The notes beneath the pieces were generated by a model that was not told where the DNA came from, searched no databases, and saw nothing but the letters and a program-made list of their open reading frames with translations. From an uncultured Dehalococcoidia bacterium (GTDB taxonomy: Bacteria > Chloroflexota > Dehalococcoidia > Lucifugimonadales > CAJWUJ01), in the NCBI GenBank assembly GCA_913047625.1, contig CAJWUJ010000004.1, positions 1 to 64,000 of the forward strand: a stretch of DNA of 64,000 bases, in the 5' to 3' direction. Both the position numbers and the translations under genes were made by a program. This document shows positions 1 to 64,000 of this stretch, piece after piece (within the stretch, counting starts at the first letter, position 1; every line of letters starts with the position of its first letter).

Positions 1-2
1 TT

Positions 3-302
3 CCTTATGTTCTCGATCGGATGGACCATGAAGCTGAACACGCTGAGGGATTGAAAATGAAACCTAGCGAGTACTGGGGACGACAGGGAGCTTCCACTTA
101 TCAGAATGAAGGTATTGCTAGTCAGATTATTCCGATGGTTGGTGAAGATAACGTAATGTGGGGTTCAGATTATCCTCATCCTGATGGAACTTGGCCAGAT
201 TCCCGTAAGTATATTGCTTCCAATCTTAAAACATTGGACAATCCAACTGTATTTGATAAGGTGATTTACGGCAATACGAAGAGGCTATACGGGTTTTCCT
301 AG
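3..302 (+). CDS. Amidohydrolase (Amidohydro_2-like), C-terminal part, 5' truncated by window edge
   Basis: Frame stays open upstream of the listed Met (PYVLDRMDHE...); 'MWGSDYPHPDGTWPDS' matches the amidohydrolase at 2559..3689. Confidence 0.85.
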   Translation, partial: PYVLDRMDHEAEHAEGLKMKPSEYWGRQGASTYQNEGIASQIIPMVGEDNVMWGSDYPHPDGTWPDSRKYIASNLKTLDNPTVFDKVIYGNTKRLYGFS

Positions 303-339
303 TCGCTCTTTCACTATTGCTTAATACTGGTTCTGTTGC

Positions 340-1101
340 ATGTCAAACAATAAGGATTCTCAATCAGATTTGAATGCTGGTAGCGTTTTAAATAAAACAA
401 TATTAGGGATAATTGTAGCAAGAGGCGGATCCAAAGGCTTGCCTGGCAAACATTTAATGGATCTTGGAGGTAAGCCTCTTATAGCATATTCAATAGACTC
501 TGCCTTGTCTTCAAAAAAACTAGACAAAACAATCCTATCTACTGATGACGAAGGAATAAGGCAAACTGCCATTAATTTGGGAGTAGAAGCCCCATTTTTA
601 AGACCATCTGAATTTGCCAAGGATAAATCTACGGTATTTCCTGCTATAAGGCATGCAGTTAAATGGCTACACGAAAACGAAGATTATAGGCCTGAATATA
701 TACTATTGCTTCAAGCTGCGTCTGGCGTTTTCAGAACACCAGAGGATATAGATAACTGTATAGACTTAATATTAGAGAAAAATGCGGACTCAGTTGTAAC
801 ATACACTAAACCTAAGCAACATCCATTCTGGATGAAAAAACTAGTAGATGATGGAAGACTAGAGGAATATATTCCTGGCAGTGAAAACCCTGCAAATTTA
901 CAAAGACAATGGTTGCCTGAAGTCTATTATCCGACAGGATCTGTCTATGTAGCTAAAACATCTATAATTGAAAAACAAGACTCATTCTATTCAAAAAAAT
1001 CTTACCCATATTTCATTGAACAAGAAAGAGCAATAGATATAGATTCCTTAAACGATCTTCTACTAGCAAGGGCAATTATAGGAGCGCAGAGCAATATTTG
1101 A
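340..1101 (+). CDS. Acylneuraminate cytidylyltransferase family protein (NeuA/CMP-sugar synthetase-like)
   Basis: N-terminal 'GIIVARGGSKGLPGKHLMDLGGKPLIAYSI' nucleotidyltransferase signature. Confidence 0.85.
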   Translation: MSNNKDSQSDLNAGSVLNKTILGIIVARGGSKGLPGKHLMDLGGKPLIAYSIDSALSSKKLDKTILSTDDEGIRQTAINLGVEAPFLRPSEFAKDKSTVFPAIRHAVKWLHENEDYRPEYILLLQAASGVFRTPEDIDNCIDLILEKNADSVVTYTKPKQHPFWMKKLVDDGRLEEYIPGSENPANLQRQWLPEVYYPTGSVYVAKTSIIEKQDSFYSKKSYPYFIEQERAIDIDSLNDLLLARAIIGAQSNI

Positions 1102-1260
1102 TTTTCAAATATACAGTGACGTGCTAATAGCAACGAACATCTAGTATTTGCCTAGCGTACTGTGAATTCCTGGCCATAGAATTTAGAACTACTAGACCCA
1201 AACAAGTGAATTTCTTAGGTTAAAGAAAAGGCTGAGCGACCTTTCGAGGGATTATTTCAG

Positions 1261-2478
1261 TTAGCTTCTCTTCTTTTGTATGAGTATGTATAGGGCACCC
1301 CCTACCAATGATATAGCTAAGAATATGCATGGCAAAAGAAATGCATCCAGATAAGCAGATTTGCTAAGAGCTCCTTCTGCAAAGGTGGTTTTTGATTGAT
1401 TCTCGAGCACAACTCCCATGAGCCATGGCAATATAAATGCAGGTAAGAAATTTAAGGTATTCATTGTACCGATGGCTGCTCCTGTTTGCGATTCAGGTAC
1501 ATATCCAGTAATGATTGGTACTGAAATAAAGTAAACAGCAAACAATCCGCCTAACAGAAAACTACTTATCCACAAAATACTTGGTGCAGAATTACCGGCT
1601 AAAACAAAAGCTAATTGTAGTAAACATGTTGTGATTGCTCCTAAAACAAAAACTACTGTCTTTTTCCTATCTCTCACATAACGACTGACTAGAAGGCTTC
1701 CAATTACCACACCTAGGGACATTAATCCGGGAATTACTCCTGTTATTTCAGTGGTATATCCAAGGACATCGCTAGTGAAACTCGGTAGCCATGCCAGGAA
1801 CCCAAACTGACCTCCATTCCAGAAACCTGCTACTACAACTATTGGCCAGAAGTATTTATGCTTTAAGGCCATATAAATCCCAGAGAGAACGTTTTTCCCA
1901 TGTGGTTGTAATATGCGTGGATAAGAAGAATTATATACCCACAGTAGAAAACTAGAGCCAATTAATGGTAACAGGATCAATAGGGTTGTTTCGCGCCATG
2001 AAAACCAAGCTAGCAGAATAGGAAGCCCTATTAGGGCTGCGATTTGCCCGATACCTTGGCCTGTTACTAAAATGGACACAGCCCTGGTATGGTTTTCTTT
2101 ATACGTTTCAGCTAATTGCTTTAACATAGCTTGCCAGGCCAATCCATCTATGAGTCCGGCAAAGGCTTTGATTAGCATTGCAATAAGAAGAGTCCTGGAA
2201 AAAGCCAATCCAATGGTGCCAAGAATCAATCCAACTGTTGAGATCCTCAGTAAGCGAACGCAGTGTACGCGATCTGAAAGTAATCCCCCCGGAATTTGCA
2301 TTGCAGCATAAACTGGGAAGTAAATTGCTGCCAGAAGGCCTGCGGAAGAGGCGGTCAATCCAAAATCTGACGGTAGTGTAGATGCACCTATGTAAACTGG
2401 TATCGCAAACCTAGGGATCTGGATACTTGCCCATAGACAAAAAAGCGAAGTCAGTGATCTCTTTTTGTCATACGGCAA
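1261..2478 (-). CDS. MFS transporter
   Basis: 405 aa, about 12 hydrophobic segments, MFS-like loop 'GGLLSDRVHCVRLLR'. Confidence 0.85.
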   Translation of the reverse strand: MPYDKKRSLTSLFCLWASIQIPRFAIPVYIGASTLPSDFGLTASSAGLLAAIYFPVYAAMQIPGGLLSDRVHCVRLLRISTVGLILGTIGLAFSRTLLIAMLIKAFAGLIDGLAWQAMLKQLAETYKENHTRAVSILVTGQGIGQIAALIGLPILLAWFSWRETTLLILLPLIGSSFLLWVYNSSYPRILQPHGKNVLSGIYMALKHKYFWPIVVVAGFWNGGQFGFLAWLPSFTSDVLGYTTEITGVIPGLMSLGVVIGSLLVSRYVRDRKKTVVFVLGAITTCLLQLAFVLAGNSAPSILWISSFLLGGLFAVYFISVPIITGYVPESQTGAAIGTMNTLNFLPAFILPWLMGVVLENQSKTTFAEGALSKSAYLDAFLLPCIFLAISLVGGALYILIQKKRS

Positions 2479-2558
2479 CGTTATGCTCTAACTCTTTTGT
2501 AATTTCCGCTAGTATGTAGCCATGTGTAAGTAAAATTCTGAACTACGGTTAAATAGCA

Positions 2559-3689
2559 CTACAGGTTGTATAACTTACGAACATTATTGTTGGTTATATT
2601 ACTCTTAATTTCTGCTTCAACTCCCGCAAATCCTTTTTCGAGAAAGGCCGGGGAGTCAGGCCAGGTTCCGTCTGGATGAGGGTAATCAGAGCCCCACATA
2701 AAGTTATCTGGAGCATATTGGCGAGCTAAGTGTGGTCCTACATTATCTTGCTGATAAGTTGCAAACACTTGTCGTCTAAATAAATCGCTCGGACGAGTTT
2801 TTATTAGCTTACTATAGTGCCAGTCGTAGTTGTCAGCCCACTCGTAGTCCATTCTGTCCAGCAAATAGGGAATCCATCCAATTCCTGATTCTGCTAAAAC
2901 TACTTTGAGGCCTGGATGGCGTTCTAAGGCTCCACACATTACTATTGAGGCCAAAGCCTCATCTGATTGCATAGCGGCCACGCAAAGTCCTGCAGCCGCA
3001 CTAGCTGGTTCAGGTGAAAAATGGCTGACTGTAGTAGTACCTACCCTAATATGGAAGGATAGAACAAGTTCATGTTCTTCTGCAGCGGCCCAAAGTGGCT
3101 CCCATACTTCATGCCAAATTGGTTGGCTCGCGAAAGCAAAAGCAAATTCTGCTCCTTTAAGACCCAGTCCATTTTTGCCAATTCTCTTTACCTCGTCTAC
3201 TGCTGCTTCAGGGGAATGACATGGTAATAAGCCCAAGCCTATTAAGCGATTCGGATCTTTTGAGTTGAAGTCGGCAATGAAATTATTATACGCAAAAAGA
3301 GATGCGTATAATTGATCATGATCATCTTTCAAAGAGTCTACAAGACGGAAAATCCCATAGATAACCTCTCCGTCGACTTTATCAAGATCTTGATCCGCTA
3401 TGCGTAACGTTGGATCAGCTGGCCTGTTTTCATCGGAAAAGAAGCCTACCTCTCTCATTCTTTTTCCTCGATCACCTCGATCTGCTAGTTCAGCCCAGCG
3501 AAGACCCCATGGAGATAGTTCTTTGTCTCCTAGAACCCATGACATACCATTTTTGGTCTCTTGAACCTGGGGTACATTATCGCGTTCTGAAGCTGCGATA
3601 TTCCGTGTAAAGGCATCAACTGGAAGGAATCCAAGATCCATATGTGAATCTGCTGAAAATACACCAAAAGTCATATCTCCTCCTGACAA
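2559..3689 (-). CDS. Amidohydrolase family protein (Amidohydro_2-like)
   Basis: 'SADSHMD' N-terminal metal motif; 'FMWGSDYPHPDGTWPDS' C-terminal motif. Confidence 0.88.
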   Translation of the reverse strand: MSGGDMTFGVFSADSHMDLGFLPVDAFTRNIAASERDNVPQVQETKNGMSWVLGDKELSPWGLRWAELADRGDRGKRMREVGFFSDENRPADPTLRIADQDLDKVDGEVIYGIFRLVDSLKDDHDQLYASLFAYNNFIADFNSKDPNRLIGLGLLPCHSPEAAVDEVKRIGKNGLGLKGAEFAFAFASQPIWHEVWEPLWAAAEEHELVLSFHIRVGTTTVSHFSPEPASAAAGLCVAAMQSDEALASIVMCGALERHPGLKVVLAESGIGWIPYLLDRMDYEWADNYDWHYSKLIKTRPSDLFRRQVFATYQQDNVGPHLARQYAPDNFMWGSDYPHPDGTWPDSPAFLEKGFAGVEAEIKSNITNNNVRKLYNL

Positions 3690-3692
3690 CTA

Positions 3693-4775
3693 TTATAAGA
3701 TAATGTTAGCTTTAGAAACATTCCTGACTATTCTTGTTCCGTACGGTTTGGATAAGGAATTCAGTCTATCAAGTATTGAAATAGAGGCCTCTTCGTCAGC
3801 TAATTCAGGCTCGCCAAGACTGTTACCACGTATACATGTTAATTGGCAACTTGTAATTTGTCCATTATCAATTGTCACCTTTGGGATAACCGTATCCGGT
3901 GACTGCCTGCTATATGCTTCGTTCATATCATAATGACTTCTGAATGATAAATATGGGTTAGCATAAGTAGGATCTAGTTTATGAAAAATAAAATTTCCGA
4001 GGTCATAAAATATCAACTTGCTGTTATATATTTCAATGGCTTGTAGTTTATGGCTATTATGTCCAATAAAAATATCGCAGCCGGCATTAATTACTGCATG
4101 GGCTAGTTCTACTTGGTAGTCAGCCTGTCCTTCCATCCATGTAGCACCTCCGTGACAGGCTAGCACTACAACATCTGCTTCTTTTTTAGCATTACTCACT
4201 GTGGCGCAGAGATCTTTAAGATCCTGTGCTAAGACTGTGCTGACAATAGGAGGGTTGAATAAAGGGCTTTCATCTAGTTGTCCGGTCATCACCGCCCACT
4301 GTATTTCTACATGAACAGGGTTTAATCCCGGACGAAATTCGCCAGCGGCAGAGCCTCTGGGCAACTGTGAGGAACAGCCAATGTAGGCGACCTTTGTATT
4401 GTTTGACTCTAACACCCGATATTCCCTTGCTGAAGAAATATCTTTACCTGCTCCTACATATGGGATATTGGCATTTGTCAGAGCCTTCATGGTATCAAAC
4501 AACCCGCCGTAACCCCAGTCCATCGTATGGTTATTCGCAACTGTAACTATACTAAATCCAAGATTGTGAAGTTCAGAAGTGATACTGGGATCACTATAAA
4601 CTACAAATGTTTTCTCTGTAGGATATGCAGGAGGTTCCTTTTTGGTGAGGACTTGTTCTAAATTAGCAAAAACAAGGTTTCCTTCCTGTAGCGCAGTCAC
4701 AACGGCATCTAGTTCTTTAGTTCTTTGTAAGGGTGAGCTAATGAAGGTATCACCTACGAAAGTTAGGGTAGTCAT
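3693..4775 (-). CDS. CapA family protein (PGA_cap-type metallophosphatase fold)
   Basis: 'LTFVGDTFI', 'VTVANNHTMDWGYGGLFDTM', 'FIGHNSHKLQAIEIYNSKLIFYDLGNF' motifs. Confidence 0.85.
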   Translation of the reverse strand: MTTLTFVGDTFISSPLQRTKELDAVVTALQEGNLVFANLEQVLTKKEPPAYPTEKTFVVYSDPSITSELHNLGFSIVTVANNHTMDWGYGGLFDTMKALTNANIPYVGAGKDISSAREYRVLESNNTKVAYIGCSSQLPRGSAAGEFRPGLNPVHVEIQWAVMTGQLDESPLFNPPIVSTVLAQDLKDLCATVSNAKKEADVVVLACHGGATWMEGQADYQVELAHAVINAGCDIFIGHNSHKLQAIEIYNSKLIFYDLGNFIFHKLDPTYANPYLSFRSHYDMNEAYSRQSPDTVIPKVTIDNGQITSCQLTCIRGNSLGEPELADEEASISILDRLNSLSKPYGTRIVRNVSKANIIL

Positions 4776-4824
4776 TCATCTCCCTCCCATTAAGTTAATA
4801 GGTCGCCAAGATTCTTGCAGGATT

Positions 4825-5874
4825 CTATTTAGCCCATTCATGAGCTCTGATACAAGCAACTTTGTGATCTGCAGCCATATCTTTAAGCTCTGGTACTTGG
4901 ACCTTGCACTCGTCTATTGCCATTGGACATCTGGTATGGAACACACAACCTGAAGGAGGATTTAGAGGAGTAGGTAATTCCCCTTCCATGGCAGTTCGAT
5001 TGCGAGTTCTTTCTAGAACAGGATCAGGTATTGGTACAGCTGATAAGAGGGCTTGAGTATAAGGATGTAAAGGTTTGTTATATAGATCTTCACTGTTGGC
5101 TAACTCTACAATATGCCCCAAGTACATTACTGCCACTCGATCACTTATATGTTTAACTACAGCCAAATCATGTGCAATAAAAATATAGGTAAGATTGAAT
5201 TCACTCTTAAGGTCTTCCAGGAGATTGAGTACCTGGGCTTGAATGGATACGTCTAACGCAGATACTGGCTCATCGCACACAATCAAAGATGGCTTAAGGG
5301 CAATGGCTCTGGCTACTCCTACCCGCTGTCTTTGACCGCCGCTAAGTTCATGCGGATATCTATGCCTCATATATTCTGGTAACCCGACTAACTTAACGAG
5401 CTCAGCTGTCCACTCTTGCCTCTCTTTTTTGTTGGCGGGGTCATTATGGATCACCATAGGTTCTTCTATGATGCTTCCGACTGTCATTCTAGGATTGAGG
5501 GAGGCGTACGGATCTTGAAAAATAAGCTGAGCATCTCTCCTGAATTGTTTCAGATCCTTTCCCTTGATGCTGTGCACATCCATTTGATTGAAAGACACTT
5601 CGCCATCAGTTATGGGATGAAGTCGTAACAATGTACGACCTAAGGTGCTTTTCCCGCAGCCGCTTTCCCCTACCAGGCCCACGGTTTCTCCTCCGTATAC
5701 TGCAAGATCGACACCGTCAACTGCTTTAACAGAGGCTACAGTCTTATTAAGAAGACCGCGCTTAACAGGAAAGTGTTTCTTTACCCTTCGCAACTCAAGC
5801 AAAGGAGTTTTGTTGGTGGGTGGTTGTTTTTTTGTGGTCACGACTTTACTCCAATCGTATCCTTGATCCAACAA
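4825..5874 (-). CDS. Oligopeptide/dipeptide ABC transporter ATP-binding protein (OppF/DppF type)
   Basis: Walker A 'GESGCGKSTLG', 'LSGGQRQRVGVARA', C-terminal oligo_HPY Cys-rich tail. Confidence 0.95.
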   Translation of the reverse strand: MLDQGYDWSKVVTTKKQPPTNKTPLLELRRVKKHFPVKRGLLNKTVASVKAVDGVDLAVYGGETVGLVGESGCGKSTLGRTLLRLHPITDGEVSFNQMDVHSIKGKDLKQFRRDAQLIFQDPYASLNPRMTVGSIIEEPMVIHNDPANKKERQEWTAELVKLVGLPEYMRHRYPHELSGGQRQRVGVARAIALKPSLIVCDEPVSALDVSIQAQVLNLLEDLKSEFNLTYIFIAHDLAVVKHISDRVAVMYLGHIVELANSEDLYNKPLHPYTQALLSAVPIPDPVLERTRNRTAMEGELPTPLNPPSGCVFHTRCPMAIDECKVQVPELKDMAADHKVACIRAHEWAK

Positions 5875-6824
5875 GCTGATACATGGCTGTCACTCACTGT
5901 CTCTAATTCTGGCATTGCTTCGGTGCATTTCGCATGGACGTACTTGCATCTGTCGGCAAATCGACATCCTGGAGGTAAGTTTCGCAAGTCGGGTGGCAAG
6001 CCAGGGATTGGCTGAAGTCTTTCCGCCCTTGCATCTAATCTTGGTACAGACTGAAGTAATCCTTCTGTATAGGGGTGTCTGACATTTTTGAAGATTTCCT
6101 CGCACGTCCCTGATTCCACAATCTTCCCTGCATACATGATGTTAACTGTATCAGCATAGCGTGCGACAACACCTAAGTTGTGCGTTATTATAACCATAGC
6201 AGTCTTAGTCTCTTCAATTACTTTTTCCATTACTTCTAATATCTGTGCCTGAATAGTGACATCCAAGTTAGTGGTTGGTTCATCAGCGATAATGAGTTTA
6301 GGATCACAACTAAGGGCCATAGCAATCATGACTCTCTGACGCATCCCGCCTGAAAATTGGTGGGGGTAATCATCAAGTCTCTTGCGACCATCAGAAATGC
6401 CGACGAGGTCCAGTAACTCAACTGCCCTATCAACACATTGAGCTTCAGTAAGGTTTAAGTGGAGCTTCATAGGCTCTACTAGCTGATATTTTATGGTAAG
6501 CACAGGATTAAGAGATGTCATCGGATCTTGAAACACCATAGCAATTTGCTTTCCTCGGATTTTCCTCATTTCTGAATCAGATGCTTTCAATATGTCATTT
6601 CCTTGGTAAATAACCTTACCATTGACTGTTTTACCAGGAGGTGATGGTACCAAGCGCATTACGGAGAGTGCGCTAACACTTTTGCCACATCCGCTTTCAC
6701 CAACAATTGCTACAGTTTCTCCCTCATGAACAGAGTAAGAAATTCCGTCAACTGCTTTAACTACACCGTTGGAAGTATAGAAATAGGTCTTTAAATCTTC
6801 AATTTGTAACAGTGGTGGTTGCAT
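5838..6824 (-). CDS. Oligopeptide/dipeptide ABC transporter ATP-binding protein (OppD/DppD type)
   Basis: Walker A 'GESGCGKSVSALS', 'FSGGMRQRVMIAMAL', oligo_HPY tail. Confidence 0.95.
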   Translation of the reverse strand: MQPPLLQIEDLKTYFYTSNGVVKAVDGISYSVHEGETVAIVGESGCGKSVSALSVMRLVPSPPGKTVNGKVIYQGNDILKASDSEMRKIRGKQIAMVFQDPMTSLNPVLTIKYQLVEPMKLHLNLTEAQCVDRAVELLDLVGISDGRKRLDDYPHQFSGGMRQRVMIAMALSCDPKLIIADEPTTNLDVTIQAQILEVMEKVIEETKTAMVIITHNLGVVARYADTVNIMYAGKIVESGTCEEIFKNVRHPYTEGLLQSVPRLDARAERLQPIPGLPPDLRNLPPGCRFADRCKYVHAKCTEAMPELETVSDSHVSACWIKDTIGVKS

Positions 6825-6826
6825 AC

Positions 6827-7759
6827 CTATTCCTTACCTCGAAGTGCTGGATCCATTTTGTCACGTAAACTATCACCCAGAAAGTTCGCAGCCATTACTA
6901 TCAGTGAAAGAGCTAAGCCTGGATATAATACGGTCCACCATGCTTTGCTTAGGTAAGGCCTAGCATCTGCTAGCATTGAACCCCAAGCTGGTGTTGGCGG
7001 CCGGATACCTATGGTTAGGAAGGATAGCGTAGCTTCCAGGAGAATTAAACGACCGAGCTGAAAACCTGCGACTACTAAAATAGGAGCCATTGTGTTAGGC
7101 AATATATGCCTGAGGATAATTCTGATATCAGATCCACCAAGAGCTCGGATAGCCGTTATATATTCCCGCTCTCTTATGGCAAGGGCCTGTCCTCGAGTAA
7201 CTCGCGCAAACTCGACCCAGCCTCTGACTGCCACAATGATGATTAAATTAGCCACGTCGGTACCTATTAATGCTGCCCATACGATAGCTATTAAAATATA
7301 AGGAAAGCTCAGATACGCATCAACCACCCGCATGGCAATACGATCAAACCAGCCTCCTCTATATCCAGCCAATAAGCCAACAAAAATTCCTACTGTTCCT
7401 CCGATAAGTAAACCTGCTCCGCCAACTATGAGAGATGCTCTTGCGCCCCAAAGCAACCGAGACCAAACATCTCTGCCTAAATGGTCAGTACCCATGAAAT
7501 GAGAGTTACCATTCTTATCAATATAGCCAGGTTCCTGATGTCTGTCTGTGAGCGTATTTAAAGTGGGGTCATGCATTGTAAACCACTGTGGGGCTACAGC
7601 AACCAAGATAAAACCAAATATCACTAATAATGAAACAACGAACGCAATATTGCCAGAAATCTTCCCTTTGATGAATGAGTTTATTACTCTGGTGAGAAGG
7701 CTTGGTGGAGATAAGGATTTGAACTCGCCGGTTGTATTTTTAGTCTCTTTAGTGATCAT
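6827..7759 (-). CDS. ABC transporter permease (OppC/DppC type)
   Basis: 'GTDHLGRDVWSRLLWGARASL' and permease EAA-like segment. Confidence 0.93.
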   Translation of the reverse strand: MITKETKNTTGEFKSLSPPSLLTRVINSFIKGKISGNIAFVVSLLVIFGFILVAVAPQWFTMHDPTLNTLTDRHQEPGYIDKNGNSHFMGTDHLGRDVWSRLLWGARASLIVGGAGLLIGGTVGIFVGLLAGYRGGWFDRIAMRVVDAYLSFPYILIAIVWAALIGTDVANLIIIVAVRGWVEFARVTRGQALAIREREYITAIRALGGSDIRIILRHILPNTMAPILVVAGFQLGRLILLEATLSFLTIGIRPPTPAWGSMLADARPYLSKAWWTVLYPGLALSLIVMAANFLGDSLRDKMDPALRGKE

Positions 7760-8673
7760 GATACTCTTATCCTGGGATCAAGTTGTCCATAGAGGATATC
7801 AACTAGTAAGTTAATAGTTGTCACCAGCATGCCTGCAATCATGACACCGCCAACAACTACAGGGTAATCTCTGTACATAACTGAGCCTATTATTAAATAT
7901 CCAATACCCGGCCAAGCAAAGATTGGTTCGATCACAATAGCACCGAGCATCATCTGGCTGAGCTGTATGCCGGCCATAGTGAGGACAGGAAGAGCAGCGT
8001 TCTGCATACAGTGTCTATAAATAACTGCAAATTCCTTTATGCCCTTGGATCGTGCTGTTCTCACGTAGTCTTGATGAATCACTTCCAGCATTTCAGCCCT
8101 GAATAATCTCAGTAAGACTGCTAGTTGATAAAATGAAAGAGCAGTAATTGGTAGAATGGCTTCTTTGATACCGGCTCCTGATACCGGAAGGAGTTGCCAG
8201 TTAACCGCAACTATCAACATGAGCATCATCGCAACCCAAAAGCTTGGCATCGACTGGCCAAAAACAGCTATAAGTCTAATAATCAAGTCAATAAAAGAAC
8301 CTCGCTTTATAGCTGCTATAGTACCTAGTGGGATGGCTAAAATAACTGACACTGAAATCGCTCCGAACGCCAAGATCATTGTCCATTTCAATGCTTCAAG
8401 AACCATAGGTAGAACAGGGGTCATATATTTGAATGAATAGACTGCCCCGCCTCCCGTAAAGAAGTCTGCCATAAAGCGTATGTACTGGACATATAAAGGG
8501 TCATTGAGGCCCAGTTTTTCTTCCAGCTCAAGCATGGCATCTCTTTCCATATCAGCGGATATCAGCATAGCTGCTGCATTCCCACTTGCTTGGACGAAAA
8601 GGAATACAACAATACTTACGATAAACACTGTCACTATAGCTGTTAAAATTCGTTGTATCAGAAAGGTCTGCAT
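7756..8673 (-). CDS. ABC transporter permease (OppB/DppB type)
   Basis: 'RILTAIVTVFIVSIVVFLFV', 'DYVRTARSKGIKE' motif; 4-bp overlap with the OppC-type gene. Confidence 0.93.
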   Translation of the reverse strand: MQTFLIQRILTAIVTVFIVSIVVFLFVQASGNAAAMLISADMERDAMLELEEKLGLNDPLYVQYIRFMADFFTGGGAVYSFKYMTPVLPMVLEALKWTMILAFGAISVSVILAIPLGTIAAIKRGSFIDLIIRLIAVFGQSMPSFWVAMMLMLIVAVNWQLLPVSGAGIKEAILPITALSFYQLAVLLRLFRAEMLEVIHQDYVRTARSKGIKEFAVIYRHCMQNAALPVLTMAGIQLSQMMLGAIVIEPIFAWPGIGYLIIGSVMYRDYPVVVGGVMIAGMLVTTINLLVDILYGQLDPRIRVS

Positions 8674-8717
8674 ATGGATCTCTCGGGGTGAATTAGAATC
8701 AGAATTAAATCTGTAAT

Positions 8718-9383
8718 TTATTGATACTGAGGCGCTTTGGGCGAAGGATGTTCGTTCATGATATCTGAGATGCCACGTCCTGATTTTAGTTCTTTTCGAA
8801 CCCAGGTTTCCCAGTCTTCTTTCTCGAGACCAAAGCTAATGAGATCTCGAGCCTGATCAGGTGTGACTACTAAAACACCATCATCATCCGCAAGAATCAT
8901 ATCACCGGGATTAACGGCAACTCCACCAACTTGAACAGGCACATTGACTGCACCTTCTGACAATCCAAGTGGTTTTACTGTCATTGCTGAAGTGCCCTTA
9001 GAAAACACAGGGAATTTCAATTGGTGAATAGCATTTTGATCTGTCACCGGTCCATCAATAACGAGGCCACCCGCACCTGCCTCTATAAATTTATGGCATG
9101 CAAATTCCCCGAAAGGAGCGTAGCGTTCATCGCTATCTCTGTTAACAACTACGATATCACCCTTCTCAATTATTTCTAATGCAGCGTATATAGCTGAGAC
9201 GGTATGGGGATGAGTTTGAACAGTTACCGCATGGCCAACCAGTTTTACTGGTTTCCACAATGCTTCAATATGGGGGTGCATGGCTGAATTTAGTCCATGC
9301 CCTAATGTAGCAGGCGCTACTTTGTAATAATTCTTTATTAAATCTGGGTCAAGAGTTGGTACTCTAGGATTTACTGTTATCAC
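8718..9383 (-). CDS. RraA family protein (HMG aldolase / demethylmenaquinone methyltransferase-like fold)
   Basis: 'GGLVIDGPVTDQNAI', 'VNPGDMILADDDGVLVVT' RraA-family motifs. Confidence 0.87.
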   Translation of the reverse strand: MITVNPRVPTLDPDLIKNYYKVAPATLGHGLNSAMHPHIEALWKPVKLVGHAVTVQTHPHTVSAIYAALEIIEKGDIVVVNRDSDERYAPFGEFACHKFIEAGAGGLVIDGPVTDQNAIHQLKFPVFSKGTSAMTVKPLGLSEGAVNVPVQVGGVAVNPGDMILADDDGVLVVTPDQARDLISFGLEKEDWETWVRKELKSGRGISDIMNEHPSPKAPQYQ

Positions 9384-9474
9384 TCAATATCTCCGTTTCG
9401 TGTGTACGTTGGATCTGGGCGATTATAGAGAATGGATATCTATTGGTCAAGATGAGCAGAGATAGTTTTGGTGA

Positions 9475-10071
9475 TCACAATGAACCTTTTGTACTTGGGA
9501 CAGTTGATGATCGCCGAGGATCTTGTTCCACTGCATATGATAATGCCCTTCCTAAAGCCTTGAAAATTGCTTCAGCTTTATGGTGAGGGTTTGTGCCCCT
9601 TCGTAGTTCTACGTGTAGTGATATACGTGCTTCTATGGCAAAAACTTCTAAGAAGTGTCTTATCAGGTCACCAGGTAAATCAACTATAAGATCTTCTGAT
9701 AGATCCGTTACAAAAGTAAAACTGCCTCGGCCACTCAGGTCTAAAGAAACCTCCGCAAGCGCCTCATCCATTGGAACAGAAGCCCAGCCCATTCGACGGA
9801 TGCCTTTTTTATCTCCGAATGCAGCAAGAAAGGCCTGTCCTAGTACTATGCCTATGTCTTCGATCGTGTGGTGGAATCCTGTTTCTGTATCCCCTACTGT
9901 AGATAGGTCTATAGAAAAAGATCCGTGTTTTGCTAATTGTGATAAGAAGTGGTCAAAAACTTTATTGGTACTCGAGCCGTTAAAATCACCACTGCCGTTT
10001 AGATATACGGTGGTTTTAATGTCTGTTTCGCCTGTTTTTCTTTCGACCTTACCAAAGTATTCGCTTGCCAT
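9475..10071 (-). CDS. hisB: Imidazoleglycerol-phosphate dehydratase
   Basis: 'FDHFLSQLAKHG', 'HHTIEDIGIVLGQA' conserved motifs. Confidence 0.96.
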   Translation of the reverse strand: MASEYFGKVERKTGETDIKTTVYLNGSGDFNGSSTNKVFDHFLSQLAKHGSFSIDLSTVGDTETGFHHTIEDIGIVLGQAFLAAFGDKKGIRRMGWASVPMDEALAEVSLDLSGRGSFTFVTDLSEDLIVDLPGDLIRHFLEVFAIEARISLHVELRRGTNPHHKAEAIFKALGRALSYAVEQDPRRSSTVPSTKGSL

Positions 10072-10088
10072 AGTTCTATACTACTATT

Positions 10089-11192
10089 TTAGTTGAGAAG
10101 ACTCAACAATTCTATCAAGGCATCCGTATCTTCAGGCAAAGCTGCGCTAACCCTGATACTGTTCTGTAAGCGGGGATGCGAAAAAGGTCTGACGAATACA
10201 CCTGATTTAGCAAGGTACTCAGTCAAGAATCTGCCGGTATATTCACGGTGTTCACAGAGTAGGAAATTGCCGTGAGACGGCCAAACTTTCCATCGCGGAA
10301 GGCTTCTGACAAGTGTTGCCATGCGTATTTGTTCATTTAAAATCTTATCAACATTGGATAGGAGATACTCCTTGTCCTTGAGGGAGGTCAGCATAGCTAT
10401 CTCTGCAGGCTTGCTTACACTATAAGGAGGTTTAGTTCTTAGCAATTGTTCGACCAGGGAGGAATGCATCATTCCATATCCTATTCTTAATCCGGCTAGT
10501 CCTGCCCATTTGCTAAAGCTGCGTAAAACTACTAGGTTTGGGTACTCGTTCAAGCGTTCCGCAAACGTAATCTTGGAGAACTCATAATAGGTTTCATCTA
10601 CAACTACTAGGATAGGAAGGTCTAAGATTGTCTTTAAGTGTTCCCAAGGCAACAAGTTGCCTGTCGGGTTATTAGGCGAGGCTAAAAAGATCATTTTAGA
10701 CTTTTGGGATGACTCGAGAATTGCAGGTACATCGAGATCAAAAGTTTCTGTTCGGTCAACTGATACCACTTGTCCTCCATGTGATTTGGTTGTAAATGAA
10801 TACATACCAAAAGTCGGTACAGCCTCGAGGACAATATCATTCGGATCTATCGCGATTTTAATCAAGAGGTCGATAAGCTCATCACAGCCGTTTCCGACAA
10901 TAATATTATCACTATGGACACCAGTGTACCCGGAAAGAGCAGTGCGCATTTCTTTTTGAAGATGATCCGGGTAGAGATGCAATTCTTCAGATGCAGCGAT
11001 TGCTTTTCCAACCAACGGAGAAGGGCCAAACGGGTTTTCGTTACCGTCTAAGTTGCGTAGTTTAGTGTCAACACTGATATCATCCGGATTAAAGGACTTT
11101 GCCTCATAAGGCGCTTGCTCTTTCAGGTGAGCTCGAATGATTGAGTCGAGAACCTTCTGGGAATTTGATGTTCGATCATTTGGAGGGTTCAT
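10089..11192 (-). CDS. hisC: Histidinol-phosphate aminotransferase
   Basis: 'LDGNENPFGPSP', 'SFSKWAGLAGLRIGYG'. Listed ORF begins at 11249 inside hisD; start at Met 11192 (MNPPNDRTS) follows AAAGGAG and reduces the overlap. Confidence 0.93.
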   Translation of the reverse strand: MNPPNDRTSNSQKVLDSIIRAHLKEQAPYEAKSFNPDDISVDTKLRNLDGNENPFGPSPLVGKAIAASEELHLYPDHLQKEMRTALSGYTGVHSDNIIVGNGCDELIDLLIKIAIDPNDIVLEAVPTFGMYSFTTKSHGGQVVSVDRTETFDLDVPAILESSQKSKMIFLASPNNPTGNLLPWEHLKTILDLPILVVVDETYYEFSKITFAERLNEYPNLVVLRSFSKWAGLAGLRIGYGMMHSSLVEQLLRTKPPYSVSKPAEIAMLTSLKDKEYLLSNVDKILNEQIRMATLVRSLPRWKVWPSHGNFLLCEHREYTGRFLTEYLAKSGVFVRPFSHPRLQNSIRVSAALPEDTDALIELLSLLN

Positions 11193-12510
11193 CTGTACTC
11201 CTTTGTGTGATAGCCCTGTGGTGGGCATCCATGCCTTCTTCTGATGCAATAATAGAGGCTGTTTTGGCTATCTTCCTAAATGTAGTCTCTGGTAGTCCTA
11301 CCACCATGATAGGCTTTGTAAAATGATGAACGCCAAGGTAGGAATTAAACTTCGCCGTTGCTCCTGTAGGCATAATATGACTTGGGCCGGCAATATAATC
11401 GCCGACTACCTCAGGGGAAAAAGGACCAAGAAAGACCCCTCCTGCATTTGTGACTAATTCCAGATATTCCCATGGGCTGTCAAGGAGTAAACACAAATGC
11501 TCTGGAGCATAGAGGTTTGATAGCGTAATAGCAGTTTCGATATCAGGGACAAGAAAACAAACGGCATTAGTTTCGAATGCAATTCGGGTAGTCTCTTTTG
11601 TTGATAGGCGATCTATCTGGTTGTGCACTTCATTCATTACCGATGAATAATAGTCATGAGATGTGGTGATTAGTATCGGACTTGCCATTACATCGTGCTC
11701 TGCTTGAGCTAATAAATCAGCTGCACAGATAGCAGGATCTACAGTGGCATCAGCAATGATGACGGTTTCTGTTGGGCCGTAAAACCCATCTATATCTACT
11801 TGGCCAAAGACAGCTTTCTTAGCACATGTAACAAAAATATTTCCCGGACCACAGATCTTATCAACAGATTGAACACTTGGTGTGCCATATGCCAAAGCTG
11901 CTATTGCCTGTGCTCCACCTATTTTATATACCTCACTAATACCTGCAATTCTTGCTGCTGCTAAAATAATCGGCGCTATTGAACCGTCCTTTCTTGCCGG
12001 GGAACATATAGCTACTTCTTTAACGCCTGCGACTTTTGCAGGTATAGATCCCATCAGAACTGTTGACGGATAGGATGCTCTCCCTCCTGGGACATATAGC
12101 CCTATTCTTTCCAGTGGACGCATGATTTCACCTAATCCGGACTCATGGTCTATCCAAGACTTCCGAATAGTGCTCTTATGAAACTCAGTAATCCGATCTG
12201 CAGCATGTACCAAGGCATCAAATACCTCTTTGTCGAGAGTTGCTACTGCGTCATTCATTTCTTTTTCATCTACAACAAGCGAATTAAGTTCTACCTGGTC
12301 AATCATAGAGGTGTATTTTTTAATCGCTAAATCGCCCTGCTTTCTTACGGCTTCAGTTATTTCTATAGCAACTTCTTGAGGCGACAAGTATTTTCCAAAT
12401 ATCTTTTTTATCCCTTCTTTGATTGACTGAGGGATTTCATGGTTACCTTCTCCATTTGGCGAACGAGTCATCATTTTAAGAGCAACTGAGTAATCATCAA
12501 TTAATTTCAT
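11176..12510 (-). CDS. hisD: Histidinol dehydrogenase
   Basis: 'GLYVPGGRASYPSTVLMGSIPAKVAGV', 'EHLCLL', 'GPSHIMPTG' motifs. Confidence 0.97.
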   Translation of the reverse strand: MKLIDDYSVALKMMTRSPNGEGNHEIPQSIKEGIKKIFGKYLSPQEVAIEITEAVRKQGDLAIKKYTSMIDQVELNSLVVDEKEMNDAVATLDKEVFDALVHAADRITEFHKSTIRKSWIDHESGLGEIMRPLERIGLYVPGGRASYPSTVLMGSIPAKVAGVKEVAICSPARKDGSIAPIILAAARIAGISEVYKIGGAQAIAALAYGTPSVQSVDKICGPGNIFVTCAKKAVFGQVDIDGFYGPTETVIIADATVDPAICAADLLAQAEHDVMASPILITTSHDYYSSVMNEVHNQIDRLSTKETTRIAFETNAVCFLVPDIETAITLSNLYAPEHLCLLLDSPWEYLELVTNAGGVFLGPFSPEVVGDYIAGPSHIMPTGATAKFNSYLGVHHFTKPIMVVGLPETTFRKIAKTASIIASEEGMDAHHRAITQRSTDEPSK

Positions 12511-13259
12511 GTGAGATACCTGTATTTTATTTCGTTATAGTTTTTACGGACTTCAGATAAATATAAGTCAATAATGTTATTAGGAAGTTTGTTATACAAG
12601 ATAGTGAGGTTTGCAGGAATGTCGTTCAAAAAAGATTGAGCTATTTGATCGATTAAATTAGTGTTATTAGATTGCTGGCGATAAGCTAGTCTCCTTATGC
12701 GTTCCCATGAAAACCCCCATGACATTGACTCAAGGAGCCAGTCTCGCCATTGTACTACAATGGAGTCAGGTAAAAAATCTAAGTGAAAATCAATAGTCAT
12801 TTTAAGAATATGCTTTTTTATTACCTCCATATCATTCAGGCTATCCCTTGATAATCGATCTAAATCTAGCTGGAGTACTCGGTCATATACATTTGCTTCT
12901 TCGATAGACTCAAAAAGTAAATCATTTGAAAAATAGGGCTCATAAACAACCTTAATCCAGGTTTCATCAGCTACCAGATGGTTAATATATCCACTAATGA
13001 AAGCTTTTTTCGCGTTAGATATATTCGCCTTGTTAAATAGATCAGGATATTGGATGTACATGTTCTCAGCGCCCTGCCCTATTATCCTGTTATCAAGGTC
13101 AGAGAAGTGGGTAATTATTCTGTCCTGCTTGTTTATAATGCGGATATCCGGGGTGACGGAACCAAGTAAGTAAGCCCCGAATGTTTCATCGAACAATAAA
13201 ACACTGCCCCTGTCTTCTGATTTAAGGGCTATATCAAAATGCGCGGATAAACTAGGCAC
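12507..13259 (-). CDS. Zinc-dependent phospholipase C-like family protein (PLPC-like)
   Basis: 'MPSLSAHFDIA', 'GAYLLGSVTPDIR', 'RIITHFSDL', 'FISGYINHLVADETW' resemble the His/Asp-rich zinc-dependent PLC-like family; overlaps hisD by 4 bp. Confidence 0.6.
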   Translation of the reverse strand: MPSLSAHFDIALKSEDRGSVLLFDETFGAYLLGSVTPDIRIINKQDRIITHFSDLDNRIIGQGAENMYIQYPDLFNKANISNAKKAFISGYINHLVADETWIKVVYEPYFSNDLLFESIEEANVYDRVLQLDLDRLSRDSLNDMEVIKKHILKMTIDFHLDFLPDSIVVQWRDWLLESMSWGFSWERIRRLAYRQQSNNTNLIDQIAQSFLNDIPANLTILYNKLPNNIIDLYLSEVRKNYNEIKYRYLT

Positions 13260-13270
13260 CAGTAGATCCT

Positions 13271-14302
13271 TTAAGCAAAATGTGACTGGAGTTTTTCAAA
13301 AGATTCACTAGCAGCATAGAAAAGGTAATCTGGCTGATTAACCGCAATAGAAAATCCCCCTATCGTTCTAAAGTCATTTACCGCATCAAGGAGTTTAGAT
13401 CGCTGGATCATTAACGTGACTGAGAAAACTGAGCTGCCATCCTGTGGGTAAACTTTAGAAACAGTAGGTCCGAATAAACCCTGTAAGAGTTCTTTGCCCT
13501 GCAGTTTTGAGGCTATATCCTCCTCGGATTGAGCTTTTATATTTACAGTAAGGCGAAAAAACTCTCGAGCGTTGAGTGATGCCTCTATCCGGTCTAAGAC
13601 CTCTTTAGTGGTTTTAATCATTAATTGCGAAGTTTTTGTTAAGTTTGGATTCGCTATCAGGCATGCCTGAGACTTTAAGATAGTTCCATCTACTATTGGC
13701 TTAAGATGGTTTTCACGTAAAGTTGAACCAGTAGAAGTGATGTCGGTTATCATGTCGGAATAGCCCATTTGGGGAGCAATTTCCAGAGTGCCACTAGCCT
13801 GTATTAAGTTGAAATAACTGATGCCGTGCTTAGCCAGAAAGGCTCGTACAAGCTTAGGGTATTTCGTAGCTATTCTAAGGGTTTTGCCACGCTGTCGAAA
13901 CTCAAGGGAAACATCAACTAGGTCATTCATGCAATCTACGTCTATCCAGCTAGTAGGCACTGCTACTGTGAGTTCACATCTACTGTATTGAAGGTCATTT
14001 ATAACTAATATGGCTTGAGACGATTCGCGCCTTTGTTCACTAAAGCGGTCAAGACCAACAATGCCAATATCTGCGCTACCTTCCTCGACTTTTGAGGTTA
14101 TATCGGCTGCCCTCTGGAATAGAATTACGCAATTGGGAATTCCTCGGATAGTAGCAGTATATCTGCGGGAGTTAACTCTTTCTATGTGTAGCCCGCATTT
14201 ATCCAAGAAAGACTTTGTTGGATCATACATAGCTCCATCACTGGGTAAGGCAATCCTGAGGGTGTCTGTTGATTGATGTGCAAGTTGACTAGTTAGACTC
14301 AT
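13271..14302 (-). CDS. hisG: ATP phosphoribosyltransferase, long form with C-terminal regulatory-type domain
   Basis: 'LRIALPSDGAMYDP', 'ADIGIVGLDRF', 'MITDITSTGSTLRENHL' plus HisG_C-like 'LLQGLFGPTVSKVY...AVNDFRTIGGFSI'. Confidence 0.93.
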   Translation of the reverse strand: MSLTSQLAHQSTDTLRIALPSDGAMYDPTKSFLDKCGLHIERVNSRRYTATIRGIPNCVILFQRAADITSKVEEGSADIGIVGLDRFSEQRRESSQAILVINDLQYSRCELTVAVPTSWIDVDCMNDLVDVSLEFRQRGKTLRIATKYPKLVRAFLAKHGISYFNLIQASGTLEIAPQMGYSDMITDITSTGSTLRENHLKPIVDGTILKSQACLIANPNLTKTSQLMIKTTKEVLDRIEASLNAREFFRLTVNIKAQSEEDIASKLQGKELLQGLFGPTVSKVYPQDGSSVFSVTLMIQRSKLLDAVNDFRTIGGFSIAVNQPDYLFYAASESFEKLQSHFA

Positions 14303-14310
14303 TATTAATA

Positions 14311-15513
14311 TCAGCCCTTCCTGTTAAAAATTAAGGGTTCGAGTGATAAAGCAAATCCACATGCAGGGAATTGCTTGCTGCTGCCTAACGCTCCCAATAG
14401 AGCATCATAGCGCCCGCCCCCACCTATCGGAGAAGCTCCTGATTGTTTAGGGACGTATAAGTCAAATATCATCCCTGAATAATATTGCTGATCTCTTACC
14501 ATGGCTAGATCTATGGTAAGAGAGGAACCTTCGATCTCTCTTGTAAGTAAATCATCTTCAAGTCTTGCTAACTGATCGACCGAAGTAACAGAAAGACCGT
14601 ATTCTTTTAAAAACGCTTTTAGTTTTTTAGTTATTGTTCCTGGCTTGCCTTTAAGGTCAGCAATCCCCTTTGTTAATTCCAGCGCCTTTTCTAAGTTCTT
14701 TGTATTTGTTATATCAGTTAATTTAACCAAGTAATTAGTAGATATATCGTTGAAATCACGACCGCACAAAAAGCCTTCGCCAAGTTCTTCATAAAGTTCC
14801 CCAAATACGGCTCTTATATCCTGATTTGAAAGAACACTAGAAGGAAGCTTAGGTGATGGAATCTGACTTGGAACATGGGGCTGCAGAAGGCTATTTGCCC
14901 CAATCCTTAAGGTATCGTAGCTAATGCTTTTTTCGTTTAGAGATGCAAGGGAATTTACAAAGTATGATTTCAATCTTGCTGGTAAAGTTAATTGGTCATA
15001 AATAGAATTGATGATACCCACATGACCAATTGTTAATGACGTTTCACGAAAGCCAAGGCTAGATAAAGCCAATAAAGCGAGTTCAACCAAAGAACCATCT
15101 GCCTTAGGAGTACCGTCCCCAATGAGCTCAACACCAAGCTGAGTGAACTGGCGCAAAGATGCATCATGGTCTTGAAAACGAAATACTGGACCTCCGTAGT
15201 ACGCCTTGAAAGGGAGGTTGTTAGACTTGTTGGATTCTAAAAAATGCCTTGCAATAGAAGCAGTAAATTCAGGTCGTAGGCTGACATTGCTTCCATCTGG
15301 GTCATTAAATGAGTAAAGGGAGGAAGCAACTCGTTCTCCAGAGTTGATTAAAAAGAGTTCTGTGTTTTCTAGCAAAGGTACATCTACAGGCATATACCCG
15401 TAAGCTGAAAAAACCTCACTTACCGAACGGATGGAGTTCCTAATCGCCTCTAATTCTTCTCCGCTACGGTCAGGCATCCCAGACAATCTTTTAATAGGTT
15501 GTATATAGTCCAT
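14311..15513 (-). CDS. hisZ: ATP phosphoribosyltransferase regulatory subunit (HisRS paralogue)
   Basis: HisRS-like core ('VSLRPEFTASIAR', 'YYSGMIFDLYV', 'IGGGGRYDALLGALG') without an anticodon-binding domain; directly upstream of hisG. Confidence 0.85.
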   Translation of the reverse strand: MDYIQPIKRLSGMPDRSGEELEAIRNSIRSVSEVFSAYGYMPVDVPLLENTELFLINSGERVASSLYSFNDPDGSNVSLRPEFTASIARHFLESNKSNNLPFKAYYGGPVFRFQDHDASLRQFTQLGVELIGDGTPKADGSLVELALLALSSLGFRETSLTIGHVGIINSIYDQLTLPARLKSYFVNSLASLNEKSISYDTLRIGANSLLQPHVPSQIPSPKLPSSVLSNQDIRAVFGELYEELGEGFLCGRDFNDISTNYLVKLTDITNTKNLEKALELTKGIADLKGKPGTITKKLKAFLKEYGLSVTSVDQLARLEDDLLTREIEGSSLTIDLAMVRDQQYYSGMIFDLYVPKQSGASPIGGGGRYDALLGALGSSKQFPACGFALSLEPLIFNRKG

Positions 15514-15572
15514 AATTTAATCCTAGAACCTATATTCTATCATTCAAGGAAAAAGCATGCAGTATTAAAAAT

Positions 15573-16316
15573 TCAGGCATGGGATATTAATCCACCGTCC
15601 ACGTTGATACAGCTTCCTGTTATATAAGTAGAAAACGGGGATAAGAGATATAACAAAAGGCCTTGAATATCATCAGGATGTCCAATAGAGCGGAGAGGGA
15701 TAAACTTTGTGATGGAATCAAAATCACTGGTTGGATTTTGTTCTGAAGCAAGCCAGCCAATACCTATTGCGTTTACATTAATATTAAATGGGGCCCATTC
15801 TAATCCTAAGGAACGTGTTAACCCTAGTATTGCAGCTTGACTGGCAGAGTATGCCACAGTTCCAGGCAACCCTCGTCTTCCTAACCCAGAAACAATATTG
15901 ATGATTCGGCCTGATCTGTTTGCTAGCATCACCTCTCCAGTAGCTCTGATAATTGCGAAGATGAAGCCTAGATAGTGTTGAAAAAGATTAATTACATCCC
16001 CCGAGGTGGTATCTAAGTAGTTTCTATTCAGTACAGGAATAGGAGCATTGAGCTGTATATCTATTTGGGGATGAGAAGACAGGAATTCTTTCAATGTCTT
16101 ATCCAATTGAGTCAAGTCATGAGAATCCAAAATTATAGGTGTGATGAATTTAAGCAGATTTGCATCTATTTGATTAGAGAAAGATAATCTTGGGACATCA
16201 GTTATTAATATTACATGAGCTCCATTCTCAACAAGAGGAGTGACTACATGTGAAATCCAATTGATATCAAAACAAGAGACTAGGGCTATTTTATTTGCCA
16301 GCAGCTTTCTTTTCAT
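15573..16316 (-). CDS. SDR-fold protein with degenerate cofactor and active-site motifs (putative pseudoenzyme)
   Basis: SDR C-terminal pattern '...YSASQAAILGLTRSLGLEWAPFNINVNAI...ITGSCINVDGG', but TGxxxGxG is replaced by SCFDINWI, NNAG by NAPI, and YxxxK by YSASQ. Confidence 0.9.
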   Translation of the reverse strand: MKRKLLANKIALVSCFDINWISHVVTPLVENGAHVILITDVPRLSFSNQIDANLLKFITPIILDSHDLTQLDKTLKEFLSSHPQIDIQLNAPIPVLNRNYLDTTSGDVINLFQHYLGFIFAIIRATGEVMLANRSGRIINIVSGLGRRGLPGTVAYSASQAAILGLTRSLGLEWAPFNINVNAIGIGWLASEQNPTSDFDSITKFIPLRSIGHPDDIQGLLLYLLSPFSTYITGSCINVDGGLISHA

Positions 16317-17140
16317 GTATGACCGCCTGGATTATAGCCAGTGGGTGCGAATCCTCCTGCCAAGCTTCCACCATCTATAGGGAAAAGTTCTCCTGTAATA
16401 TAATCAGAGTTACTGGAGGCTAGAAAGCATCCTAGTTGACCGATTTCATCAGGCGTACCAGCACGATTCAAGGGAATAAACTTAGTATTAGGCATCCCGC
16501 TTCTGACATCATGAGTGCCTTCTGTGGGGATAAAGCCGGGAACTATACAGTTGCTGGTAATCCCGTAGCGACCTAGGGAAACTGCTAACGATCTGGTTAA
16601 TTGGATAACTCCTCCTTTAGTTATGGTGTAAGCAAAGTTATCCTTTCCTCCTCGAAGTCCGTAGACAGACGATACATTGATAATCTTTCCCATCCCCCTA
16701 TTAACCATATGACGGGAAACTGTGCGTGCGCAGTAGAAGGGACCGGATAAATTAACATTAACTGCTTTTTGCCACAACTCATCAGACATTTCCCAAAGAG
16801 GAACGCCATGTATTTCACCTATAAGACCTGCATTATTGAACAAAACATCGATTACTGAATATTGTTGTAGCGTGTATTCGATAAGCTGTTTTACCTGAGA
16901 TGGATCACTTATGTCAGCTTGGTATAAAGAAATTCTACCCGGTAAGGCTACTGAAGCCAGCTCCACTTCTTTCAAGGTAGTCGTGCGTCGCCCGGCAATA
17001 ATTACATTAGTTCCGTAAGCGGCTAAAGATAAGGCTATTGAACGCCCCAGTCCCGTTCCTCCACCTGTCACAATAGCAACTTTACCTTCAAGACCATCAA
17101 GTGCTTGAGGAGTTTCGTTTTGCTCTCCGTTGAACATCAT
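16313..17140 (-). CDS. SDR family oxidoreductase (intact motifs)
   Basis: 'VTGGGTGLG', 'NNAG', 'YTITK', 'ITGELFPIDGG'. Confidence 0.95.
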   Translation of the reverse strand: MMFNGEQNETPQALDGLEGKVAIVTGGGTGLGRSIALSLAAYGTNVIIAGRRTTTLKEVELASVALPGRISLYQADISDPSQVKQLIEYTLQQYSVIDVLFNNAGLIGEIHGVPLWEMSDELWQKAVNVNLSGPFYCARTVSRHMVNRGMGKIINVSSVYGLRGGKDNFAYTITKGGVIQLTRSLAVSLGRYGITSNCIVPGFIPTEGTHDVRSGMPNTKFIPLNRAGTPDEIGQLGCFLASSNSDYITGELFPIDGGSLAGGFAPTGYNPGGHT

Positions 17141-17886
17141 ATCAATTCCCCACTAGAGATCGGCGTAAGACATCCAGTTCCATCTTGAATTAACAGCCGA
17201 CCCATACTGTCCACATCAACTACCCGTCCTTCTAGAACACGTGATTTATCGCCAATTTTAACCCATTGACCTATGGTTGTTAAATACGTTTTCCACTCAG
17301 GAACAGGAGACCATCCATTCTGAACAAGAGTATAGATACGCTGCAATTCTACAATTACCATTTCCTGTAAAGGATCAGGTTTAATTTTTATACTTGTATG
17401 ATCTTGTAGGTTTGTGGCTTGATTTTCTATCTCTGCAAACTCGTCAGTATCAAGGGTGAGGTTTATTCCTATCCCTAACACCATGTGCACCTCATTATCT
17501 TGGATAACTGTTTCCATAAGAATACCAGCCACCTTCTTCCCATTTATCAAGATATCGTTCGGCCACTTTACCTTAACATCAGAGTCCTGCACTTCTCTGA
17601 AACAGTGAACTAACGCTAAAGAGAATGCCGGCGCAAGAAGAAGAAGGGTTCCTATATCTGGTAATAAAGTAACAGAAAAGGCCAACGACTCTCCTGGTTT
17701 GCCTATCCAAGTTTTTCCGTTTCTTCCCCTACCTTGGTATTGATCTTGTGTGCAGACAACAATACCCTCGCGTTTGTTTTCTCGGAAAAGCAACCATGCC
17801 TCGTCCATCGTTGAAGGCAATCTTGGATAAGAAACTATCTGCCAAGGCAATCCACTATTTGCTGAATCATGGGATGAATCAGACAT
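17137..17886 (-). CDS. birA: Biotin--[acetyl-CoA-carboxylase] ligase
   Basis: 'QDQYQGRGRNGKTWIGKPGESLAFSV', 'KWPNDILINGKKVAGILMET'; no N-terminal HTH. Confidence 0.93.
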   Translation of the reverse strand: MSDSSHDSANSGLPWQIVSYPRLPSTMDEAWLLFRENKREGIVVCTQDQYQGRGRNGKTWIGKPGESLAFSVTLLPDIGTLLLLAPAFSLALVHCFREVQDSDVKVKWPNDILINGKKVAGILMETVIQDNEVHMVLGIGINLTLDTDEFAEIENQATNLQDHTSIKIKPDPLQEMVIVELQRIYTLVQNGWSPVPEWKTYLTTIGQWVKIGDKSRVLEGRVVDVDSMGRLLIQDGTGCLTPISSGELI

Positions 17887-17894
17887 TAGAGTCC

Positions 17895-19379
17895 CTAAGA
17901 ATATTTTTCCTGTGCAGAGAGATGGGCACTAGTACCAGCTATGCGACCAAACACTGCGCCCGCCATAAGACCGGCTCCACCAGGATAATTATGATAAAAC
18001 AGTCCACCAACTAATTCGCCAGCAGCATAAAGACCTGGAATAACACGATGAGAAGTACTAAGAACTTCAGCACTCTTATTAATGTGCAAACCTCCGAAGG
18101 TAAAGGTGATACCACAAGTAACGGCATAGGCAATAAACGGGGGAGAATCTATTCTCTGAGCCCAATTCGACTTATCTATAGGCAAACCCATCGTCTTTTT
18201 CCCGTCAAGCGTGGCAGGATTAAAGGAACCCTCTTTGACTGCTTGGTTATACTTATCCACTGTTGCAACAAGTGCTTTGGTATTAATACCCATTTCTTCA
18301 GCGAGATGCTCAATAGAAGGGGATCGTACCATCGTGACTTCCTTGATTCGATATTCATCCCTCAATATCGCTTCAACTTTACTATCAAATATCTGAAAAG
18401 CTATCCGCCCTGGTTGATTCATAATCTCCCTACCAAACTTTACATATGTAAAGTTCCTGTAGTCCAAGCCCTCATCAACAAACCTTTCCCCGTTTTTATT
18501 AACGATTAAGCCAAGTGGATATGAATGTTTTTGGTATAGATCAAGTATCTTCCTATCCCCAAAAGGAGGTGCGGCAACGTCCCAAGCAACGGCATGGCAT
18601 CCACTCCAGTTACCATAAGATTCCGCACCGATTTGTAGAGCCATCTGAATTCCGTCTCCTGTGTTGTATTGAGTACCACGTACCTTAGCAAGTTCCCAGC
18701 CTGGACCTAGATAGCGGGTCCTCATTTCCGCATTAGATTCAAAGCCTCCACAGGCTAATACGACAGATTTACAATACTCAATCCGACCACCATCTGGTCC
18801 TTGTAAGGATACGGCTTCAATATGCCCGTTTTCATCTAACAGGAGCTTTGTTGCAGCTGATTCATATACAACCTCACCGCCAAGGGATTCAAAAATCTCG
18901 AACTCCTTTTCTACTAAACCTTTCCCTCCGCCAGATGCTTCGAGAATTAACCCTCCCCAGAAATGGAATTTACCATTTACTTTAAAAGATTGTCGGCCGT
19001 ACATGGGAACCCAGCGGATGCCTTGTTCTTTCAGCCAAGTTACAGTAGCGAGTGACTCATTGATCAGGATGGAACTAAGAACAGGGTCTGTTAGGTCTTC
19101 TGTCAACCGACCGAGATCCTCATGATATTTGGATTTAGTATAGGTGCCGAATTCAACATCTTGTTCTTCTTGTGCTGTGAAATCAGCAATCAAGGGCCGA
19201 AGGTCTTCAATGCCTGAGTAAGCAAATCGAAAGCCTCCAGCAGTAAAATAGGAATTCCCGCCTCTCTGATGCCTAGGAGCCTTTTCGACTACTAAGACTG
19301 ATGAGCCTTTTTCCTTGGCTGCAATTGCAGCACAAAGCGCTGCATTCCCAGCACCTATAACTATGACATCGTATTTCAT
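17895..19379 (-). CDS. FAD-dependent oxidoreductase, fumarate reductase/TcuA (tricarballylate dehydrogenase)-like
   Basis: 'MKYDVIVIGAGNAALCAAIAAKEKGSSVLVVEKAP', 'GLYAAGELVGGLFYHNYPGGAGLMAGAVFGRIAG'. Listed start 19445 overlaps rnpB; Met at 19379 (or 19385) is better. Confidence 0.9.
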   Translation of the reverse strand: MKYDVIVIGAGNAALCAAIAAKEKGSSVLVVEKAPRHQRGGNSYFTAGGFRFAYSGIEDLRPLIADFTAQEEQDVEFGTYTKSKYHEDLGRLTEDLTDPVLSSILINESLATVTWLKEQGIRWVPMYGRQSFKVNGKFHFWGGLILEASGGGKGLVEKEFEIFESLGGEVVYESAATKLLLDENGHIEAVSLQGPDGGRIEYCKSVVLACGGFESNAEMRTRYLGPGWELAKVRGTQYNTGDGIQMALQIGAESYGNWSGCHAVAWDVAAPPFGDRKILDLYQKHSYPLGLIVNKNGERFVDEGLDYRNFTYVKFGREIMNQPGRIAFQIFDSKVEAILRDEYRIKEVTMVRSPSIEHLAEEMGINTKALVATVDKYNQAVKEGSFNPATLDGKKTMGLPIDKSNWAQRIDSPPFIAYAVTCGITFTFGGLHINKSAEVLSTSHRVIPGLYAAGELVGGLFYHNYPGGAGLMAGAVFGRIAGTSAHLSAQEKYS

Positions 19380-19403
19380 TTGCATGTCCTTAATGTTAAA
19401 TAA

Positions 19404-19802
19404 GTCAGCAAGAGTATATAAGCCGGATTCTGTACAGCCCTTCACAATCTAATGCTCAAATAAGCGATAGAACGCTAATAGCTGTGACGGTCATCTATCT
19501 CGACCCAATGTTACCATTGGGCTCTAGCAGCCTACCCGAGGGCCATAGCCGAGACATATTTACCCTCCTATTTGGCCTTGCTCCGAATGGGGTTTGCCCA
19601 CATACATGTCACCATGCATGCCGGAAGCTCTTACCTCCCGTTTTCACCGTTGCCAATTGGCTGTTTAGTTTCTGTGGCACTTTCCGTACTTGGCATGTTT
19701 TCACAAACCAAGCCCTGGATGTTATCCAGCATTCTTCTCGGTGGAGTCCGGACTTTCCTCTCAGAAAGCTAACCTTCTGAGCAACCGCCATACCTTGCTG
19801 AC
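19404..19802 (-). ncRNA. rnpB: RNase P RNA, bacterial type A-like
   Basis: Minus strand carries 'GAGAGGAAAGTCCGGACTCC', 'GCCACAGAAACT', 'ACGGTGAAAACGGGAGGTAAGAGC', 'GGCAAACCCCATTCGGAGCAAGGCC', 'GATAGATGACCGTCACAGC' and terminal 'ACAGAATCCGGCTTATA'; ends pair as P1 (GTCAGCAAG/CTTGCTGAC). Confidence 0.97.
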
Positions 19803-19840
19803 CGCATGTAGTGTACAGAGAAAGAGATTAGAAGGTCAAA

Positions 19841-21199
19841 CTACGAAGTGCGTAAAACTACTTCAAAACTGCTCGCGTATACATCTAAGGAAAAGATTAA
19901 GCTTCCTAAGGTGGCTTGTTTGTCTTCAGGAGCAGCAGTCCGAAGGTTCTCTACGGCATTTGCATGATTAAAGGAACTTGGAGTACTCGCGAGGTTTTTG
20001 CGTTCTTGCAGCGCACTTTCAGCTTTCTGTAGCTCTAATTTATGCTGTTCGTATAACTGCCTAAGCAGAAAGATCGTTACCAGACCAGTTGCACTTCTTT
20101 GTATCTGCCTCTCAAATCGTTTTTTTATATTGGCTATTTGGTTATCAAAATGAGTTAAATCCTCAGGGGGGACAGGAGGTCGACTTTCGCTACGACTATG
20201 TCCAGCATCAGTGTTCAGCATAACACAAACTTTATCTAATACTTGCTCTTCCAGGTCAACAGCTTTCCAGGTATTATAGCTGCAAGTTCCCCGATTCGTA
20301 GCTGTTTGACATTGATAATAGCGGTATAATTTCGATGTTTTTGCTGCTTTAACTGTAGTCCATGATTGATTCCTGGTAACTCCCATTAAAGGGGAGCCAC
20401 AATATCCACATCGACCTATCTTGTTTAAAAGAAAAATATTCGTATATTTTTTTCGTCGATTCGGAGTTCTGGAAGTCATGAGGTCTTGGACATCCCGAAA
20501 AGTAGCGGGGTCAATGATTGCTTCGTGAGAATTAGGGAGCCTTAGTCCAAACCTAGTATATGTTCCGATATAAGTGGTGTTTTTCAATATATCCCTTATA
20601 GTCACCATGCTCCAGGGCTTACCTTTTCGGGTTTTGATATCTTGCTCATTAAGGGAATCAGCGATCTTTCTCAAACCTAACCCTTCAGTTCCGTACAGTT
20701 TGAAGATAGTCGTAACTACAATAGCTTCCTCACTTGTAATGGCAAGTTTTTTATTTTGCCCTATATGGTATCCATAGGGGGTCTTACCCATAGCAAATGC
20801 ACTTGCCGCTTTTTGATGCATACCCAGAAGCATTTTTTGTTGAAGTTCAGATCGAGTGGGTTCTAATCCGCTAGCCAAACCTTGAATAGGGTCAGGGAAA
20901 TCTTTGTCAATGCAACGAATCTCACTACCAAGATGGTCTACGTCAAGGATATTTTCCACTGCGACTGTAATATCGGCACCCAAATGGTTTGATGAAGGGA
21001 TTACGACCAGAAAGCCTAATCCAGATTCCTTTATAAAAGTAACAACTTCTTTGAATTTTTCTACTTCAGATGAAGCGCTGCTATGAAAAACCTTTACCAG
21101 GTTATGCTGTTTTTCCTCACAAAATTCACGTATTTGATCTTCTGATCTAGTTGAATCAGCTCCATGTGTATCATATAAATAGTAACCTAACGCTCTCAT
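19841..21199 (-). CDS. Serine recombinase-family homologue (Recombinase domain plus zinc ribbon) with apparently inactive resolvase domain
   Basis: 'KTPYGYHIG...EEAIVVTTIFKLYGTEGLGLRKIADSLNEQDIKTRKGKPWSMVTIRDILKNTTYIGTYTRFG' Recombinase domain; Cys ribbon 'CGYCGSPLMG...YQCQTATNRGTC'; C-terminal coiled region. Confidence 0.9.
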   Translation of the reverse strand: MRALGYYLYDTHGADSTRSEDQIREFCEEKQHNLVKVFHSSASSEVEKFKEVVTFIKESGLGFLVVIPSSNHLGADITVAVENILDVDHLGSEIRCIDKDFPDPIQGLASGLEPTRSELQQKMLLGMHQKAASAFAMGKTPYGYHIGQNKKLAITSEEAIVVTTIFKLYGTEGLGLRKIADSLNEQDIKTRKGKPWSMVTIRDILKNTTYIGTYTRFGLRLPNSHEAIIDPATFRDVQDLMTSRTPNRRKKYTNIFLLNKIGRCGYCGSPLMGVTRNQSWTTVKAAKTSKLYRYYQCQTATNRGTCSYNTWKAVDLEEQVLDKVCVMLNTDAGHSRSESRPPVPPEDLTHFDNQIANIKKRFERQIQRSATGLVTIFLLRQLYEQHKLELQKAESALQERKNLASTPSSFNHANAVENLRTAAPEDKQATLGSLIFSLDVYASSFEVVLRTS

Positions 21200-21202
21200 T
21201 GG

Positions 21203-21904
21203 CTAACCTACTACTATCATTCTGTCACAGCCACTACATTTTCTCCATTCCCTGGATCGCTTCATCTGCTGTAATTCACTGGAAGGAATCACGATTCTGC
21301 AAATGCCACACATGTCTCTAGAAAGTTGCGAAACTGCTACCCCACCTTTTTTTATCCGGAGTTGCGTATAGGAATCTAAAAGAGTTTTAGTGATATTCTT
21401 CACGACTTTATCTCGCTCTATTTGTTGTTCTGAGATTAGGATTTCAATATCATGCTTTGAAGCCATAAGGTCTTTTTGACGTTCCTGATTCTCATCTTTG
21501 GCTGTTTTCAGCTTTTCATCAACCGAAAGAAGCATCGAATCATAGGACTCTGTCTTTACCATCAAATCAAGGACGCTTTCTTCTTTCTCGGCGTAAAGGC
21601 TTTCTAAGTAAGTAATTTCGTCCTGAAGACCCTTTAGCTCCTTTTCATTCCTAAGGGTTCCAGCGTACATCCTTTTAGTTAAAGAGCTAATTTTATCTTT
21701 ATATTCAACGAGTTCAATCTGTAACTTGCTTTGACTTTGAGCAAGCTTACTTAATTCTTTTTCAACAGCAAGTCTCTTAGCAGATAACTGATCAATAGCA
21801 GTACTGTCAGAAAGTCCTTTCAGAACTCCTTCCATCAGGACTGCTTGTTTGTCAAGCAACAGATCTATCGCTTGAAGTTTTATGAGAGACGCATAATCAT
21901 TCAT
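21203..21904 (-). CDS. Coiled-coil, C4-type zinc-ribbon protein
   Basis: Long heptad-like helical region then 'CGICRIVIPSSELQQMKRSREWRKCSGCDRMIVV'. Confidence 0.88.
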   Translation of the reverse strand: MNDYASLIKLQAIDLLLDKQAVLMEGVLKGLSDSTAIDQLSAKRLAVEKELSKLAQSQSKLQIELVEYKDKISSLTKRMYAGTLRNEKELKGLQDEITYLESLYAEKEESVLDLMVKTESYDSMLLSVDEKLKTAKDENQERQKDLMASKHDIEILISEQQIERDKVVKNITKTLLDSYTQLRIKKGGVAVSQLSRDMCGICRIVIPSSELQQMKRSREWRKCSGCDRMIVVG

Positions 21905-21932
21905 TAGTTACATCACGCCTATTTTCTGAAAT

Positions 21933-22631
21933 TCAAGTTAGGACAGGGTCACCCTGAGCAGGGTTTATTATGGTTTTGTAAAACTGTTTCTGATCGAGCA
22001 TAACACACTTCAGACCCATGGTTTCTTCAAAATTGCTCACAACAGACTTAATCACATTTTGGACATTAACAGGAACTCCAAGTATTTCTGCAATAGAAGT
22101 GACCCTACAATCAGGCATACCACAAGGTACGATAAGGTCAAAGTGCTTGAGCGTAGTATTGATATTCAAAGCAAATCCATGAGTCGTAATACCTTTAGAA
22201 ACTTTAATTCCTATAGCTGCTATTTTTTGGTCGTTAACCCAAACTCCAGTTTTTCCATCTATCAAGTTAGCAGAGATACCAAAATTACTTAATGATAGCA
22301 AAATGATCTGTTCCAGTGCTCGAACATATTCAAGTGGACCTTTTCCAATAGAACGAAGGTCTAAAATAGGATAGCCTATCAATTGCCCCGGTCCGTGGTA
22401 TGTCACTTCTCCGCCTCGATCAATATGATGTACTGATATACCCTTAGCATCGAGCAATTCCCTTGAAGCCCTTATGTCACTCCGTGCTCCCCTTCTGCCT
22501 AATGTTATTGTGTGTGGGTGCTGTAATAAAAGGAATATATTCGGAAGGCTTGCAGTTGCTAACTGTCTTTGAAGATCCCAGGTAGACTGATAATCCACCG
22601 TGCCTAGATATGTTGTCACGCAATTACCCAT
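21933..22631 (-). CDS. lipB: Lipoyl(octanoyl) transferase
   Basis: 'LQHPHTITLGRRG', 'IDRGGEVTYHGPGQLIGYPILDL', 'KIAAIGIKVSKGITTHGFALNI'. Confidence 0.97.
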   Translation of the reverse strand: MGNCVTTYLGTVDYQSTWDLQRQLATASLPNIFLLLQHPHTITLGRRGARSDIRASRELLDAKGISVHHIDRGGEVTYHGPGQLIGYPILDLRSIGKGPLEYVRALEQIILLSLSNFGISANLIDGKTGVWVNDQKIAAIGIKVSKGITTHGFALNINTTLKHFDLIVPCGMPDCRVTSIAEILGVPVNVQNVIKSVVSNFEETMGLKCVMLDQKQFYKTIINPAQGDPVLT

Positions 22632-22693
22632 AACTATTTTACTATTTACCTATGCGAATCCAAATACCGAAGAGGAAACATCTTGTTTTCTAG

Positions 22694-24079
22694 TCAGGTG
22701 ATTGAAGCATCGATATCAAATTGCTCTAGTGTTTGCACGATATCTCTCAGAAACAGGCTTGCTTGTAGTCCATCCACGATACGATGATCAAATGAAAGGG
22801 ATATATTCATCATGGGTCTGATAAGAATACTGTCATCCTTAGCCACTACTTTGTTTATTAAAGCCTCTGTGTTCAGGATTGCTGCTTGAGGATAATTAAT
22901 AATAGAAAATGAACTTTCTGATCCAAGCGCTCCTGTGTTATTAATCGTAAAAGTTCCCCCAGTAACATCTTCAATAGCCAATGACTGGTCTTTGGCTTTT
23001 GTTGACAAGGAATGGATATTTTTAGCTAAGTCAGATATAGAGGACCTATCAACAGCGTGTATTACTGGCACTACTAAGCCGGTAGGAGCTGCTACCGCAA
23101 TGCCAATATTGACATCGGGGTGATAAATAAGGTCATTTCCGTCTAAGGATGCGTTGAACTCCCTGTGAAGTTTAAGCAAAGGACCCACAGAGTTTAAAAC
23201 AAAGGCTAAGAAAGTTAATGGAAAACCAGTAGATGTTTGAAATTCCTCTTTCAAACGATTACGCACCTTAACAATATTACTTAAGTCTGCACTCATCATG
23301 GTCCAGGCATGAGGAATACTCGTGACACTTTTAGTCATATTTGATGCAATCATTCTACGGACAGGAGTCAAAGAAACTCGTTCTCTCTGGTCGTGCTCAA
23401 CAACTAAAGTGCCGTCCAAAGTAGAATCATTATGTTTGATAAAATCAAGAACATCTTCTTTGGTGACTCGACCCCCAATGCCAGTACCTTTAACCAAGGT
23501 CAAATCCACCTTATTCTCACCAGCAATTTTTTTAACAACAGGCGAGTAACGTTGCCCGGGAGTAGATGGCAGTGCATTGATATTAGTTGCATTAAGAGAT
23601 GGCTTCCTGGGGGCTGGTATATGAGCAGAGGATTCCTTTATATCTGCTGCCTCAAGATTAAGAGATCCTGTGGGGCCTGGAGGCCTGACATCTTTCAAGA
23701 ATGTCCCTGTGCGTTTCTTTAATTCACTGTCAGTTGTTGGTGATGCAGTCTGTTCTGGAGTACCATCGTTTGTAGTGCTTTCCAATGATTGTTTGAGTAC
23801 CGAACTCGTAGTTTTAGAAGGGGTCTGATTTTGGGAGCTGCTCACAGAACTAGCTATTTCAGCAATTGCCGTGCCCATAGGAACCACTGCTCCTTCGTCT
23901 GCTAATATCTTTGTAAGGATTCCGCTTTCAGGGGATGGTAGTTCCATTGTGACTTTATCGGTAACAACTTCTACTAACGGTTCATATTCTTCAACCAAAT
24001 CACCTTCTTGTTTCAGCCATTTTCCAATAATTCCTTCGGTAACTGATTCTCCAACTTGTGGTAATTGCACAATACTCAT
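22694..24079 (-). CDS. 2-oxo acid dehydrogenase E2 (dihydrolipoamide acyltransferase)
   Basis: Lipoyl domain 'VVTDKVTMELPSPESG', peripheral-subunit domain, catalytic 'LSFDHRIVDG'. Confidence 0.95.
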   Translation of the reverse strand: MSIVQLPQVGESVTEGIIGKWLKQEGDLVEEYEPLVEVVTDKVTMELPSPESGILTKILADEGAVVPMGTAIAEIASSVSSSQNQTPSKTTSSVLKQSLESTTNDGTPEQTASPTTDSELKKRTGTFLKDVRPPGPTGSLNLEAADIKESSAHIPAPRKPSLNATNINALPSTPGQRYSPVVKKIAGENKVDLTLVKGTGIGGRVTKEDVLDFIKHNDSTLDGTLVVEHDQRERVSLTPVRRMIASNMTKSVTSIPHAWTMMSADLSNIVKVRNRLKEEFQTSTGFPLTFLAFVLNSVGPLLKLHREFNASLDGNDLIYHPDVNIGIAVAAPTGLVVPVIHAVDRSSISDLAKNIHSLSTKAKDQSLAIEDVTGGTFTINNTGALGSESSFSIINYPQAAILNTEALINKVVAKDDSILIRPMMNISLSFDHRIVDGLQASLFLRDIVQTLEQFDIDASIT

Positions 24080-24098
24080 GTAAGGAACTCCTGTAGCA

Positions 24099-25082
24099 TT
24101 AATACGCCATTGTTTGAGTCACTGCTTGAATGATGCGCTCAGTGTTTGGCATAAAGATATCCTCTAAGGATGTAGCAAAAGGCATTGCAGGAACTTCTGG
24201 CCCTGCAATACGTAGAACCGGAGCATCCAAGAAGTCAAAAGCTTGCTCGGCAATAATTGCACTGACTTCTGCGCCGACTCCTAGCGCCTTGGTATCTTCG
24301 TGAACAATTATAGCTCGGCCTGTCTTCTTGACAGACGAAACTATGAGTTCTTGATCAAGGGGTCGCAAGGTTCTTAGGTCTAGCACCTCGATATCAATAC
24401 CCTCGCTTAATAGTATTTCAGCCACTTCCAGGCAGTAGTGCAACATTAACCCATATGTAATTATGGAAAGATGTGCGCCATTTTTCTTGATTTCCCCTTT
24501 CCCAATGGGGAGGAAGTACTCTTCTTCAGGAACTTCACCTTTTACTGCCCGATAGGTTCTTTTATGCTCAAAAAAGACTACAGGATCATTATCACGTATG
24601 GCTGATTTCAAGAGTCCTTTTGCATCATAAGGCGTGGCAGGACAAATGACTTTTAAACCAGGGGTATGCGCGAAGTAGGCTTCTGGGCTTTGGGAATGAT
24701 AAAGGCCTCCTCTAACGCCGCCTCCATAAGGAGATCGAATAACCAAAGGCACATTGACTTGTCCGTTAGTACCGTAGTGCACTCTAGCGGCTTCACCAAT
24801 AATTTGGTTCACAGCCGGCCACACAAAGTCAGCAAACTGCATTTCAGCGATTGGGCGCATTCCTCGCATGGCAGCACCGATTGAAACCCCAGCTATAGAA
24901 TCTTCTGCCAATGGGGCATCAATGACTCGATCAGGTCCGAAGGTTTCCAAAAAACCCTCACTCGCCAAGAACACGCCTCCTCGTTTCCCTACATCTTCAC
25001 CAATTAGGAAGACTTCAGGATCTCGAGTCATTTCTTCATACATTGCTTGGCGAACAGCTTCAATTACATTTATTTCAGGCAT
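24099..25082 (-). CDS. 2-oxo acid (pyruvate/branched-chain) dehydrogenase E1 beta subunit
   Basis: 'EVFLIGEDVGKRGGVF', 'DAPLAEDSIAGVSIGAAMRGMRPIAEMQFADF'. Confidence 0.96.
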   Translation of the reverse strand: MPEINVIEAVRQAMYEEMTRDPEVFLIGEDVGKRGGVFLASEGFLETFGPDRVIDAPLAEDSIAGVSIGAAMRGMRPIAEMQFADFVWPAVNQIIGEAARVHYGTNGQVNVPLVIRSPYGGGVRGGLYHSQSPEAYFAHTPGLKVICPATPYDAKGLLKSAIRDNDPVVFFEHKRTYRAVKGEVPEEEYFLPIGKGEIKKNGAHLSIITYGLMLHYCLEVAEILLSEGIDIEVLDLRTLRPLDQELIVSSVKKTGRAIIVHEDTKALGVGAEVSAIIAEQAFDFLDAPVLRIAGPEVPAMPFATSLEDIFMPNTERIIQAVTQTMAY

Positions 25083-26110
25083 TATTCCACCTTAGTTGCA
25101 TAGACGTGTTCATAAAAGTCATCTCCATCAGGCTGGCCAGCTGACTCAGCAATATTAGTTGCATTATTCACTTCTGCTTTTGCCCTTTCATCAATTTGAG
25201 CAGACTGCTCTTTGGTCATAATCTTATTTAAGATCAAAAACTCCTTGAATTTAGCAACGGGGTCTGATGATTGTTTAGCCAGTTGCAGTTCTTCTGGTTC
25301 TCGGTAACGCGTATCATCATCATCACTAGTATGCGGTAAGAATCTTTCTAGCTTTGCCTCGATAAGTGTAGGACCATCACCATCTAGAGCCCTTTGTGCT
25401 GCCTCGACAGTAGCATTATATACCTGGAGGAAATCAGTACCATCAACTACATCACTAGGCATCCCATAACCAGAAGCCCGAAGAGAAATATCGTCCACTG
25501 CCATCTGGAGCTTTTGAGGAACAGAGATGGCATACTTGTTATTTTCACAGAGGAAGATAACCGGCAGTTTATGAATACTGGCAAAGTTCATTGCTTCGTG
25601 GACGTCACCTTCGCTAGAAGCCCCGTCTCCAAAATAAGTAATAGAAACTATTTGTTCGCCTCGAATTTTAGATGCAAGTGCAGAGCCCACAGCATGAGGA
25701 ACTTGGGTTGCGACCACATTGGACTGGTTAATAATTCGCTTGCTGAGATCAGCCCCATGTAGCGGGAACTGGCGTGCACCGCTGAGAGGTTCACCTTTCT
25801 TAGCCATATAGCCTATCATCAACTCAGCAGGGTTAATGCCGGCTGCTAAATAAATCCCGAGATCACGGTAGTATGGGAAAAACCATGGATTGACACTGTG
25901 ATGTTTCAGTGCCCAGAAGCTCCCTAGTTGGGCTGCTTCGTGGCCTTGGGATGAAGCAACTATTGCGGCCTTTCCTTGGCGGTTCATGATCCAAATCCTT
26001 TTATCAAGAGCCTGCAACAAAACCATAGTGGAATATGCGTCTAGGAGATCTTCGTTGGTTAAGTCTGATCCATTCAGCTTATTTGATTTTGCGATCCGTT
26101 TATTTGCCAA
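25082..26110 (-). CDS. 2-oxo acid (pyruvate/branched-chain) dehydrogenase E1 alpha subunit
   Basis: TPP motif 'GDGASSEGDVHEAMNFASIHKLPVIFLCENN'. Confidence 0.96.
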   Translation of the reverse strand: MANKRIAKSNKLNGSDLTNEDLLDAYSTMVLLQALDKRIWIMNRQGKAAIVASSQGHEAAQLGSFWALKHHSVNPWFFPYYRDLGIYLAAGINPAELMIGYMAKKGEPLSGARQFPLHGADLSKRIINQSNVVATQVPHAVGSALASKIRGEQIVSITYFGDGASSEGDVHEAMNFASIHKLPVIFLCENNKYAISVPQKLQMAVDDISLRASGYGMPSDVVDGTDFLQVYNATVEAAQRALDGDGPTLIEAKLERFLPHTSDDDDTRYREPEELQLAKQSSDPVAKFKEFLILNKIMTKEQSAQIDERAKAEVNNATNIAESAGQPDGDDFYEHVYATKVE

Positions 26111-26274
26111 TCTAAATATCCTTTCTTGAGATCGTTAAATGTGAATACTTAGGCTCAGTTTTCACCAGATGCAGATGGTTGTTGGTCATCATGCGAATGG
26201 ATCAGCACTGTTATCTCACCTATAATACTATCGAAAGACTTATAATGCATGCAAGAAAGGTAAAAAATAAAGAT

Positions 26275-27462
26275 ATGAATCAAGAAACCACCCCTTGCGG
26301 AAAGGTGATTACAATCAGGGCGCACGAGGTCATTTTGAAGGGTAGGAATCGAGCTCTGTTCATGAAAGCACTCGTCCGTAATATCAAAGTAGCTATCAAA
26401 GGGCTAGGTGTAGAAACAGTAATATCGAAAGGGGCATTGATAACAGCTTATCTGGCAGAAGCTCACGATTGGGATGAAATCAAATCAAGACTATCCGGTG
26501 TCTTTGGCGTCCAGAAGTTTGCCCTAGCGTATGTTTTAGATCCGCAAATGACCACTCTCGAAGAAACGATAGCAAAAACCATAACGATTCAAAGCACACA
26601 AACATTTGCGGTCAGAGCAAGTCGATCTCAGAAAAGATTTGAATTTTCTTCATCCGATATCAATTCCCGCATAGGTGCATACATTCAAAAGATTGTTCAT
26701 TGTGCTGGTGTGAATTTAAAGAATCCAGATCTAGTTGTGCACATTGACGTACTAGACAGAGAAATGCTCCTTTACTATTCCACCCACAATGGTCCTGGCG
26801 GCTTACCTACAGGCACATCAGGAAGGGTTGTTTGTCTACTATCAGGGGGAATAGATTCCCCTGTAGCTGCATATCATGTTCTTAGGAGGGGGGTCCATGC
26901 GACATTAGTTCATTTTCATAGTTTCCCTCTAACCAATGGGGTTTCAAGGGACAAGGCCATAGACCTAGCGGAGCGCTTGGCACGATACCAATATCAGTCC
27001 CGCTTAATTCTGGTTCCTTTTGCATCCGCTCAACAACACATAATAACAACTGTCCCGGCCGCACTTCGTGTTGTGATATACAGACGTTTCATGATAAGAA
27101 TAGCAGAACGTATTGCAGCAACCGAAAATGCACTGGCCCTAGTAACAGGGGAAAGCATTGGGCAAGTAGCTTCTCAAACCCTTGAAAACATTACTAGTAT
27201 AGCTTCAGCGATAAACTCACCTATTTTCCGTCCTCTGATAGGAATGAATAAACAGGATATTACTGAGCAAGCCAGGCATATAGGAACTTATGATATTTCC
27301 AAAATTCCCGATGAAGACTGTTGCAGCTTATTTGTCCCCAAGCATCCTGCCGTGAAGACGTATGCTGGCCTCCTAGAAAGGACTGAAACCCGTTTAGATA
27401 CAGAACTGATCATTAATGAAGCTATGAAAGATATGGAGATCAAGGAGTTTACCTTCCCCTAA
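26275..27462 (+). CDS. thiI: tRNA 4-thiouridine synthase (sulfurtransferase)
   Basis: THUMP-like N-terminus, PP-loop 'LLSGGIDSPVAAYHVLRRG', 'ALVTGESIGQVASQTLENI'; start placed at MNQETT rather than the listed 26179. Confidence 0.94.
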   Translation: MNQETTPCGKVITIRAHEVILKGRNRALFMKALVRNIKVAIKGLGVETVISKGALITAYLAEAHDWDEIKSRLSGVFGVQKFALAYVLDPQMTTLEETIAKTITIQSTQTFAVRASRSQKRFEFSSSDINSRIGAYIQKIVHCAGVNLKNPDLVVHIDVLDREMLLYYSTHNGPGGLPTGTSGRVVCLLSGGIDSPVAAYHVLRRGVHATLVHFHSFPLTNGVSRDKAIDLAERLARYQYQSRLILVPFASAQQHIITTVPAALRVVIYRRFMIRIAERIAATENALALVTGESIGQVASQTLENITSIASAINSPIFRPLIGMNKQDITEQARHIGTYDISKIPDEDCCSLFVPKHPAVKTYAGLLERTETRLDTELIINEAMKDMEIKEFTFP

Positions 27463-27509
27463 TTATTTAGTAGGGTATCCAATAGTAAACACATCAGGAG
27501 AGAAGCCTT

Positions 27510-28736
27510 GTGATTGAATCCATTCAAGCAAAGCTAAGAGAAGAATTACAAAGAACGTCTATTGATGCTTATATAGCATATACCCCAGGGAATATATTCT
27601 ACACCACAGGGTTTGCAAGCCCATTGAAATCAATATTCTGGAGAATGTGGGGCGGAGATCTGGCTGTCATACCAGCAAATGAACTACCAGCAGCCCTGAT
27701 TCTGAGTGATTTTGTAGCCCCAGCAGCTCCAATTGCAACTAACATAACCGACATTCGTACATATAGAACATGGGTCGAAAACAGGGAGCTTGATGTAATA
27801 TCTGCTACAGAAACTCAGGGATCTTGGTTGGAAACCCCTACTCGCCCAGCGCAGTTTGATCTTACTGAGGTACATCGGATTCTTCAAAACATTCTGACTG
27901 AACGTGGTTTACAGAACGGAGTAATCGGAACCGACCTGAGATATATGCACAAAGAAACTTATGATCAACTGGTAGAAAATAACCCAAATTGCACTTTTGT
28001 AGACTGTACTGATTTACTTTACAGCTTGCGCGCAGTCAAATATCCAGAGGAAATAGCCTCTTTGCGAAACGCAGCCCTTCTATTTGAATCCGGGGTGACT
28101 CATTCAATTAAAAACCTGAAACCAGACCATTCGGCACAGGTCATAAAACATGAATATCTAGCAGGAGTAATATCGCATGTCCTGGCAGATCGCTCCCTTG
28201 GTGAATACAGAAGTTCATTTGGCTTTGTCAGCGCAGGAAGCGGATCTCAGATGGCTTTTGGGACCCAAAGTCAGCTACAGGATACTGATCTTATCAAATT
28301 TGACTGTGGCGCAATCCTTAATGGGTACGCCAGTGATTGTGGCCGGACTTTCGTTTGCGGAAAGGCCACAGGAGCGCAGAAACAAATGTACGAAGCATTG
28401 GCGTCGACACATGAAACTATTCGAGCAATGATGAAGCCAGGAATAAAGGTATCAGACATTGCTATTACTGCAGAACAACAAGTTCGCGACTCTGGATACC
28501 CAAACTATACGAGGGGCCATTTTGGGCATTCCATCGGCCTTGATGATTTCGTAGAAGAACCGCCGTTTATTGCCTCAAATGACAACTCTATACTCGTGCC
28601 AGGCATGGTAATGTGCATAGAAACCCCATACTACTCGAAGGAATTAGGGTCGATTCAGATAGAAGATATGATCTTGATAACTGAATCCGGGCACGAGAAT
28701 TTTAACTCCTTAAGTTATAAACTTGTCGAAGTGTAA
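27510..28736 (+). CDS. M24 family (Xaa-Pro type) metallopeptidase-like protein
   Basis: 'FDCGAILNGYASDCGRTF', 'GHFGHSIGLDDFVEEPPFI', 'MVMCIETPYY'. Confidence 0.9.
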   Translation: MIESIQAKLREELQRTSIDAYIAYTPGNIFYTTGFASPLKSIFWRMWGGDLAVIPANELPAALILSDFVAPAAPIATNITDIRTYRTWVENRELDVISATETQGSWLETPTRPAQFDLTEVHRILQNILTERGLQNGVIGTDLRYMHKETYDQLVENNPNCTFVDCTDLLYSLRAVKYPEEIASLRNAALLFESGVTHSIKNLKPDHSAQVIKHEYLAGVISHVLADRSLGEYRSSFGFVSAGSGSQMAFGTQSQLQDTDLIKFDCGAILNGYASDCGRTFVCGKATGAQKQMYEALASTHETIRAMMKPGIKVSDIAITAEQQVRDSGYPNYTRGHFGHSIGLDDFVEEPPFIASNDNSILVPGMVMCIETPYYSKELGSIQIEDMILITESGHENFNSLSYKLVEV

Positions 28737-29630
28737 TTACTTCTGAGGCAGACGGACTTTAACGCCTGAACGTTCTTCCTGCAGTGTTAATACTACAGAG
28801 CTATCATACTTTCCCCAGCCTCTATTTATAGCTTCCAGGTACTCTTGCAACACTAGTTCGGAAACACGAACAGGTACGCCATAGGATTTGGCTAAGTCAG
28901 TGGCCAAACCAATGTCTTTCTTTGCTATATTTAGTGCAAAAATAGGATCGAACTTGCCTTGAAACAATGTATTTGGCAGGCGGGAGTGTACGTCCATGTT
29001 CCTACCGATGCCAGCCCTCTGAAAGACTTCGACAATTTTTTCTGGTGCGAGTCCTGCTTTAATAGCTACAGACCAGTTTTCCATCATTGCCACTGAAACA
29101 CAGAATGTGGCGCAATTGTGAGTTATCTTCGAGATCATACCGTTGCCAATTGCTCCCGTATAGATAACCTCTCCCATACTGGCCAAAACACCTTTGTACT
29201 TCTCATAGGTAGTCTCTTTCCCTCCTACCATTAGTAGTAATTGTTTCACCTGGGCACCTTCGGTTCCTCCGCTGACGGGGGCATCCAGCATTTCCACACC
29301 TTGCTCGTTGAGCTTTGCACTGATGTCACGGACAAGTTCCGGGGAATTGGTCGTGTGGTCAATATAGACGGATCCTTTTTTCGCACCTGCGATGATACCG
29401 TCTTCAGCAAGAACGACTTGTGTGGCCTCTTTGGGTCCTGGTAGACAAGTGTGGATAACATCGCATTGAGCTGCTAATTCCTTAGGAGAGGCAGCCCATT
29501 TAGCTCCCTTTTCCAACAAAGCCGTAGCTTTCTCCCTAGTAACATCGTGTACTATCAGGGGATAGTCCTCGTTCAAATTAATAGCCATAGGGGTTCCTAT
29601 GCTCCCAGTGCCAATAAAACCTACTTGCAT
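28737..29630 (-). CDS. NAD(P)-dependent beta-hydroxyacid dehydrogenase (3-hydroxyisobutyrate dehydrogenase-like)
   Basis: 'VGFIGTGSIGTPMAINL', 'DAPVSGGTEGA', 'GNGMISKITHN'. Confidence 0.93.
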   Translation of the reverse strand: MQVGFIGTGSIGTPMAINLNEDYPLIVHDVTREKATALLEKGAKWAASPKELAAQCDVIHTCLPGPKEATQVVLAEDGIIAGAKKGSVYIDHTTNSPELVRDISAKLNEQGVEMLDAPVSGGTEGAQVKQLLLMVGGKETTYEKYKGVLASMGEVIYTGAIGNGMISKITHNCATFCVSVAMMENWSVAIKAGLAPEKIVEVFQRAGIGRNMDVHSRLPNTLFQGKFDPIFALNIAKKDIGLATDLAKSYGVPVRVSELVLQEYLEAINRGWGKYDSSVVLTLQEERSGVKVRLPQK

Positions 29631-29760
29631 ATTTTGCCTCCATTAATTAAAGTCGTACATAGTTGGTGCGTCTTGGAAATAACTGACGGTAAGCAAACAT
29701 ATCATACTACTTTCCGAGTGTATATTTCTTCTTTTTAAAGAGCTATATGGGTTGTATTAC

Positions 29761-30183
29761 ATGAAATTCAGACGCTATATTTTATCTATTATTCTTCCTC
29801 TCTGGATTCGAGTAGGATGTCCTCCTCGAAGGCTGCACTTATTATCAGTTCGCAAATTAAAAACCAAAGGTTTTCAAGAAATCCCAGTCAGCGTTGTGAC
29901 GCTCAATCATAATAGGTACATTGTGGGCCTTGAACGCTCTAGAAACTGGGTGCAGAATGCACGTAAGGCCAAAGAACTTGTCCTGCGAAGAGGTTTCAGT
30001 AGATATTCCTATACAGTCAGCGAGATCACCGATAAAGACATATGGGTCATGGTTATAAAGCTGTATTTACAGCAAGAGCCATATACCCGTAAATTCTTCA
30101 GATTCAGTTCATTGTCAAGTGATGACCATATTTTTGGAGAGCGTCATAACCACATAATTTTTCGTCTAATTCCCATGCACTAA
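29761..30183 (+). CDS. Small protein resembling deazaflavin (F420)-dependent nitroreductase / DDN family
   Basis: 'RKLKTKGFQEIPVSVVTLNHNRYIVGLERSRNWVQNARKAKELVLRRG' resembles the split beta-barrel DDN-like pattern; start uncertain. Confidence 0.5.
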   Translation: MKFRRYILSIILPLWIRVGCPPRRLHLLSVRKLKTKGFQEIPVSVVTLNHNRYIVGLERSRNWVQNARKAKELVLRRGFSRYSYTVSEITDKDIWVMVIKLYLQQEPYTRKFFRFSSLSSDDHIFGERHNHIIFRLIPMH

Positions 30184-30275
30184 TTGGTAGGATATCATTC
30201 GATTATATCCACGTGGATGGATTCTTGCAGACTTTCAACCATACATCTACAATATGGTCACAGGAGGACTTAATA

Positions 30276-31013
30276 ATGAGTAACCTTACATCAACAAGAT
30301 CTAGGATTGGACTAATCGTACCATCTACAAACACTACTGCTGAACCTGACTTTAATATGGTTGCACCAGAGTCAGTCAGTATCCATTCTCAACGCATGTG
30401 GCTTGATTCTTCCGCATTAAGCGCTGAAGGCATGAATGCAATGAACGCAGACGTCGAAAATGCAGCTAAGTATCTGAAAACATCCAAAGTAGACTACGTT
30501 GTTTATGCCTGCACGACTGGTAGCTTTTATCTTGGCCCAGGACATGACGAAGAGTTGATTCAATCCATTACAGACCAATCTGGAGTGGCAGCTACAGCAA
30601 CAGCTTACGCAGCAGCAGAAGCACTCAACTCTATTGGAGCTAAGAATATCTCTGTGGCAAGTCCGTACAACGAATGGCAGAATAATCAGTTGAGAAACTA
30701 CTATGAAGGTATGGGATTCAACGTTATTAATGTGGAAAGCGAAGCAGTTTCTTCCGACCATGGAGCCCAAGGCCATTGTGACTTGACTCCAGAATCAATC
30801 CTGAATTTTGCCCCAACAATTTGTTCTGCTGAAGCAGATGTACTTTTTTGTGCTTGTACAGCATGGAGATCTATGGAAGTTGTTGCAGAGTTAGAAAGAA
30901 TCACAAAAAAAACTGTGATAACATCAAACCAAGCAACTGTATGGAAAGCGTTCAAGACACTGGGAATACATGAGGTGCGAAAGGGTTATGGATCACTTTT
31001 AGATAACCTGTAA
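30276..31013 (+). CDS. Asp/Glu racemase superfamily: maleate cis-trans isomerase / arylmalonate decarboxylase-like
   Basis: 'RIGLIVPSTNTTAEPDFNMVAP', two Cys motifs 'YACTTGSFYLG' and 'FCACTAWRSMEV'; RBS AGGAGG before Met 30276. Confidence 0.9.
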   Translation: MSNLTSTRSRIGLIVPSTNTTAEPDFNMVAPESVSIHSQRMWLDSSALSAEGMNAMNADVENAAKYLKTSKVDYVVYACTTGSFYLGPGHDEELIQSITDQSGVAATATAYAAAEALNSIGAKNISVASPYNEWQNNQLRNYYEGMGFNVINVESEAVSSDHGAQGHCDLTPESILNFAPTICSAEADVLFCACTAWRSMEVVAELERITKKTVITSNQATVWKAFKTLGIHEVRKGYGSLLDNL

Positions 31014-31077
31014 GGTTAATCTTTCCTTCCCTTAAGCAATGTCTGTATGTATTTTCCCTTCCTTACCCTAAAGCAGG

Positions 31078-33132
31078 TTGATTACCCCGATGAGTAAGCT
31101 AGATTTAATTATAGGCATCGATGTCGGTGGAACCTTTACAGATCTCATTGTAGTCAATCCCTTCAACGGAGAAACTCATGTGGGAAAAGTACCTTCCTTG
31201 CCGCACTCAGAAGGTGCTTCGGTTTTAGCTGGCCTACAGACACTATCCATAAACCCATCACAAGTCCAACGCCTAGTTCATGGCACTACAGTAGGAACAA
31301 ATGCCTTGATTGAACGAAAGGGTTCTAAAACTGCTATTTTAACAACCAGCGGTTTCCGCGACGTTATCGAAATCGGCAGAACCAAGAGAATGATCCCATC
31401 CCTCTTCAACCCCCTATTTGTTCGCCCTAAACCACTAGTAGAAAGGGCAAATAGGTTCGAAGTATCAGAAAGGCTGCTTCAGGATGGTTCAGTCGAATTA
31501 CCTCTCGATTCTCAAGAAGTCACCGAAATATGTGAGCAGCTACGCAATGCCGACATTGAATCCATTGCCATTTGTTTCTTGCACTCATACCGAAACGCTA
31601 CCCACGAAAACAATGCTGGTGAAGTGATAAAGAAAGAACTTCCCAACATCACTGTTTCCCAATCATCAGAAGTTGTTCCTGAGTACCGGGAATTTGAAAG
31701 GTTTTCTACCACGGTAGTAAATGCCTACATCCAACCTTTGCTTGATGCGTATCTAGAAAAACTCGAGTCTTCCTTAGTTCAGGCTAGTTACTCATCGGGC
31801 ATCCTGACGGTTGCATCGAATGGTGGGATCATGACAACCAAAACAGCTCAGAAATTACCCGTGCAAACCATTCTTTCAGGGCCTGCAGGGGGTGTCATCC
31901 AGAGCATCGCAGTTGCCAAAGGTATCCATGAAACAAATATCATCACGGACGATATGGGAGGTACAAGTACTGATGTTTGCCTGATACGGGATATGATGCC
32001 ATTAATATCCACAGAAAGTGCAGTTGAAGGATTTCCGATAAAAATTCCCCAAATAGACATTAAAACTATCGGGGCAGGTGGAGGGAGTATTGCATGGAGA
32101 GACATTGATGGATCTTTACGTGTTGGCCCCAAGAGTTCAGGAGCTAACCCAGGACCAGCCTGTTACGGCAAAGGTGGTACTGAAGCTACCGTTACAGATG
32201 CAAATGTTCTCTTAAATAGGTTAGGACCCCAGCGATATCTTGGAGGCTCAATTCAAATCGATTCCTCTTTAGCAAAACTAGCTCTAGAGAATCTTTCCAA
32301 GGAGCTAAATAACATTGATATTCTTCAGCTGGCAGAGGGCATTCTACAAATCGCGGTAGCAAAGAAAACTAGTGCTATAAAGGAAATCTCTCTACAGAAA
32401 GGCCATGATCCAAGAGACTTCTCTTTAATGGCATTTGGTGGGGCTGGACCCATGCATGCCGCATATGTTGCAAAGGAGCTTGGGATAACTAAAATCATCA
32501 TCCCTAAATATCCCGGTAACCTATCAGCTCTGGGACTTGCAAGTTGTGATCTCAAACATGATTTTGTCAGTACTAAACTTATTGGATCTGATGTTCTTAC
32601 GGATACTGCCCTTAAGGCTGAAATTTCGATCCTAGAAGCGCAGGCAAATCAAAAACTGCAAGAAGAAGGCTTCACATCAAAGCAAATCTACTTCCGTCCC
32701 TCCTTAGACATGAGGTATGCAGGGCAAGCCTTTGAGATAAATGTCCCTGCGAAAAAACACCACCTCACTGTCTCTAAACTAAATAAATTGTTTCATGCGC
32801 AACATCATTTAATTTATGGTCACTCCAATGTTAGCGGCCAGACAGAAATCGTTAACTTTCGACTTACTGCTTTCGGTGCGGTTCCAAAGGCTGCCCTTCA
32901 AAGTACCTTGTCAGATAATACAGTACCGGTGGATTTATTGGCCTCGACCTTCCCTGTGTATTTTAATGGGCATTTTCTGGATACACCCGTCATACAACGG
33001 GAATCATTGACTCAAGAGAATGTTGTACATGGCCCTGCCATTATTCAGGAATTTGGATCAACTACCGTACTTCCTCCTGAATGGTCTTTATCTGTTAAAC
33101 CAGACGGAAGTTTAATTCTGGAGCCACGATAA
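31078..33132 (+). CDS. Hydantoinase/oxoprolinase family protein, subunit A (HyuA-like)
   Basis: 'IGIDVGGTFTDLIVV', 'HGTTVGTNALIERKG', 'GGTSTDVCLI', 'MAFGGAGPMHA'. Confidence 0.96.
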   Translation: MITPMSKLDLIIGIDVGGTFTDLIVVNPFNGETHVGKVPSLPHSEGASVLAGLQTLSINPSQVQRLVHGTTVGTNALIERKGSKTAILTTSGFRDVIEIGRTKRMIPSLFNPLFVRPKPLVERANRFEVSERLLQDGSVELPLDSQEVTEICEQLRNADIESIAICFLHSYRNATHENNAGEVIKKELPNITVSQSSEVVPEYREFERFSTTVVNAYIQPLLDAYLEKLESSLVQASYSSGILTVASNGGIMTTKTAQKLPVQTILSGPAGGVIQSIAVAKGIHETNIITDDMGGTSTDVCLIRDMMPLISTESAVEGFPIKIPQIDIKTIGAGGGSIAWRDIDGSLRVGPKSSGANPGPACYGKGGTEATVTDANVLLNRLGPQRYLGGSIQIDSSLAKLALENLSKELNNIDILQLAEGILQIAVAKKTSAIKEISLQKGHDPRDFSLMAFGGAGPMHAAYVAKELGITKIIIPKYPGNLSALGLASCDLKHDFVSTKLIGSDVLTDTALKAEISILEAQANQKLQEEGFTSKQIYFRPSLDMRYAGQAFEINVPAKKHHLTVSKLNKLFHAQHHLIYGHSNVSGQTEIVNFRLTAFGAVPKAALQSTLSDNTVPVDLLASTFPVYFNGHFLDTPVIQRESLTQENVVHGPAIIQEFGSTTVLPPEWSLSVKPDGSLILEPR

Positions 33133-35138
33133 TGAATCTTGACATCATTACACTAGAGTTAATAAAAGAGACGCTCATATCAATAGTCAAGGAAATGCGT
33201 GTCAATCTAACCCGTACTGCTTTTTCCTCAATTATTTATGAGGGTGAAGACTTTTCGTGTGTTCTAATGTCGCCCCAGGGTGAGATTGTGGCCATGCCAA
33301 GCGGCCAAGACCACCCCGTTCACATCATTCCTGTTTCATGGTCAGTCAAAAGTGTTAATACCAAATACGGAACAGATATCCATCCCGGTGATGTTTTCTT
33401 GCATAACGACCCCTATACAGGTGGTACACACCTCAACGATATTGCTATGCTTTTCCCTGTATTTGTAAAGGGTAAACCATTCCTGATCCCGGTAATTCGT
33501 GCTCATTGGGGAGATGTCGGAGGCATGACTCCAGGAAGCATCTCTGGACAAGTCACTGAAATTTATCAAGAAGGCGTCCGTATACCTGCAATGCGGATTA
33601 TTAGTCAAGGTGTTGAGAACGAAGCAGCATTAGAGCTTATGTTTAACAATATGAGGATCCCTTCAGAACGAAAAGGTGACTTTGAAGCAATGCTGGGAGC
33701 CTGTAAAACTGCAGGGATTAGGATCCAATCAGCCATAGATAAATTTGGTCACACAAAGTTAGGTACAGCTATGGATGCATTGTTGGCTCGTTCCGAAAAC
33801 AGGATGCGTACTGCTATCACCCAGTTGTCTGACGGAACATATCACTATGAGGCATATCTGGAAGGTGGCCAGCAACAACTCAGACCTATAAAGGTAAAGG
33901 TTGCCTTGACTGTCGCAGGTGATACAGTCACTGTTGATTTCGAGGGTTCATCCAAACAACAGGCAGCCCCTCTCAATGTCGGGCCTGGCAGCACTGCAGT
34001 AGGTGTGTTCACAATAATTAAAAGTTTCCTGGATCCATGGGGAGATGTGAACCAAGGGGCCTTAAAACCGATAAATGTCATCGCTGAAGAGGGTAGTATC
34101 TTAAATGCACGACTTCCCGCCCCTGCCGGTGGTAGTAATGAAATCAAGTATTGCGTGGAAGCTGCGGTCATGGGCGCCCTTTCTCAAGCGATTGACGGTC
34201 AAGTATCAGGAGATATAAAAGGCGGATCCAATCATCTTTATGTTGGAGGATCTGATTCTATTCGCAACAAATCATTCATCTTCTACGAATATCCTGCAGG
34301 TGGAACAGGGGCAAACGCTTTAAATGACGGAAATAACGCATGTAGAGCATATCAAGAGGGTGACATCACAAGTATCCAGCCTATCGAATCAGTTGAAAAT
34401 CTATATCCTCTCCGTGTGCACAATACCATCTTAAGATCTGACTCAGGCGGAGACGGTAAAACAAGAGGTGGTTTGGGAGTAGAACGAAGGGTAGAAGTCT
34501 TGGTAGATGACACACGGCTTTCTGTCCTGGCAGACCACTGCACTATTCCTCCCTACGGTATAAATGGGGGAGGACCGGGATCACCAAACCAGTTCACAGT
34601 TCTTAGGAATGGAGTTGAGATACAACCTTCTTCAATACCAGGAAAGGTAACCGGCTTTGATTTACTCCATAAAGATATTGTCGTAATGAAATCCTCCGGT
34701 GGAGGTGGATGCGGCAACCCACTTGATCGACCAATGGACTCGGTTCTCAGTGACCTTTCTGAAGGCTTGATCACCTCAATAACTGCCGCTAATATCTATG
34801 GCGTTGTGCTGCATGATGGAGACCTTGACTATCAAGCTTCGGTGAACAAAAGAAAGGAACTGAGGAAAAACTCCCCCATAATTAAGACTTATCCATGGCA
34901 TGGTGACTCCGATCCTGCCTACCGCCAATGCTTTATGTCTGCCAGACTCCTAACGCGTTTATCCCTCAGAGAGGGTGATCTTATTGAACTTTACACGGAG
35001 GTCGGGGCTCCAGTCAGAGCTTGGATATTATCAACCAAGACCCAATATGATGATGGCTGTTACATTGAACCAGATGCCCTAGATGTTCTGAACATCAAAA
35101 GTAGTGGCTCAAGTTTCTGGCGACTATTGCATCGATAA
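33132..35138 (+). CDS. Hydantoinase B/oxoprolinase family protein (HyuB-like)
   Basis: 'MRVNLTRTAFSSIIYEGEDFSCVL', 'HNDPYTGGTHLNDIAM', 'GGGGCGNP'; one-base overlap with the A subunit. Confidence 0.96.
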   Translation: MNLDIITLELIKETLISIVKEMRVNLTRTAFSSIIYEGEDFSCVLMSPQGEIVAMPSGQDHPVHIIPVSWSVKSVNTKYGTDIHPGDVFLHNDPYTGGTHLNDIAMLFPVFVKGKPFLIPVIRAHWGDVGGMTPGSISGQVTEIYQEGVRIPAMRIISQGVENEAALELMFNNMRIPSERKGDFEAMLGACKTAGIRIQSAIDKFGHTKLGTAMDALLARSENRMRTAITQLSDGTYHYEAYLEGGQQQLRPIKVKVALTVAGDTVTVDFEGSSKQQAAPLNVGPGSTAVGVFTIIKSFLDPWGDVNQGALKPINVIAEEGSILNARLPAPAGGSNEIKYCVEAAVMGALSQAIDGQVSGDIKGGSNHLYVGGSDSIRNKSFIFYEYPAGGTGANALNDGNNACRAYQEGDITSIQPIESVENLYPLRVHNTILRSDSGGDGKTRGGLGVERRVEVLVDDTRLSVLADHCTIPPYGINGGGPGSPNQFTVLRNGVEIQPSSIPGKVTGFDLLHKDIVVMKSSGGGGCGNPLDRPMDSVLSDLSEGLITSITAANIYGVVLHDGDLDYQASVNKRKELRKNSPIIKTYPWHGDSDPAYRQCFMSARLLTRLSLREGDLIELYTEVGAPVRAWILSTKTQYDDGCYIEPDALDVLNIKSSGSSFWRLLHR

Positions 35139-35221
35139 TTTGTCCGACTTTGAAGGTCGTAATTGATTGATAAAGAGTTGATTTTCGTGTATCGTAAATA
35201 TCTCAAGTTCTGATTCACACT

Positions 35222-35839
35222 ATGGATACCGTTTCTAAATATGTAATCGCAACACGGGAGTTTGTATGCCGAAGTGCCACCTATATGGGCACGCTGAGCG
35301 GTATCATGCTCTTCCTAGGCTCATTCTTTGTAACTTCGGAAGTTATAACGCGAAAGTACTTTGGATTTACTTCAAAAGGAACTGATGATATCAGCGGAAT
35401 CATCTTGGCGTGGGCCAGTAGTTGGGCAATGGCTTATGCACTTTACAAAAAGGGCCATGTGCGGGTGGATGTCATACTTGTAAAACTTCCGTATAAGATG
35501 CAAGGCATAATGAATCTTGTTGCCTTACTTGCTCTAAACTTTTTACTTGCCTTAGTAGTTTTAAGCATGTGGGAGCTTACATTTGCTGCTTTTAAAACAG
35601 GAGAAGTTAGGCCAAGTGCGCTACGTATTCCGCTTGATTGGCCCTATGCTGTTTGGGCCATTGGGTATACAGTCTTTTGGTTTCTGGCATTTTTGATGCT
35701 AATTGAAGGAATAATCGACGTAATAATGAGGAGATTCTCGACTCTTGCCTTCAAATTTGGACCTTCATCCATTGAAGCTGAAATCCAAGAAGCAATGGAG
35801 TCATCTACAGTTCTTAAATCAAACAAGGTTCTTGAATAA
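35222..35839 (+). CDS. TRAP transporter small permease (DctQ-like)
   Basis: Four hydrophobic segments; directly precedes DctM. Confidence 0.85.
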   Translation: MDTVSKYVIATREFVCRSATYMGTLSGIMLFLGSFFVTSEVITRKYFGFTSKGTDDISGIILAWASSWAMAYALYKKGHVRVDVILVKLPYKMQGIMNLVALLALNFLLALVVLSMWELTFAAFKTGEVRPSALRIPLDWPYAVWAIGYTVFWFLAFLMLIEGIIDVIMRRFSTLAFKFGPSSIEAEIQEAMESSTVLKSNKVLE

Positions 35840-35859
35840 CAGGAGAATTACTACACAAC

Positions 35860-37212
35860 ATGGTTAGTACAATATTAGGTACCGCTTTTGGTCTTCTATT
35901 AATCTTTCTAGCATCTGGAATGTATATTGCAGCCGCATTAGGGTTACTTGGATTATCATTAGATCTCCTATTCGATGATCGGCCCTTATGGAAGTACACG
36001 GCAGATATGATGTGGTGGCCGAGTACTAATTTCGTTCTTTTTGCTGTCCCGCTGTACGTCCTGATGGGGGAATTACTTTTACGCAGTGGACTTACTGACA
36101 GGCTATATCAGGCACTCGCTAAATGGTTGAGTTTCTTACCTGGTGGTCTAATGCATAGTAATATTGCTGCCTGTTCGGTCTTTGCAGCCGTATCCGGATC
36201 TAGCGTAGCCACGGCAATAACAATCGGTACTGTGGCCCTACCCTCCTTTGAAAGACAAGGTTATAACGAACGACTCGTACTTGGTTCATTAGCTGCTGGA
36301 GGCACACTAGGAATACTCATACCTCCTAGTATCGGTCTTATTATCTACGCTCTTATCACAGACACATCTGTGGGAAGGTTATTTATAGGCGGAGTCGTCC
36401 CTGGTCTTAGTTTAGCAGGCATGTTCATGCTCTTTATAGGTGTAAGCAGTATATTAAATCCTGGTATCGCTCCTAAAGAAGCTACAAGCACATGGGGAGA
36501 ACGCTTAAACGCTTTACCGCATCTGGTGCCTACAGGGAGCTTGATACTCCTTGTTATGGGCAGTATATACTTTGGGTTTGCTACTCCTACTGAGGCGGCA
36601 GCTCTCGGCGTCGTTGGATCATTGATCCTTGCGATTCTTACTCGCCGAGTATCGAGAAACATGCTCCTTGATGGTGCTAGAGCCACTGCAAATACTACTG
36701 GTTTGGTTATGTTGATAGTAGTTTTTGCTCAGTTATTCCAATTCATGGTGGGTTCATTAGGCGTTCCCAGAGCAATCAGTGAATGGCTCATTCAACTCGG
36801 CGTACCACCTATGGTTAGTCTTTTATTCATAATCATTTTCTATATCATCCTTGGGATGTTTATGGACGCTCTTTCTATGGTTATAACAACCTTACCTGTA
36901 ATTTTCCCAGTAGTAGTGGAATTATTTGCCCAAAACCCCGAAGTTCTGGCTTTTGATCCAGTTACGTTTGGCGTTATTGTGGTTCTGCTTATGGAAGCAG
37001 GTTTGATAACTCCGCCTGTAGGAGTGAATCTTTACGTAATACAGGGGATACGGACGACCAAAGGTCCTATGATCGACGTAGCAATTGGGGTTGTTCCATT
37101 TTTTATAATGATGATGATTCTTGTCGGGGTGCTGATAGCATTCCCCAACATGGTCTTATGGTTACCAGATTTAGCGTTTGGAGCAAGCGTTGAAGGGGTC
37201 AGGTACGGTTAA
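35860..37212 (+). CDS. TRAP transporter large permease (DctM-like)
   Basis: 'AVSGSSVATAITIGTVALPSFERQGYNERLVLGSLAAGGTLGILIPPSIGLIIYA', 'TEAAALGVVGSLIL'. Confidence 0.96.
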   Translation: MVSTILGTAFGLLLIFLASGMYIAAALGLLGLSLDLLFDDRPLWKYTADMMWWPSTNFVLFAVPLYVLMGELLLRSGLTDRLYQALAKWLSFLPGGLMHSNIAACSVFAAVSGSSVATAITIGTVALPSFERQGYNERLVLGSLAAGGTLGILIPPSIGLIIYALITDTSVGRLFIGGVVPGLSLAGMFMLFIGVSSILNPGIAPKEATSTWGERLNALPHLVPTGSLILLVMGSIYFGFATPTEAAALGVVGSLILAILTRRVSRNMLLDGARATANTTGLVMLIVVFAQLFQFMVGSLGVPRAISEWLIQLGVPPMVSLLFIIIFYIILGMFMDALSMVITTLPVIFPVVVELFAQNPEVLAFDPVTFGVIVVLLMEAGLITPPVGVNLYVIQGIRTTKGPMIDVAIGVVPFFIMMMILVGVLIAFPNMVLWLPDLAFGASVEGVRYG

Positions 37213-37231
37213 CGTATACTTAAAGCACCTT

Positions 37232-38050
37232 TCAATACAAGAGTGAAGCCTTTTTTTCGTATGCTTCCATTTGTTTCTTGTTTAAATCAACATAACTAAC
37301 CGCAGTCTCAACATTATCTAATACCCTCTGAGGATGGCTCGAACCCACTATCGCTACTGCAAGGTTTTTGTTCGATAGCGTATAGGTCAGAAGCTCTGCA
37401 ACGCTTAGGGTGAAGGGTCTGGCGGTTTTCCCTGCTGTCTCTATGGATGTAGTTCTTCCTGAGCCACCCAGCGGCCTCATGGCAATTATACCTAACCCCC
37501 TATCGAATGCTTCCTTGATCAACCATAGCGTTTCAGTAAAGAAAACCGAAAACTCTATCATAACGGTATCAAAAAGATTGGACCTTATTGCCTTGCGCAG
37601 CAGCGAGATATCATGTGAGCTGAAGCCAATATAGCGAATCAAACCTCGTGCTTGAGCTATCCTAAGGCCTTCAAGGGCTCCATCTTTCCCTGTACTGATA
37701 GACCAGTCATTTACGGAAAGGTCATCCAGTTGATATATATCTATGCAGTCGATTCCTAACAAAGACAGGCTTTTATCCACATCGTGCTGAGCACCGGATG
37801 CGGAACGGTTGATTGTCTTAGTGGCAATGTAGAAATCTTTCTTGCCGCGTTCTCTTATAACTTGCCCTAATAGGTATTCGCTATTCTGATATATTCTCGC
37901 GGTATCTATAAAGTTGATACCCTGATCCAATGCACAATGCAGAGTGGTATTTGCATCCGGACTAAAAGGGGTGTCCATTGCTCCAAAACCCAACTCTGTT
38001 ACAAGGAGATCTGTGCTACCGAGTTTTCGCTTCCTGATGGAACGTATCAT
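37232..38050 (-). CDS. Aldo/keto reductase
   Basis: 'GFGAMDTPF', 'GINFIDTARIYQNSEYLLGQVI', 'IYQLDDLS'. Confidence 0.93.
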   Translation of the reverse strand: MIRSIRKRKLGSTDLLVTELGFGAMDTPFSPDANTTLHCALDQGINFIDTARIYQNSEYLLGQVIRERGKKDFYIATKTINRSASGAQHDVDKSLSLLGIDCIDIYQLDDLSVNDWSISTGKDGALEGLRIAQARGLIRYIGFSSHDISLLRKAIRSNLFDTVMIEFSVFFTETLWLIKEAFDRGLGIIAMRPLGGSGRTTSIETAGKTARPFTLSVAELLTYTLSNKNLAVAIVGSSHPQRVLDNVETAVSYVDLNKKQMEAYEKKASLLY

Positions 38051-38086
38051 CTGGATAAAAGCCTCTGCAGATAATTAATTCATACT

Positions 38087-38133
38087 AAAAAAGGAGGCAG
38101 GAGCCGCTTGTAAGCGGAACATCCTACCTCCTT
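38087..38133 (-). terminator. Rho-independent terminator for the DctP gene
   Basis: Minus strand AAGGAGGTAGGA...TCCTGCCTCCTT stem followed by T6, with an inner CCGCTT/AAGCGG hairpin. Confidence 0.85.
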
Positions 38134-38158
38134 ATTAACTTAACTATTAAGCCTAGGT

Positions 38159-39331
38159 TTAGCTTGCGGAGAATCCTGCCAATGGAGCCAAATGCTCATT
38201 GAAAAGATCCTTACAAGGCTGACCACTCTCTTCACAGCGCTCAACCCAACGTGGAAGGACGGTGTTCATAAGAGCCTCGTCCAACTTAGCCAAGTCTGCC
38301 TCGCTAGGAGCAGTTGTGATCAATGCCTGATCAGCAGGAACCTTTGTAAGTGACTCTAGAGTACAGTTGTCTGTACCTGCGTTACACTCGATACCCTGGA
38401 TAGAAGAAACCTCTCCTTCATACTCCCAGATACGGTCTCCAATCTCGCCAATCATTTGATCAGCGAAGAAGGTACGAACATCATCGTCCAAAGAATTCCA
38501 GAAGTCAGCGTTCACCATGTAACCACTAACAAACCAACCTGGGGCCAGTGTGTACTGGTGCGAAGTAACTTCATACCACTTGTTACTGTTAGCAGAAGAG
38601 CTGCCGGTCAAACCGCAGTCAACAACACCGGTCTGCAAGGCATTGTATGCCTCTGCGAAAGCAAGGGAAACTCCTTCACCACCAACTGACTCAAGGAAGT
38701 CAGAAAGAAGTGTTGACCAAACCCTAACCTTTTTACCTTTAAAGTCATCGATCGATGTAACTGGTGAGTTACAGAAGAAGGTTAGCTGCGGTGCTGGATA
38801 TGTTGCCTGAACACGAACACCGTAGTCTGGCTCAAATACAGCATCATTTACTACTGGCATCCAAGTCTTACCAATTTGCTGTGCGTTCTTCCAGTCAGAT
38901 CCGAAAGTTGCAATATCAACACCTTCAGTCAATGGAACCGCACCGCCAGTGTAAGCATACGAAAACCATGCTATATCCTGAAGACCCTGTTGGATGAGCT
39001 TAAAGGTTTCAAAACCAGTAAGACCCAATTCCGCGTGAGTCAGGTAGTTGGGCTCTAACGTTACATCAGGTAGAGCAGCTGCTGCCAGTCCTGGGAATTC
39101 TTCCCTTAAGAAAGGCTTCACAATGTCAACATAAGAAGACTGGGTAGTATGAACGAACTCCGCGAAATTATAGCTCACGATGCGTTGTTCTTTTACAACT
39201 TCAACTTCTTTTATGACCTCTTTTTCTACCTCAACAATTTTCTCCACGACTTCCGGATCACTACTGCAAGCTGCACCAAAAGCGAGCATACAAAGGGCCG
39301 AAAGACCTGCGATTATCTTGGTTCTACTCAT
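38159..39331 (-). CDS. TRAP transporter substrate-binding lipoprotein (DctP-like)
   Basis: Signal peptide plus lipobox 'MLAFGAACSS', charged linker 'EVVEKIVEVEKEVIKEVEVVKE', DctP-like body. Confidence 0.92.
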   Translation of the reverse strand: MSRTKIIAGLSALCMLAFGAACSSDPEVVEKIVEVEKEVIKEVEVVKEQRIVSYNFAEFVHTTQSSYVDIVKPFLREEFPGLAAAALPDVTLEPNYLTHAELGLTGFETFKLIQQGLQDIAWFSYAYTGGAVPLTEGVDIATFGSDWKNAQQIGKTWMPVVNDAVFEPDYGVRVQATYPAPQLTFFCNSPVTSIDDFKGKKVRVWSTLLSDFLESVGGEGVSLAFAEAYNALQTGVVDCGLTGSSSANSNKWYEVTSHQYTLAPGWFVSGYMVNADFWNSLDDDVRTFFADQMIGEIGDRIWEYEGEVSSIQGIECNAGTDNCTLESLTKVPADQALITTAPSEADLAKLDEALMNTVLPRWVERCEESGQPCKDLFNEHLAPLAGFSAS

Positions 39332-39487
39332 AACTCAACTCCTATATTATGTTTTTTACGTCGTCTCAGGCCGTATCGTGCCTGACACGTGAAGCGACAT
39401 CATACAACACCATTAATTAGATTGCAACTGCCTCGGCATAATCAATAAAGAGTATTTTTAATCAGTACCTATTAGTCAGTTCATTCC

Positions 39488-40864
39488 TTAAATAAAACCA
39501 TCTTTTCTAACTGCATCAAGGGCTTTCTCAAAAGACCCGATGCTATCATCTATATTGCTCTCAGTATGAGCAGCAGAGAGTCTCCACACCCTACCCCCTT
39601 GGGTGTCAATTCCTTCATTTAATAATGCTTTACGGAGTGCTCCAACCATTCTAGGATCTGCAGCTTTCCGTATTTTGTCATGCGGTACGACACAGATGCC
39701 ATTTGAATCAAATTCTGGCGCAATACCTAATCCAATAAAAACTATCGAAGATACGCCATAAGCAAATCCGTCTATTTCATTCCTAATCAATACATCATTG
39801 ATACCTGACTTCAGGCGCTCAGCTAATACGTCGCATCTTTCATTTATGGGTTCATTAGCTATGATACTCAAAGCTGCTGTACCTGCCACTGATGAAAGTG
39901 GATTCGCATTAAATGTTCCTGGATGGGCAACTCGTTTCTGCGAGTCCCATTTTGGATCCCCGCGGTGTTGAATCATATCGAGGATGTCTTTTTTACCAAC
40001 GACTGCACCTCCAGGTAATCCACCTGCTAATACTTTAGCATGTGTACTCATATCGGGAGTAACACCATACCGTAACTGCGCCCCACCTTTAGAAACCCTG
40101 AAGCCAGTTACTACTTCATCAAAGATTAGTACCACATTATGTTGCTCCGTGAGACTTCGCAAAGCCTCCAGGAATGCTGGTGGAACAGGTAATTGTCCTC
40201 CATGTGCGCCAGTAGGCTCTAATATAAGGCAGGCGATATCATCATCTTGCTGCAGCACGCGTTCAACTGATTCAATATTGGGTTCCAAAACCACTACAGT
40301 TTCGGCAACTTTATCAGGAACTCCGCCTACTCCTCTGGGTTCCCCTAAAATTAAATAGTCATGCCAACCGTGGAAATGATAAGCAAATTTTATAACTTTG
40401 TTTTTACCAGTGTAAGCCCTTGCCAATCTCAAAGCCATAAGGCTGGCCTCTGTGCCGGAAGCAACAAAACGAACCTTTTCCGCACAGGGAACCAAATTCA
40501 TTATCTCTTTAGCCCATTGAATTTCTTGTTTTGTACTGCCTCCCAGATGAGTCCCATCCTTGATTTGCGATGAGAGGCCGTCAACTACTTCTTTTCTTCC
40601 GTGTCCTAAAATTAATGCCCCATGGCCAATAACATAATCAATATACCTGTTTCCATCTATGTCCCATTTAATCCCATCCTTTGCACTTTGCATGTAAATT
40701 GGGAACGGGGAAATATATCTAATATCATGGGTAACTCCATCAGGGAACATATCCTTGGCTTGTGTCGCAGTCTCAAGAGATAAAGGATGTGTTTTAAAAA
40801 ACCGTTCATCTATAGTTGTCATCTGAACCCTCCAGCCGAGATAAAGGTAGTCTACTCTAATCAT
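39488..40864 (-). CDS. Aminotransferase class III, glutamate-1-semialdehyde 2,1-aminomutase-like
   Basis: 'DIDGNRYIDYVIGHGALILGHGR', 'VASGTEASLMALRLARAYTGKNKVIKFAYHFHGWHD', 'THAKVLAGGLPGGAVVGK'. True start may be Met 40822 (MTTIDERF). Confidence 0.92.
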   Translation of the reverse strand: MIRVDYLYLGWRVQMTTIDERFFKTHPLSLETATQAKDMFPDGVTHDIRYISPFPIYMQSAKDGIKWDIDGNRYIDYVIGHGALILGHGRKEVVDGLSSQIKDGTHLGGSTKQEIQWAKEIMNLVPCAEKVRFVASGTEASLMALRLARAYTGKNKVIKFAYHFHGWHDYLILGEPRGVGGVPDKVAETVVVLEPNIESVERVLQQDDDIACLILEPTGAHGGQLPVPPAFLEALRSLTEQHNVVLIFDEVVTGFRVSKGGAQLRYGVTPDMSTHAKVLAGGLPGGAVVGKKDILDMIQHRGDPKWDSQKRVAHPGTFNANPLSSVAGTAALSIIANEPINERCDVLAERLKSGINDVLIRNEIDGFAYGVSSIVFIGLGIAPEFDSNGICVVPHDKIRKAADPRMVGALRKALLNEGIDTQGGRVWRLSAAHTESNIDDSIGSFEKALDAVRKDGFI

Positions 40865-40883
40865 TTACCGAATGCACATTTGT

Positions 40884-40958
40884 TGGTCGGGGCGGGCGGA
40901 TTTGAACCGCCGACCTCCTGTTCCCAAAACAGGCGCGCTGCCACTGCGCTACGCCCCG
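40884..40958 (-). tRNA. tRNA-Pro (anticodon TGG), CCA encoded
   Basis: Minus strand CGGGGCGTAGCGCAGTGGCAGCGCGCCTGTTTTGGGAACAGGAGGTCGGCGGTTCAAATCCGCCCGCCCCGACCA; 7-bp acceptor; anticodon stem CCTGT/ACAGG around TTTGGGA. Confidence 0.97.
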
Positions 40959-41060
40959 TAACAAACACATCCAGGTGAGGCAAATATTGTAAGCAAATTG
41001 AGTCATTCACACAACTAAGGATGACTCAGGGACAATCAGCTTAGTTAAATAAAGCTTTGT

Positions 41061-41432
41061 TCAAAGGTATCTCGTGATACTAGGATTGAAAGGATCACCG
41101 TGTGGAAAGAACACCAAAAGCACAGTTTCTGCATCAGTTTCATTTACGAAAGAATGAGGATAAGAGCTGGGAATAACTACAGTTTGGTTAGTGGATACAT
41201 TAAACCCTTGCACTTCATCCGGGGTATCTATGCTCACTTTTAAAGCACCGCTTTTAATATAGAGAAGTTCTTCCACTTGATGAACATGCAGCGGAGCTCC
41301 TTTGCCAGAGTAGAGAGTCTGCTCCATAAAAAAAAGAGATTTAACTTTCGAAAACGCTCCTGCCAGCTTCCTTGTAAGGACGCCAGGTCTCCATTCATCG
41401 AGCTTAACACCGCTATTATCTATTATGCTCAC
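41061..41432 (-). CDS. Cupin domain protein
   Basis: 'GKGAPLHVHQVEELLYIKSGALKVSI', 'VVIPSSYPHSFVNE'. Confidence 0.9.
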   Translation of the reverse strand: MSIIDNSGVKLDEWRPGVLTRKLAGAFSKVKSLFFMEQTLYSGKGAPLHVHQVEELLYIKSGALKVSIDTPDEVQGFNVSTNQTVVIPSSYPHSFVNETDAETVLLVFFPHGDPFNPSITRYL

Positions 41433-41561
41433 TAAGATATCCTTTGATTTCTATTTTGGATTGGCATATCATAACATTATCCTGCAAGACAAAGTGTGTT
41501 TCGTTGGCTTATAAACGCCAGAGGAAATGTTCGCCAGAACCAATGGAAAGAGGGTCGATTT

Positions 41562-42362
41562 ATGCATATCAATCAAACAAAGGACAAACTACAACAAGGC
41601 AAAGTCGTCTACGGAGTTCAGATTGATTTTTATGCTCCTACCCTTGTCGAACTGCTAGGATCCATTGGATTTGATTTCATCCAACTTGACTGCGAACACG
41701 GCACTTTTAATCCCGAGCAAGTACAAAGTATGATCAGAGCATGTGAGGGCTCTAGTATCACTCCATTAGCTAGGGTATCTATACGTGACTCTGCATTCAT
41801 TCAAAGAATTCTTGACTCAGGGATTCAAGGAATACTCGCTCCTCATGTGGTCACTCTGGAAGATGCCCTCGAATTAATTCGCATCATCAAACATGAACCT
41901 ACTGGAGAGAGAGGCTACATGAATGCCAGCAGAGCCACCAATTTTGGCCAAGGGGCTAATGCGCTCAGCGGGAAAGAGTACCTAGATTATGCTGACTCCC
42001 AAATGTTGGCAATTGTTATGCCTGAAAACGAAGAGGGTCTGGACAACATAACAGACATCATGAATTTGGAACACATAGATGGTGCTTATATCGGTGCGGG
42101 AGACCTATCCGCATCAATGAACTTCCCTTCCCAGGAAATACTTAAAAACAGGGTCTATTCAGCTGCTGAAATCTGCATCTCTGCCGGAAAGTGGTTTGGA
42201 ACAGGCGGAGCTGGTACCTTTTTCTTTCCACAACATGAAAAAATGAGAGATTATCTCTCTCATGGAGCACGGTTTATTAATATACCATTCTCTACCTTTC
42301 TTCTGCACTTTGGAAAAGACTATTTAGAGACATCAAGATCACTTAGGAAATCCAAAGAGTAA
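41562..42362 (+). CDS. HpcH/HpaI aldolase/citrate lyase family protein
   Basis: 'GFDFIQLDCEHGTFNPEQ', 'PLARVSIRD', 'GIQGILAPHV'; start moved from 41496 to MHINQ at 41562. Confidence 0.92.
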   Translation: MHINQTKDKLQQGKVVYGVQIDFYAPTLVELLGSIGFDFIQLDCEHGTFNPEQVQSMIRACEGSSITPLARVSIRDSAFIQRILDSGIQGILAPHVVTLEDALELIRIIKHEPTGERGYMNASRATNFGQGANALSGKEYLDYADSQMLAIVMPENEEGLDNITDIMNLEHIDGAYIGAGDLSASMNFPSQEILKNRVYSAAEICISAGKWFGTGGAGTFFFPQHEKMRDYLSHGARFINIPFSTFLLHFGKDYLETSRSLRKSKE

Positions 42363-42415
42363 GGATTACAAACAATACTCGTATACCAACCGCAACGGAG
42401 GACAGTAAATAGAAT

Positions 42416-43735
42416 ATGTTAAATCTTGAAAAATCCAGCGAGATGCGAACTTACGCATCTGCATTTTGCCCCAAAGGAACTCCCACTGGCAAACCTTCTC
42501 CCTTTTATGTTCAGCAAGGAAACGGTGCCAGGATACAGGACATTGACGGCAACACTTACATGGACTACTGGTGTGGAGCAGGACCAGTTATATTAGGACA
42601 TGCGAACTCTGCAGTTAATGCCGCAGTAATCAAGGCAATTGAAGCGGGTACAGTACAGTTTTCCATACCTTCTTCGCTTCAAGTGGCAGTAATGGCAAAA
42701 CTTTCTGAACATATTCCGTGCGCAGAAAAAGGAATTTTAGCTACAGCAGGAAGTGATGCCCTGGCATGCGTAGCACGAATAGCAAGGTCTTATACAGGCA
42801 GACCCCGGCTTGCAAAATTTGAAGGTGGATATCAAGGGTGGCATGATGAATTATCCGTTAGCAACGCTCCTGATTTATCCAAAGCCGGAAACAAAGAACA
42901 ACCCAATACAGTAGCTGATTCTGCCGGAGCTAATATTGATAAGAACTCTCAAACCTTAGTCCTGCCATACAATGATCTGGCAACTACAGAAAAAATTCTC
43001 ACTAAAGAAAAAGATGCGATAGCCTGTGTCATAGTGGAACCGATGATCCACGGAAATAACCTCATGCCCAAAGAAGGTTTCCTTGAAGGACTCCGGGAGT
43101 TATGCTCCAACTTGGGAATCCTCCTTGTATTCGATGAAATCGTAACTGGTTTCCGCCACGGTTTACAGGGCGGGCAAGGAGCAGTAAACGTTATTCCTGA
43201 TATGGGAGTCTTCGGGAAAGCCATGGCCAACGGATTTATTATTGCTGCAGTGTGCGGGAAAAATGATGTTCTTTCGGTTGTTTCACCTGAAGGCGATGTT
43301 AAGACTGCAGCAACATTTGCAGGAAATGCCCTTTCCTGTTCAGCAGCTCTTGCTACCATTCAGGTACTGGAAACCCCCGGGTTCTATGAACATCTATTTA
43401 AACTCGGCAATACGCTTCGAGATGAAGTTAATAAAACAGCGCAGCAACTGGGCGTAAAAGCACGCTGTGACGGGTACGGCAGTGTCTGGTGCATGTACTT
43501 TTCTGACCAAACTCCCCACGATTATCGTGATATCGCTAACTACCGTGCAAACGGAGGTACCGAAAAAGATCAAGCCTACAGATCTCACATGCTTAATAAC
43601 GGGATCTTCCTCAGGCCTCAACTGGTTAATCGGGCTTACATCAATGCTGCTCATTCAGAAAATGATATCCAGACTACTGTTGACGTCATCACTGCATTCA
43701 TGAAGGAAAATAAACAGCTTATCAATAACCAGTAG
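42416..43735 (+). CDS. Aminotransferase class III (GSA-aminomutase-like), copy A
   Basis: 'IQDIDGNTYMDYWCGAGPVILGHAN', 'LLVFDEIVTGFRHGLQGGQ', 'VFGKAMANG'. Confidence 0.93.
   Translation: MLNLEKSSEMRTYASAFCPKGTPTGKPSPFYVQQGNGARIQDIDGNTYMDYWCGAGPVILGHANSAVNAAVIKAIEAGTVQFSIPSSLQVAVMAKLSEHIPCAEKGILATAGSDALACVARIARSYTGRPRLAKFEGGYQGWHDELSVSNAPDLSKAGNKEQPNTVADSAGANIDKNSQTLVLPYNDLATTEKILTKEKDAIACVIVEPMIHGNNLMPKEGFLEGLRELCSNLGILLVFDEIVTGFRHGLQGGQGAVNVIPDMGVFGKAMANGFIIAAVCGKNDVLSVVSPEGDVKTAATFAGNALSCSAALATIQVLETPGFYEHLFKLGNTLRDEVNKTAQQLGVKARCDGYGSVWCMYFSDQTPHDYRDIANYRANGGTEKDQAYRSHMLNNGIFLRPQLVNRAYINAAHSENDIQTTVDVITAFMKENKQLINNQ
42845..43729. repeat. Direct repeat copy 1 (about 885 bp), paired with 44181..45065 at a constant +1336 offset
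   Basis: Identical derived protein, identical ORFs in other frames at +1336, and identical bases where compared by eye. Confidence 0.93.
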
Positions 43736-43751
43736 CGAAGGAGTTCTTACA

Positions 43752-45068
43752 ATGTTAAATCTTGAAAAGTCTAATGATCTGCGAAACTACGCCTCAGATT
43801 TTAGTCCCAATGGAGTCCCTACGGGAAAACCATCCCCCTTTTACGTTCAGGGAGGAAAGGGTGCCAGGATACAGGACATTGACGGTAATACGTACCTTGA
43901 GTACTGGTGTGGAGCAGGACCAGTTATATTAGGACATGCGAACTCCGCAGTTAATGCCGCAGTAATCAAAGCAATTGAAGCAGGGAATGTACAGTTTTCC
44001 ATACCTTCTTCGCTCGAAGTTGAACTCATGGCAAAACTAGTAAAACATATTCCCTGTGCAGAAAAAGGAATTTTATCAACTGCCGGGACCGATGCCTTAG
44101 CATTCGCCGCAAGAATAGCAAGGACTTACACTGGCAGACCCCGGCTTGCAAAATTTGAAGGAGGATATCAAGGGTGGTCAGATGAATTATCCGTTAGCAA
44201 CGCTCCTGATTTATCCAAAGCCGGAAACAAAGAACAACCCAATACAGTAGCTGATTCTGCCGGAGCTAATATTGATAAGAACTCTCAAACCTTAGTCCTG
44301 CCATACAATGATCTGGCAACTACAGAAAAAATTCTCACTAAAGAAAAAGATGCGATAGCCTGTGTCATAGTGGAACCGATGATCCACGGAAATAACCTCA
44401 TGCCCAAAGAAGGTTTCCTTGAAGGACTCCGGGAGTTATGCTCCAACTTGGGAATCCTCCTTGTATTCGATGAAATCGTAACTGGTTTCCGCCACGGTTT
44501 ACAGGGCGGGCAAGGAGCAGTAAACGTTATTCCTGATATGGGAGTCTTCGGGAAAGCCATGGCCAACGGATTTATTATTGCTGCAGTGTGCGGGAAAAAT
44601 GATGTTCTTTCGGTTGTTTCACCTGAAGGCGATGTTAAGACTGCAGCAACATTTGCAGGAAATGCCCTTTCCTGTTCAGCAGCTCTTGCTACCATTCAGG
44701 TACTGGAAACCCCCGGGTTCTATGAACATCTATTTAAACTCGGCAATACGCTTCGAGATGAAGTTAATAAAACAGCGCAGCAACTGGGCGTAAAAGCACG
44801 CTGTGACGGGTACGGCAGTGTCTGGTGCATGTACTTTTCTGACCAAACTCCCCACGATTATCGTGATATCGCTAACTACCGTGCAAACGGAGGTACCGAA
44901 AAAGATCAAGCCTACAGATCTCACATGCTTAATAACGGGATCTTCCTCAGGCCTCAACTGGTTAATCGGGCTTACATCAATGCTGCTCATTCAGAAAATG
45001 ATATCCAGACTACTGTTGACGTCATCACTGCATTCATGAAGGAAAATAAACAGCTTATCAATAACTAG
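43752..45068 (+). CDS. Aminotransferase class III (GSA-aminomutase-like), copy B
   Basis: Same family as copy A; C-terminal two-thirds identical in sequence. Confidence 0.93.
   Translation: MLNLEKSNDLRNYASDFSPNGVPTGKPSPFYVQGGKGARIQDIDGNTYLEYWCGAGPVILGHANSAVNAAVIKAIEAGNVQFSIPSSLEVELMAKLVKHIPCAEKGILSTAGTDALAFAARIARTYTGRPRLAKFEGGYQGWSDELSVSNAPDLSKAGNKEQPNTVADSAGANIDKNSQTLVLPYNDLATTEKILTKEKDAIACVIVEPMIHGNNLMPKEGFLEGLRELCSNLGILLVFDEIVTGFRHGLQGGQGAVNVIPDMGVFGKAMANGFIIAAVCGKNDVLSVVSPEGDVKTAATFAGNALSCSAALATIQVLETPGFYEHLFKLGNTLRDEVNKTAQQLGVKARCDGYGSVWCMYFSDQTPHDYRDIANYRANGGTEKDQAYRSHMLNNGIFLRPQLVNRAYINAAHSENDIQTTVDVITAFMKENKQLINN
44181..45065. repeat. Direct repeat copy 2 (about 885 bp), paired with 42845..43729
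   Basis: As for copy 1; flanks differ (cat/tca upstream, c/t downstream). Confidence 0.93.
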
Positions 45069-45104
45069 TAGTCTACAGAAAAAACCAAGGAACCCGGTAA
45101 AATT

Positions 45105-45179
45105 TGGTACCCCTGGGGAGACTCGAACTCCCGCAACCGGCTCCGGAGGCCGGTGCTCTATCCTCTGAGCTACAGGGGC
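45105..45179 (-). tRNA. tRNA-Arg (anticodon CCG), CCA encoded
   Basis: Minus strand GCCCCTGTAGCTCAGAGGATAGAGCACCGGCCTCCGGAGCCGGTTGCGGGAGTTCGAGTCTCCCCAGGGGTACCA; stem CCGGC/GCCGG, loop CTCCGGA. Confidence 0.97.
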
Positions 45180-45249
45180 ACAACGTCGTCTGTTTCTTCC
45201 AGTTATTGACAGACCAAAGAATGAATTGAAAGAGACAGAGCAATTGTGT

Positions 45250-46521
45250 TTATACGATTTTCGAAACGCCCAAGATTTTAATTCTTCTACCAGTTGTGGA
45301 CAAAACCTTGATCTTTAGACCTTCGCAATTTACGACATCACCTGTTTTTGGCATTTTCCCTAGCTGCTGATAAACCAAGCCACCGACAGTATCAAAACCA
45401 TCAGGGAGGATTTTCAAAGATAAGGCGTCATTTATTTGATCGAGAGTAACCCTGGCGTCTACAAGCGCTTCCTGGTTATTCACCATTTTCAATATCGGTT
45501 CATCGTTAGTGAATTCATCTGCTATCTCGCCAACGATTTCTTCAAGCAAATCTTCCAGTGTCACAATCCCTGCAGTACCTCCATATTCGTCAACAACAAT
45601 TGCAATATGAATTCTTGAATCTTGCATCTCGTCCAGCAAGTCATCTATTCGTTTAGAATCTGGAATAAAAAAGGGCTCTCTGATCAAATCCTTCAAACAA
45701 GTGGATCTACTATCCTCAGAGAAGATTTTTAGCAAATCTCTAACATGTACCGTACCCATAATGGAGTCAATATTTCCATCATAAATCAAAATGCGACTAT
45801 GACCACTGGCTATGACTAAATCCCGTATTTCATCAATAGTGCTCTTAATATCAGCTGCGCTGAGATCAACTCGGGGTACCATAATTTCCCGGACTGCAGT
45901 GCTGTCAAGATCAAGAACACCAAGTATCATTCTTTTCTCTTTAGGATCAAGGGAATCAACTGTCATAGTCATATCTTCTGGATTCTCTGTAGGCTGCGCA
46001 AAACTATTATGCTCCAATGTATTGCTGTTAGGGGATCTTTTGGTTGATCCCAATGCCAGTAATCGATTAAATAGTAAATTGACTGCCACAACAGGAGCTA
46101 TAGAAATTACAGCATTGAGTTCTATCAATGGAAGCAGTTGAGTTGAAACATGTGACACTGATATTGCTATAAGTCGTGAAGAGATACCATTAAGAAAAAT
46201 GACTGCGCAAAAAACAATAGCGACATTGGTCCATGTTAAATCCTGAAAGGATTCCACAAGAAGAACTAAGACTGTGCCTAATATTGCCAATAGGACAGGC
46301 TTATAGACCGCAAGTAATCTTAGGGCTCCTAACCCACTCTGTAAAATGAATATCATCATCCAGTCTGAGTGAGATTCTGTAATAGGTGATGTGGGATCCT
46401 GTAAATTGGATTTCCTGCTTGAATCGACCGCAATCATATACAGTGATGAAGATAAACCCAAGAAAACAGCAAGCAGGGCAATTGAAAGTGCAATTAATAT
46501 AAGTGAGTCGTTTTCAGGCAT
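45250..46521 (-). CDS. CorC/HlyC-type CNNM-CBS domain membrane protein
   Basis: N-terminal TM segments; 'VREIMVPRVDLSAAD', 'IAIVVDEYGGTAGIVTLEDLLEEIVGEIADE'. Met at 46521 (MPENDS) preferred over 46605. Confidence 0.92.
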   Translation of the reverse strand: MPENDSLILIALSIALLAVFLGLSSSLYMIAVDSSRKSNLQDPTSPITESHSDWMMIFILQSGLGALRLLAVYKPVLLAILGTVLVLLVESFQDLTWTNVAIVFCAVIFLNGISSRLIAISVSHVSTQLLPLIELNAVISIAPVVAVNLLFNRLLALGSTKRSPNSNTLEHNSFAQPTENPEDMTMTVDSLDPKEKRMILGVLDLDSTAVREIMVPRVDLSAADIKSTIDEIRDLVIASGHSRILIYDGNIDSIMGTVHVRDLLKIFSEDSRSTCLKDLIREPFFIPDSKRIDDLLDEMQDSRIHIAIVVDEYGGTAGIVTLEDLLEEIVGEIADEFTNDEPILKMVNNQEALVDARVTLDQINDALSLKILPDGFDTVGGLVYQQLGKMPKTGDVVNCEGLKIKVLSTTGRRIKILGVSKIV

Positions 46522-47926
46522 TATGATCACCATCAGGAGAATTTGTTGGCTTCTCTTTGTGAATAGCAGCTGGGACGCCATACACCAAAGTTTCTTCAGG
46601 AACATCTTTTACGACTACCGACCCTGCTCCTATGGTAGCCTTGCGACCAATGACAACAGGCGCAACCAACATCGATCCACTTCCTATAAAGGCTCCATCC
46701 CTGATTACAGTTTTATGTTTCTCTTTACCGTCATAATTACAGGTGACAGTTCCAGCTCCTACGTTTACATCTGACCCGATTTCACAATCCCCAATGTAAC
46801 TGAAGTGATGAATACGAGATCTTTTTCCAATTTCGCTATTCTTTATCTCTGCCCCAGTCCCGATTACAACATCGTCCTCTACATCAGTACCCGGCCTCAA
46901 ATGACAATAGGGTCCAACTGAAACATTCTTGCCAATAATCACATCAACACACGAGCTGTTTTCAAAACATGATTCTTCTCCGATGGCAGAGTCAGCTATA
47001 TTAGAATTAGGACCTATAACTGTTTTGCTGCCTACATGACTTAGTCCTTCAATTATGGTATTAGATTTTATTTCAGCACTACTGGAGATTTCAGCGGTAG
47101 AATCTATAAAAACAGAAGCTGGGTCGTGAATCCTTACGCCTTTGTCCATCAATGCTTGATTATGGCGCTGGTATATCAATGATTCAGCCTGAGCAAGTTG
47201 ACCCATCGTATTCACACCAAATATTTCCATAGGGTCACTGGGCTCAAAAGACCGCGCAGGCTGTTTTTGAGCATACGCAGTGGCGATTAAATCAGGTAAG
47301 TGAAACTCACCAGTAGAGGCACGTTTAATAGTTTTCAGTTGATCCCATAACCATAGATTATTGAAACAATAAATACCTGCATTCAGCTCTGGAGGCACCT
47401 CATTATGATCAGATCCAGAGGAATGTTTACGCTCTTTTACAGAGTTTATGACTCCATTTGAATCTCTACTAATTGCTCCCATGTCATCAGATGAGCACGA
47501 GGAAGAAGACAATAAGCTAATGCGATTGTCTTCGTTTATGTGGAAGTCAATTAATTGCTGTAGTGAGTTCGAGGTGATCAATGGGCAGTCAGATCCGATA
47601 ACCAGTAAGTGATCAACTCGGTCTTTAAAGAACATCTCTGCAATTTTAACTGCGTCGGCTGTACCCGTTGGAGAAGACTGTTCCAGAAGCTCGAAGCCCT
47701 TCTTTTCCCCTTCAGTAGTCGTAAGTATTTCAAATTGATCAAAAAGATGCGGACGAATAGAAGGATTAACAACTAGAGCTAGATAATCGAGTTTTAGTTC
47801 TAGGACAGATTTGAATACATAATCCAACATTGACATTCCTGCGAGCTTATGGAGAACCTTAGGAGTATCAGAATGCATCCGTTGACCCTGTCCTGCTGCC
47901 AATATAACGGCACCTAGTGAAGTCAT
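46514..47926 (-). CDS. glmU: Bifunctional UDP-GlcNAc pyrophosphorylase / glucosamine-1-phosphate N-acetyltransferase
   Basis: 'AVILAAGQGQRMHSDTPKVLHKLAG' plus C-terminal left-handed beta-helix repeats 'VGAGTVTCNYDGKEKHKTVI'. Confidence 0.95.
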   Translation of the reverse strand: MTSLGAVILAAGQGQRMHSDTPKVLHKLAGMSMLDYVFKSVLELKLDYLALVVNPSIRPHLFDQFEILTTTEGEKKGFELLEQSSPTGTADAVKIAEMFFKDRVDHLLVIGSDCPLITSNSLQQLIDFHINEDNRISLLSSSSCSSDDMGAISRDSNGVINSVKERKHSSGSDHNEVPPELNAGIYCFNNLWLWDQLKTIKRASTGEFHLPDLIATAYAQKQPARSFEPSDPMEIFGVNTMGQLAQAESLIYQRHNQALMDKGVRIHDPASVFIDSTAEISSSAEIKSNTIIEGLSHVGSKTVIGPNSNIADSAIGEESCFENSSCVDVIIGKNVSVGPYCHLRPGTDVEDDVVIGTGAEIKNSEIGKRSRIHHFSYIGDCEIGSDVNVGAGTVTCNYDGKEKHKTVIRDGAFIGSGSMLVAPVVIGRKATIGAGSVVVKDVPEETLVYGVPAAIHKEKPTNSPDGDHNA

Positions 47927-48148
47927 AGGGGCACCCCACGCCGGTTGGTATGACTGCGTATTTTATAGCGGGCAGCGGGTATATTGCGAAGAGAATTCGA
48001 CATATGTTCGAACAGTAACCAAACCCACGGATTTGGACAAAACCATGATAATATTAGGTATTGTAGCTGTCAAGGAAAGGCAGGGTTACTAACTCAACCC
48101 TGCCAGGTTCCAAATCTTATCGTGCTATAATTTACAATTATCTTGTCC

Positions 48149-48237
48149 GGAGAGGTGGCCGAGCGGACGAAGGCGCGGTTCTCGAAAAGCCGTACTCCTA
48201 ATACGGGTCGTGGGTTCGAATCCCACCCTCTCCGCCA
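48149..48237 (+). tRNA. tRNA-Ser (anticodon CGA), CCA encoded
   Basis: GGAGAGG...CCTCTCCGCCA with long variable arm; anticodon stem-loop CGGTT-CTCGAAA-AGCCG. Confidence 0.96.
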
Positions 48238-48253
48238 TGGGCAACCCTTATAT

Positions 48254-48343
48254 GGAGAGGTGCTGGAGCGGCCGAACAGGCACGCCTGGAAAGCGTGTAG
48301 AGGAGCAATCCTCTCGCGGGTTCGAATCCCGCCCTCTCCGCCA
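48254..48343 (+). tRNA. tRNA-Ser (anticodon GGA), CCA encoded
   Basis: GGAGAGG...CCTCTCCGCCA; anticodon stem-loop CACGC-CTGGAAA-GCGTG; long variable arm. Confidence 0.96.
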
Positions 48344-48397
48344 AATATAAGATTTGCACAGTTGACGTATTATATTTACATTAGAGTCTTGATTGAT

Positions 48398-50893
48398 ATG
48401 AATAATTCAGATGATACATCCATCCTAGATACGATGATGAGAGAGGAAAACTCATCTACTGCTATAGAACCCGCAAAGAACAAACCAGGAAAGCAATCCA
48501 AAGGTGCCAAGAAACACTTGGTTATAGTAGAGTCACCCGCTAAAGCGCGAACTATCAGCCAGTTCTTAGGGCCGAGATATAAAGTCACTGCATCTATGGG
48601 TCACGTGCGGGACTTACCAGAATACAAGCTGGGTGTCGATATCGACAACAACTTTGAACCGCAATATGTCATTTCAAAGAAGAAAGAATCCTTTATAAAA
48701 CAGTTGGTATCGGACTGCAAAAGTGCAGAGAATATCTACTTCGCAACAGACCCTGACCGAGAGGGTGAATCCATCTCATGGCACCTAGCACAGACAGCAA
48801 AGCTCAACAAAAAACCAATAAACAGGATCGTATTCCACGAAATTACAAGGGATGCGATCGAGGAAGCGATCAAAAACCCTAAAGACATTGACATGGACAT
48901 GGTTAACGCACAGCAAGCTCGCAGAGTCTTAGATCGCCTTGTCGGATATAAGTTGAGTCCCCTATTGTGGAAGAAAATCCAAAAGGGTTTATCTGCCGGC
49001 CGAGTTCAATCAGTTGCCTTAAAAATGGTAGTGGATCGCACAAGAGAAGTAACAGCCTTTGTGCCAAGAGAGTATTGGCTCATTGAAGCATTCTTTGTGA
49101 CAGAATCAGGACAGAGTCTGAAAGCACTGCTTGTTGGTACTTGGGAGAATGACCATCTCCAAAAATTGTCTATGTCGAATGAGACAGAAGCTACGTCCGT
49201 TGCCTCACAATTCATTTCTAGCCAGTTCAATGTTCAAGATATTCAGGTCAAACCAGTTAAATACAAACCTGGAGCTCCGTTCACAACGAGTACACTTCAA
49301 CAAGAAGCATATCGGAAATTGAGGTACTCAGCTAAGAAAACAATGGCTTTAGCCCAACAGTTATATGAGGGAGTTGATGTCCAGAATAGCAACACTGGGG
49401 GCTTAATCACTTACATGAGAACGGATTCGACTACGATATCTACTACCGCCCTCAACGATATCAGGAATGAAATAGAAAAGAGATTTGGTTCGGAATTTTT
49501 ACATAAGACAGTAAGGACTTTCAAGACAAAAACAAAAGGAGCCCAAGAAGCTCATGAGGCCATAAGGCCAACTTCCATAGAGAGGTCTCCGGAATCATTA
49601 CGAATCTCCCTTTCTAAGGATGCAATACGTCTTTACGATCTCATATGGAAGAGGACGATTGCCAGCCAGATGTCTGATGCTGTCCACAGACAAACTGTAG
49701 CCCTGATTCGAAACGGTAATGGCACTGGTAAAACTTATATCTTCAGAGCTACAGCCAACGTTCTTCAGTTCAAAGGATTCAAGGCAGCTTATACGCTTGA
49801 AGATGATGATCCTAACGACGATCAAAGTGGTACAAGCCTCAGCACCCTTAAGGAAAATGACATCCTAACCTCGCAGTCTATTACTCCTAACCAACATTTC
49901 ACAGAACCTCCGCCTTTATTCACTGAGGGTACATTGATTAAAGCCCTAGAAGAGAATGGGATCGGCAGGCCTAGCACATACGTACCAACCTTATCAGCCA
50001 TATCCGAGCGTGGATATGTGGAAAAATCAAAGGGACGTTTTTCCTCATTAGAGTTGGGCGAAGTTGTAACTGACCAGCTCGTCAGTCATTTTCCGTTACT
50101 CCTAAGTGAACAATTTACTGCTTCTATGGAGGAACAACTTGATGGTGTCGCTAAGGGATCTCAAGACTGGCAATCTGTACTACAAGAATTTTACGCTCCT
50201 TTCAGTCTAGCTCTTGAAACCGCTATAGCCAGTATGCCTAGTTTAAAAACAGAAGAGGCCACGGATGAGGAATGTTCTAAATGCGGTTCTCCCATGGTCA
50301 TCAAGAATGGCAGGAACGGGAAGTTCATGGCCTGTTCAGCTTTCCCTAAATGTAGAAATGCCAAACCAGTAGACGGGGAAGAACCTATACAAGAGGCCAC
50401 GGATGAGGAATGTTCTAAATGCGGTTCTCCTATGGTCATCAAGAATGGAAGGAACGGGAAATTCATAGCCTGTTCAGCTTTCCCTAAATGTAGAAACACC
50501 AAACCACTAGAAGGCGAAGAACCCGTACAAGAGGCCACGGATGAAGAATGTTCTAAATGTGGTTCTCCTATGGTTATCAAGAATGGCAGGAACGGGAAAT
50601 TCATGGCCTGTTCGGCTTTCCCTAAATGCAGAAATGCCAAACCACTCAAGAAGCACATTGGAGTCCCCTGCCCTCAATGCGGAGAGGAACTTAATCAACT
50701 AGAAACCAGGGGTAGAATCTTTTACGGATGCTCAAACTACCCTACGTGTAAATTTACCACTCCGCAAAAACCATTGCCTGAACCCTGCCCAGAATGCAAT
50801 GGATTGCTGACAATGACTGGTGATAAGGGTGCTCAGTGTATTTCATGTGCATTCAAAGAATTAGACTATTCCACAGGGACTGCGGCTAGGTAA
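48398..50893 (+). CDS. topA: DNA topoisomerase I with multiple C-terminal zinc ribbons
   Basis: 'LVIVESPAKARTISQFLG', 'DPDREGESISWHLA', 'GGLITYMRTDST', 'GIGRPSTYVPTLSAI'. Listed start 48143 translates two tRNA genes; ATG 48398 (MNNSDD) is the plausible start. Confidence 0.96.
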   Translation: MNNSDDTSILDTMMREENSSTAIEPAKNKPGKQSKGAKKHLVIVESPAKARTISQFLGPRYKVTASMGHVRDLPEYKLGVDIDNNFEPQYVISKKKESFIKQLVSDCKSAENIYFATDPDREGESISWHLAQTAKLNKKPINRIVFHEITRDAIEEAIKNPKDIDMDMVNAQQARRVLDRLVGYKLSPLLWKKIQKGLSAGRVQSVALKMVVDRTREVTAFVPREYWLIEAFFVTESGQSLKALLVGTWENDHLQKLSMSNETEATSVASQFISSQFNVQDIQVKPVKYKPGAPFTTSTLQQEAYRKLRYSAKKTMALAQQLYEGVDVQNSNTGGLITYMRTDSTTISTTALNDIRNEIEKRFGSEFLHKTVRTFKTKTKGAQEAHEAIRPTSIERSPESLRISLSKDAIRLYDLIWKRTIASQMSDAVHRQTVALIRNGNGTGKTYIFRATANVLQFKGFKAAYTLEDDDPNDDQSGTSLSTLKENDILTSQSITPNQHFTEPPPLFTEGTLIKALEENGIGRPSTYVPTLSAISERGYVEKSKGRFSSLELGEVVTDQLVSHFPLLLSEQFTASMEEQLDGVAKGSQDWQSVLQEFYAPFSLALETAIASMPSLKTEEATDEECSKCGSPMVIKNGRNGKFMACSAFPKCRNAKPVDGEEPIQEATDEECSKCGSPMVIKNGRNGKFIACSAFPKCRNTKPLEGEEPVQEATDEECSKCGSPMVIKNGRNGKFMACSAFPKCRNAKPLKKHIGVPCPQCGEELNQLETRGRIFYGCSNYPTCKFTTPQKPLPEPCPECNGLLTMTGDKGAQCISCAFKELDYSTGTAAR
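50255..50654. repeat. Three tandem near-identical 138-bp units encoding topoisomerase zinc ribbons
   Basis: Units begin at 50255, 50393 and 50531, each EATDEECSKCGSPMVIKNGRNGKF(M/I)ACSAFPKCRN; exact 138-bp period; the third is partial. Confidence 0.95.
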
Positions 50894-50902
50894 TCATTTG
50901 CT

Positions 50903-51955
50903 ATGGCAAACTCATATGAAAAGTTAATTGAGGGATACGAAAGGTACTTGGCCTTAGAACAAGGAATTTCACGACAAACAGTTCACAACTACGTGAATGG
51001 AATCCTCCCTTTTTTTAAGTATATTGCCAGCATAACTCGTACCACTTCGCCCCCATCTAATTTGGATGTAACACTTAAATCCCTAGTTCAGCTTGGTACT
51101 AGCACAACTCCACAAAACCAGTACAGAACGTTGGTACGGGACTACATAGCATGGCTATCGACAAAGAAAGAAGTTGTTAGCGGCAAGAATAAAGGGCATC
51201 TAGGATATACAAACAACACAACAACTACCTTGATACAGTACCTTCGCTATTTCATGCTGTATGCCATCAAGATGGATTTCGCACCAGATGCTCCGATATG
51301 GCAGAAAGGATCGACAACTTTCCAGAAACTCCTTCCTAAATCCCCGAAGCCCTTACCTGAGATCCTTTCTAGGGAACAGGCAGTAGCCCTAATAACCTTC
51401 CCCTTATCAAGTTCAGTGAGTAATCTCAAGAGCAATATTAGCCATAAACTCCGGATCCGAGATCAGTCTATACTTCAAACACTATATAGTTGTGGCTTAC
51501 GGATTAGTGAAATATGCTCTTTGGATCAGTCAGACATTGACATGAATTCCAGAGAAGTACTAGTGACCGGAAAAGGTAATAAGCAAAGGATTGTTTTTCT
51601 GAACCAACAATCTCTGGACACTTTGAAATTCTACCTGAAAGAAAGTCGTCCCCACCTTGGATTGAATTCGAGAAAGGCACTATATCTTAATAGTCGGGGG
51701 GAACGTCTTGGACATCGTACAGTACAACTTCTAGTTAAGAAATATGCTAAGATGCTCGGGTTAACGCAAAAAATCCATACACATACCCTAAGGCATTCAT
51801 TCGCAACTCATCTTTTAAACGGAGGAGCTAACTTGAGAGTGGTTCAGGAGTTACTAGGACATGCTAGTCCTGTTACTACCCAGATATACACCCATGTAAG
51901 CAATGAAGTTCTTCGTAAGGAATACTTAGCCTACCATCCCAGAGCAAAGGTATAA
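50903..51955 (+). CDS. Tyrosine recombinase, XerC/XerD-like
   Basis: Catalytic set present: 'SCGLRISE' (R), 'GKGNKQR' (K), 'HTLRHSFATHLL' (HxxR), 'LGHASPVTTQIYTH' (H, Y). Confidence 0.94.
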   Translation: MANSYEKLIEGYERYLALEQGISRQTVHNYVNGILPFFKYIASITRTTSPPSNLDVTLKSLVQLGTSTTPQNQYRTLVRDYIAWLSTKKEVVSGKNKGHLGYTNNTTTTLIQYLRYFMLYAIKMDFAPDAPIWQKGSTTFQKLLPKSPKPLPEILSREQAVALITFPLSSSVSNLKSNISHKLRIRDQSILQTLYSCGLRISEICSLDQSDIDMNSREVLVTGKGNKQRIVFLNQQSLDTLKFYLKESRPHLGLNSRKALYLNSRGERLGHRTVQLLVKKYAKMLGLTQKIHTHTLRHSFATHLLNGGANLRVVQELLGHASPVTTQIYTHVSNEVLRKEYLAYHPRAKV

Positions 51956-51960
51956 GCTTT

Positions 51961-52401
51961 ATGCAAACAATTCTACTTATTAATGGACCCAACCTAAACA
52001 AACTAGGCACTCGAAACCAAGGGATTTATGGAACCAAAACCCTTCTGGAAATCGAAGAGGACTTGAGTAAAGAAGCTGTGAGCCAAGGTTTTGCGATTAA
52101 ACCTTTTCAATCCAATCATGAAGGACAGTTGATTGACTTCATCCAATCTGAATCAAGCAATGCTTCTGGCATTATTATTAATCCCGGAGGACTAGCTCAC
52201 ACAAGCATAGTGTTAAGAGACGCACTGGTGGACTCAAACCTTCCAACCGTAGAAGTACACATTTCTAATATCTATGAACGAGAAGAGTTCAGGCATAAAT
52301 CAGTGACGGAATTTAGTGATATTAAAAGCGTTGTAGGTGAAGGATGGCAAGGATACTTCTCAGCCCTATCACAACTTATTAAGAAGGTGCGGATTGGATA
52401 A
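51961..52401 (+). CDS. aroQ: 3-dehydroquinate dehydratase, type II
   Basis: 'ILLINGPNLNKLGTRNQGIYG', 'QSNHEGQLIDFIQ', 'INPGGLAHTSIVLRDAL', 'EVHISNIYEREEFRHKS'. Confidence 0.97.
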   Translation: MQTILLINGPNLNKLGTRNQGIYGTKTLLEIEEDLSKEAVSQGFAIKPFQSNHEGQLIDFIQSESSNASGIIINPGGLAHTSIVLRDALVDSNLPTVEVHISNIYEREEFRHKSVTEFSDIKSVVGEGWQGYFSALSQLIKKVRIG

Positions 52402-53482
52402 TACTTTTCATGTACACCTTACCCAGGTACAAAGCCGATTAGCCCAAGAGGAATTAACCGCTGTTCTTGTTTCAAGTAGTGAAAACCGAAGGTATCTTTC
52501 AGGCTTTACTGGTTCAGCAGGATTCTTGTTCATAACAGCTGATCTTGCCATCCTATTCACCGATTCACGATATACTCAACAAGCAACAAATGAAGCACCG
52601 TTATTTGAAATCCGACAGATCGAAAAAACCGGATGGTTTCGATCACTTCTGGAAGAGCTTCCAGCAAACAGTCGTATTGGCTATGAAAATCGATCGATGA
52701 CTGTAGCCTTATTTGATCAACTCAACACCTCTGTAATAAATGTCAGTAATTTAAATAAAACAAAGTTATCCCTAACCGGCTTAGATGGCTTCTTAGATAA
52801 ATTTCGTTCAGTAAAGACTGCTGAGGAAATCGCATTAATAGGACAAGCAGCTCAGATTGCGGACAAGAGCTTCGCAGAGGCAACATCTGACTTCAAAGGT
52901 GGGATTTCGGAAAAAGAACTAGCATGGCGAATTGAAATGGCAATACACTATTACGGAGGAGAGGGTCCTTCCTTCCCTACCATAGTAGCCTCTGGAGCAA
53001 ACGCAGCTTTACCACATCATCAGCCGTCTGATAAGTTAATCGAACACAACGAACCCATTGTTATCGACATGGGAGTTCGGTTTCAAGGCTACTGCAGTGA
53101 TATGACAAGGACGCTATATATTGGATCTCAAGATATACAGTTCCGTACTATTTACGATACTGTTTTGGCTGCCCAACAAACAGCTATTGCCACTGTATCT
53201 CAAGGAATGACGGGTTCACAGGCGGATACTCTTGCGAGGAGCGTGATCGACAAGGCATCTTATGGCGATTACTTTGGGCACAGCCTAGGGCATGGCATCG
53301 GCATTCTAGTCCATGAATACCCCACGTTAAGTCCTAACTCTGATAACATTTTAGAGGACAACATGATATTTACAATCGAACCAGGTATTTACATCAAAGA
53401 CTGGGGTGGTGTCAGAATTGAGGATATGATCCTTTTAGACCAAGGCACAGTCCAGATCTTGACAAAGTCCAGCAAGATATAA
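52394..53482 (+). CDS. Xaa-Pro aminopeptidase-type M24 peptidase
   Basis: 'VIDMGVRFQGYCSDMTRTLYIG', 'FGHSLGHGIGILVHEYPTLS', 'IFTIEPGIY'. Probable TTG start at 52394 with AAGAAGG upstream, overlapping aroQ by 8 bp. Confidence 0.9.
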   Translation: MDNTFHVHLTQVQSRLAQEELTAVLVSSSENRRYLSGFTGSAGFLFITADLAILFTDSRYTQQATNEAPLFEIRQIEKTGWFRSLLEELPANSRIGYENRSMTVALFDQLNTSVINVSNLNKTKLSLTGLDGFLDKFRSVKTAEEIALIGQAAQIADKSFAEATSDFKGGISEKELAWRIEMAIHYYGGEGPSFPTIVASGANAALPHHQPSDKLIEHNEPIVIDMGVRFQGYCSDMTRTLYIGSQDIQFRTIYDTVLAAQQTAIATVSQGMTGSQADTLARSVIDKASYGDYFGHSLGHGIGILVHEYPTLSPNSDNILEDNMIFTIEPGIYIKDWGGVRIEDMILLDQGTVQILTKSSKI

Positions 53483-53503
53483 CAACTAAGGAGCTTTAAT
53501 TAG

Positions 53504-54067
53504 ATGGTATTAGGATACGGAGATTTAAAACGCGGAGTCACTATAGAGCTTGACGGGGAACCTTTTCAAGTTGAGGAGTACAGCCATTCAAAGATGCAAC
53601 AGCGAGCTCCAGTGATCAAGTTAAAGCTTCGAAATATTCGCACCGGGCAACGAGTAGATAAGTCGTATCAAGGGTACGACGTAAAGTTTAATATGGCAGC
53701 GGTTAAAAGCAGGAAAACCCAATATATCTACCAAGATCAGGACGAATATTGTTTCATGGATTTAGAAACCTTTGAGCAGTACATAATTTCGAAGGAACAG
53801 CTCAAAGATTCTGTAAACTTCCTACGAGAGGAAGCTGAGGTAGAAGTGGTCTTTTATGACGACTCTCCAATTACCATCCAACTTTCAGCTCACGTTAATC
53901 TCCAGGTAACTGAAAGCCCTCCCGGGGTAAAAGGTGACTCAACTTCCGGTGCAACTAAACCTGCTGTACTAGAAACCGGTCTTACAGTACAGGTGCCCTT
54001 GTTTATTAACCCTGGTGAAATGGTGAAAATTGACACACGTTCAGGCGAATATCTAGAACGAGCATAA
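53504..54067 (+). CDS. efp: Translation elongation factor P
   Basis: 'DLKRGVTIELDGEPFQVEEYSHSKMQQRAPVIKLKLRNI...SPPGVKGDSTSGATKPAVLETGLTVQVPLFI'. Confidence 0.98.
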   Translation: MVLGYGDLKRGVTIELDGEPFQVEEYSHSKMQQRAPVIKLKLRNIRTGQRVDKSYQGYDVKFNMAAVKSRKTQYIYQDQDEYCFMDLETFEQYIISKEQLKDSVNFLREEAEVEVVFYDDSPITIQLSAHVNLQVTESPPGVKGDSTSGATKPAVLETGLTVQVPLFINPGEMVKIDTRSGEYLERA

Positions 54068-54127
54068 TCATCAGGCAAGGTATGGAGAGGAACCGAGAAT
54101 GCAACTTCACCACAATAAGGCATCAGG

Positions 54128-54904
54128 ATGACAATAAAAATTGCCTGGTTCTCGACAGGCTCCGGTTTTGGATCAAGAAACCTTCTCGAAGCTACTTATT
54201 CCTCCATCACTCAGGATAACTTATCTCTGGATATCGAATGTGTATTCAGCAATAGAGAAGCAGGAGAGCACAGTGGATCAGACCAGTTTTTCTCGCTAGT
54301 TCATTCCCTTAATATTCCCTTGCTAACCCATTCTTCAAATAGGTTTTATGCATCGAAAGAAAAAAACAAAGAAACCCGAACTCGCTTTGATCAAGGTGTC
54401 ATTAAAAAGCTTTCCGCTTTTTCTCCAGACCTAGTTATATTTGCTGGCTATAAATTAATAGTGAGCAAGGAGCTATGTGATTACTTTACCATTATAAATC
54501 TACATCCTGCCCTACCGTCAGGCCCGACAGGTACATGGCAAGATGTAATATGGCAATTAATACAATCTAAAAGTACGCACACTGGAGCAACCATACATCA
54601 GGTTACTGAATACCTTGATCAAGGTCCACCTATTACCTATTTTAAGATTCCCATACACACGGACAGTTTTGCCCCATTATGGAAAGAAATTGATGGGAAA
54701 ACAATAGAAGACATCCGCTTACATGACGGCGAAGATAATGCTCTATTCAAGGCTATCAGAGAATCAGGGCTCAAACGAGAAGGACACTTAATCGTTGAAT
54801 CTCTCCGCTATATCGCCAAGAACCCTACCATCCTGACAACTTTGGCAAATGGAAATCTTGCAAAGCCGATATCGTTAACTGAAGTCATTGAAAGCATGGT
54901 CTAA
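54128..54904 (+). CDS. PurN-like formyltransferase
   Basis: 'CVFSNREAGEHSGSDQF', 'PDLVIFAGYKLIVSKEL', 'INLHPALPSGPTGTWQDV', 'TGATIHQVTEYLDQGPPI'. Confidence 0.8.
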   Translation: MTIKIAWFSTGSGFGSRNLLEATYSSITQDNLSLDIECVFSNREAGEHSGSDQFFSLVHSLNIPLLTHSSNRFYASKEKNKETRTRFDQGVIKKLSAFSPDLVIFAGYKLIVSKELCDYFTIINLHPALPSGPTGTWQDVIWQLIQSKSTHTGATIHQVTEYLDQGPPITYFKIPIHTDSFAPLWKEIDGKTIEDIRLHDGEDNALFKAIRESGLKREGHLIVESLRYIAKNPTILTTLANGNLAKPISLTEVIESMV

Positions 54905-54908
54905 GTGA

Positions 54909-56204
54909 CTATGCTGACTCTTTGGACGGTAGTTCCGGTTGAACGGCTGTTCCAGCTCCATTAATTAACACAGGCTGTTCGCTTTGCTCAATCACAGAAG
55001 CGTTAATAACGCACTTTTTTATGTCCTTAGTGCTAGGAATCAAATACATGACATCCAATAGGGCACCTTCGATAATAGACCGCAAGCCTCGAGCACCAGT
55101 CTTCCATTCTATTGCTTTATCGACAACTGCCCGCAGAGCATCATCAGTAAATACTAATTCTACTTGGTCCATTCTAAACAATGATTGATACTGCTTGAGC
55201 AAGGCATTTTTTGGCTGGGTAAGAATGGACACAAGGTCATCGGCAGTAAGATCGTCCAGTCCAACGACTATAGGTAATCTTCCAACCAACTCTGGGATAA
55301 AGCCATACTTTATCAAATCCTGAGAATTGACTTCTGACGAAGACTGAGCACCAGGGTAAGATATCGTTTCGGATTTGTAACCAAGCCGAGTTATGCCTTT
55401 GGAAAGACGTTCGTCAGTGATTGTATCAAGCCCTTCAAACGCGCCCCCACAGATAAACAGAATATCATCAGTTGAAACTTGAATATACTCCTGCTGAGGA
55501 TGTTTCCTGCCTCCTTGGGGTGGCACGTTAACAACTGATCCTTCGATAATTTTTAATAAAGCCTGCTGAACTCCTTCTCCAGAAACGTCTCGGGTAATGG
55601 AAGGATTCGGGGATTTTTTGGTAATTTTATCAATCTCATCGATGTAGATAATACCTTTCTCGGCCCGTGAGACGTCATAATCAGCAACTTGCAACAATCG
55701 AAGTAAGATGTTTTCCACATCTTCTCCAACATATCCAGCTTCTGTAAAACAAGTGGCGTCAACTATAGCAAAAGGAACTTGGAGTTCTTTGGCTAATGTT
55801 TGTGCTAAAAGAGTTTTGCCAGTACCCGTGGGACCAATTAATAGAATGTTGCTTTTCTGTATCTCCACATCATCTTCCTCTTTAGAAGAGCACAAACGCT
55901 TATAATGATTGTATACAGCCACAGACAATACCTGCTTAGCCCTCTTCTGTGAAATAACGTAATTATCCAGTGAATGTCTTAAATCTTGTGGAGGGATCAG
56001 GGCAGGAGTTTTAATCGAAGAGCCAGCCTTCTGTTTCCTTGCAATCGTTAAGTCCTCCACCATTTGTTGGCATAGTACAATGCATTCGTCGCAAATAAAG
56101 ACATCCTTAGGACCTGCTATAAGACGGCTCACCTCTGCTTGATCCTTGTCACAGAAAGAACAAATGTATTTCCCGTTAGTAGTAGAATTATTTTTGTCAG
56201 ACAC
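54909..56204 (-). CDS. clpX: ATP-dependent Clp protease ATP-binding subunit ClpX
   Basis: N-terminal Zn domain 'CSFCDKDQ...CDECI', '[15 protein letters not shown]', 'IYIDEIDKI'. Confidence 0.98.
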
Positions 56205-56216
56205 CTGAATATCCTT

Positions 56217-56861
56217 CTATTTACGAGAAGTCTTCTTAGCTGGTTTCTTATCACCTTGATCATCTGATGATCCTGGTTTCAGTACCTCATCAACCAAACC
56301 ATACTCTTGTGCCTGTTCTGCACTTAAATAATAGTCCCTATCACTATCTCTGGTAATCTTGTCATAAGGCTGACCAGTCTGTTTAGACAGAATATTCCTG
56401 ATTATATCCTGCATTCTTAAAATCTCTCTGGCGGCTATTTCTATATCAGCAGCCTGACCCTGAGCTCCGCCCATAGCCTGATGCATATGGATAGTAGAAT
56501 TGGGCAACGCATAGCGCTTTCCTTTAGCCCCAGACGTAAGTAATACAGTTGCCATACTCGCTGCAAGACCCACACAGGTAGTTGAAACACTTGGTCGAAT
56601 GATTTGCATTGTGTCATAAATAGCAAGTCCTGCACTAATAACTCCTCCAGGACTATTGATGTACAAGCTTATGTCTTTATCAGGATCCTCCCTTTCAAGA
56701 AACAGCAATTGTGCAACAACCACATTCGCCAGTTGGTCATTAATAGGTGATCCCAAAAAAATGATCCGTTCTTTAAGTAAGAGGGAATATACGTCATAAG
56801 CTCTTTCACCTCGTGCTCCAGACTCAATCACCATCGGTATTATATTTTGCACATTATCCAT
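56217..56861 (-). CDS. clpP: ATP-dependent Clp protease proteolytic subunit
   Basis: '[19 protein letters not shown]', '[11 protein letters not shown]', '[14 protein letters not shown]'. Confidence 0.98.
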
Positions 56862-56912
56862 TTTATTCTCTCCTATAAATTTATATAAAGTTGATTCGTT
56901 TTAATAGGCTCA

Positions 56913-58247
56913 CTATTCAGGCTTATCATTTGCTGGAGCCTCGGCAGACTCTGGTTGATCCCATCCTTTACCTGACAGGTGCTCTATGGTTTTTTGTTCA
57001 AGTAAAGACTGTCGAAGGTTTTCACGCCCAGAAACAGACGAGAAGTATTTCTTCATAGTCTTCCTTTCAGTATTAGACCTATTCCTACTCGTAATCATTT
57101 CAATTTCTGTATTCAATTCTTTATCTTCTACTTCTAATTGTTCTTGTATGGCAAGTTCCTGAAGTACGAGTGAACGCTTTATTTTATAGTCTGAATCCTC
57201 TCGTATCCGCTGACTAAATTGCTTCTCACTCATACCTATATTCTTAAGGTAATCCTCCATTGAAATTTTTTGGTCTTTCACAAATTGAGCCTGCTGGTAA
57301 AGAGTGCGATTGACTTCTTGGTCAATTAAAAGAGGCGACATCTCATATGAAGCTGTACTTATTAAATGGTCAACTAGTTTCTGTTGATGAGATTGCTTTG
57401 ACTGCCTCATTTTTTCTTCCAACATGTTGTTTTTAATTTCGTCCTGCAAAGCAGCAAAACTCTCATACCCATTGCCTACGCCTTTAGCAAACTCGTCATT
57501 TAGCTCTGCTAATTTCTTAGCCTTGACTGAATTAATTGTTACTTCAAATACTGGGGCATTCCCTAACAAAGTTACTCCTTCACAAGCGCTTTTAGATTTC
57601 AATTTAATCTGATCCAGTTTCCCAGAAGGATTTCCTACAAGTGCTTCTGCAAACCCAGGGTAAGGTTCTTCCGCCTTACTTTGGGGAATGTAGTCTACCT
57701 TTGCAGAGTTAATGAGTTCCGTCCCTTCATCATTCCAGGCTTTTACTGTAAGGTTGACCAAATCACCGAATAAAACACCTCGGTCTACCGGTTCCCAAGG
57801 TGCTATCTGATTACGTAAATTCTCTAAAGTTTGTTGAACTTGTTCGTCTGTTACTTCAACGGGATCTGCTTCTATTGAAAAATCTTTATATGCAGCAAGA
57901 GTAACCACTGGTTTCAATGCTATCCTTGCTTTGAACCGAACCGGATCTAAACTAACATCACCTGGGTCAACACTCGGCAAACCATAAGCTTCAATGCTTT
58001 CTTCCTCAATGGCTTTGAGCACTTCTTTATTAACAATTGATTCCAATGCTTCTTCCAACAAATAATTGGATCCAAGCGTTTTTTCTACAATATGTCTAGG
58101 AGCTTTCCCTTTCCGAAATCCATCAATTCTAATTTTAGAAACAATTCTCTTGTAGGAGGCATCCAAGTACGGATCAACATCAGTTTGCTCGAGATCAACT
58201 GTTAGTAGTACTTCTCTTGATTTTTTATTCTCTAGTTTTCGTTTCAC
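56913..58247 (-). CDS. tig: Trigger factor
   Basis: 'DGFRKGKAPRHIVEK' ribosome-binding motif; adjacent to clpP/clpX. Confidence 0.95.
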   Translation of the reverse strand: MKRKLENKKSREVLLTVDLEQTDVDPYLDASYKRIVSKIRIDGFRKGKAPRHIVEKTLGSNYLLEEALESIVNKEVLKAIEEESIEAYGLPSVDPGDVSLDPVRFKARIALKPVVTLAAYKDFSIEADPVEVTDEQVQQTLENLRNQIAPWEPVDRGVLFGDLVNLTVKAWNDEGTELINSAKVDYIPQSKAEEPYPGFAEALVGNPSGKLDQIKLKSKSACEGVTLLGNAPVFEVTINSVKAKKLAELNDEFAKGVGNGYESFAALQDEIKNNMLEEKMRQSKQSHQQKLVDHLISTASYEMSPLLIDQEVNRTLYQQAQFVKDQKISMEDYLKNIGMSEKQFSQRIREDSDYKIKRSLVLQELAIQEQLEVEDKELNTEIEMITSRNRSNTERKTMKKYFSSVSGRENLRQSLLEQKTIEHLSGKGWDQPESAEAPANDKPE

Positions 58248-58325
58248 AAGTATGTCCTTAATGTTTAAAAATGCACAGAGGATTATAGCACGTAAAGTGC
58301 AGAAGGCATTTCTTTTGATCTCTTT

Positions 58326-60113
58326 TTATTCTGGAACGATTCTCAACCCCAAATCTCGAAGCTGTTCTGTTGACACCTCGTCTGGTGACCCAAATAGTGG
58401 GTCAGTAGCAGCCTGGGTTTTAGGAAAAGCAATAACGTCTCTTATTGAAGTTGCATTTCGTGAAAGGAGCGCAATAAACCTGTCTATCCCTGGTGCTATT
58501 CCACCATGAGGTGGTGCTCCATAGTCAAAAGCCTCAAGTAATTGGTTAAAGCGTTCCAGCATCTCACTCGAGGTATAACCTAAGATTGCCAGCACTTTTT
58601 CCTGAAGGGCCCTGCGATGTATCCTAATGCTACCACTGGCTAATTCTGATCCATTACACACTAAATCATATGCTTTGCTGATCACTCTACCAGGATCAGT
58701 ATCTAAGTATTGTTCATCTTCCTCCGTAGGGGATGTAAAAGGGTGGTGACTAGAATCCCATCTTTGTTTTTCTTCATTCCAATCAAATAAAGGAAAGTCT
58801 GTAATGAAACAAAAAGCAAGAGTATCTTGATCTACTAAATTCAGCCGATCTCGTAGCTCAAGTCTTAAATCCCCTAGCACCGCGTTTACTATTTTAGGTT
58901 TTCCGGCAACAATAAGAATAAGATCCCCTGGTGAGGCATCTGTCGCTTTAGCGATAAGATGCATTTCAGCATCGCTTAAATATTTACTCAGCACTGATCT
59001 GTAAGAGTTCCCAGATTGTTCACCATCCTCGTCTACGGCGATTGTAATGAGCCCCGAAGCTCCTCTACTGACAGCAAATTCAGTGAGCCCAGCCATCTGT
59101 TTTCTTGAATATGAAGAACATCCAGGAGCAGATATAGCCTTAACACATCCCCCAGCTGCAAGAGTATCCTTGAACACGGTGAAGTCAAAATCCTGAACTT
59201 CTGCAGATAAGTTTTTTAATTCCAGTGCAAACCTAATATCAGGTTTATCTGTTCCGTATCTATCCATAGCATCTTGATATTTAATCCTTGGCATAGGATT
59301 AGTAACAGAGAATTCAGGTGCAAGCTTAGCCATAATATCGAGATACAGATCTTCTGTTAAGTTCAAAACATCCCTTTCTGTCACAAAAGACATTTCAAGA
59401 TCAAGTTGCGTAAATTCAGGTTGACGATCAGCCCGCAAATCTTCGTCTCTGAAACACCTTGCTATTTGAAAATACTTATCAAATCCAGAAACCATCAATA
59501 ATTGCTTTAACTGCTGAGGAGATTGGGGTAGCGCATAAAATTGACCCCGGTGCACCCTACTAGGAACCAAATAATCTCTTGCTCCTTCGGGAGTACTTTT
59601 AATAAGAATCGGAGTTTCAATCTCGATAAAGCCTTTATCATCCAGAAAATCACGAATGTGTTTCACTACTCTATGCCTAAGCCAAAGGTTTTCCTGAAGA
59701 TTAGGTCTTCTCAAATCCAAATAGCGATATTTCATACGCAAAGATTCATCTACATTCGATGAATCATTCACATTAAACGGGGGAGTGTTAGAAGGATTAA
59801 TGACATTTACGCTGGAGGCCAAGACTTCGGTTTGCCCTGTAGGTAAATTCATATTCACCGTACCTTCAGGTCTTTCGGACACGGTGCCAGTTACCTGAAT
59901 CAACCATTCATTCCGAAATTCTTGAACTGTATCTAAATCAAGATCTGGTTCAGTGGGATTAATCACAACCTGAACTATTCCGCGCGAGTCCCTAAGGTCA
60001 ATAAAGACTAATCCACCGTGATCTCTTCTTCGATGAAGCCAGCCCGCAAGAGTGATTTCTTGTCCGACATGCTCTACACGGACATCTCCGCAATAAAGTG
60101 TTCTGAATTCCAA
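58326..60113 (-). CDS. aspS: Aspartyl-tRNA synthetase
   Basis: 'AGWLHRRRDHGGLVFIDLRDSRGIVQVV', 'QIARCFRDEDLRADRQPEFTQLDLEMSF', 'HGGIAPGIDRFIALL'. Confidence 0.98.
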   Translation of the reverse strand: MEFRTLYCGDVRVEHVGQEITLAGWLHRRRDHGGLVFIDLRDSRGIVQVVINPTEPDLDLDTVQEFRNEWLIQVTGTVSERPEGTVNMNLPTGQTEVLASSVNVINPSNTPPFNVNDSSNVDESLRMKYRYLDLRRPNLQENLWLRHRVVKHIRDFLDDKGFIEIETPILIKSTPEGARDYLVPSRVHRGQFYALPQSPQQLKQLLMVSGFDKYFQIARCFRDEDLRADRQPEFTQLDLEMSFVTERDVLNLTEDLYLDIMAKLAPEFSVTNPMPRIKYQDAMDRYGTDKPDIRFALELKNLSAEVQDFDFTVFKDTLAAGGCVKAISAPGCSSYSRKQMAGLTEFAVSRGASGLITIAVDEDGEQSGNSYRSVLSKYLSDAEMHLIAKATDASPGDLILIVAGKPKIVNAVLGDLRLELRDRLNLVDQDTLAFCFITDFPLFDWNEEKQRWDSSHHPFTSPTEEDEQYLDTDPGRVISKAYDLVCNGSELASGSIRIHRRALQEKVLAILGYTSSEMLERFNQLLEAFDYGAPPHGGIAPGIDRFIALLSRNATSIRDVIAFPKTQAATDPLFGSPDEVSTEQLRDLGLRIVPE

Positions 60114-60246
60114 GGTGTTCCTTTCTCAATAGGTTCAATAACTTTGATTATGGCATTATACGAGGTTCATAACGCTCTCTCAATCATTTTTAGTAAATTA
60201 AGGATTGCGAGAATGAAACCCTTAGTAATCCTTTATCACTTTTCAC

Positions 60247-61263
60247 CTAGTGAATAAACATTGCATCACCGAAACTATAAAAGCGATACTTTTTGTTGAT
60301 AGCTTCCTTATAAGCAGACATTATATGGGCTCGGTCAGAAAAAGCAGATACTAGCATAAGCAACGTAGAACAAGGCAAATGAAAGTTGGTAATCATAGCA
60401 TCGGTAATCTTAAAGGAAAATCCAGGTAATATATAAAGATCTGCCATACCCGATCCAGAAACCAAAGGTAATCCATCTGATACGGACGCAGCGTGTTCCA
60501 ATAAACGCACCGTTGTCGTACCAATACAGACAACCCTTCCACCTCTCAGTTTTGCAGTATTAATAGCGTCCGCAGCAAAGTCTGACAAATACCAGTATTC
60601 CTTATGTATTTCATGGTTAATGGGATTATCTTCATAAACTGGTCTAAAGGTGTCCACTCCAACATGTAAAGTAACCTCGGCAATAGTGACCCCTAAGTTC
60701 TTTACTGCCTCAAGTAATTCCTGTGTAAAATGTAATCCTGCAGTGGGAGCAGCTGCACTCCCTAAATGTTTTGCATAAACGGTTTGGTATCGATTCGGTC
60801 GCTTGAGATCCTTCTTGATATAAGGCGGTAATGGCATTAACCCATGTTCTTGAAAGACACGTTCTGATGACAAAATAACAATGGATAAACCATTAGAAAG
60901 TTTTTTGACGTATTGAGCGCTGCCAGCCAGGCCAAAGTCTATGATTTCGCCTGTTTGTATTTTACCAGATGATTTTACTTGAGCTTCCCACTCATTGCCA
61001 TTAATATTTCTTAGAGCAAATACCTCTACTTTCCCTCCTGTGTCTCTTCGGTGTCCCAATAAACGGGATGCCAAAACTTTCGTATTGTTGAGCACTACAA
61101 CATCTTTCGGGGACAAATAGTCAAGAATATCTTTAAAAAGTCGATGGCATAGGGTACCTCGTTTTTTATCCATGATCAGCAATCTGGCCTGATCTCTCGG
61201 TTCAAGAGGAGATTGCGCTATCAATTCCTTGGGTAAGAAGTAATCAAAGTCTGAAGTTAGCAC
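60247..61263 (-). CDS. queA: S-adenosylmethionine:tRNA ribosyltransferase-isomerase
   Basis: 'FDYFLPKELIAQSPLEPRDQARLLIMD', 'APTAGLHFT', 'THFHLPCSTLLMLVSAF'-like motif. Confidence 0.97.
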   Translation of the reverse strand: MLTSDFDYFLPKELIAQSPLEPRDQARLLIMDKKRGTLCHRLFKDILDYLSPKDVVVLNNTKVLASRLLGHRRDTGGKVEVFALRNINGNEWEAQVKSSGKIQTGEIIDFGLAGSAQYVKKLSNGLSIVILSSERVFQEHGLMPLPPYIKKDLKRPNRYQTVYAKHLGSAAAPTAGLHFTQELLEAVKNLGVTIAEVTLHVGVDTFRPVYEDNPINHEIHKEYWYLSDFAADAINTAKLRGGRVVCIGTTTVRLLEHAASVSDGLPLVSGSGMADLYILPGFSFKITDAMITNFHLPCSTLLMLVSAFSDRAHIMSAYKEAINKKYRFYSFGDAMFIH

Positions 61264-61271
61264 TGGTCAAG

Positions 61272-62192
61272 CTATCCAACACTGAGAATAGCTGCATGAT
61301 AGGTGTTGCTGATTAACATCGCTATAGTCATAGGACCAACTCCTCCCGGAACTGGAGTAATAGCCTTGGCTATATGCTGCGCAGACTCAAAGTCAACATC
61401 TCCTACCAACCTATATCCTTTTGGCCTGGTTGAATCTTCAACTCGATTGATGCCTACATCAATGACGACCGATCCGGGTTTAATCATATCTCCTGTGACC
61501 GCATTCGCAGAGCCTAAAGCTGCAATCAAAATATCTGCCTGGCTAGTAAAACTTTCAAGGCTAGGGGTAGCTGAATGACAAACGGTTACTGTAGCATTCG
61601 CCATTTTATCTTTTTGCATTAAAAGCAAAGCTAAAGGTTTGCCCACAATATTGCTACGGCCTAAAATAACCACTCTTTTTCCAGCAGGATCGATACCACT
61701 CCGACCAAGGAGCTGCTGAATACCTGCTGGGGTAGCAGAAACAAATCGAGGGGTTCCTTTAGCTAAAAGACCTATATTCAATGGATGCAATCCATCAACA
61801 TCTTTCATTGGATTTATCAGCTCAATGACCTTATCAGCATCAAGATGCCTAGGTAACGGAAGCTGAACCAAAATACCATGGCATGATGAATCGTTATTCA
61901 ATTGATCCAATAAATTAAGTAAAGTAGTTTCTGCAACCGTACTCGGTAAAACATGTGTTGTAACCGATATACCAGCTTCCTGGCATGCTTTCTCCTTATT
62001 TCTGACATACACCGCAGAAGCTGGATCATCACCTACTAGGACGACAGTTAAACCCGGTATTATTCCCCGGTTAGATTTAAGCTCAGCAAGAAGCAATTTA
62101 GACTCTTGCCGTACGGCTTGTGCTATTTGTTTCCCATCAATAATATCGGCTAACTTTGACATTCCTAGGTTAATCCTTTGTGAAGTATCCAA
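61272..62192 (-). CDS. folD: Methylenetetrahydrofolate dehydrogenase/cyclohydrolase
   Basis: 'YVRNKEKACQEAGI', 'GILVQLPLPRHLD', 'VVILGRSNIVGKPLALLL', 'PVPGGVGPMTIAMLI'. Confidence 0.97.
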   Translation of the reverse strand: MDTSQRINLGMSKLADIIDGKQIAQAVRQESKLLLAELKSNRGIIPGLTVVLVGDDPASAVYVRNKEKACQEAGISVTTHVLPSTVAETTLLNLLDQLNNDSSCHGILVQLPLPRHLDADKVIELINPMKDVDGLHPLNIGLLAKGTPRFVSATPAGIQQLLGRSGIDPAGKRVVILGRSNIVGKPLALLLMQKDKMANATVTVCHSATPSLESFTSQADILIAALGSANAVTGDMIKPGSVVIDVGINRVEDSTRPKGYRLVGDVDFESAQHIAKAITPVPGGVGPMTIAMLISNTYHAAILSVG

Positions 62193-62323
62193 TCAATGGT
62201 AGCATATAGGTATATTAGCGCTCAATATTACTAAACCACTCACAGGTAGAAACAAGATTTTTTCCCATTAAATGTCAATCTTTTACAGTAGTTGATAAAT
62301 ATCTATTTCGGATTTAATTTCTC

Positions 62324-62689
62324 ATGAACCTAATTGGCGTAGACATTGTAGAGCTTAAACGAATCGAACAACTAGTGAAGAGATGGGACTCCAAGTTTCT
62401 CAATCGCATATACTCGCAAGAAGAACTCTCGTATTGCAGATCCAGGTATGACAGATTAGCCGGGAGACTTGCCGCAAAGGAAGCAACCTTAAAAGCACTG
62501 GGATCTAGTTCTGCTGGAATATCCTGGAAAGATATCCACGTGATTAATCGACCCCGAAGTTCGCCTATCATACATTTGTCTGGTAAAGCCAGAGAGCTCT
62601 CTACTGCTTTAGGGATTGACCAGTTGACTGTCAGCATCTCACATACTGATGAAACAGCCATCGCGTTTGTAATGGGGACCACAAAATGA
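62324..62689 (+). CDS. acpS: Holo-[acyl-carrier-protein] synthase
   Basis: 'GVDIVELKRIEQLVKRW', 'RLAGRLAAKEATLKALG', 'VSISHTDETAIAFVM'. Confidence 0.96.
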   Translation: MNLIGVDIVELKRIEQLVKRWDSKFLNRIYSQEELSYCRSRYDRLAGRLAAKEATLKALGSSSAGISWKDIHVINRPRSSPIIHLSGKARELSTALGIDQLTVSISHTDETAIAFVMGTTK

Positions 62690-64000
62690 AAGTCGTTAGT
62701 TCAAAGCAAATGAAATGCATCGAACAAGAAGCCGTAAATAGCGGCATTTCGCAGGACGTACTCATGGAAAATGCCGGTCTTAGTATAGCTAAAACGGTAT
62801 GTTCTCGATTAAATTCTTCACATAAAAAAAGTGTTTTATCGTTGGTAGGACCGGGTAATAACGGTGGTGACGGATTAGTTGCTTCACGTATTTTGCATAA
62901 ATGGCATATTCCTGTAGTTATTTACCTAGCAACCAATTCTACTAATTGCAATGAGAAATATCAGCAGTGCATAGATTCCAACATCCATGTCATCAATGCT
63001 TCGAGTGATTTTGGCCAAAAAATACTACATCAGGAAATACTAAATGCCGGAATCATTTTAGACGCTATATTCGGGGCAGGATCCTCACAAAGAATAGATG
63101 ATGGGCTATCCGCTATTCTTACTAGAATTAATGCCGCAAAGCAAAAATCGCCCAAAGCATTTCAAATTTTATCTATTGATATGCCTTCAGGGATTGATCC
63201 CGACGATGGATCGATTTCTAGTGCGGCACTTTCCGCCGATGTAACTTTGGCCTTAGGAGCGCCAAAGTTAGGCCTATTTCGACTCCCTGGAGCAACAAAC
63301 ATCGGTAAATTAGAAAGACTACAGATAGGTATACCAGAACACCTGTTCGACAATGTGCCGATTCGTTTAATAGACAAGTCAATCGTCCAAAAACATCTTC
63401 CTGCTAGGCCACTCCATTCCAGTAAACACTCTTTCGGGAAAATACTTATAATAGCGGGATCTCCAGAATACATGGGTGCAGCAAGACTAGCTACATTAGC
63501 AGCATACCGCACTGGAAGTGGCTTGGTGACTCTCGCTACTCCAAGATCCGTATACAAGCTATTAGCTCCTACCTTGCCTGAAGCAACATACCAACCACTA
63601 CCAGAATCTAAATCCGGAAGAATCAACAAAGAATCTATTCCTTTGATTCAGTCCATTATTCACCGTTACGATGCAGTCCTTATCGGCTGTGGCCTTGGAT
63701 TTGACAAAAGTACAACTGGCTTTATCAAAGGCCTCATTTGCAATACAAATATGACGCTCCCGCCAACCGTACTGGATGCAGACGGACTTAACTGTATTGC
63801 AACTATCCCAACATGGTGGAAACACGTAAGTAATCCTATGGTTTTAACACCTCACCACCGTGAAATGATGCGACTAACTAGAGAAGATGACAACTTTGAT
63901 CCTTTGGATATTGCATCAAAATACTCACAAGCATGGAACCAAACAGTTGCTCTAAAGGGATCAATTAGCATAATAGCTGGACCCAAGGGATACTGTACAA
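62686..64000 (+). CDS. nnr: Bifunctional NAD(P)H-hydrate epimerase / ADP-dependent dehydratase, 3' truncated by window edge
   Basis: Translated by eye: 'MKVVSSKQMKCIEQEAVNSGISQDVLMENAGLSIAK...LVGPGNNGGDGLVASR'; ATGA overlap with acpS; absent from the ORF track because no stop occurs in the window. Confidence 0.9.
   Translation, partial: MKVVSSKQMKCIEQEAVNSGISQDVLMENAGLSIAKTVCSRLNSSHKKSVLSLVGPGNNGGDGLVASRILHKWHIPVVIYLATNSTNCNEKYQQCIDSNIHVINASSDFGQKILHQEILNAGIILDAIFGAGSSQRIDDGLSAILTRINAAKQKSPKAFQILSIDMPSGIDPDDGSISSAALSADVTLALGAPKLGLFRLPGATNIGKLERLQIGIPEHLFDNVPIRLIDKSIVQKHLPARPLHSSKHSFGKILIIAGSPEYMGAARLATLAAYRTGSGLVTLATPRSVYKLLAPTLPEATYQPLPESKSGRINKESIPLIQSIIHRYDAVLIGCGLGFDKSTTGFIKGLICNTNMTLPPTVLDADGLNCIATIPTWWKHVSNPMVLTPHHREMMRLTREDDNFDPLDIASKYSQAWNQTVALKGSISIIAGPKGYCT

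What the first reader, a model, noticed from the sequence alone, without database searches (positions are those of the whole stretch)
19841..21199. Serine-recombinase homologue with all signature catalytic residues replaced, embedded in a housekeeping operon next to rnpB
In active serine recombinases the N-terminus reads roughly Y-x-R-x-S-[ST], where Ser is the nucleophile, with a later (D/N)RLxR. Here the colinear segments read 'LGYYLYDTHGADSTRSEDQ' (R to L, S to D) and 'VVIPSSNHLGADIT' (RLxR to HLGA). The DNA-binding Recombinase domain, Cys zinc ribbon and C-terminal helical tail look intact. The gene begins about 3 bp after the stop of a coiled-coil zinc-ribbon gene and ends 38 bp before rnpB, and I saw no integrated element around it. 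This looks like a domesticated, non-cleaving DNA-binding protein, possibly a nucleoid or regulatory factor, rather than an active integrase. Whether it acts on the nearby rnpB promoter region is speculation.
Basis: partly seen in the sequence, partly recalled or inferred. Interest (0 to 1): 0.8.

Follow-up and report, generated by a model that had tools for sequence, protein, structure and literature searches.

The report
Dead serine recombinase kept as housekeeping gene
A gene descended from a phage-type DNA-cutting integrase lost its whole cutting centre long ago, but its DNA-binding half has been kept under selection in about half of sampled Dehalococcoidia genomes, so it is probably a resident DNA-binding protein whose job is still unknown.

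Summary
ORF 19841-21199(-) (452 aa) has the layout of a large serine recombinase, but the catalytic Ser and Arg residues are gone, while the Recombinase domain and four-Cys zinc ribbon are intact. It is not a decaying pseudogene. Single strong orthologues occur in 60 of 98 relatives of the same order and about 196 of 393 genomes of the class (Dehalococcoidia, from record titles), but in none outside the class in a 400-genome sample of the phylum. All 107 examined are catalytically dead. They form one side of a supported branch and evolve under purifying selection as strong as the neighbouring gene cdsZ.

The link to rnpB is largely inherited. The older gene order is cdsZ-rnhA-rnpB. The recombinase gene entered between cdsZ and rnhA, and rnhA was later lost from the window's locus. 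The gene also persists where cdsZ is undetectable and where rnpB lies more than 4 kb away, so neither is an obligate partner. The rnpB promoter shows no shared operator.

Best reading: an anciently domesticated, non-cleaving DNA-binding and possibly DNA-bridging protein. Its targets and role are unknown. I found no description of it in the open-access papers searched.

The parts
19841..21199 (-). Catalytically dead large-serine-recombinase homologue, 452 aa
   Evidence: Intact ORF; PF07508 4e-20 and PF13408 2e-11, no PF00239; Foldseek top hits are serine integrases
20888..21199 (-). N-terminal resolvase-fold domain (residues 1-104); Y6 kept, R8/S10/R45/R68/R71 equivalents are L8/D10/V46/H72/A75
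   Evidence: Alignment with 13 active relatives; AF2 alternating strand/helix fold
20465..20794 (-). Recombinase (DNA-binding) domain, residues about 136-245, with invariant G143 R177 N184 W196 N207 Y210 G212
   Evidence: Pfam PF07508; invariant columns in 63 orthologues; 16 of 22 positions of active enzymes kept
20225..20434 (-). Zinc ribbon, residues about 256-325, Cys264, Cys267, Cys297, Cys306
   Evidence: Pfam PF13408; Cys conserved at 93-99% across 107 members
19991..20167 (-). Two long helices, residues about 345-403, matching the coiled-coil arm of large serine recombinases
   Evidence: AF2 secondary structure H345-370 and H376-403; sequence poorly conserved
21203..21904 (-). cdsZ/CT398-type coiled-coil zinc-ribbon gene, upstream and probably co-transcribed (3 bp gap)
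   Evidence: PF24481 2e-11, NF047363 2e-7; upstream in 60 of 65 order loci
19402..19800 (-). rnpB, RNase P RNA class A
   Evidence: Rfam RF00010, 257 bits
19810..19839 (-). rnpB promoter-like site TTGACC-18-TACACT, starting 2 bp after the stop codon
   Evidence: Consensus scan, with about as many sites as expected by chance over the region; a -10 (TAxAAT, often TGxTAxAAT) recurs at about -16 to -9 before rnpB across 49 loci

Best explanation
This is a domesticated, non-cleaving descendant of a large serine recombinase (phage or mobile-element integrase). Its gene entered a housekeeping cluster, cdsZ-rnhA-rnpB, early in the history of Dehalococcoidia. The serine/arginine cleavage centre was lost (shown). 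The protein has since been kept mainly for its two DNA-binding domains, the Recombinase domain and the zinc ribbon (inferred from conservation). Most likely it works as a dimer, or a pair of dimers, that recognises long DNA sites and can bridge or loop them through the coiled-coil arm, acting as a transcription or nucleoid factor (inference). Action in trans on scattered sites is more likely than dedicated control of rnpB (inference from loci without rnpB or cdsZ).
For: Class-wide loss of catalytic residues: the Ser column is Ser in only 11 of 107 members, and none of those keeps both R68 and R71. Of 56 catalytic-domain positions near-invariant in active relatives, the majority of dead members keep 8; in the Recombinase domain they keep 16 of 22 and in the zinc ribbon 12 of 17, with the Cys ligands at 93-99%. 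dN/dS is 0.06-0.28 where it could be estimated among the 22 closest pairs, lowest over the DNA-binding domains, and comparable to cdsZ in the same genomes. The dead family is one side of a branch with SH-aLRT 99, compatible with a single inactivation. There is one strong copy per genome in 60 of 98 order relatives and about 196 of 393 class genomes. Some members have a shortened or strongly eroded N-terminal domain (L048, L057, L065, L108, L111, L115) while the DNA-binding part remains. The gene is retained in genomes with no detectable cdsZ and away from rnpB (L031, L042, L060-L064).
Against: No DNA binding, target site, oligomer or phenotype is shown. No shared operator was found before rnpB, and genome-wide site searches were not possible. 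Several lineages within the order lack the gene although cdsZ and rnpB are present (for example G020, G091, G043), so it is not essential. The N-terminal domain is also under constraint (N-terminal w 0.04-0.33), so a function other than DNA binding is possible. Conservation of the Recombinase domain and zinc ribbon could also reflect binding of nucleic acid other than duplex DNA.
Confidence: 0.72

Rival explanations
1. A dedicated local regulator that binds the cdsZ/rnpB region, derived from the old attachment site of the integrated element, and controls rnpB or its own operon.
For: Tight cdsZ-gene-rnpB order: rnpB within 1 kb on the same strand in 44 of 65 order loci, cdsZ upstream in 60 of 65, overall median gap to rnpB 51 bp. 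The gene's stop codon abuts the rnpB promoter.
Against: The gap holds only an extended -10 with no shared dyad, and genomes lacking the gene have the same 38-48 bp gap between cdsZ and rnpB. In outgroup loci RNase HI separates the gene from rnpB. The gene is retained where rnpB is distant or cdsZ is undetectable.
Confidence: 0.12
2. A helper subunit in an RNA-processing or R-loop complex with CdsZ, RNase HI and RNase P, binding RNA or RNA-DNA hybrids rather than duplex DNA.
For: The cluster cdsZ-(dead gene)-rnhA-rnpB groups nucleic-acid genes. A CdsZ homologue, Waddlia Wcw_1456 (CT398 homologue), is DNA-associated genome-wide and may contact RpoD (PMC6426960).
Against: rnpA is present in 38 of 40 relatives, so it is no RnpA substitute. 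cdsZ is undetectable in f42, f47, f93 and f17 genomes that keep the gene. Synteny of flgZ/cdsZ-type genes with rnhA and with rnpB is known elsewhere without any recombinase (PMC3372290).
Confidence: 0.08
3. A still-active recombinase that uses a displaced nucleophile or a partner recombinase.
For: Tyr6 is kept in 93 of 107 members and Arg8 in about half; the fold and the coiled-coil arm are retained.
Against: No replacement Ser or Arg is conserved, and no member keeps both the R68 and R71 equivalents. Single-copy vertical pattern with no surrounding element.
Confidence: 0.03
4. A decaying remnant of a prophage integrase with no function.
For: All catalytic residues are lost, and some lineages have lost the gene.
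Against: Purifying selection comparable to cdsZ, conservation across a class at 26-40% identity, intact frames throughout.
Confidence: 0.01

Closest known systems
Large serine recombinases (A118, SPbeta YokA, Bxb1 and phiC31 integrases)
   Same: Same domain order (resolvase fold, Recombinase domain, zinc ribbon, helical arm); A118 and YokA are the best sequence matches and serine integrases the best fold matches in the PDB.
   Different: Cleavage residues absent, shorter C-terminal part, chromosomal single-copy vertical inheritance, no mobile element.
Poxvirus F16 (OPG061), a predicted catalytically inactive serine recombinase homologue
   Same: Inactivated serine recombinase exapted for another role; cited in PMC4304020 (reference to Senkevich, Koonin and Moss 2011). 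OPG061 models appear as weak fold matches.
   Different: Viral and eukaryotic-host context, no Recombinase or zinc-ribbon DNA-binding part (from memory), nucleolar localisation.
CcrA/CcrB/CcrC cassette chromosome recombinases
   Same: Best NCBIfam similarity over the DNA-binding part (CcrB 4e-22).
   Different: 78.6 bits against a cut-off of 900; Ccr proteins are active enzymes of mobile cassettes.
CdsZ/CT398/FlgZ neighbourhood with rnhA and rnpB
   Same: The genomic home of this gene; flgZ homologues near rnhA or RNase P RNA are documented (PMC3372290), and in M. tuberculosis Rv2229c (protein of unknown function) is in the operon with the RNase HI gene Rv2228c (PMC7466739).
   Different: No recombinase homologue in the arrangements described there.

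Membership tests
Active large serine recombinase | Catalytic Ser in Y-x-R-x-S | tested here: not met
   Asp10 in the window protein; Ser in 11 of 107 members, D/N/Q/G/T and others elsewhere
Active large serine recombinase | Arg pair in (D/S)RxxR plus Arg45 | tested here: not met
   H72, A75, V46; R68 column is His in 52 of 66 order members; no member keeps both R68 and R71
Active large serine recombinase | Resolvase-fold N-terminal domain (PF00239) | tested here: met
   Met by fold and by weak PF00239 hits in 24 of 63 orthologues, not by sequence in the window protein itself
Active large serine recombinase | Recombinase domain and Cys zinc ribbon | tested here: met
   PF07508 and PF13408 in all 63 orthologues
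Active large serine recombinase | Lies in a mobile element with att sites | tested here: not met
   Housekeeping neighbours, vertical single copy; empty arrangement cdsZ-rnhA-rnpB in relatives. att sites as such were not searched for
Domesticated DNA-binding protein | Conserved single-copy orthologues at a stable locus under purifying selection | tested here: met
Domesticated DNA-binding protein | Binds specific DNA and changes transcription or structure | not testable with these tools
   Needs DAP-seq, ChIP or EMSA

The most novel reading that the evidence does not exclude
A class-wide, chromosomally encoded DNA-bridging regulator or nucleoid protein of Dehalococcoidia that arose from one inactivated large serine recombinase and uses the integrase's long-site recognition and coiled-coil bridging without cleavage.
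Probability: 0.35. Interest if true: 0.78.

Novelty: new variant of a known kind. Interest (0 to 1): 0.62.

Why it matters
Catalytically dead serine recombinases are rarely described; the one clear published parallel found here is a poxvirus protein. This family would be a long-lived, bacterial, vertically inherited example with the full DNA-binding half of a large serine recombinase kept under selection. It offers a natural test of what such DNA recognition and coiled-coil bridging are good for without recombination. It also warns that 'recombinase family protein' annotations in Dehalococcoidia are misleading for this gene.

Tried and rejected
Pseudogene: rejected by dN/dS and breadth. rnpB-specific operator: no shared dyad in 49 upstream regions, and empty-site genomes have the same gap length. 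Replacement of the RNase P protein: rnpA present in 38 of 40 relatives. Obligate CdsZ partner: cdsZ undetectable in f42, f47, f93 and f17 genomes that keep the gene. Close viral source: no relative found in viral contigs with the one peptide pattern used; phage integrases match at about 25-27% identity. Literature: nothing on a dead serine recombinase in Dehalococcoidia or next to rnpB in the open-access library; subscription journals were not covered.

Full report
The object. The ORF at 19841-21199 on the minus strand is 452 aa and intact. It has a Recombinase domain (PF07508, 4e-20) and a recombinase zinc ribbon (PF13408, 2e-11), but no Resolvase domain hit even at E 10. The best PDB sequence matches are the A118 and YokA integrases. 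An AlphaFold2 model from six window and GenBank sequences (mean pLDDT 75, pTM 0.43, most N-terminal blocks about 85-92) finds serine integrases end to end in Foldseek. The inter-domain arrangement is not reliable at that pTM.

Catalytic centre. Aligned with 13 active recombinases of the same class, the Y6-R8-S10 / R45 / R68-R71 positions read Y-L-D / V / H-A in the window protein. Among 107 non-redundant homologues the Ser column holds Ser in 11, scattered, and none of these has both R68 and R71. The R68 column has become His in 52 of 66 order members, inside a recurring 'HLG' motif. Of 56 catalytic-domain positions that are at least 90% conserved in active relatives, the majority of dead members keep 8. 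In the Recombinase domain they keep 16 of 22 and in the zinc ribbon 12 of 17.

Breadth and selection. One strong copy per genome occurs in 60 of 98 relatives of the order. In the class, about 196 of 393 genomes have a match at 1e-58 or better, counted by hand, with a clear gap to ordinary recombinases at 7e-47 and weaker. In a phylum sample of 400 genomes every match at 1e-60 lies in the same class. The class is Dehalococcoidia by the titles of GenBank loci L031 and L035. A maximum-likelihood tree puts all 104 dead rows on one side of a branch (SH-aLRT 99); several long branches make the inner order unsure. dN/dS (NG86) is 0.06-0.28 in the close pairs where it could be estimated, comparable to cdsZ in the same genome pairs. 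The window's own lineage had no close relative for dN/dS.

Locus history. The order-level arrangement is cdsZ - dead recombinase - rnpB. cdsZ is found upstream in 60 of 65 loci, usually within about 10 bp; rnpB lies within 1 kb on the same strand in 44 of 65; the overall median gap to rnpB is 51 bp (from Rfam). In outgroup families of the class the roughly 450-740 bp between the dead gene and rnpB hold an RNase HI gene wherever the ORF could be identified. In class members without the gene, cdsZ is followed either directly by rnpB (38-48 bp: G020, G144, G109, G091) or by rnhA and then rnpB (G245 verified; G110, G264 and G205 judged from their reading). So the gene entered between cdsZ and rnhA, and adjacency to rnpB is secondary. 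Synteny of cdsZ/flgZ homologues with rnhA or rnpB is documented elsewhere (PMC3372290; PMC7466739).

What the neighbours do and do not tell. The rnpB upstream region shares only a -10 element (TAxAAT, often TGxTAxAAT) across 49 loci. rnpA is present. The gene persists without detectable cdsZ in families f42, f47, f93 and f17 and more than 4 kb from rnpB in L031, L042 and L060-L064. Absence of cdsZ there rests on a profile search that may miss divergent copies. A stand-alone function in trans is therefore the simplest reading. A CdsZ homologue in Waddlia is DNA-associated genome-wide and may contact the sigma factor RpoD (PMC6426960), which fits a transcription or chromosome theme but is not evidence about this protein.

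Mechanism. Shown: the catalytic residues are absent, the DNA-binding modules are conserved, and selection maintains the protein. Inferred: it binds duplex DNA as a dimer, and the two C-terminal helices, equivalent to the coiled-coil arm used by large serine recombinases for synapsis (established knowledge), could bridge sites. Target and output are unknown.

Novelty. The fold and ancestry are known; a bacterial class-wide inactivated large serine recombinase was not found in the literature library. The nearest parallel is poxvirus F16, described as an inactivated serine recombinase (PMC4304020). I therefore file it as a new variant of a known kind.

Noticed in passing
window:19402-19445: The ORF of the FAD-dependent oxidoreductase-like gene called at 17895-19445(-) overlaps the 3' end of rnpB only because of an upstream GTG; an in-frame ATG further in is the likelier start.
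   Followed up: no
window:48149-48343: Two adjacent tRNA-Ser genes (anticodons cga and gga) on the plus strand, 16 bp apart.
   Followed up: no
L028:2881: In this relative (G028) the dead recombinase ORF runs directly into the start of rnpB (gap -3 bp), so the rnpB promoter must lie inside the coding sequence.
   Followed up: no
genomes G027, G031, G076, G075, G015, G070: No RNase P class A RNA match was found although several of these genomes are rated 92-97% complete; divergent rnpB or assembly gaps.
   Followed up: no
L061-L064 (family f17): In these small genomes the dead gene has moved to another neighbourhood without cdsZ or rnpB; T-box leaders lie nearby in L063 and L064.
   Followed up: partly
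genomes of families f42, f47, f93, f17: CdsZ/CT398-type protein undetectable by profile search while the dead recombinase is kept.
   Followed up: partly
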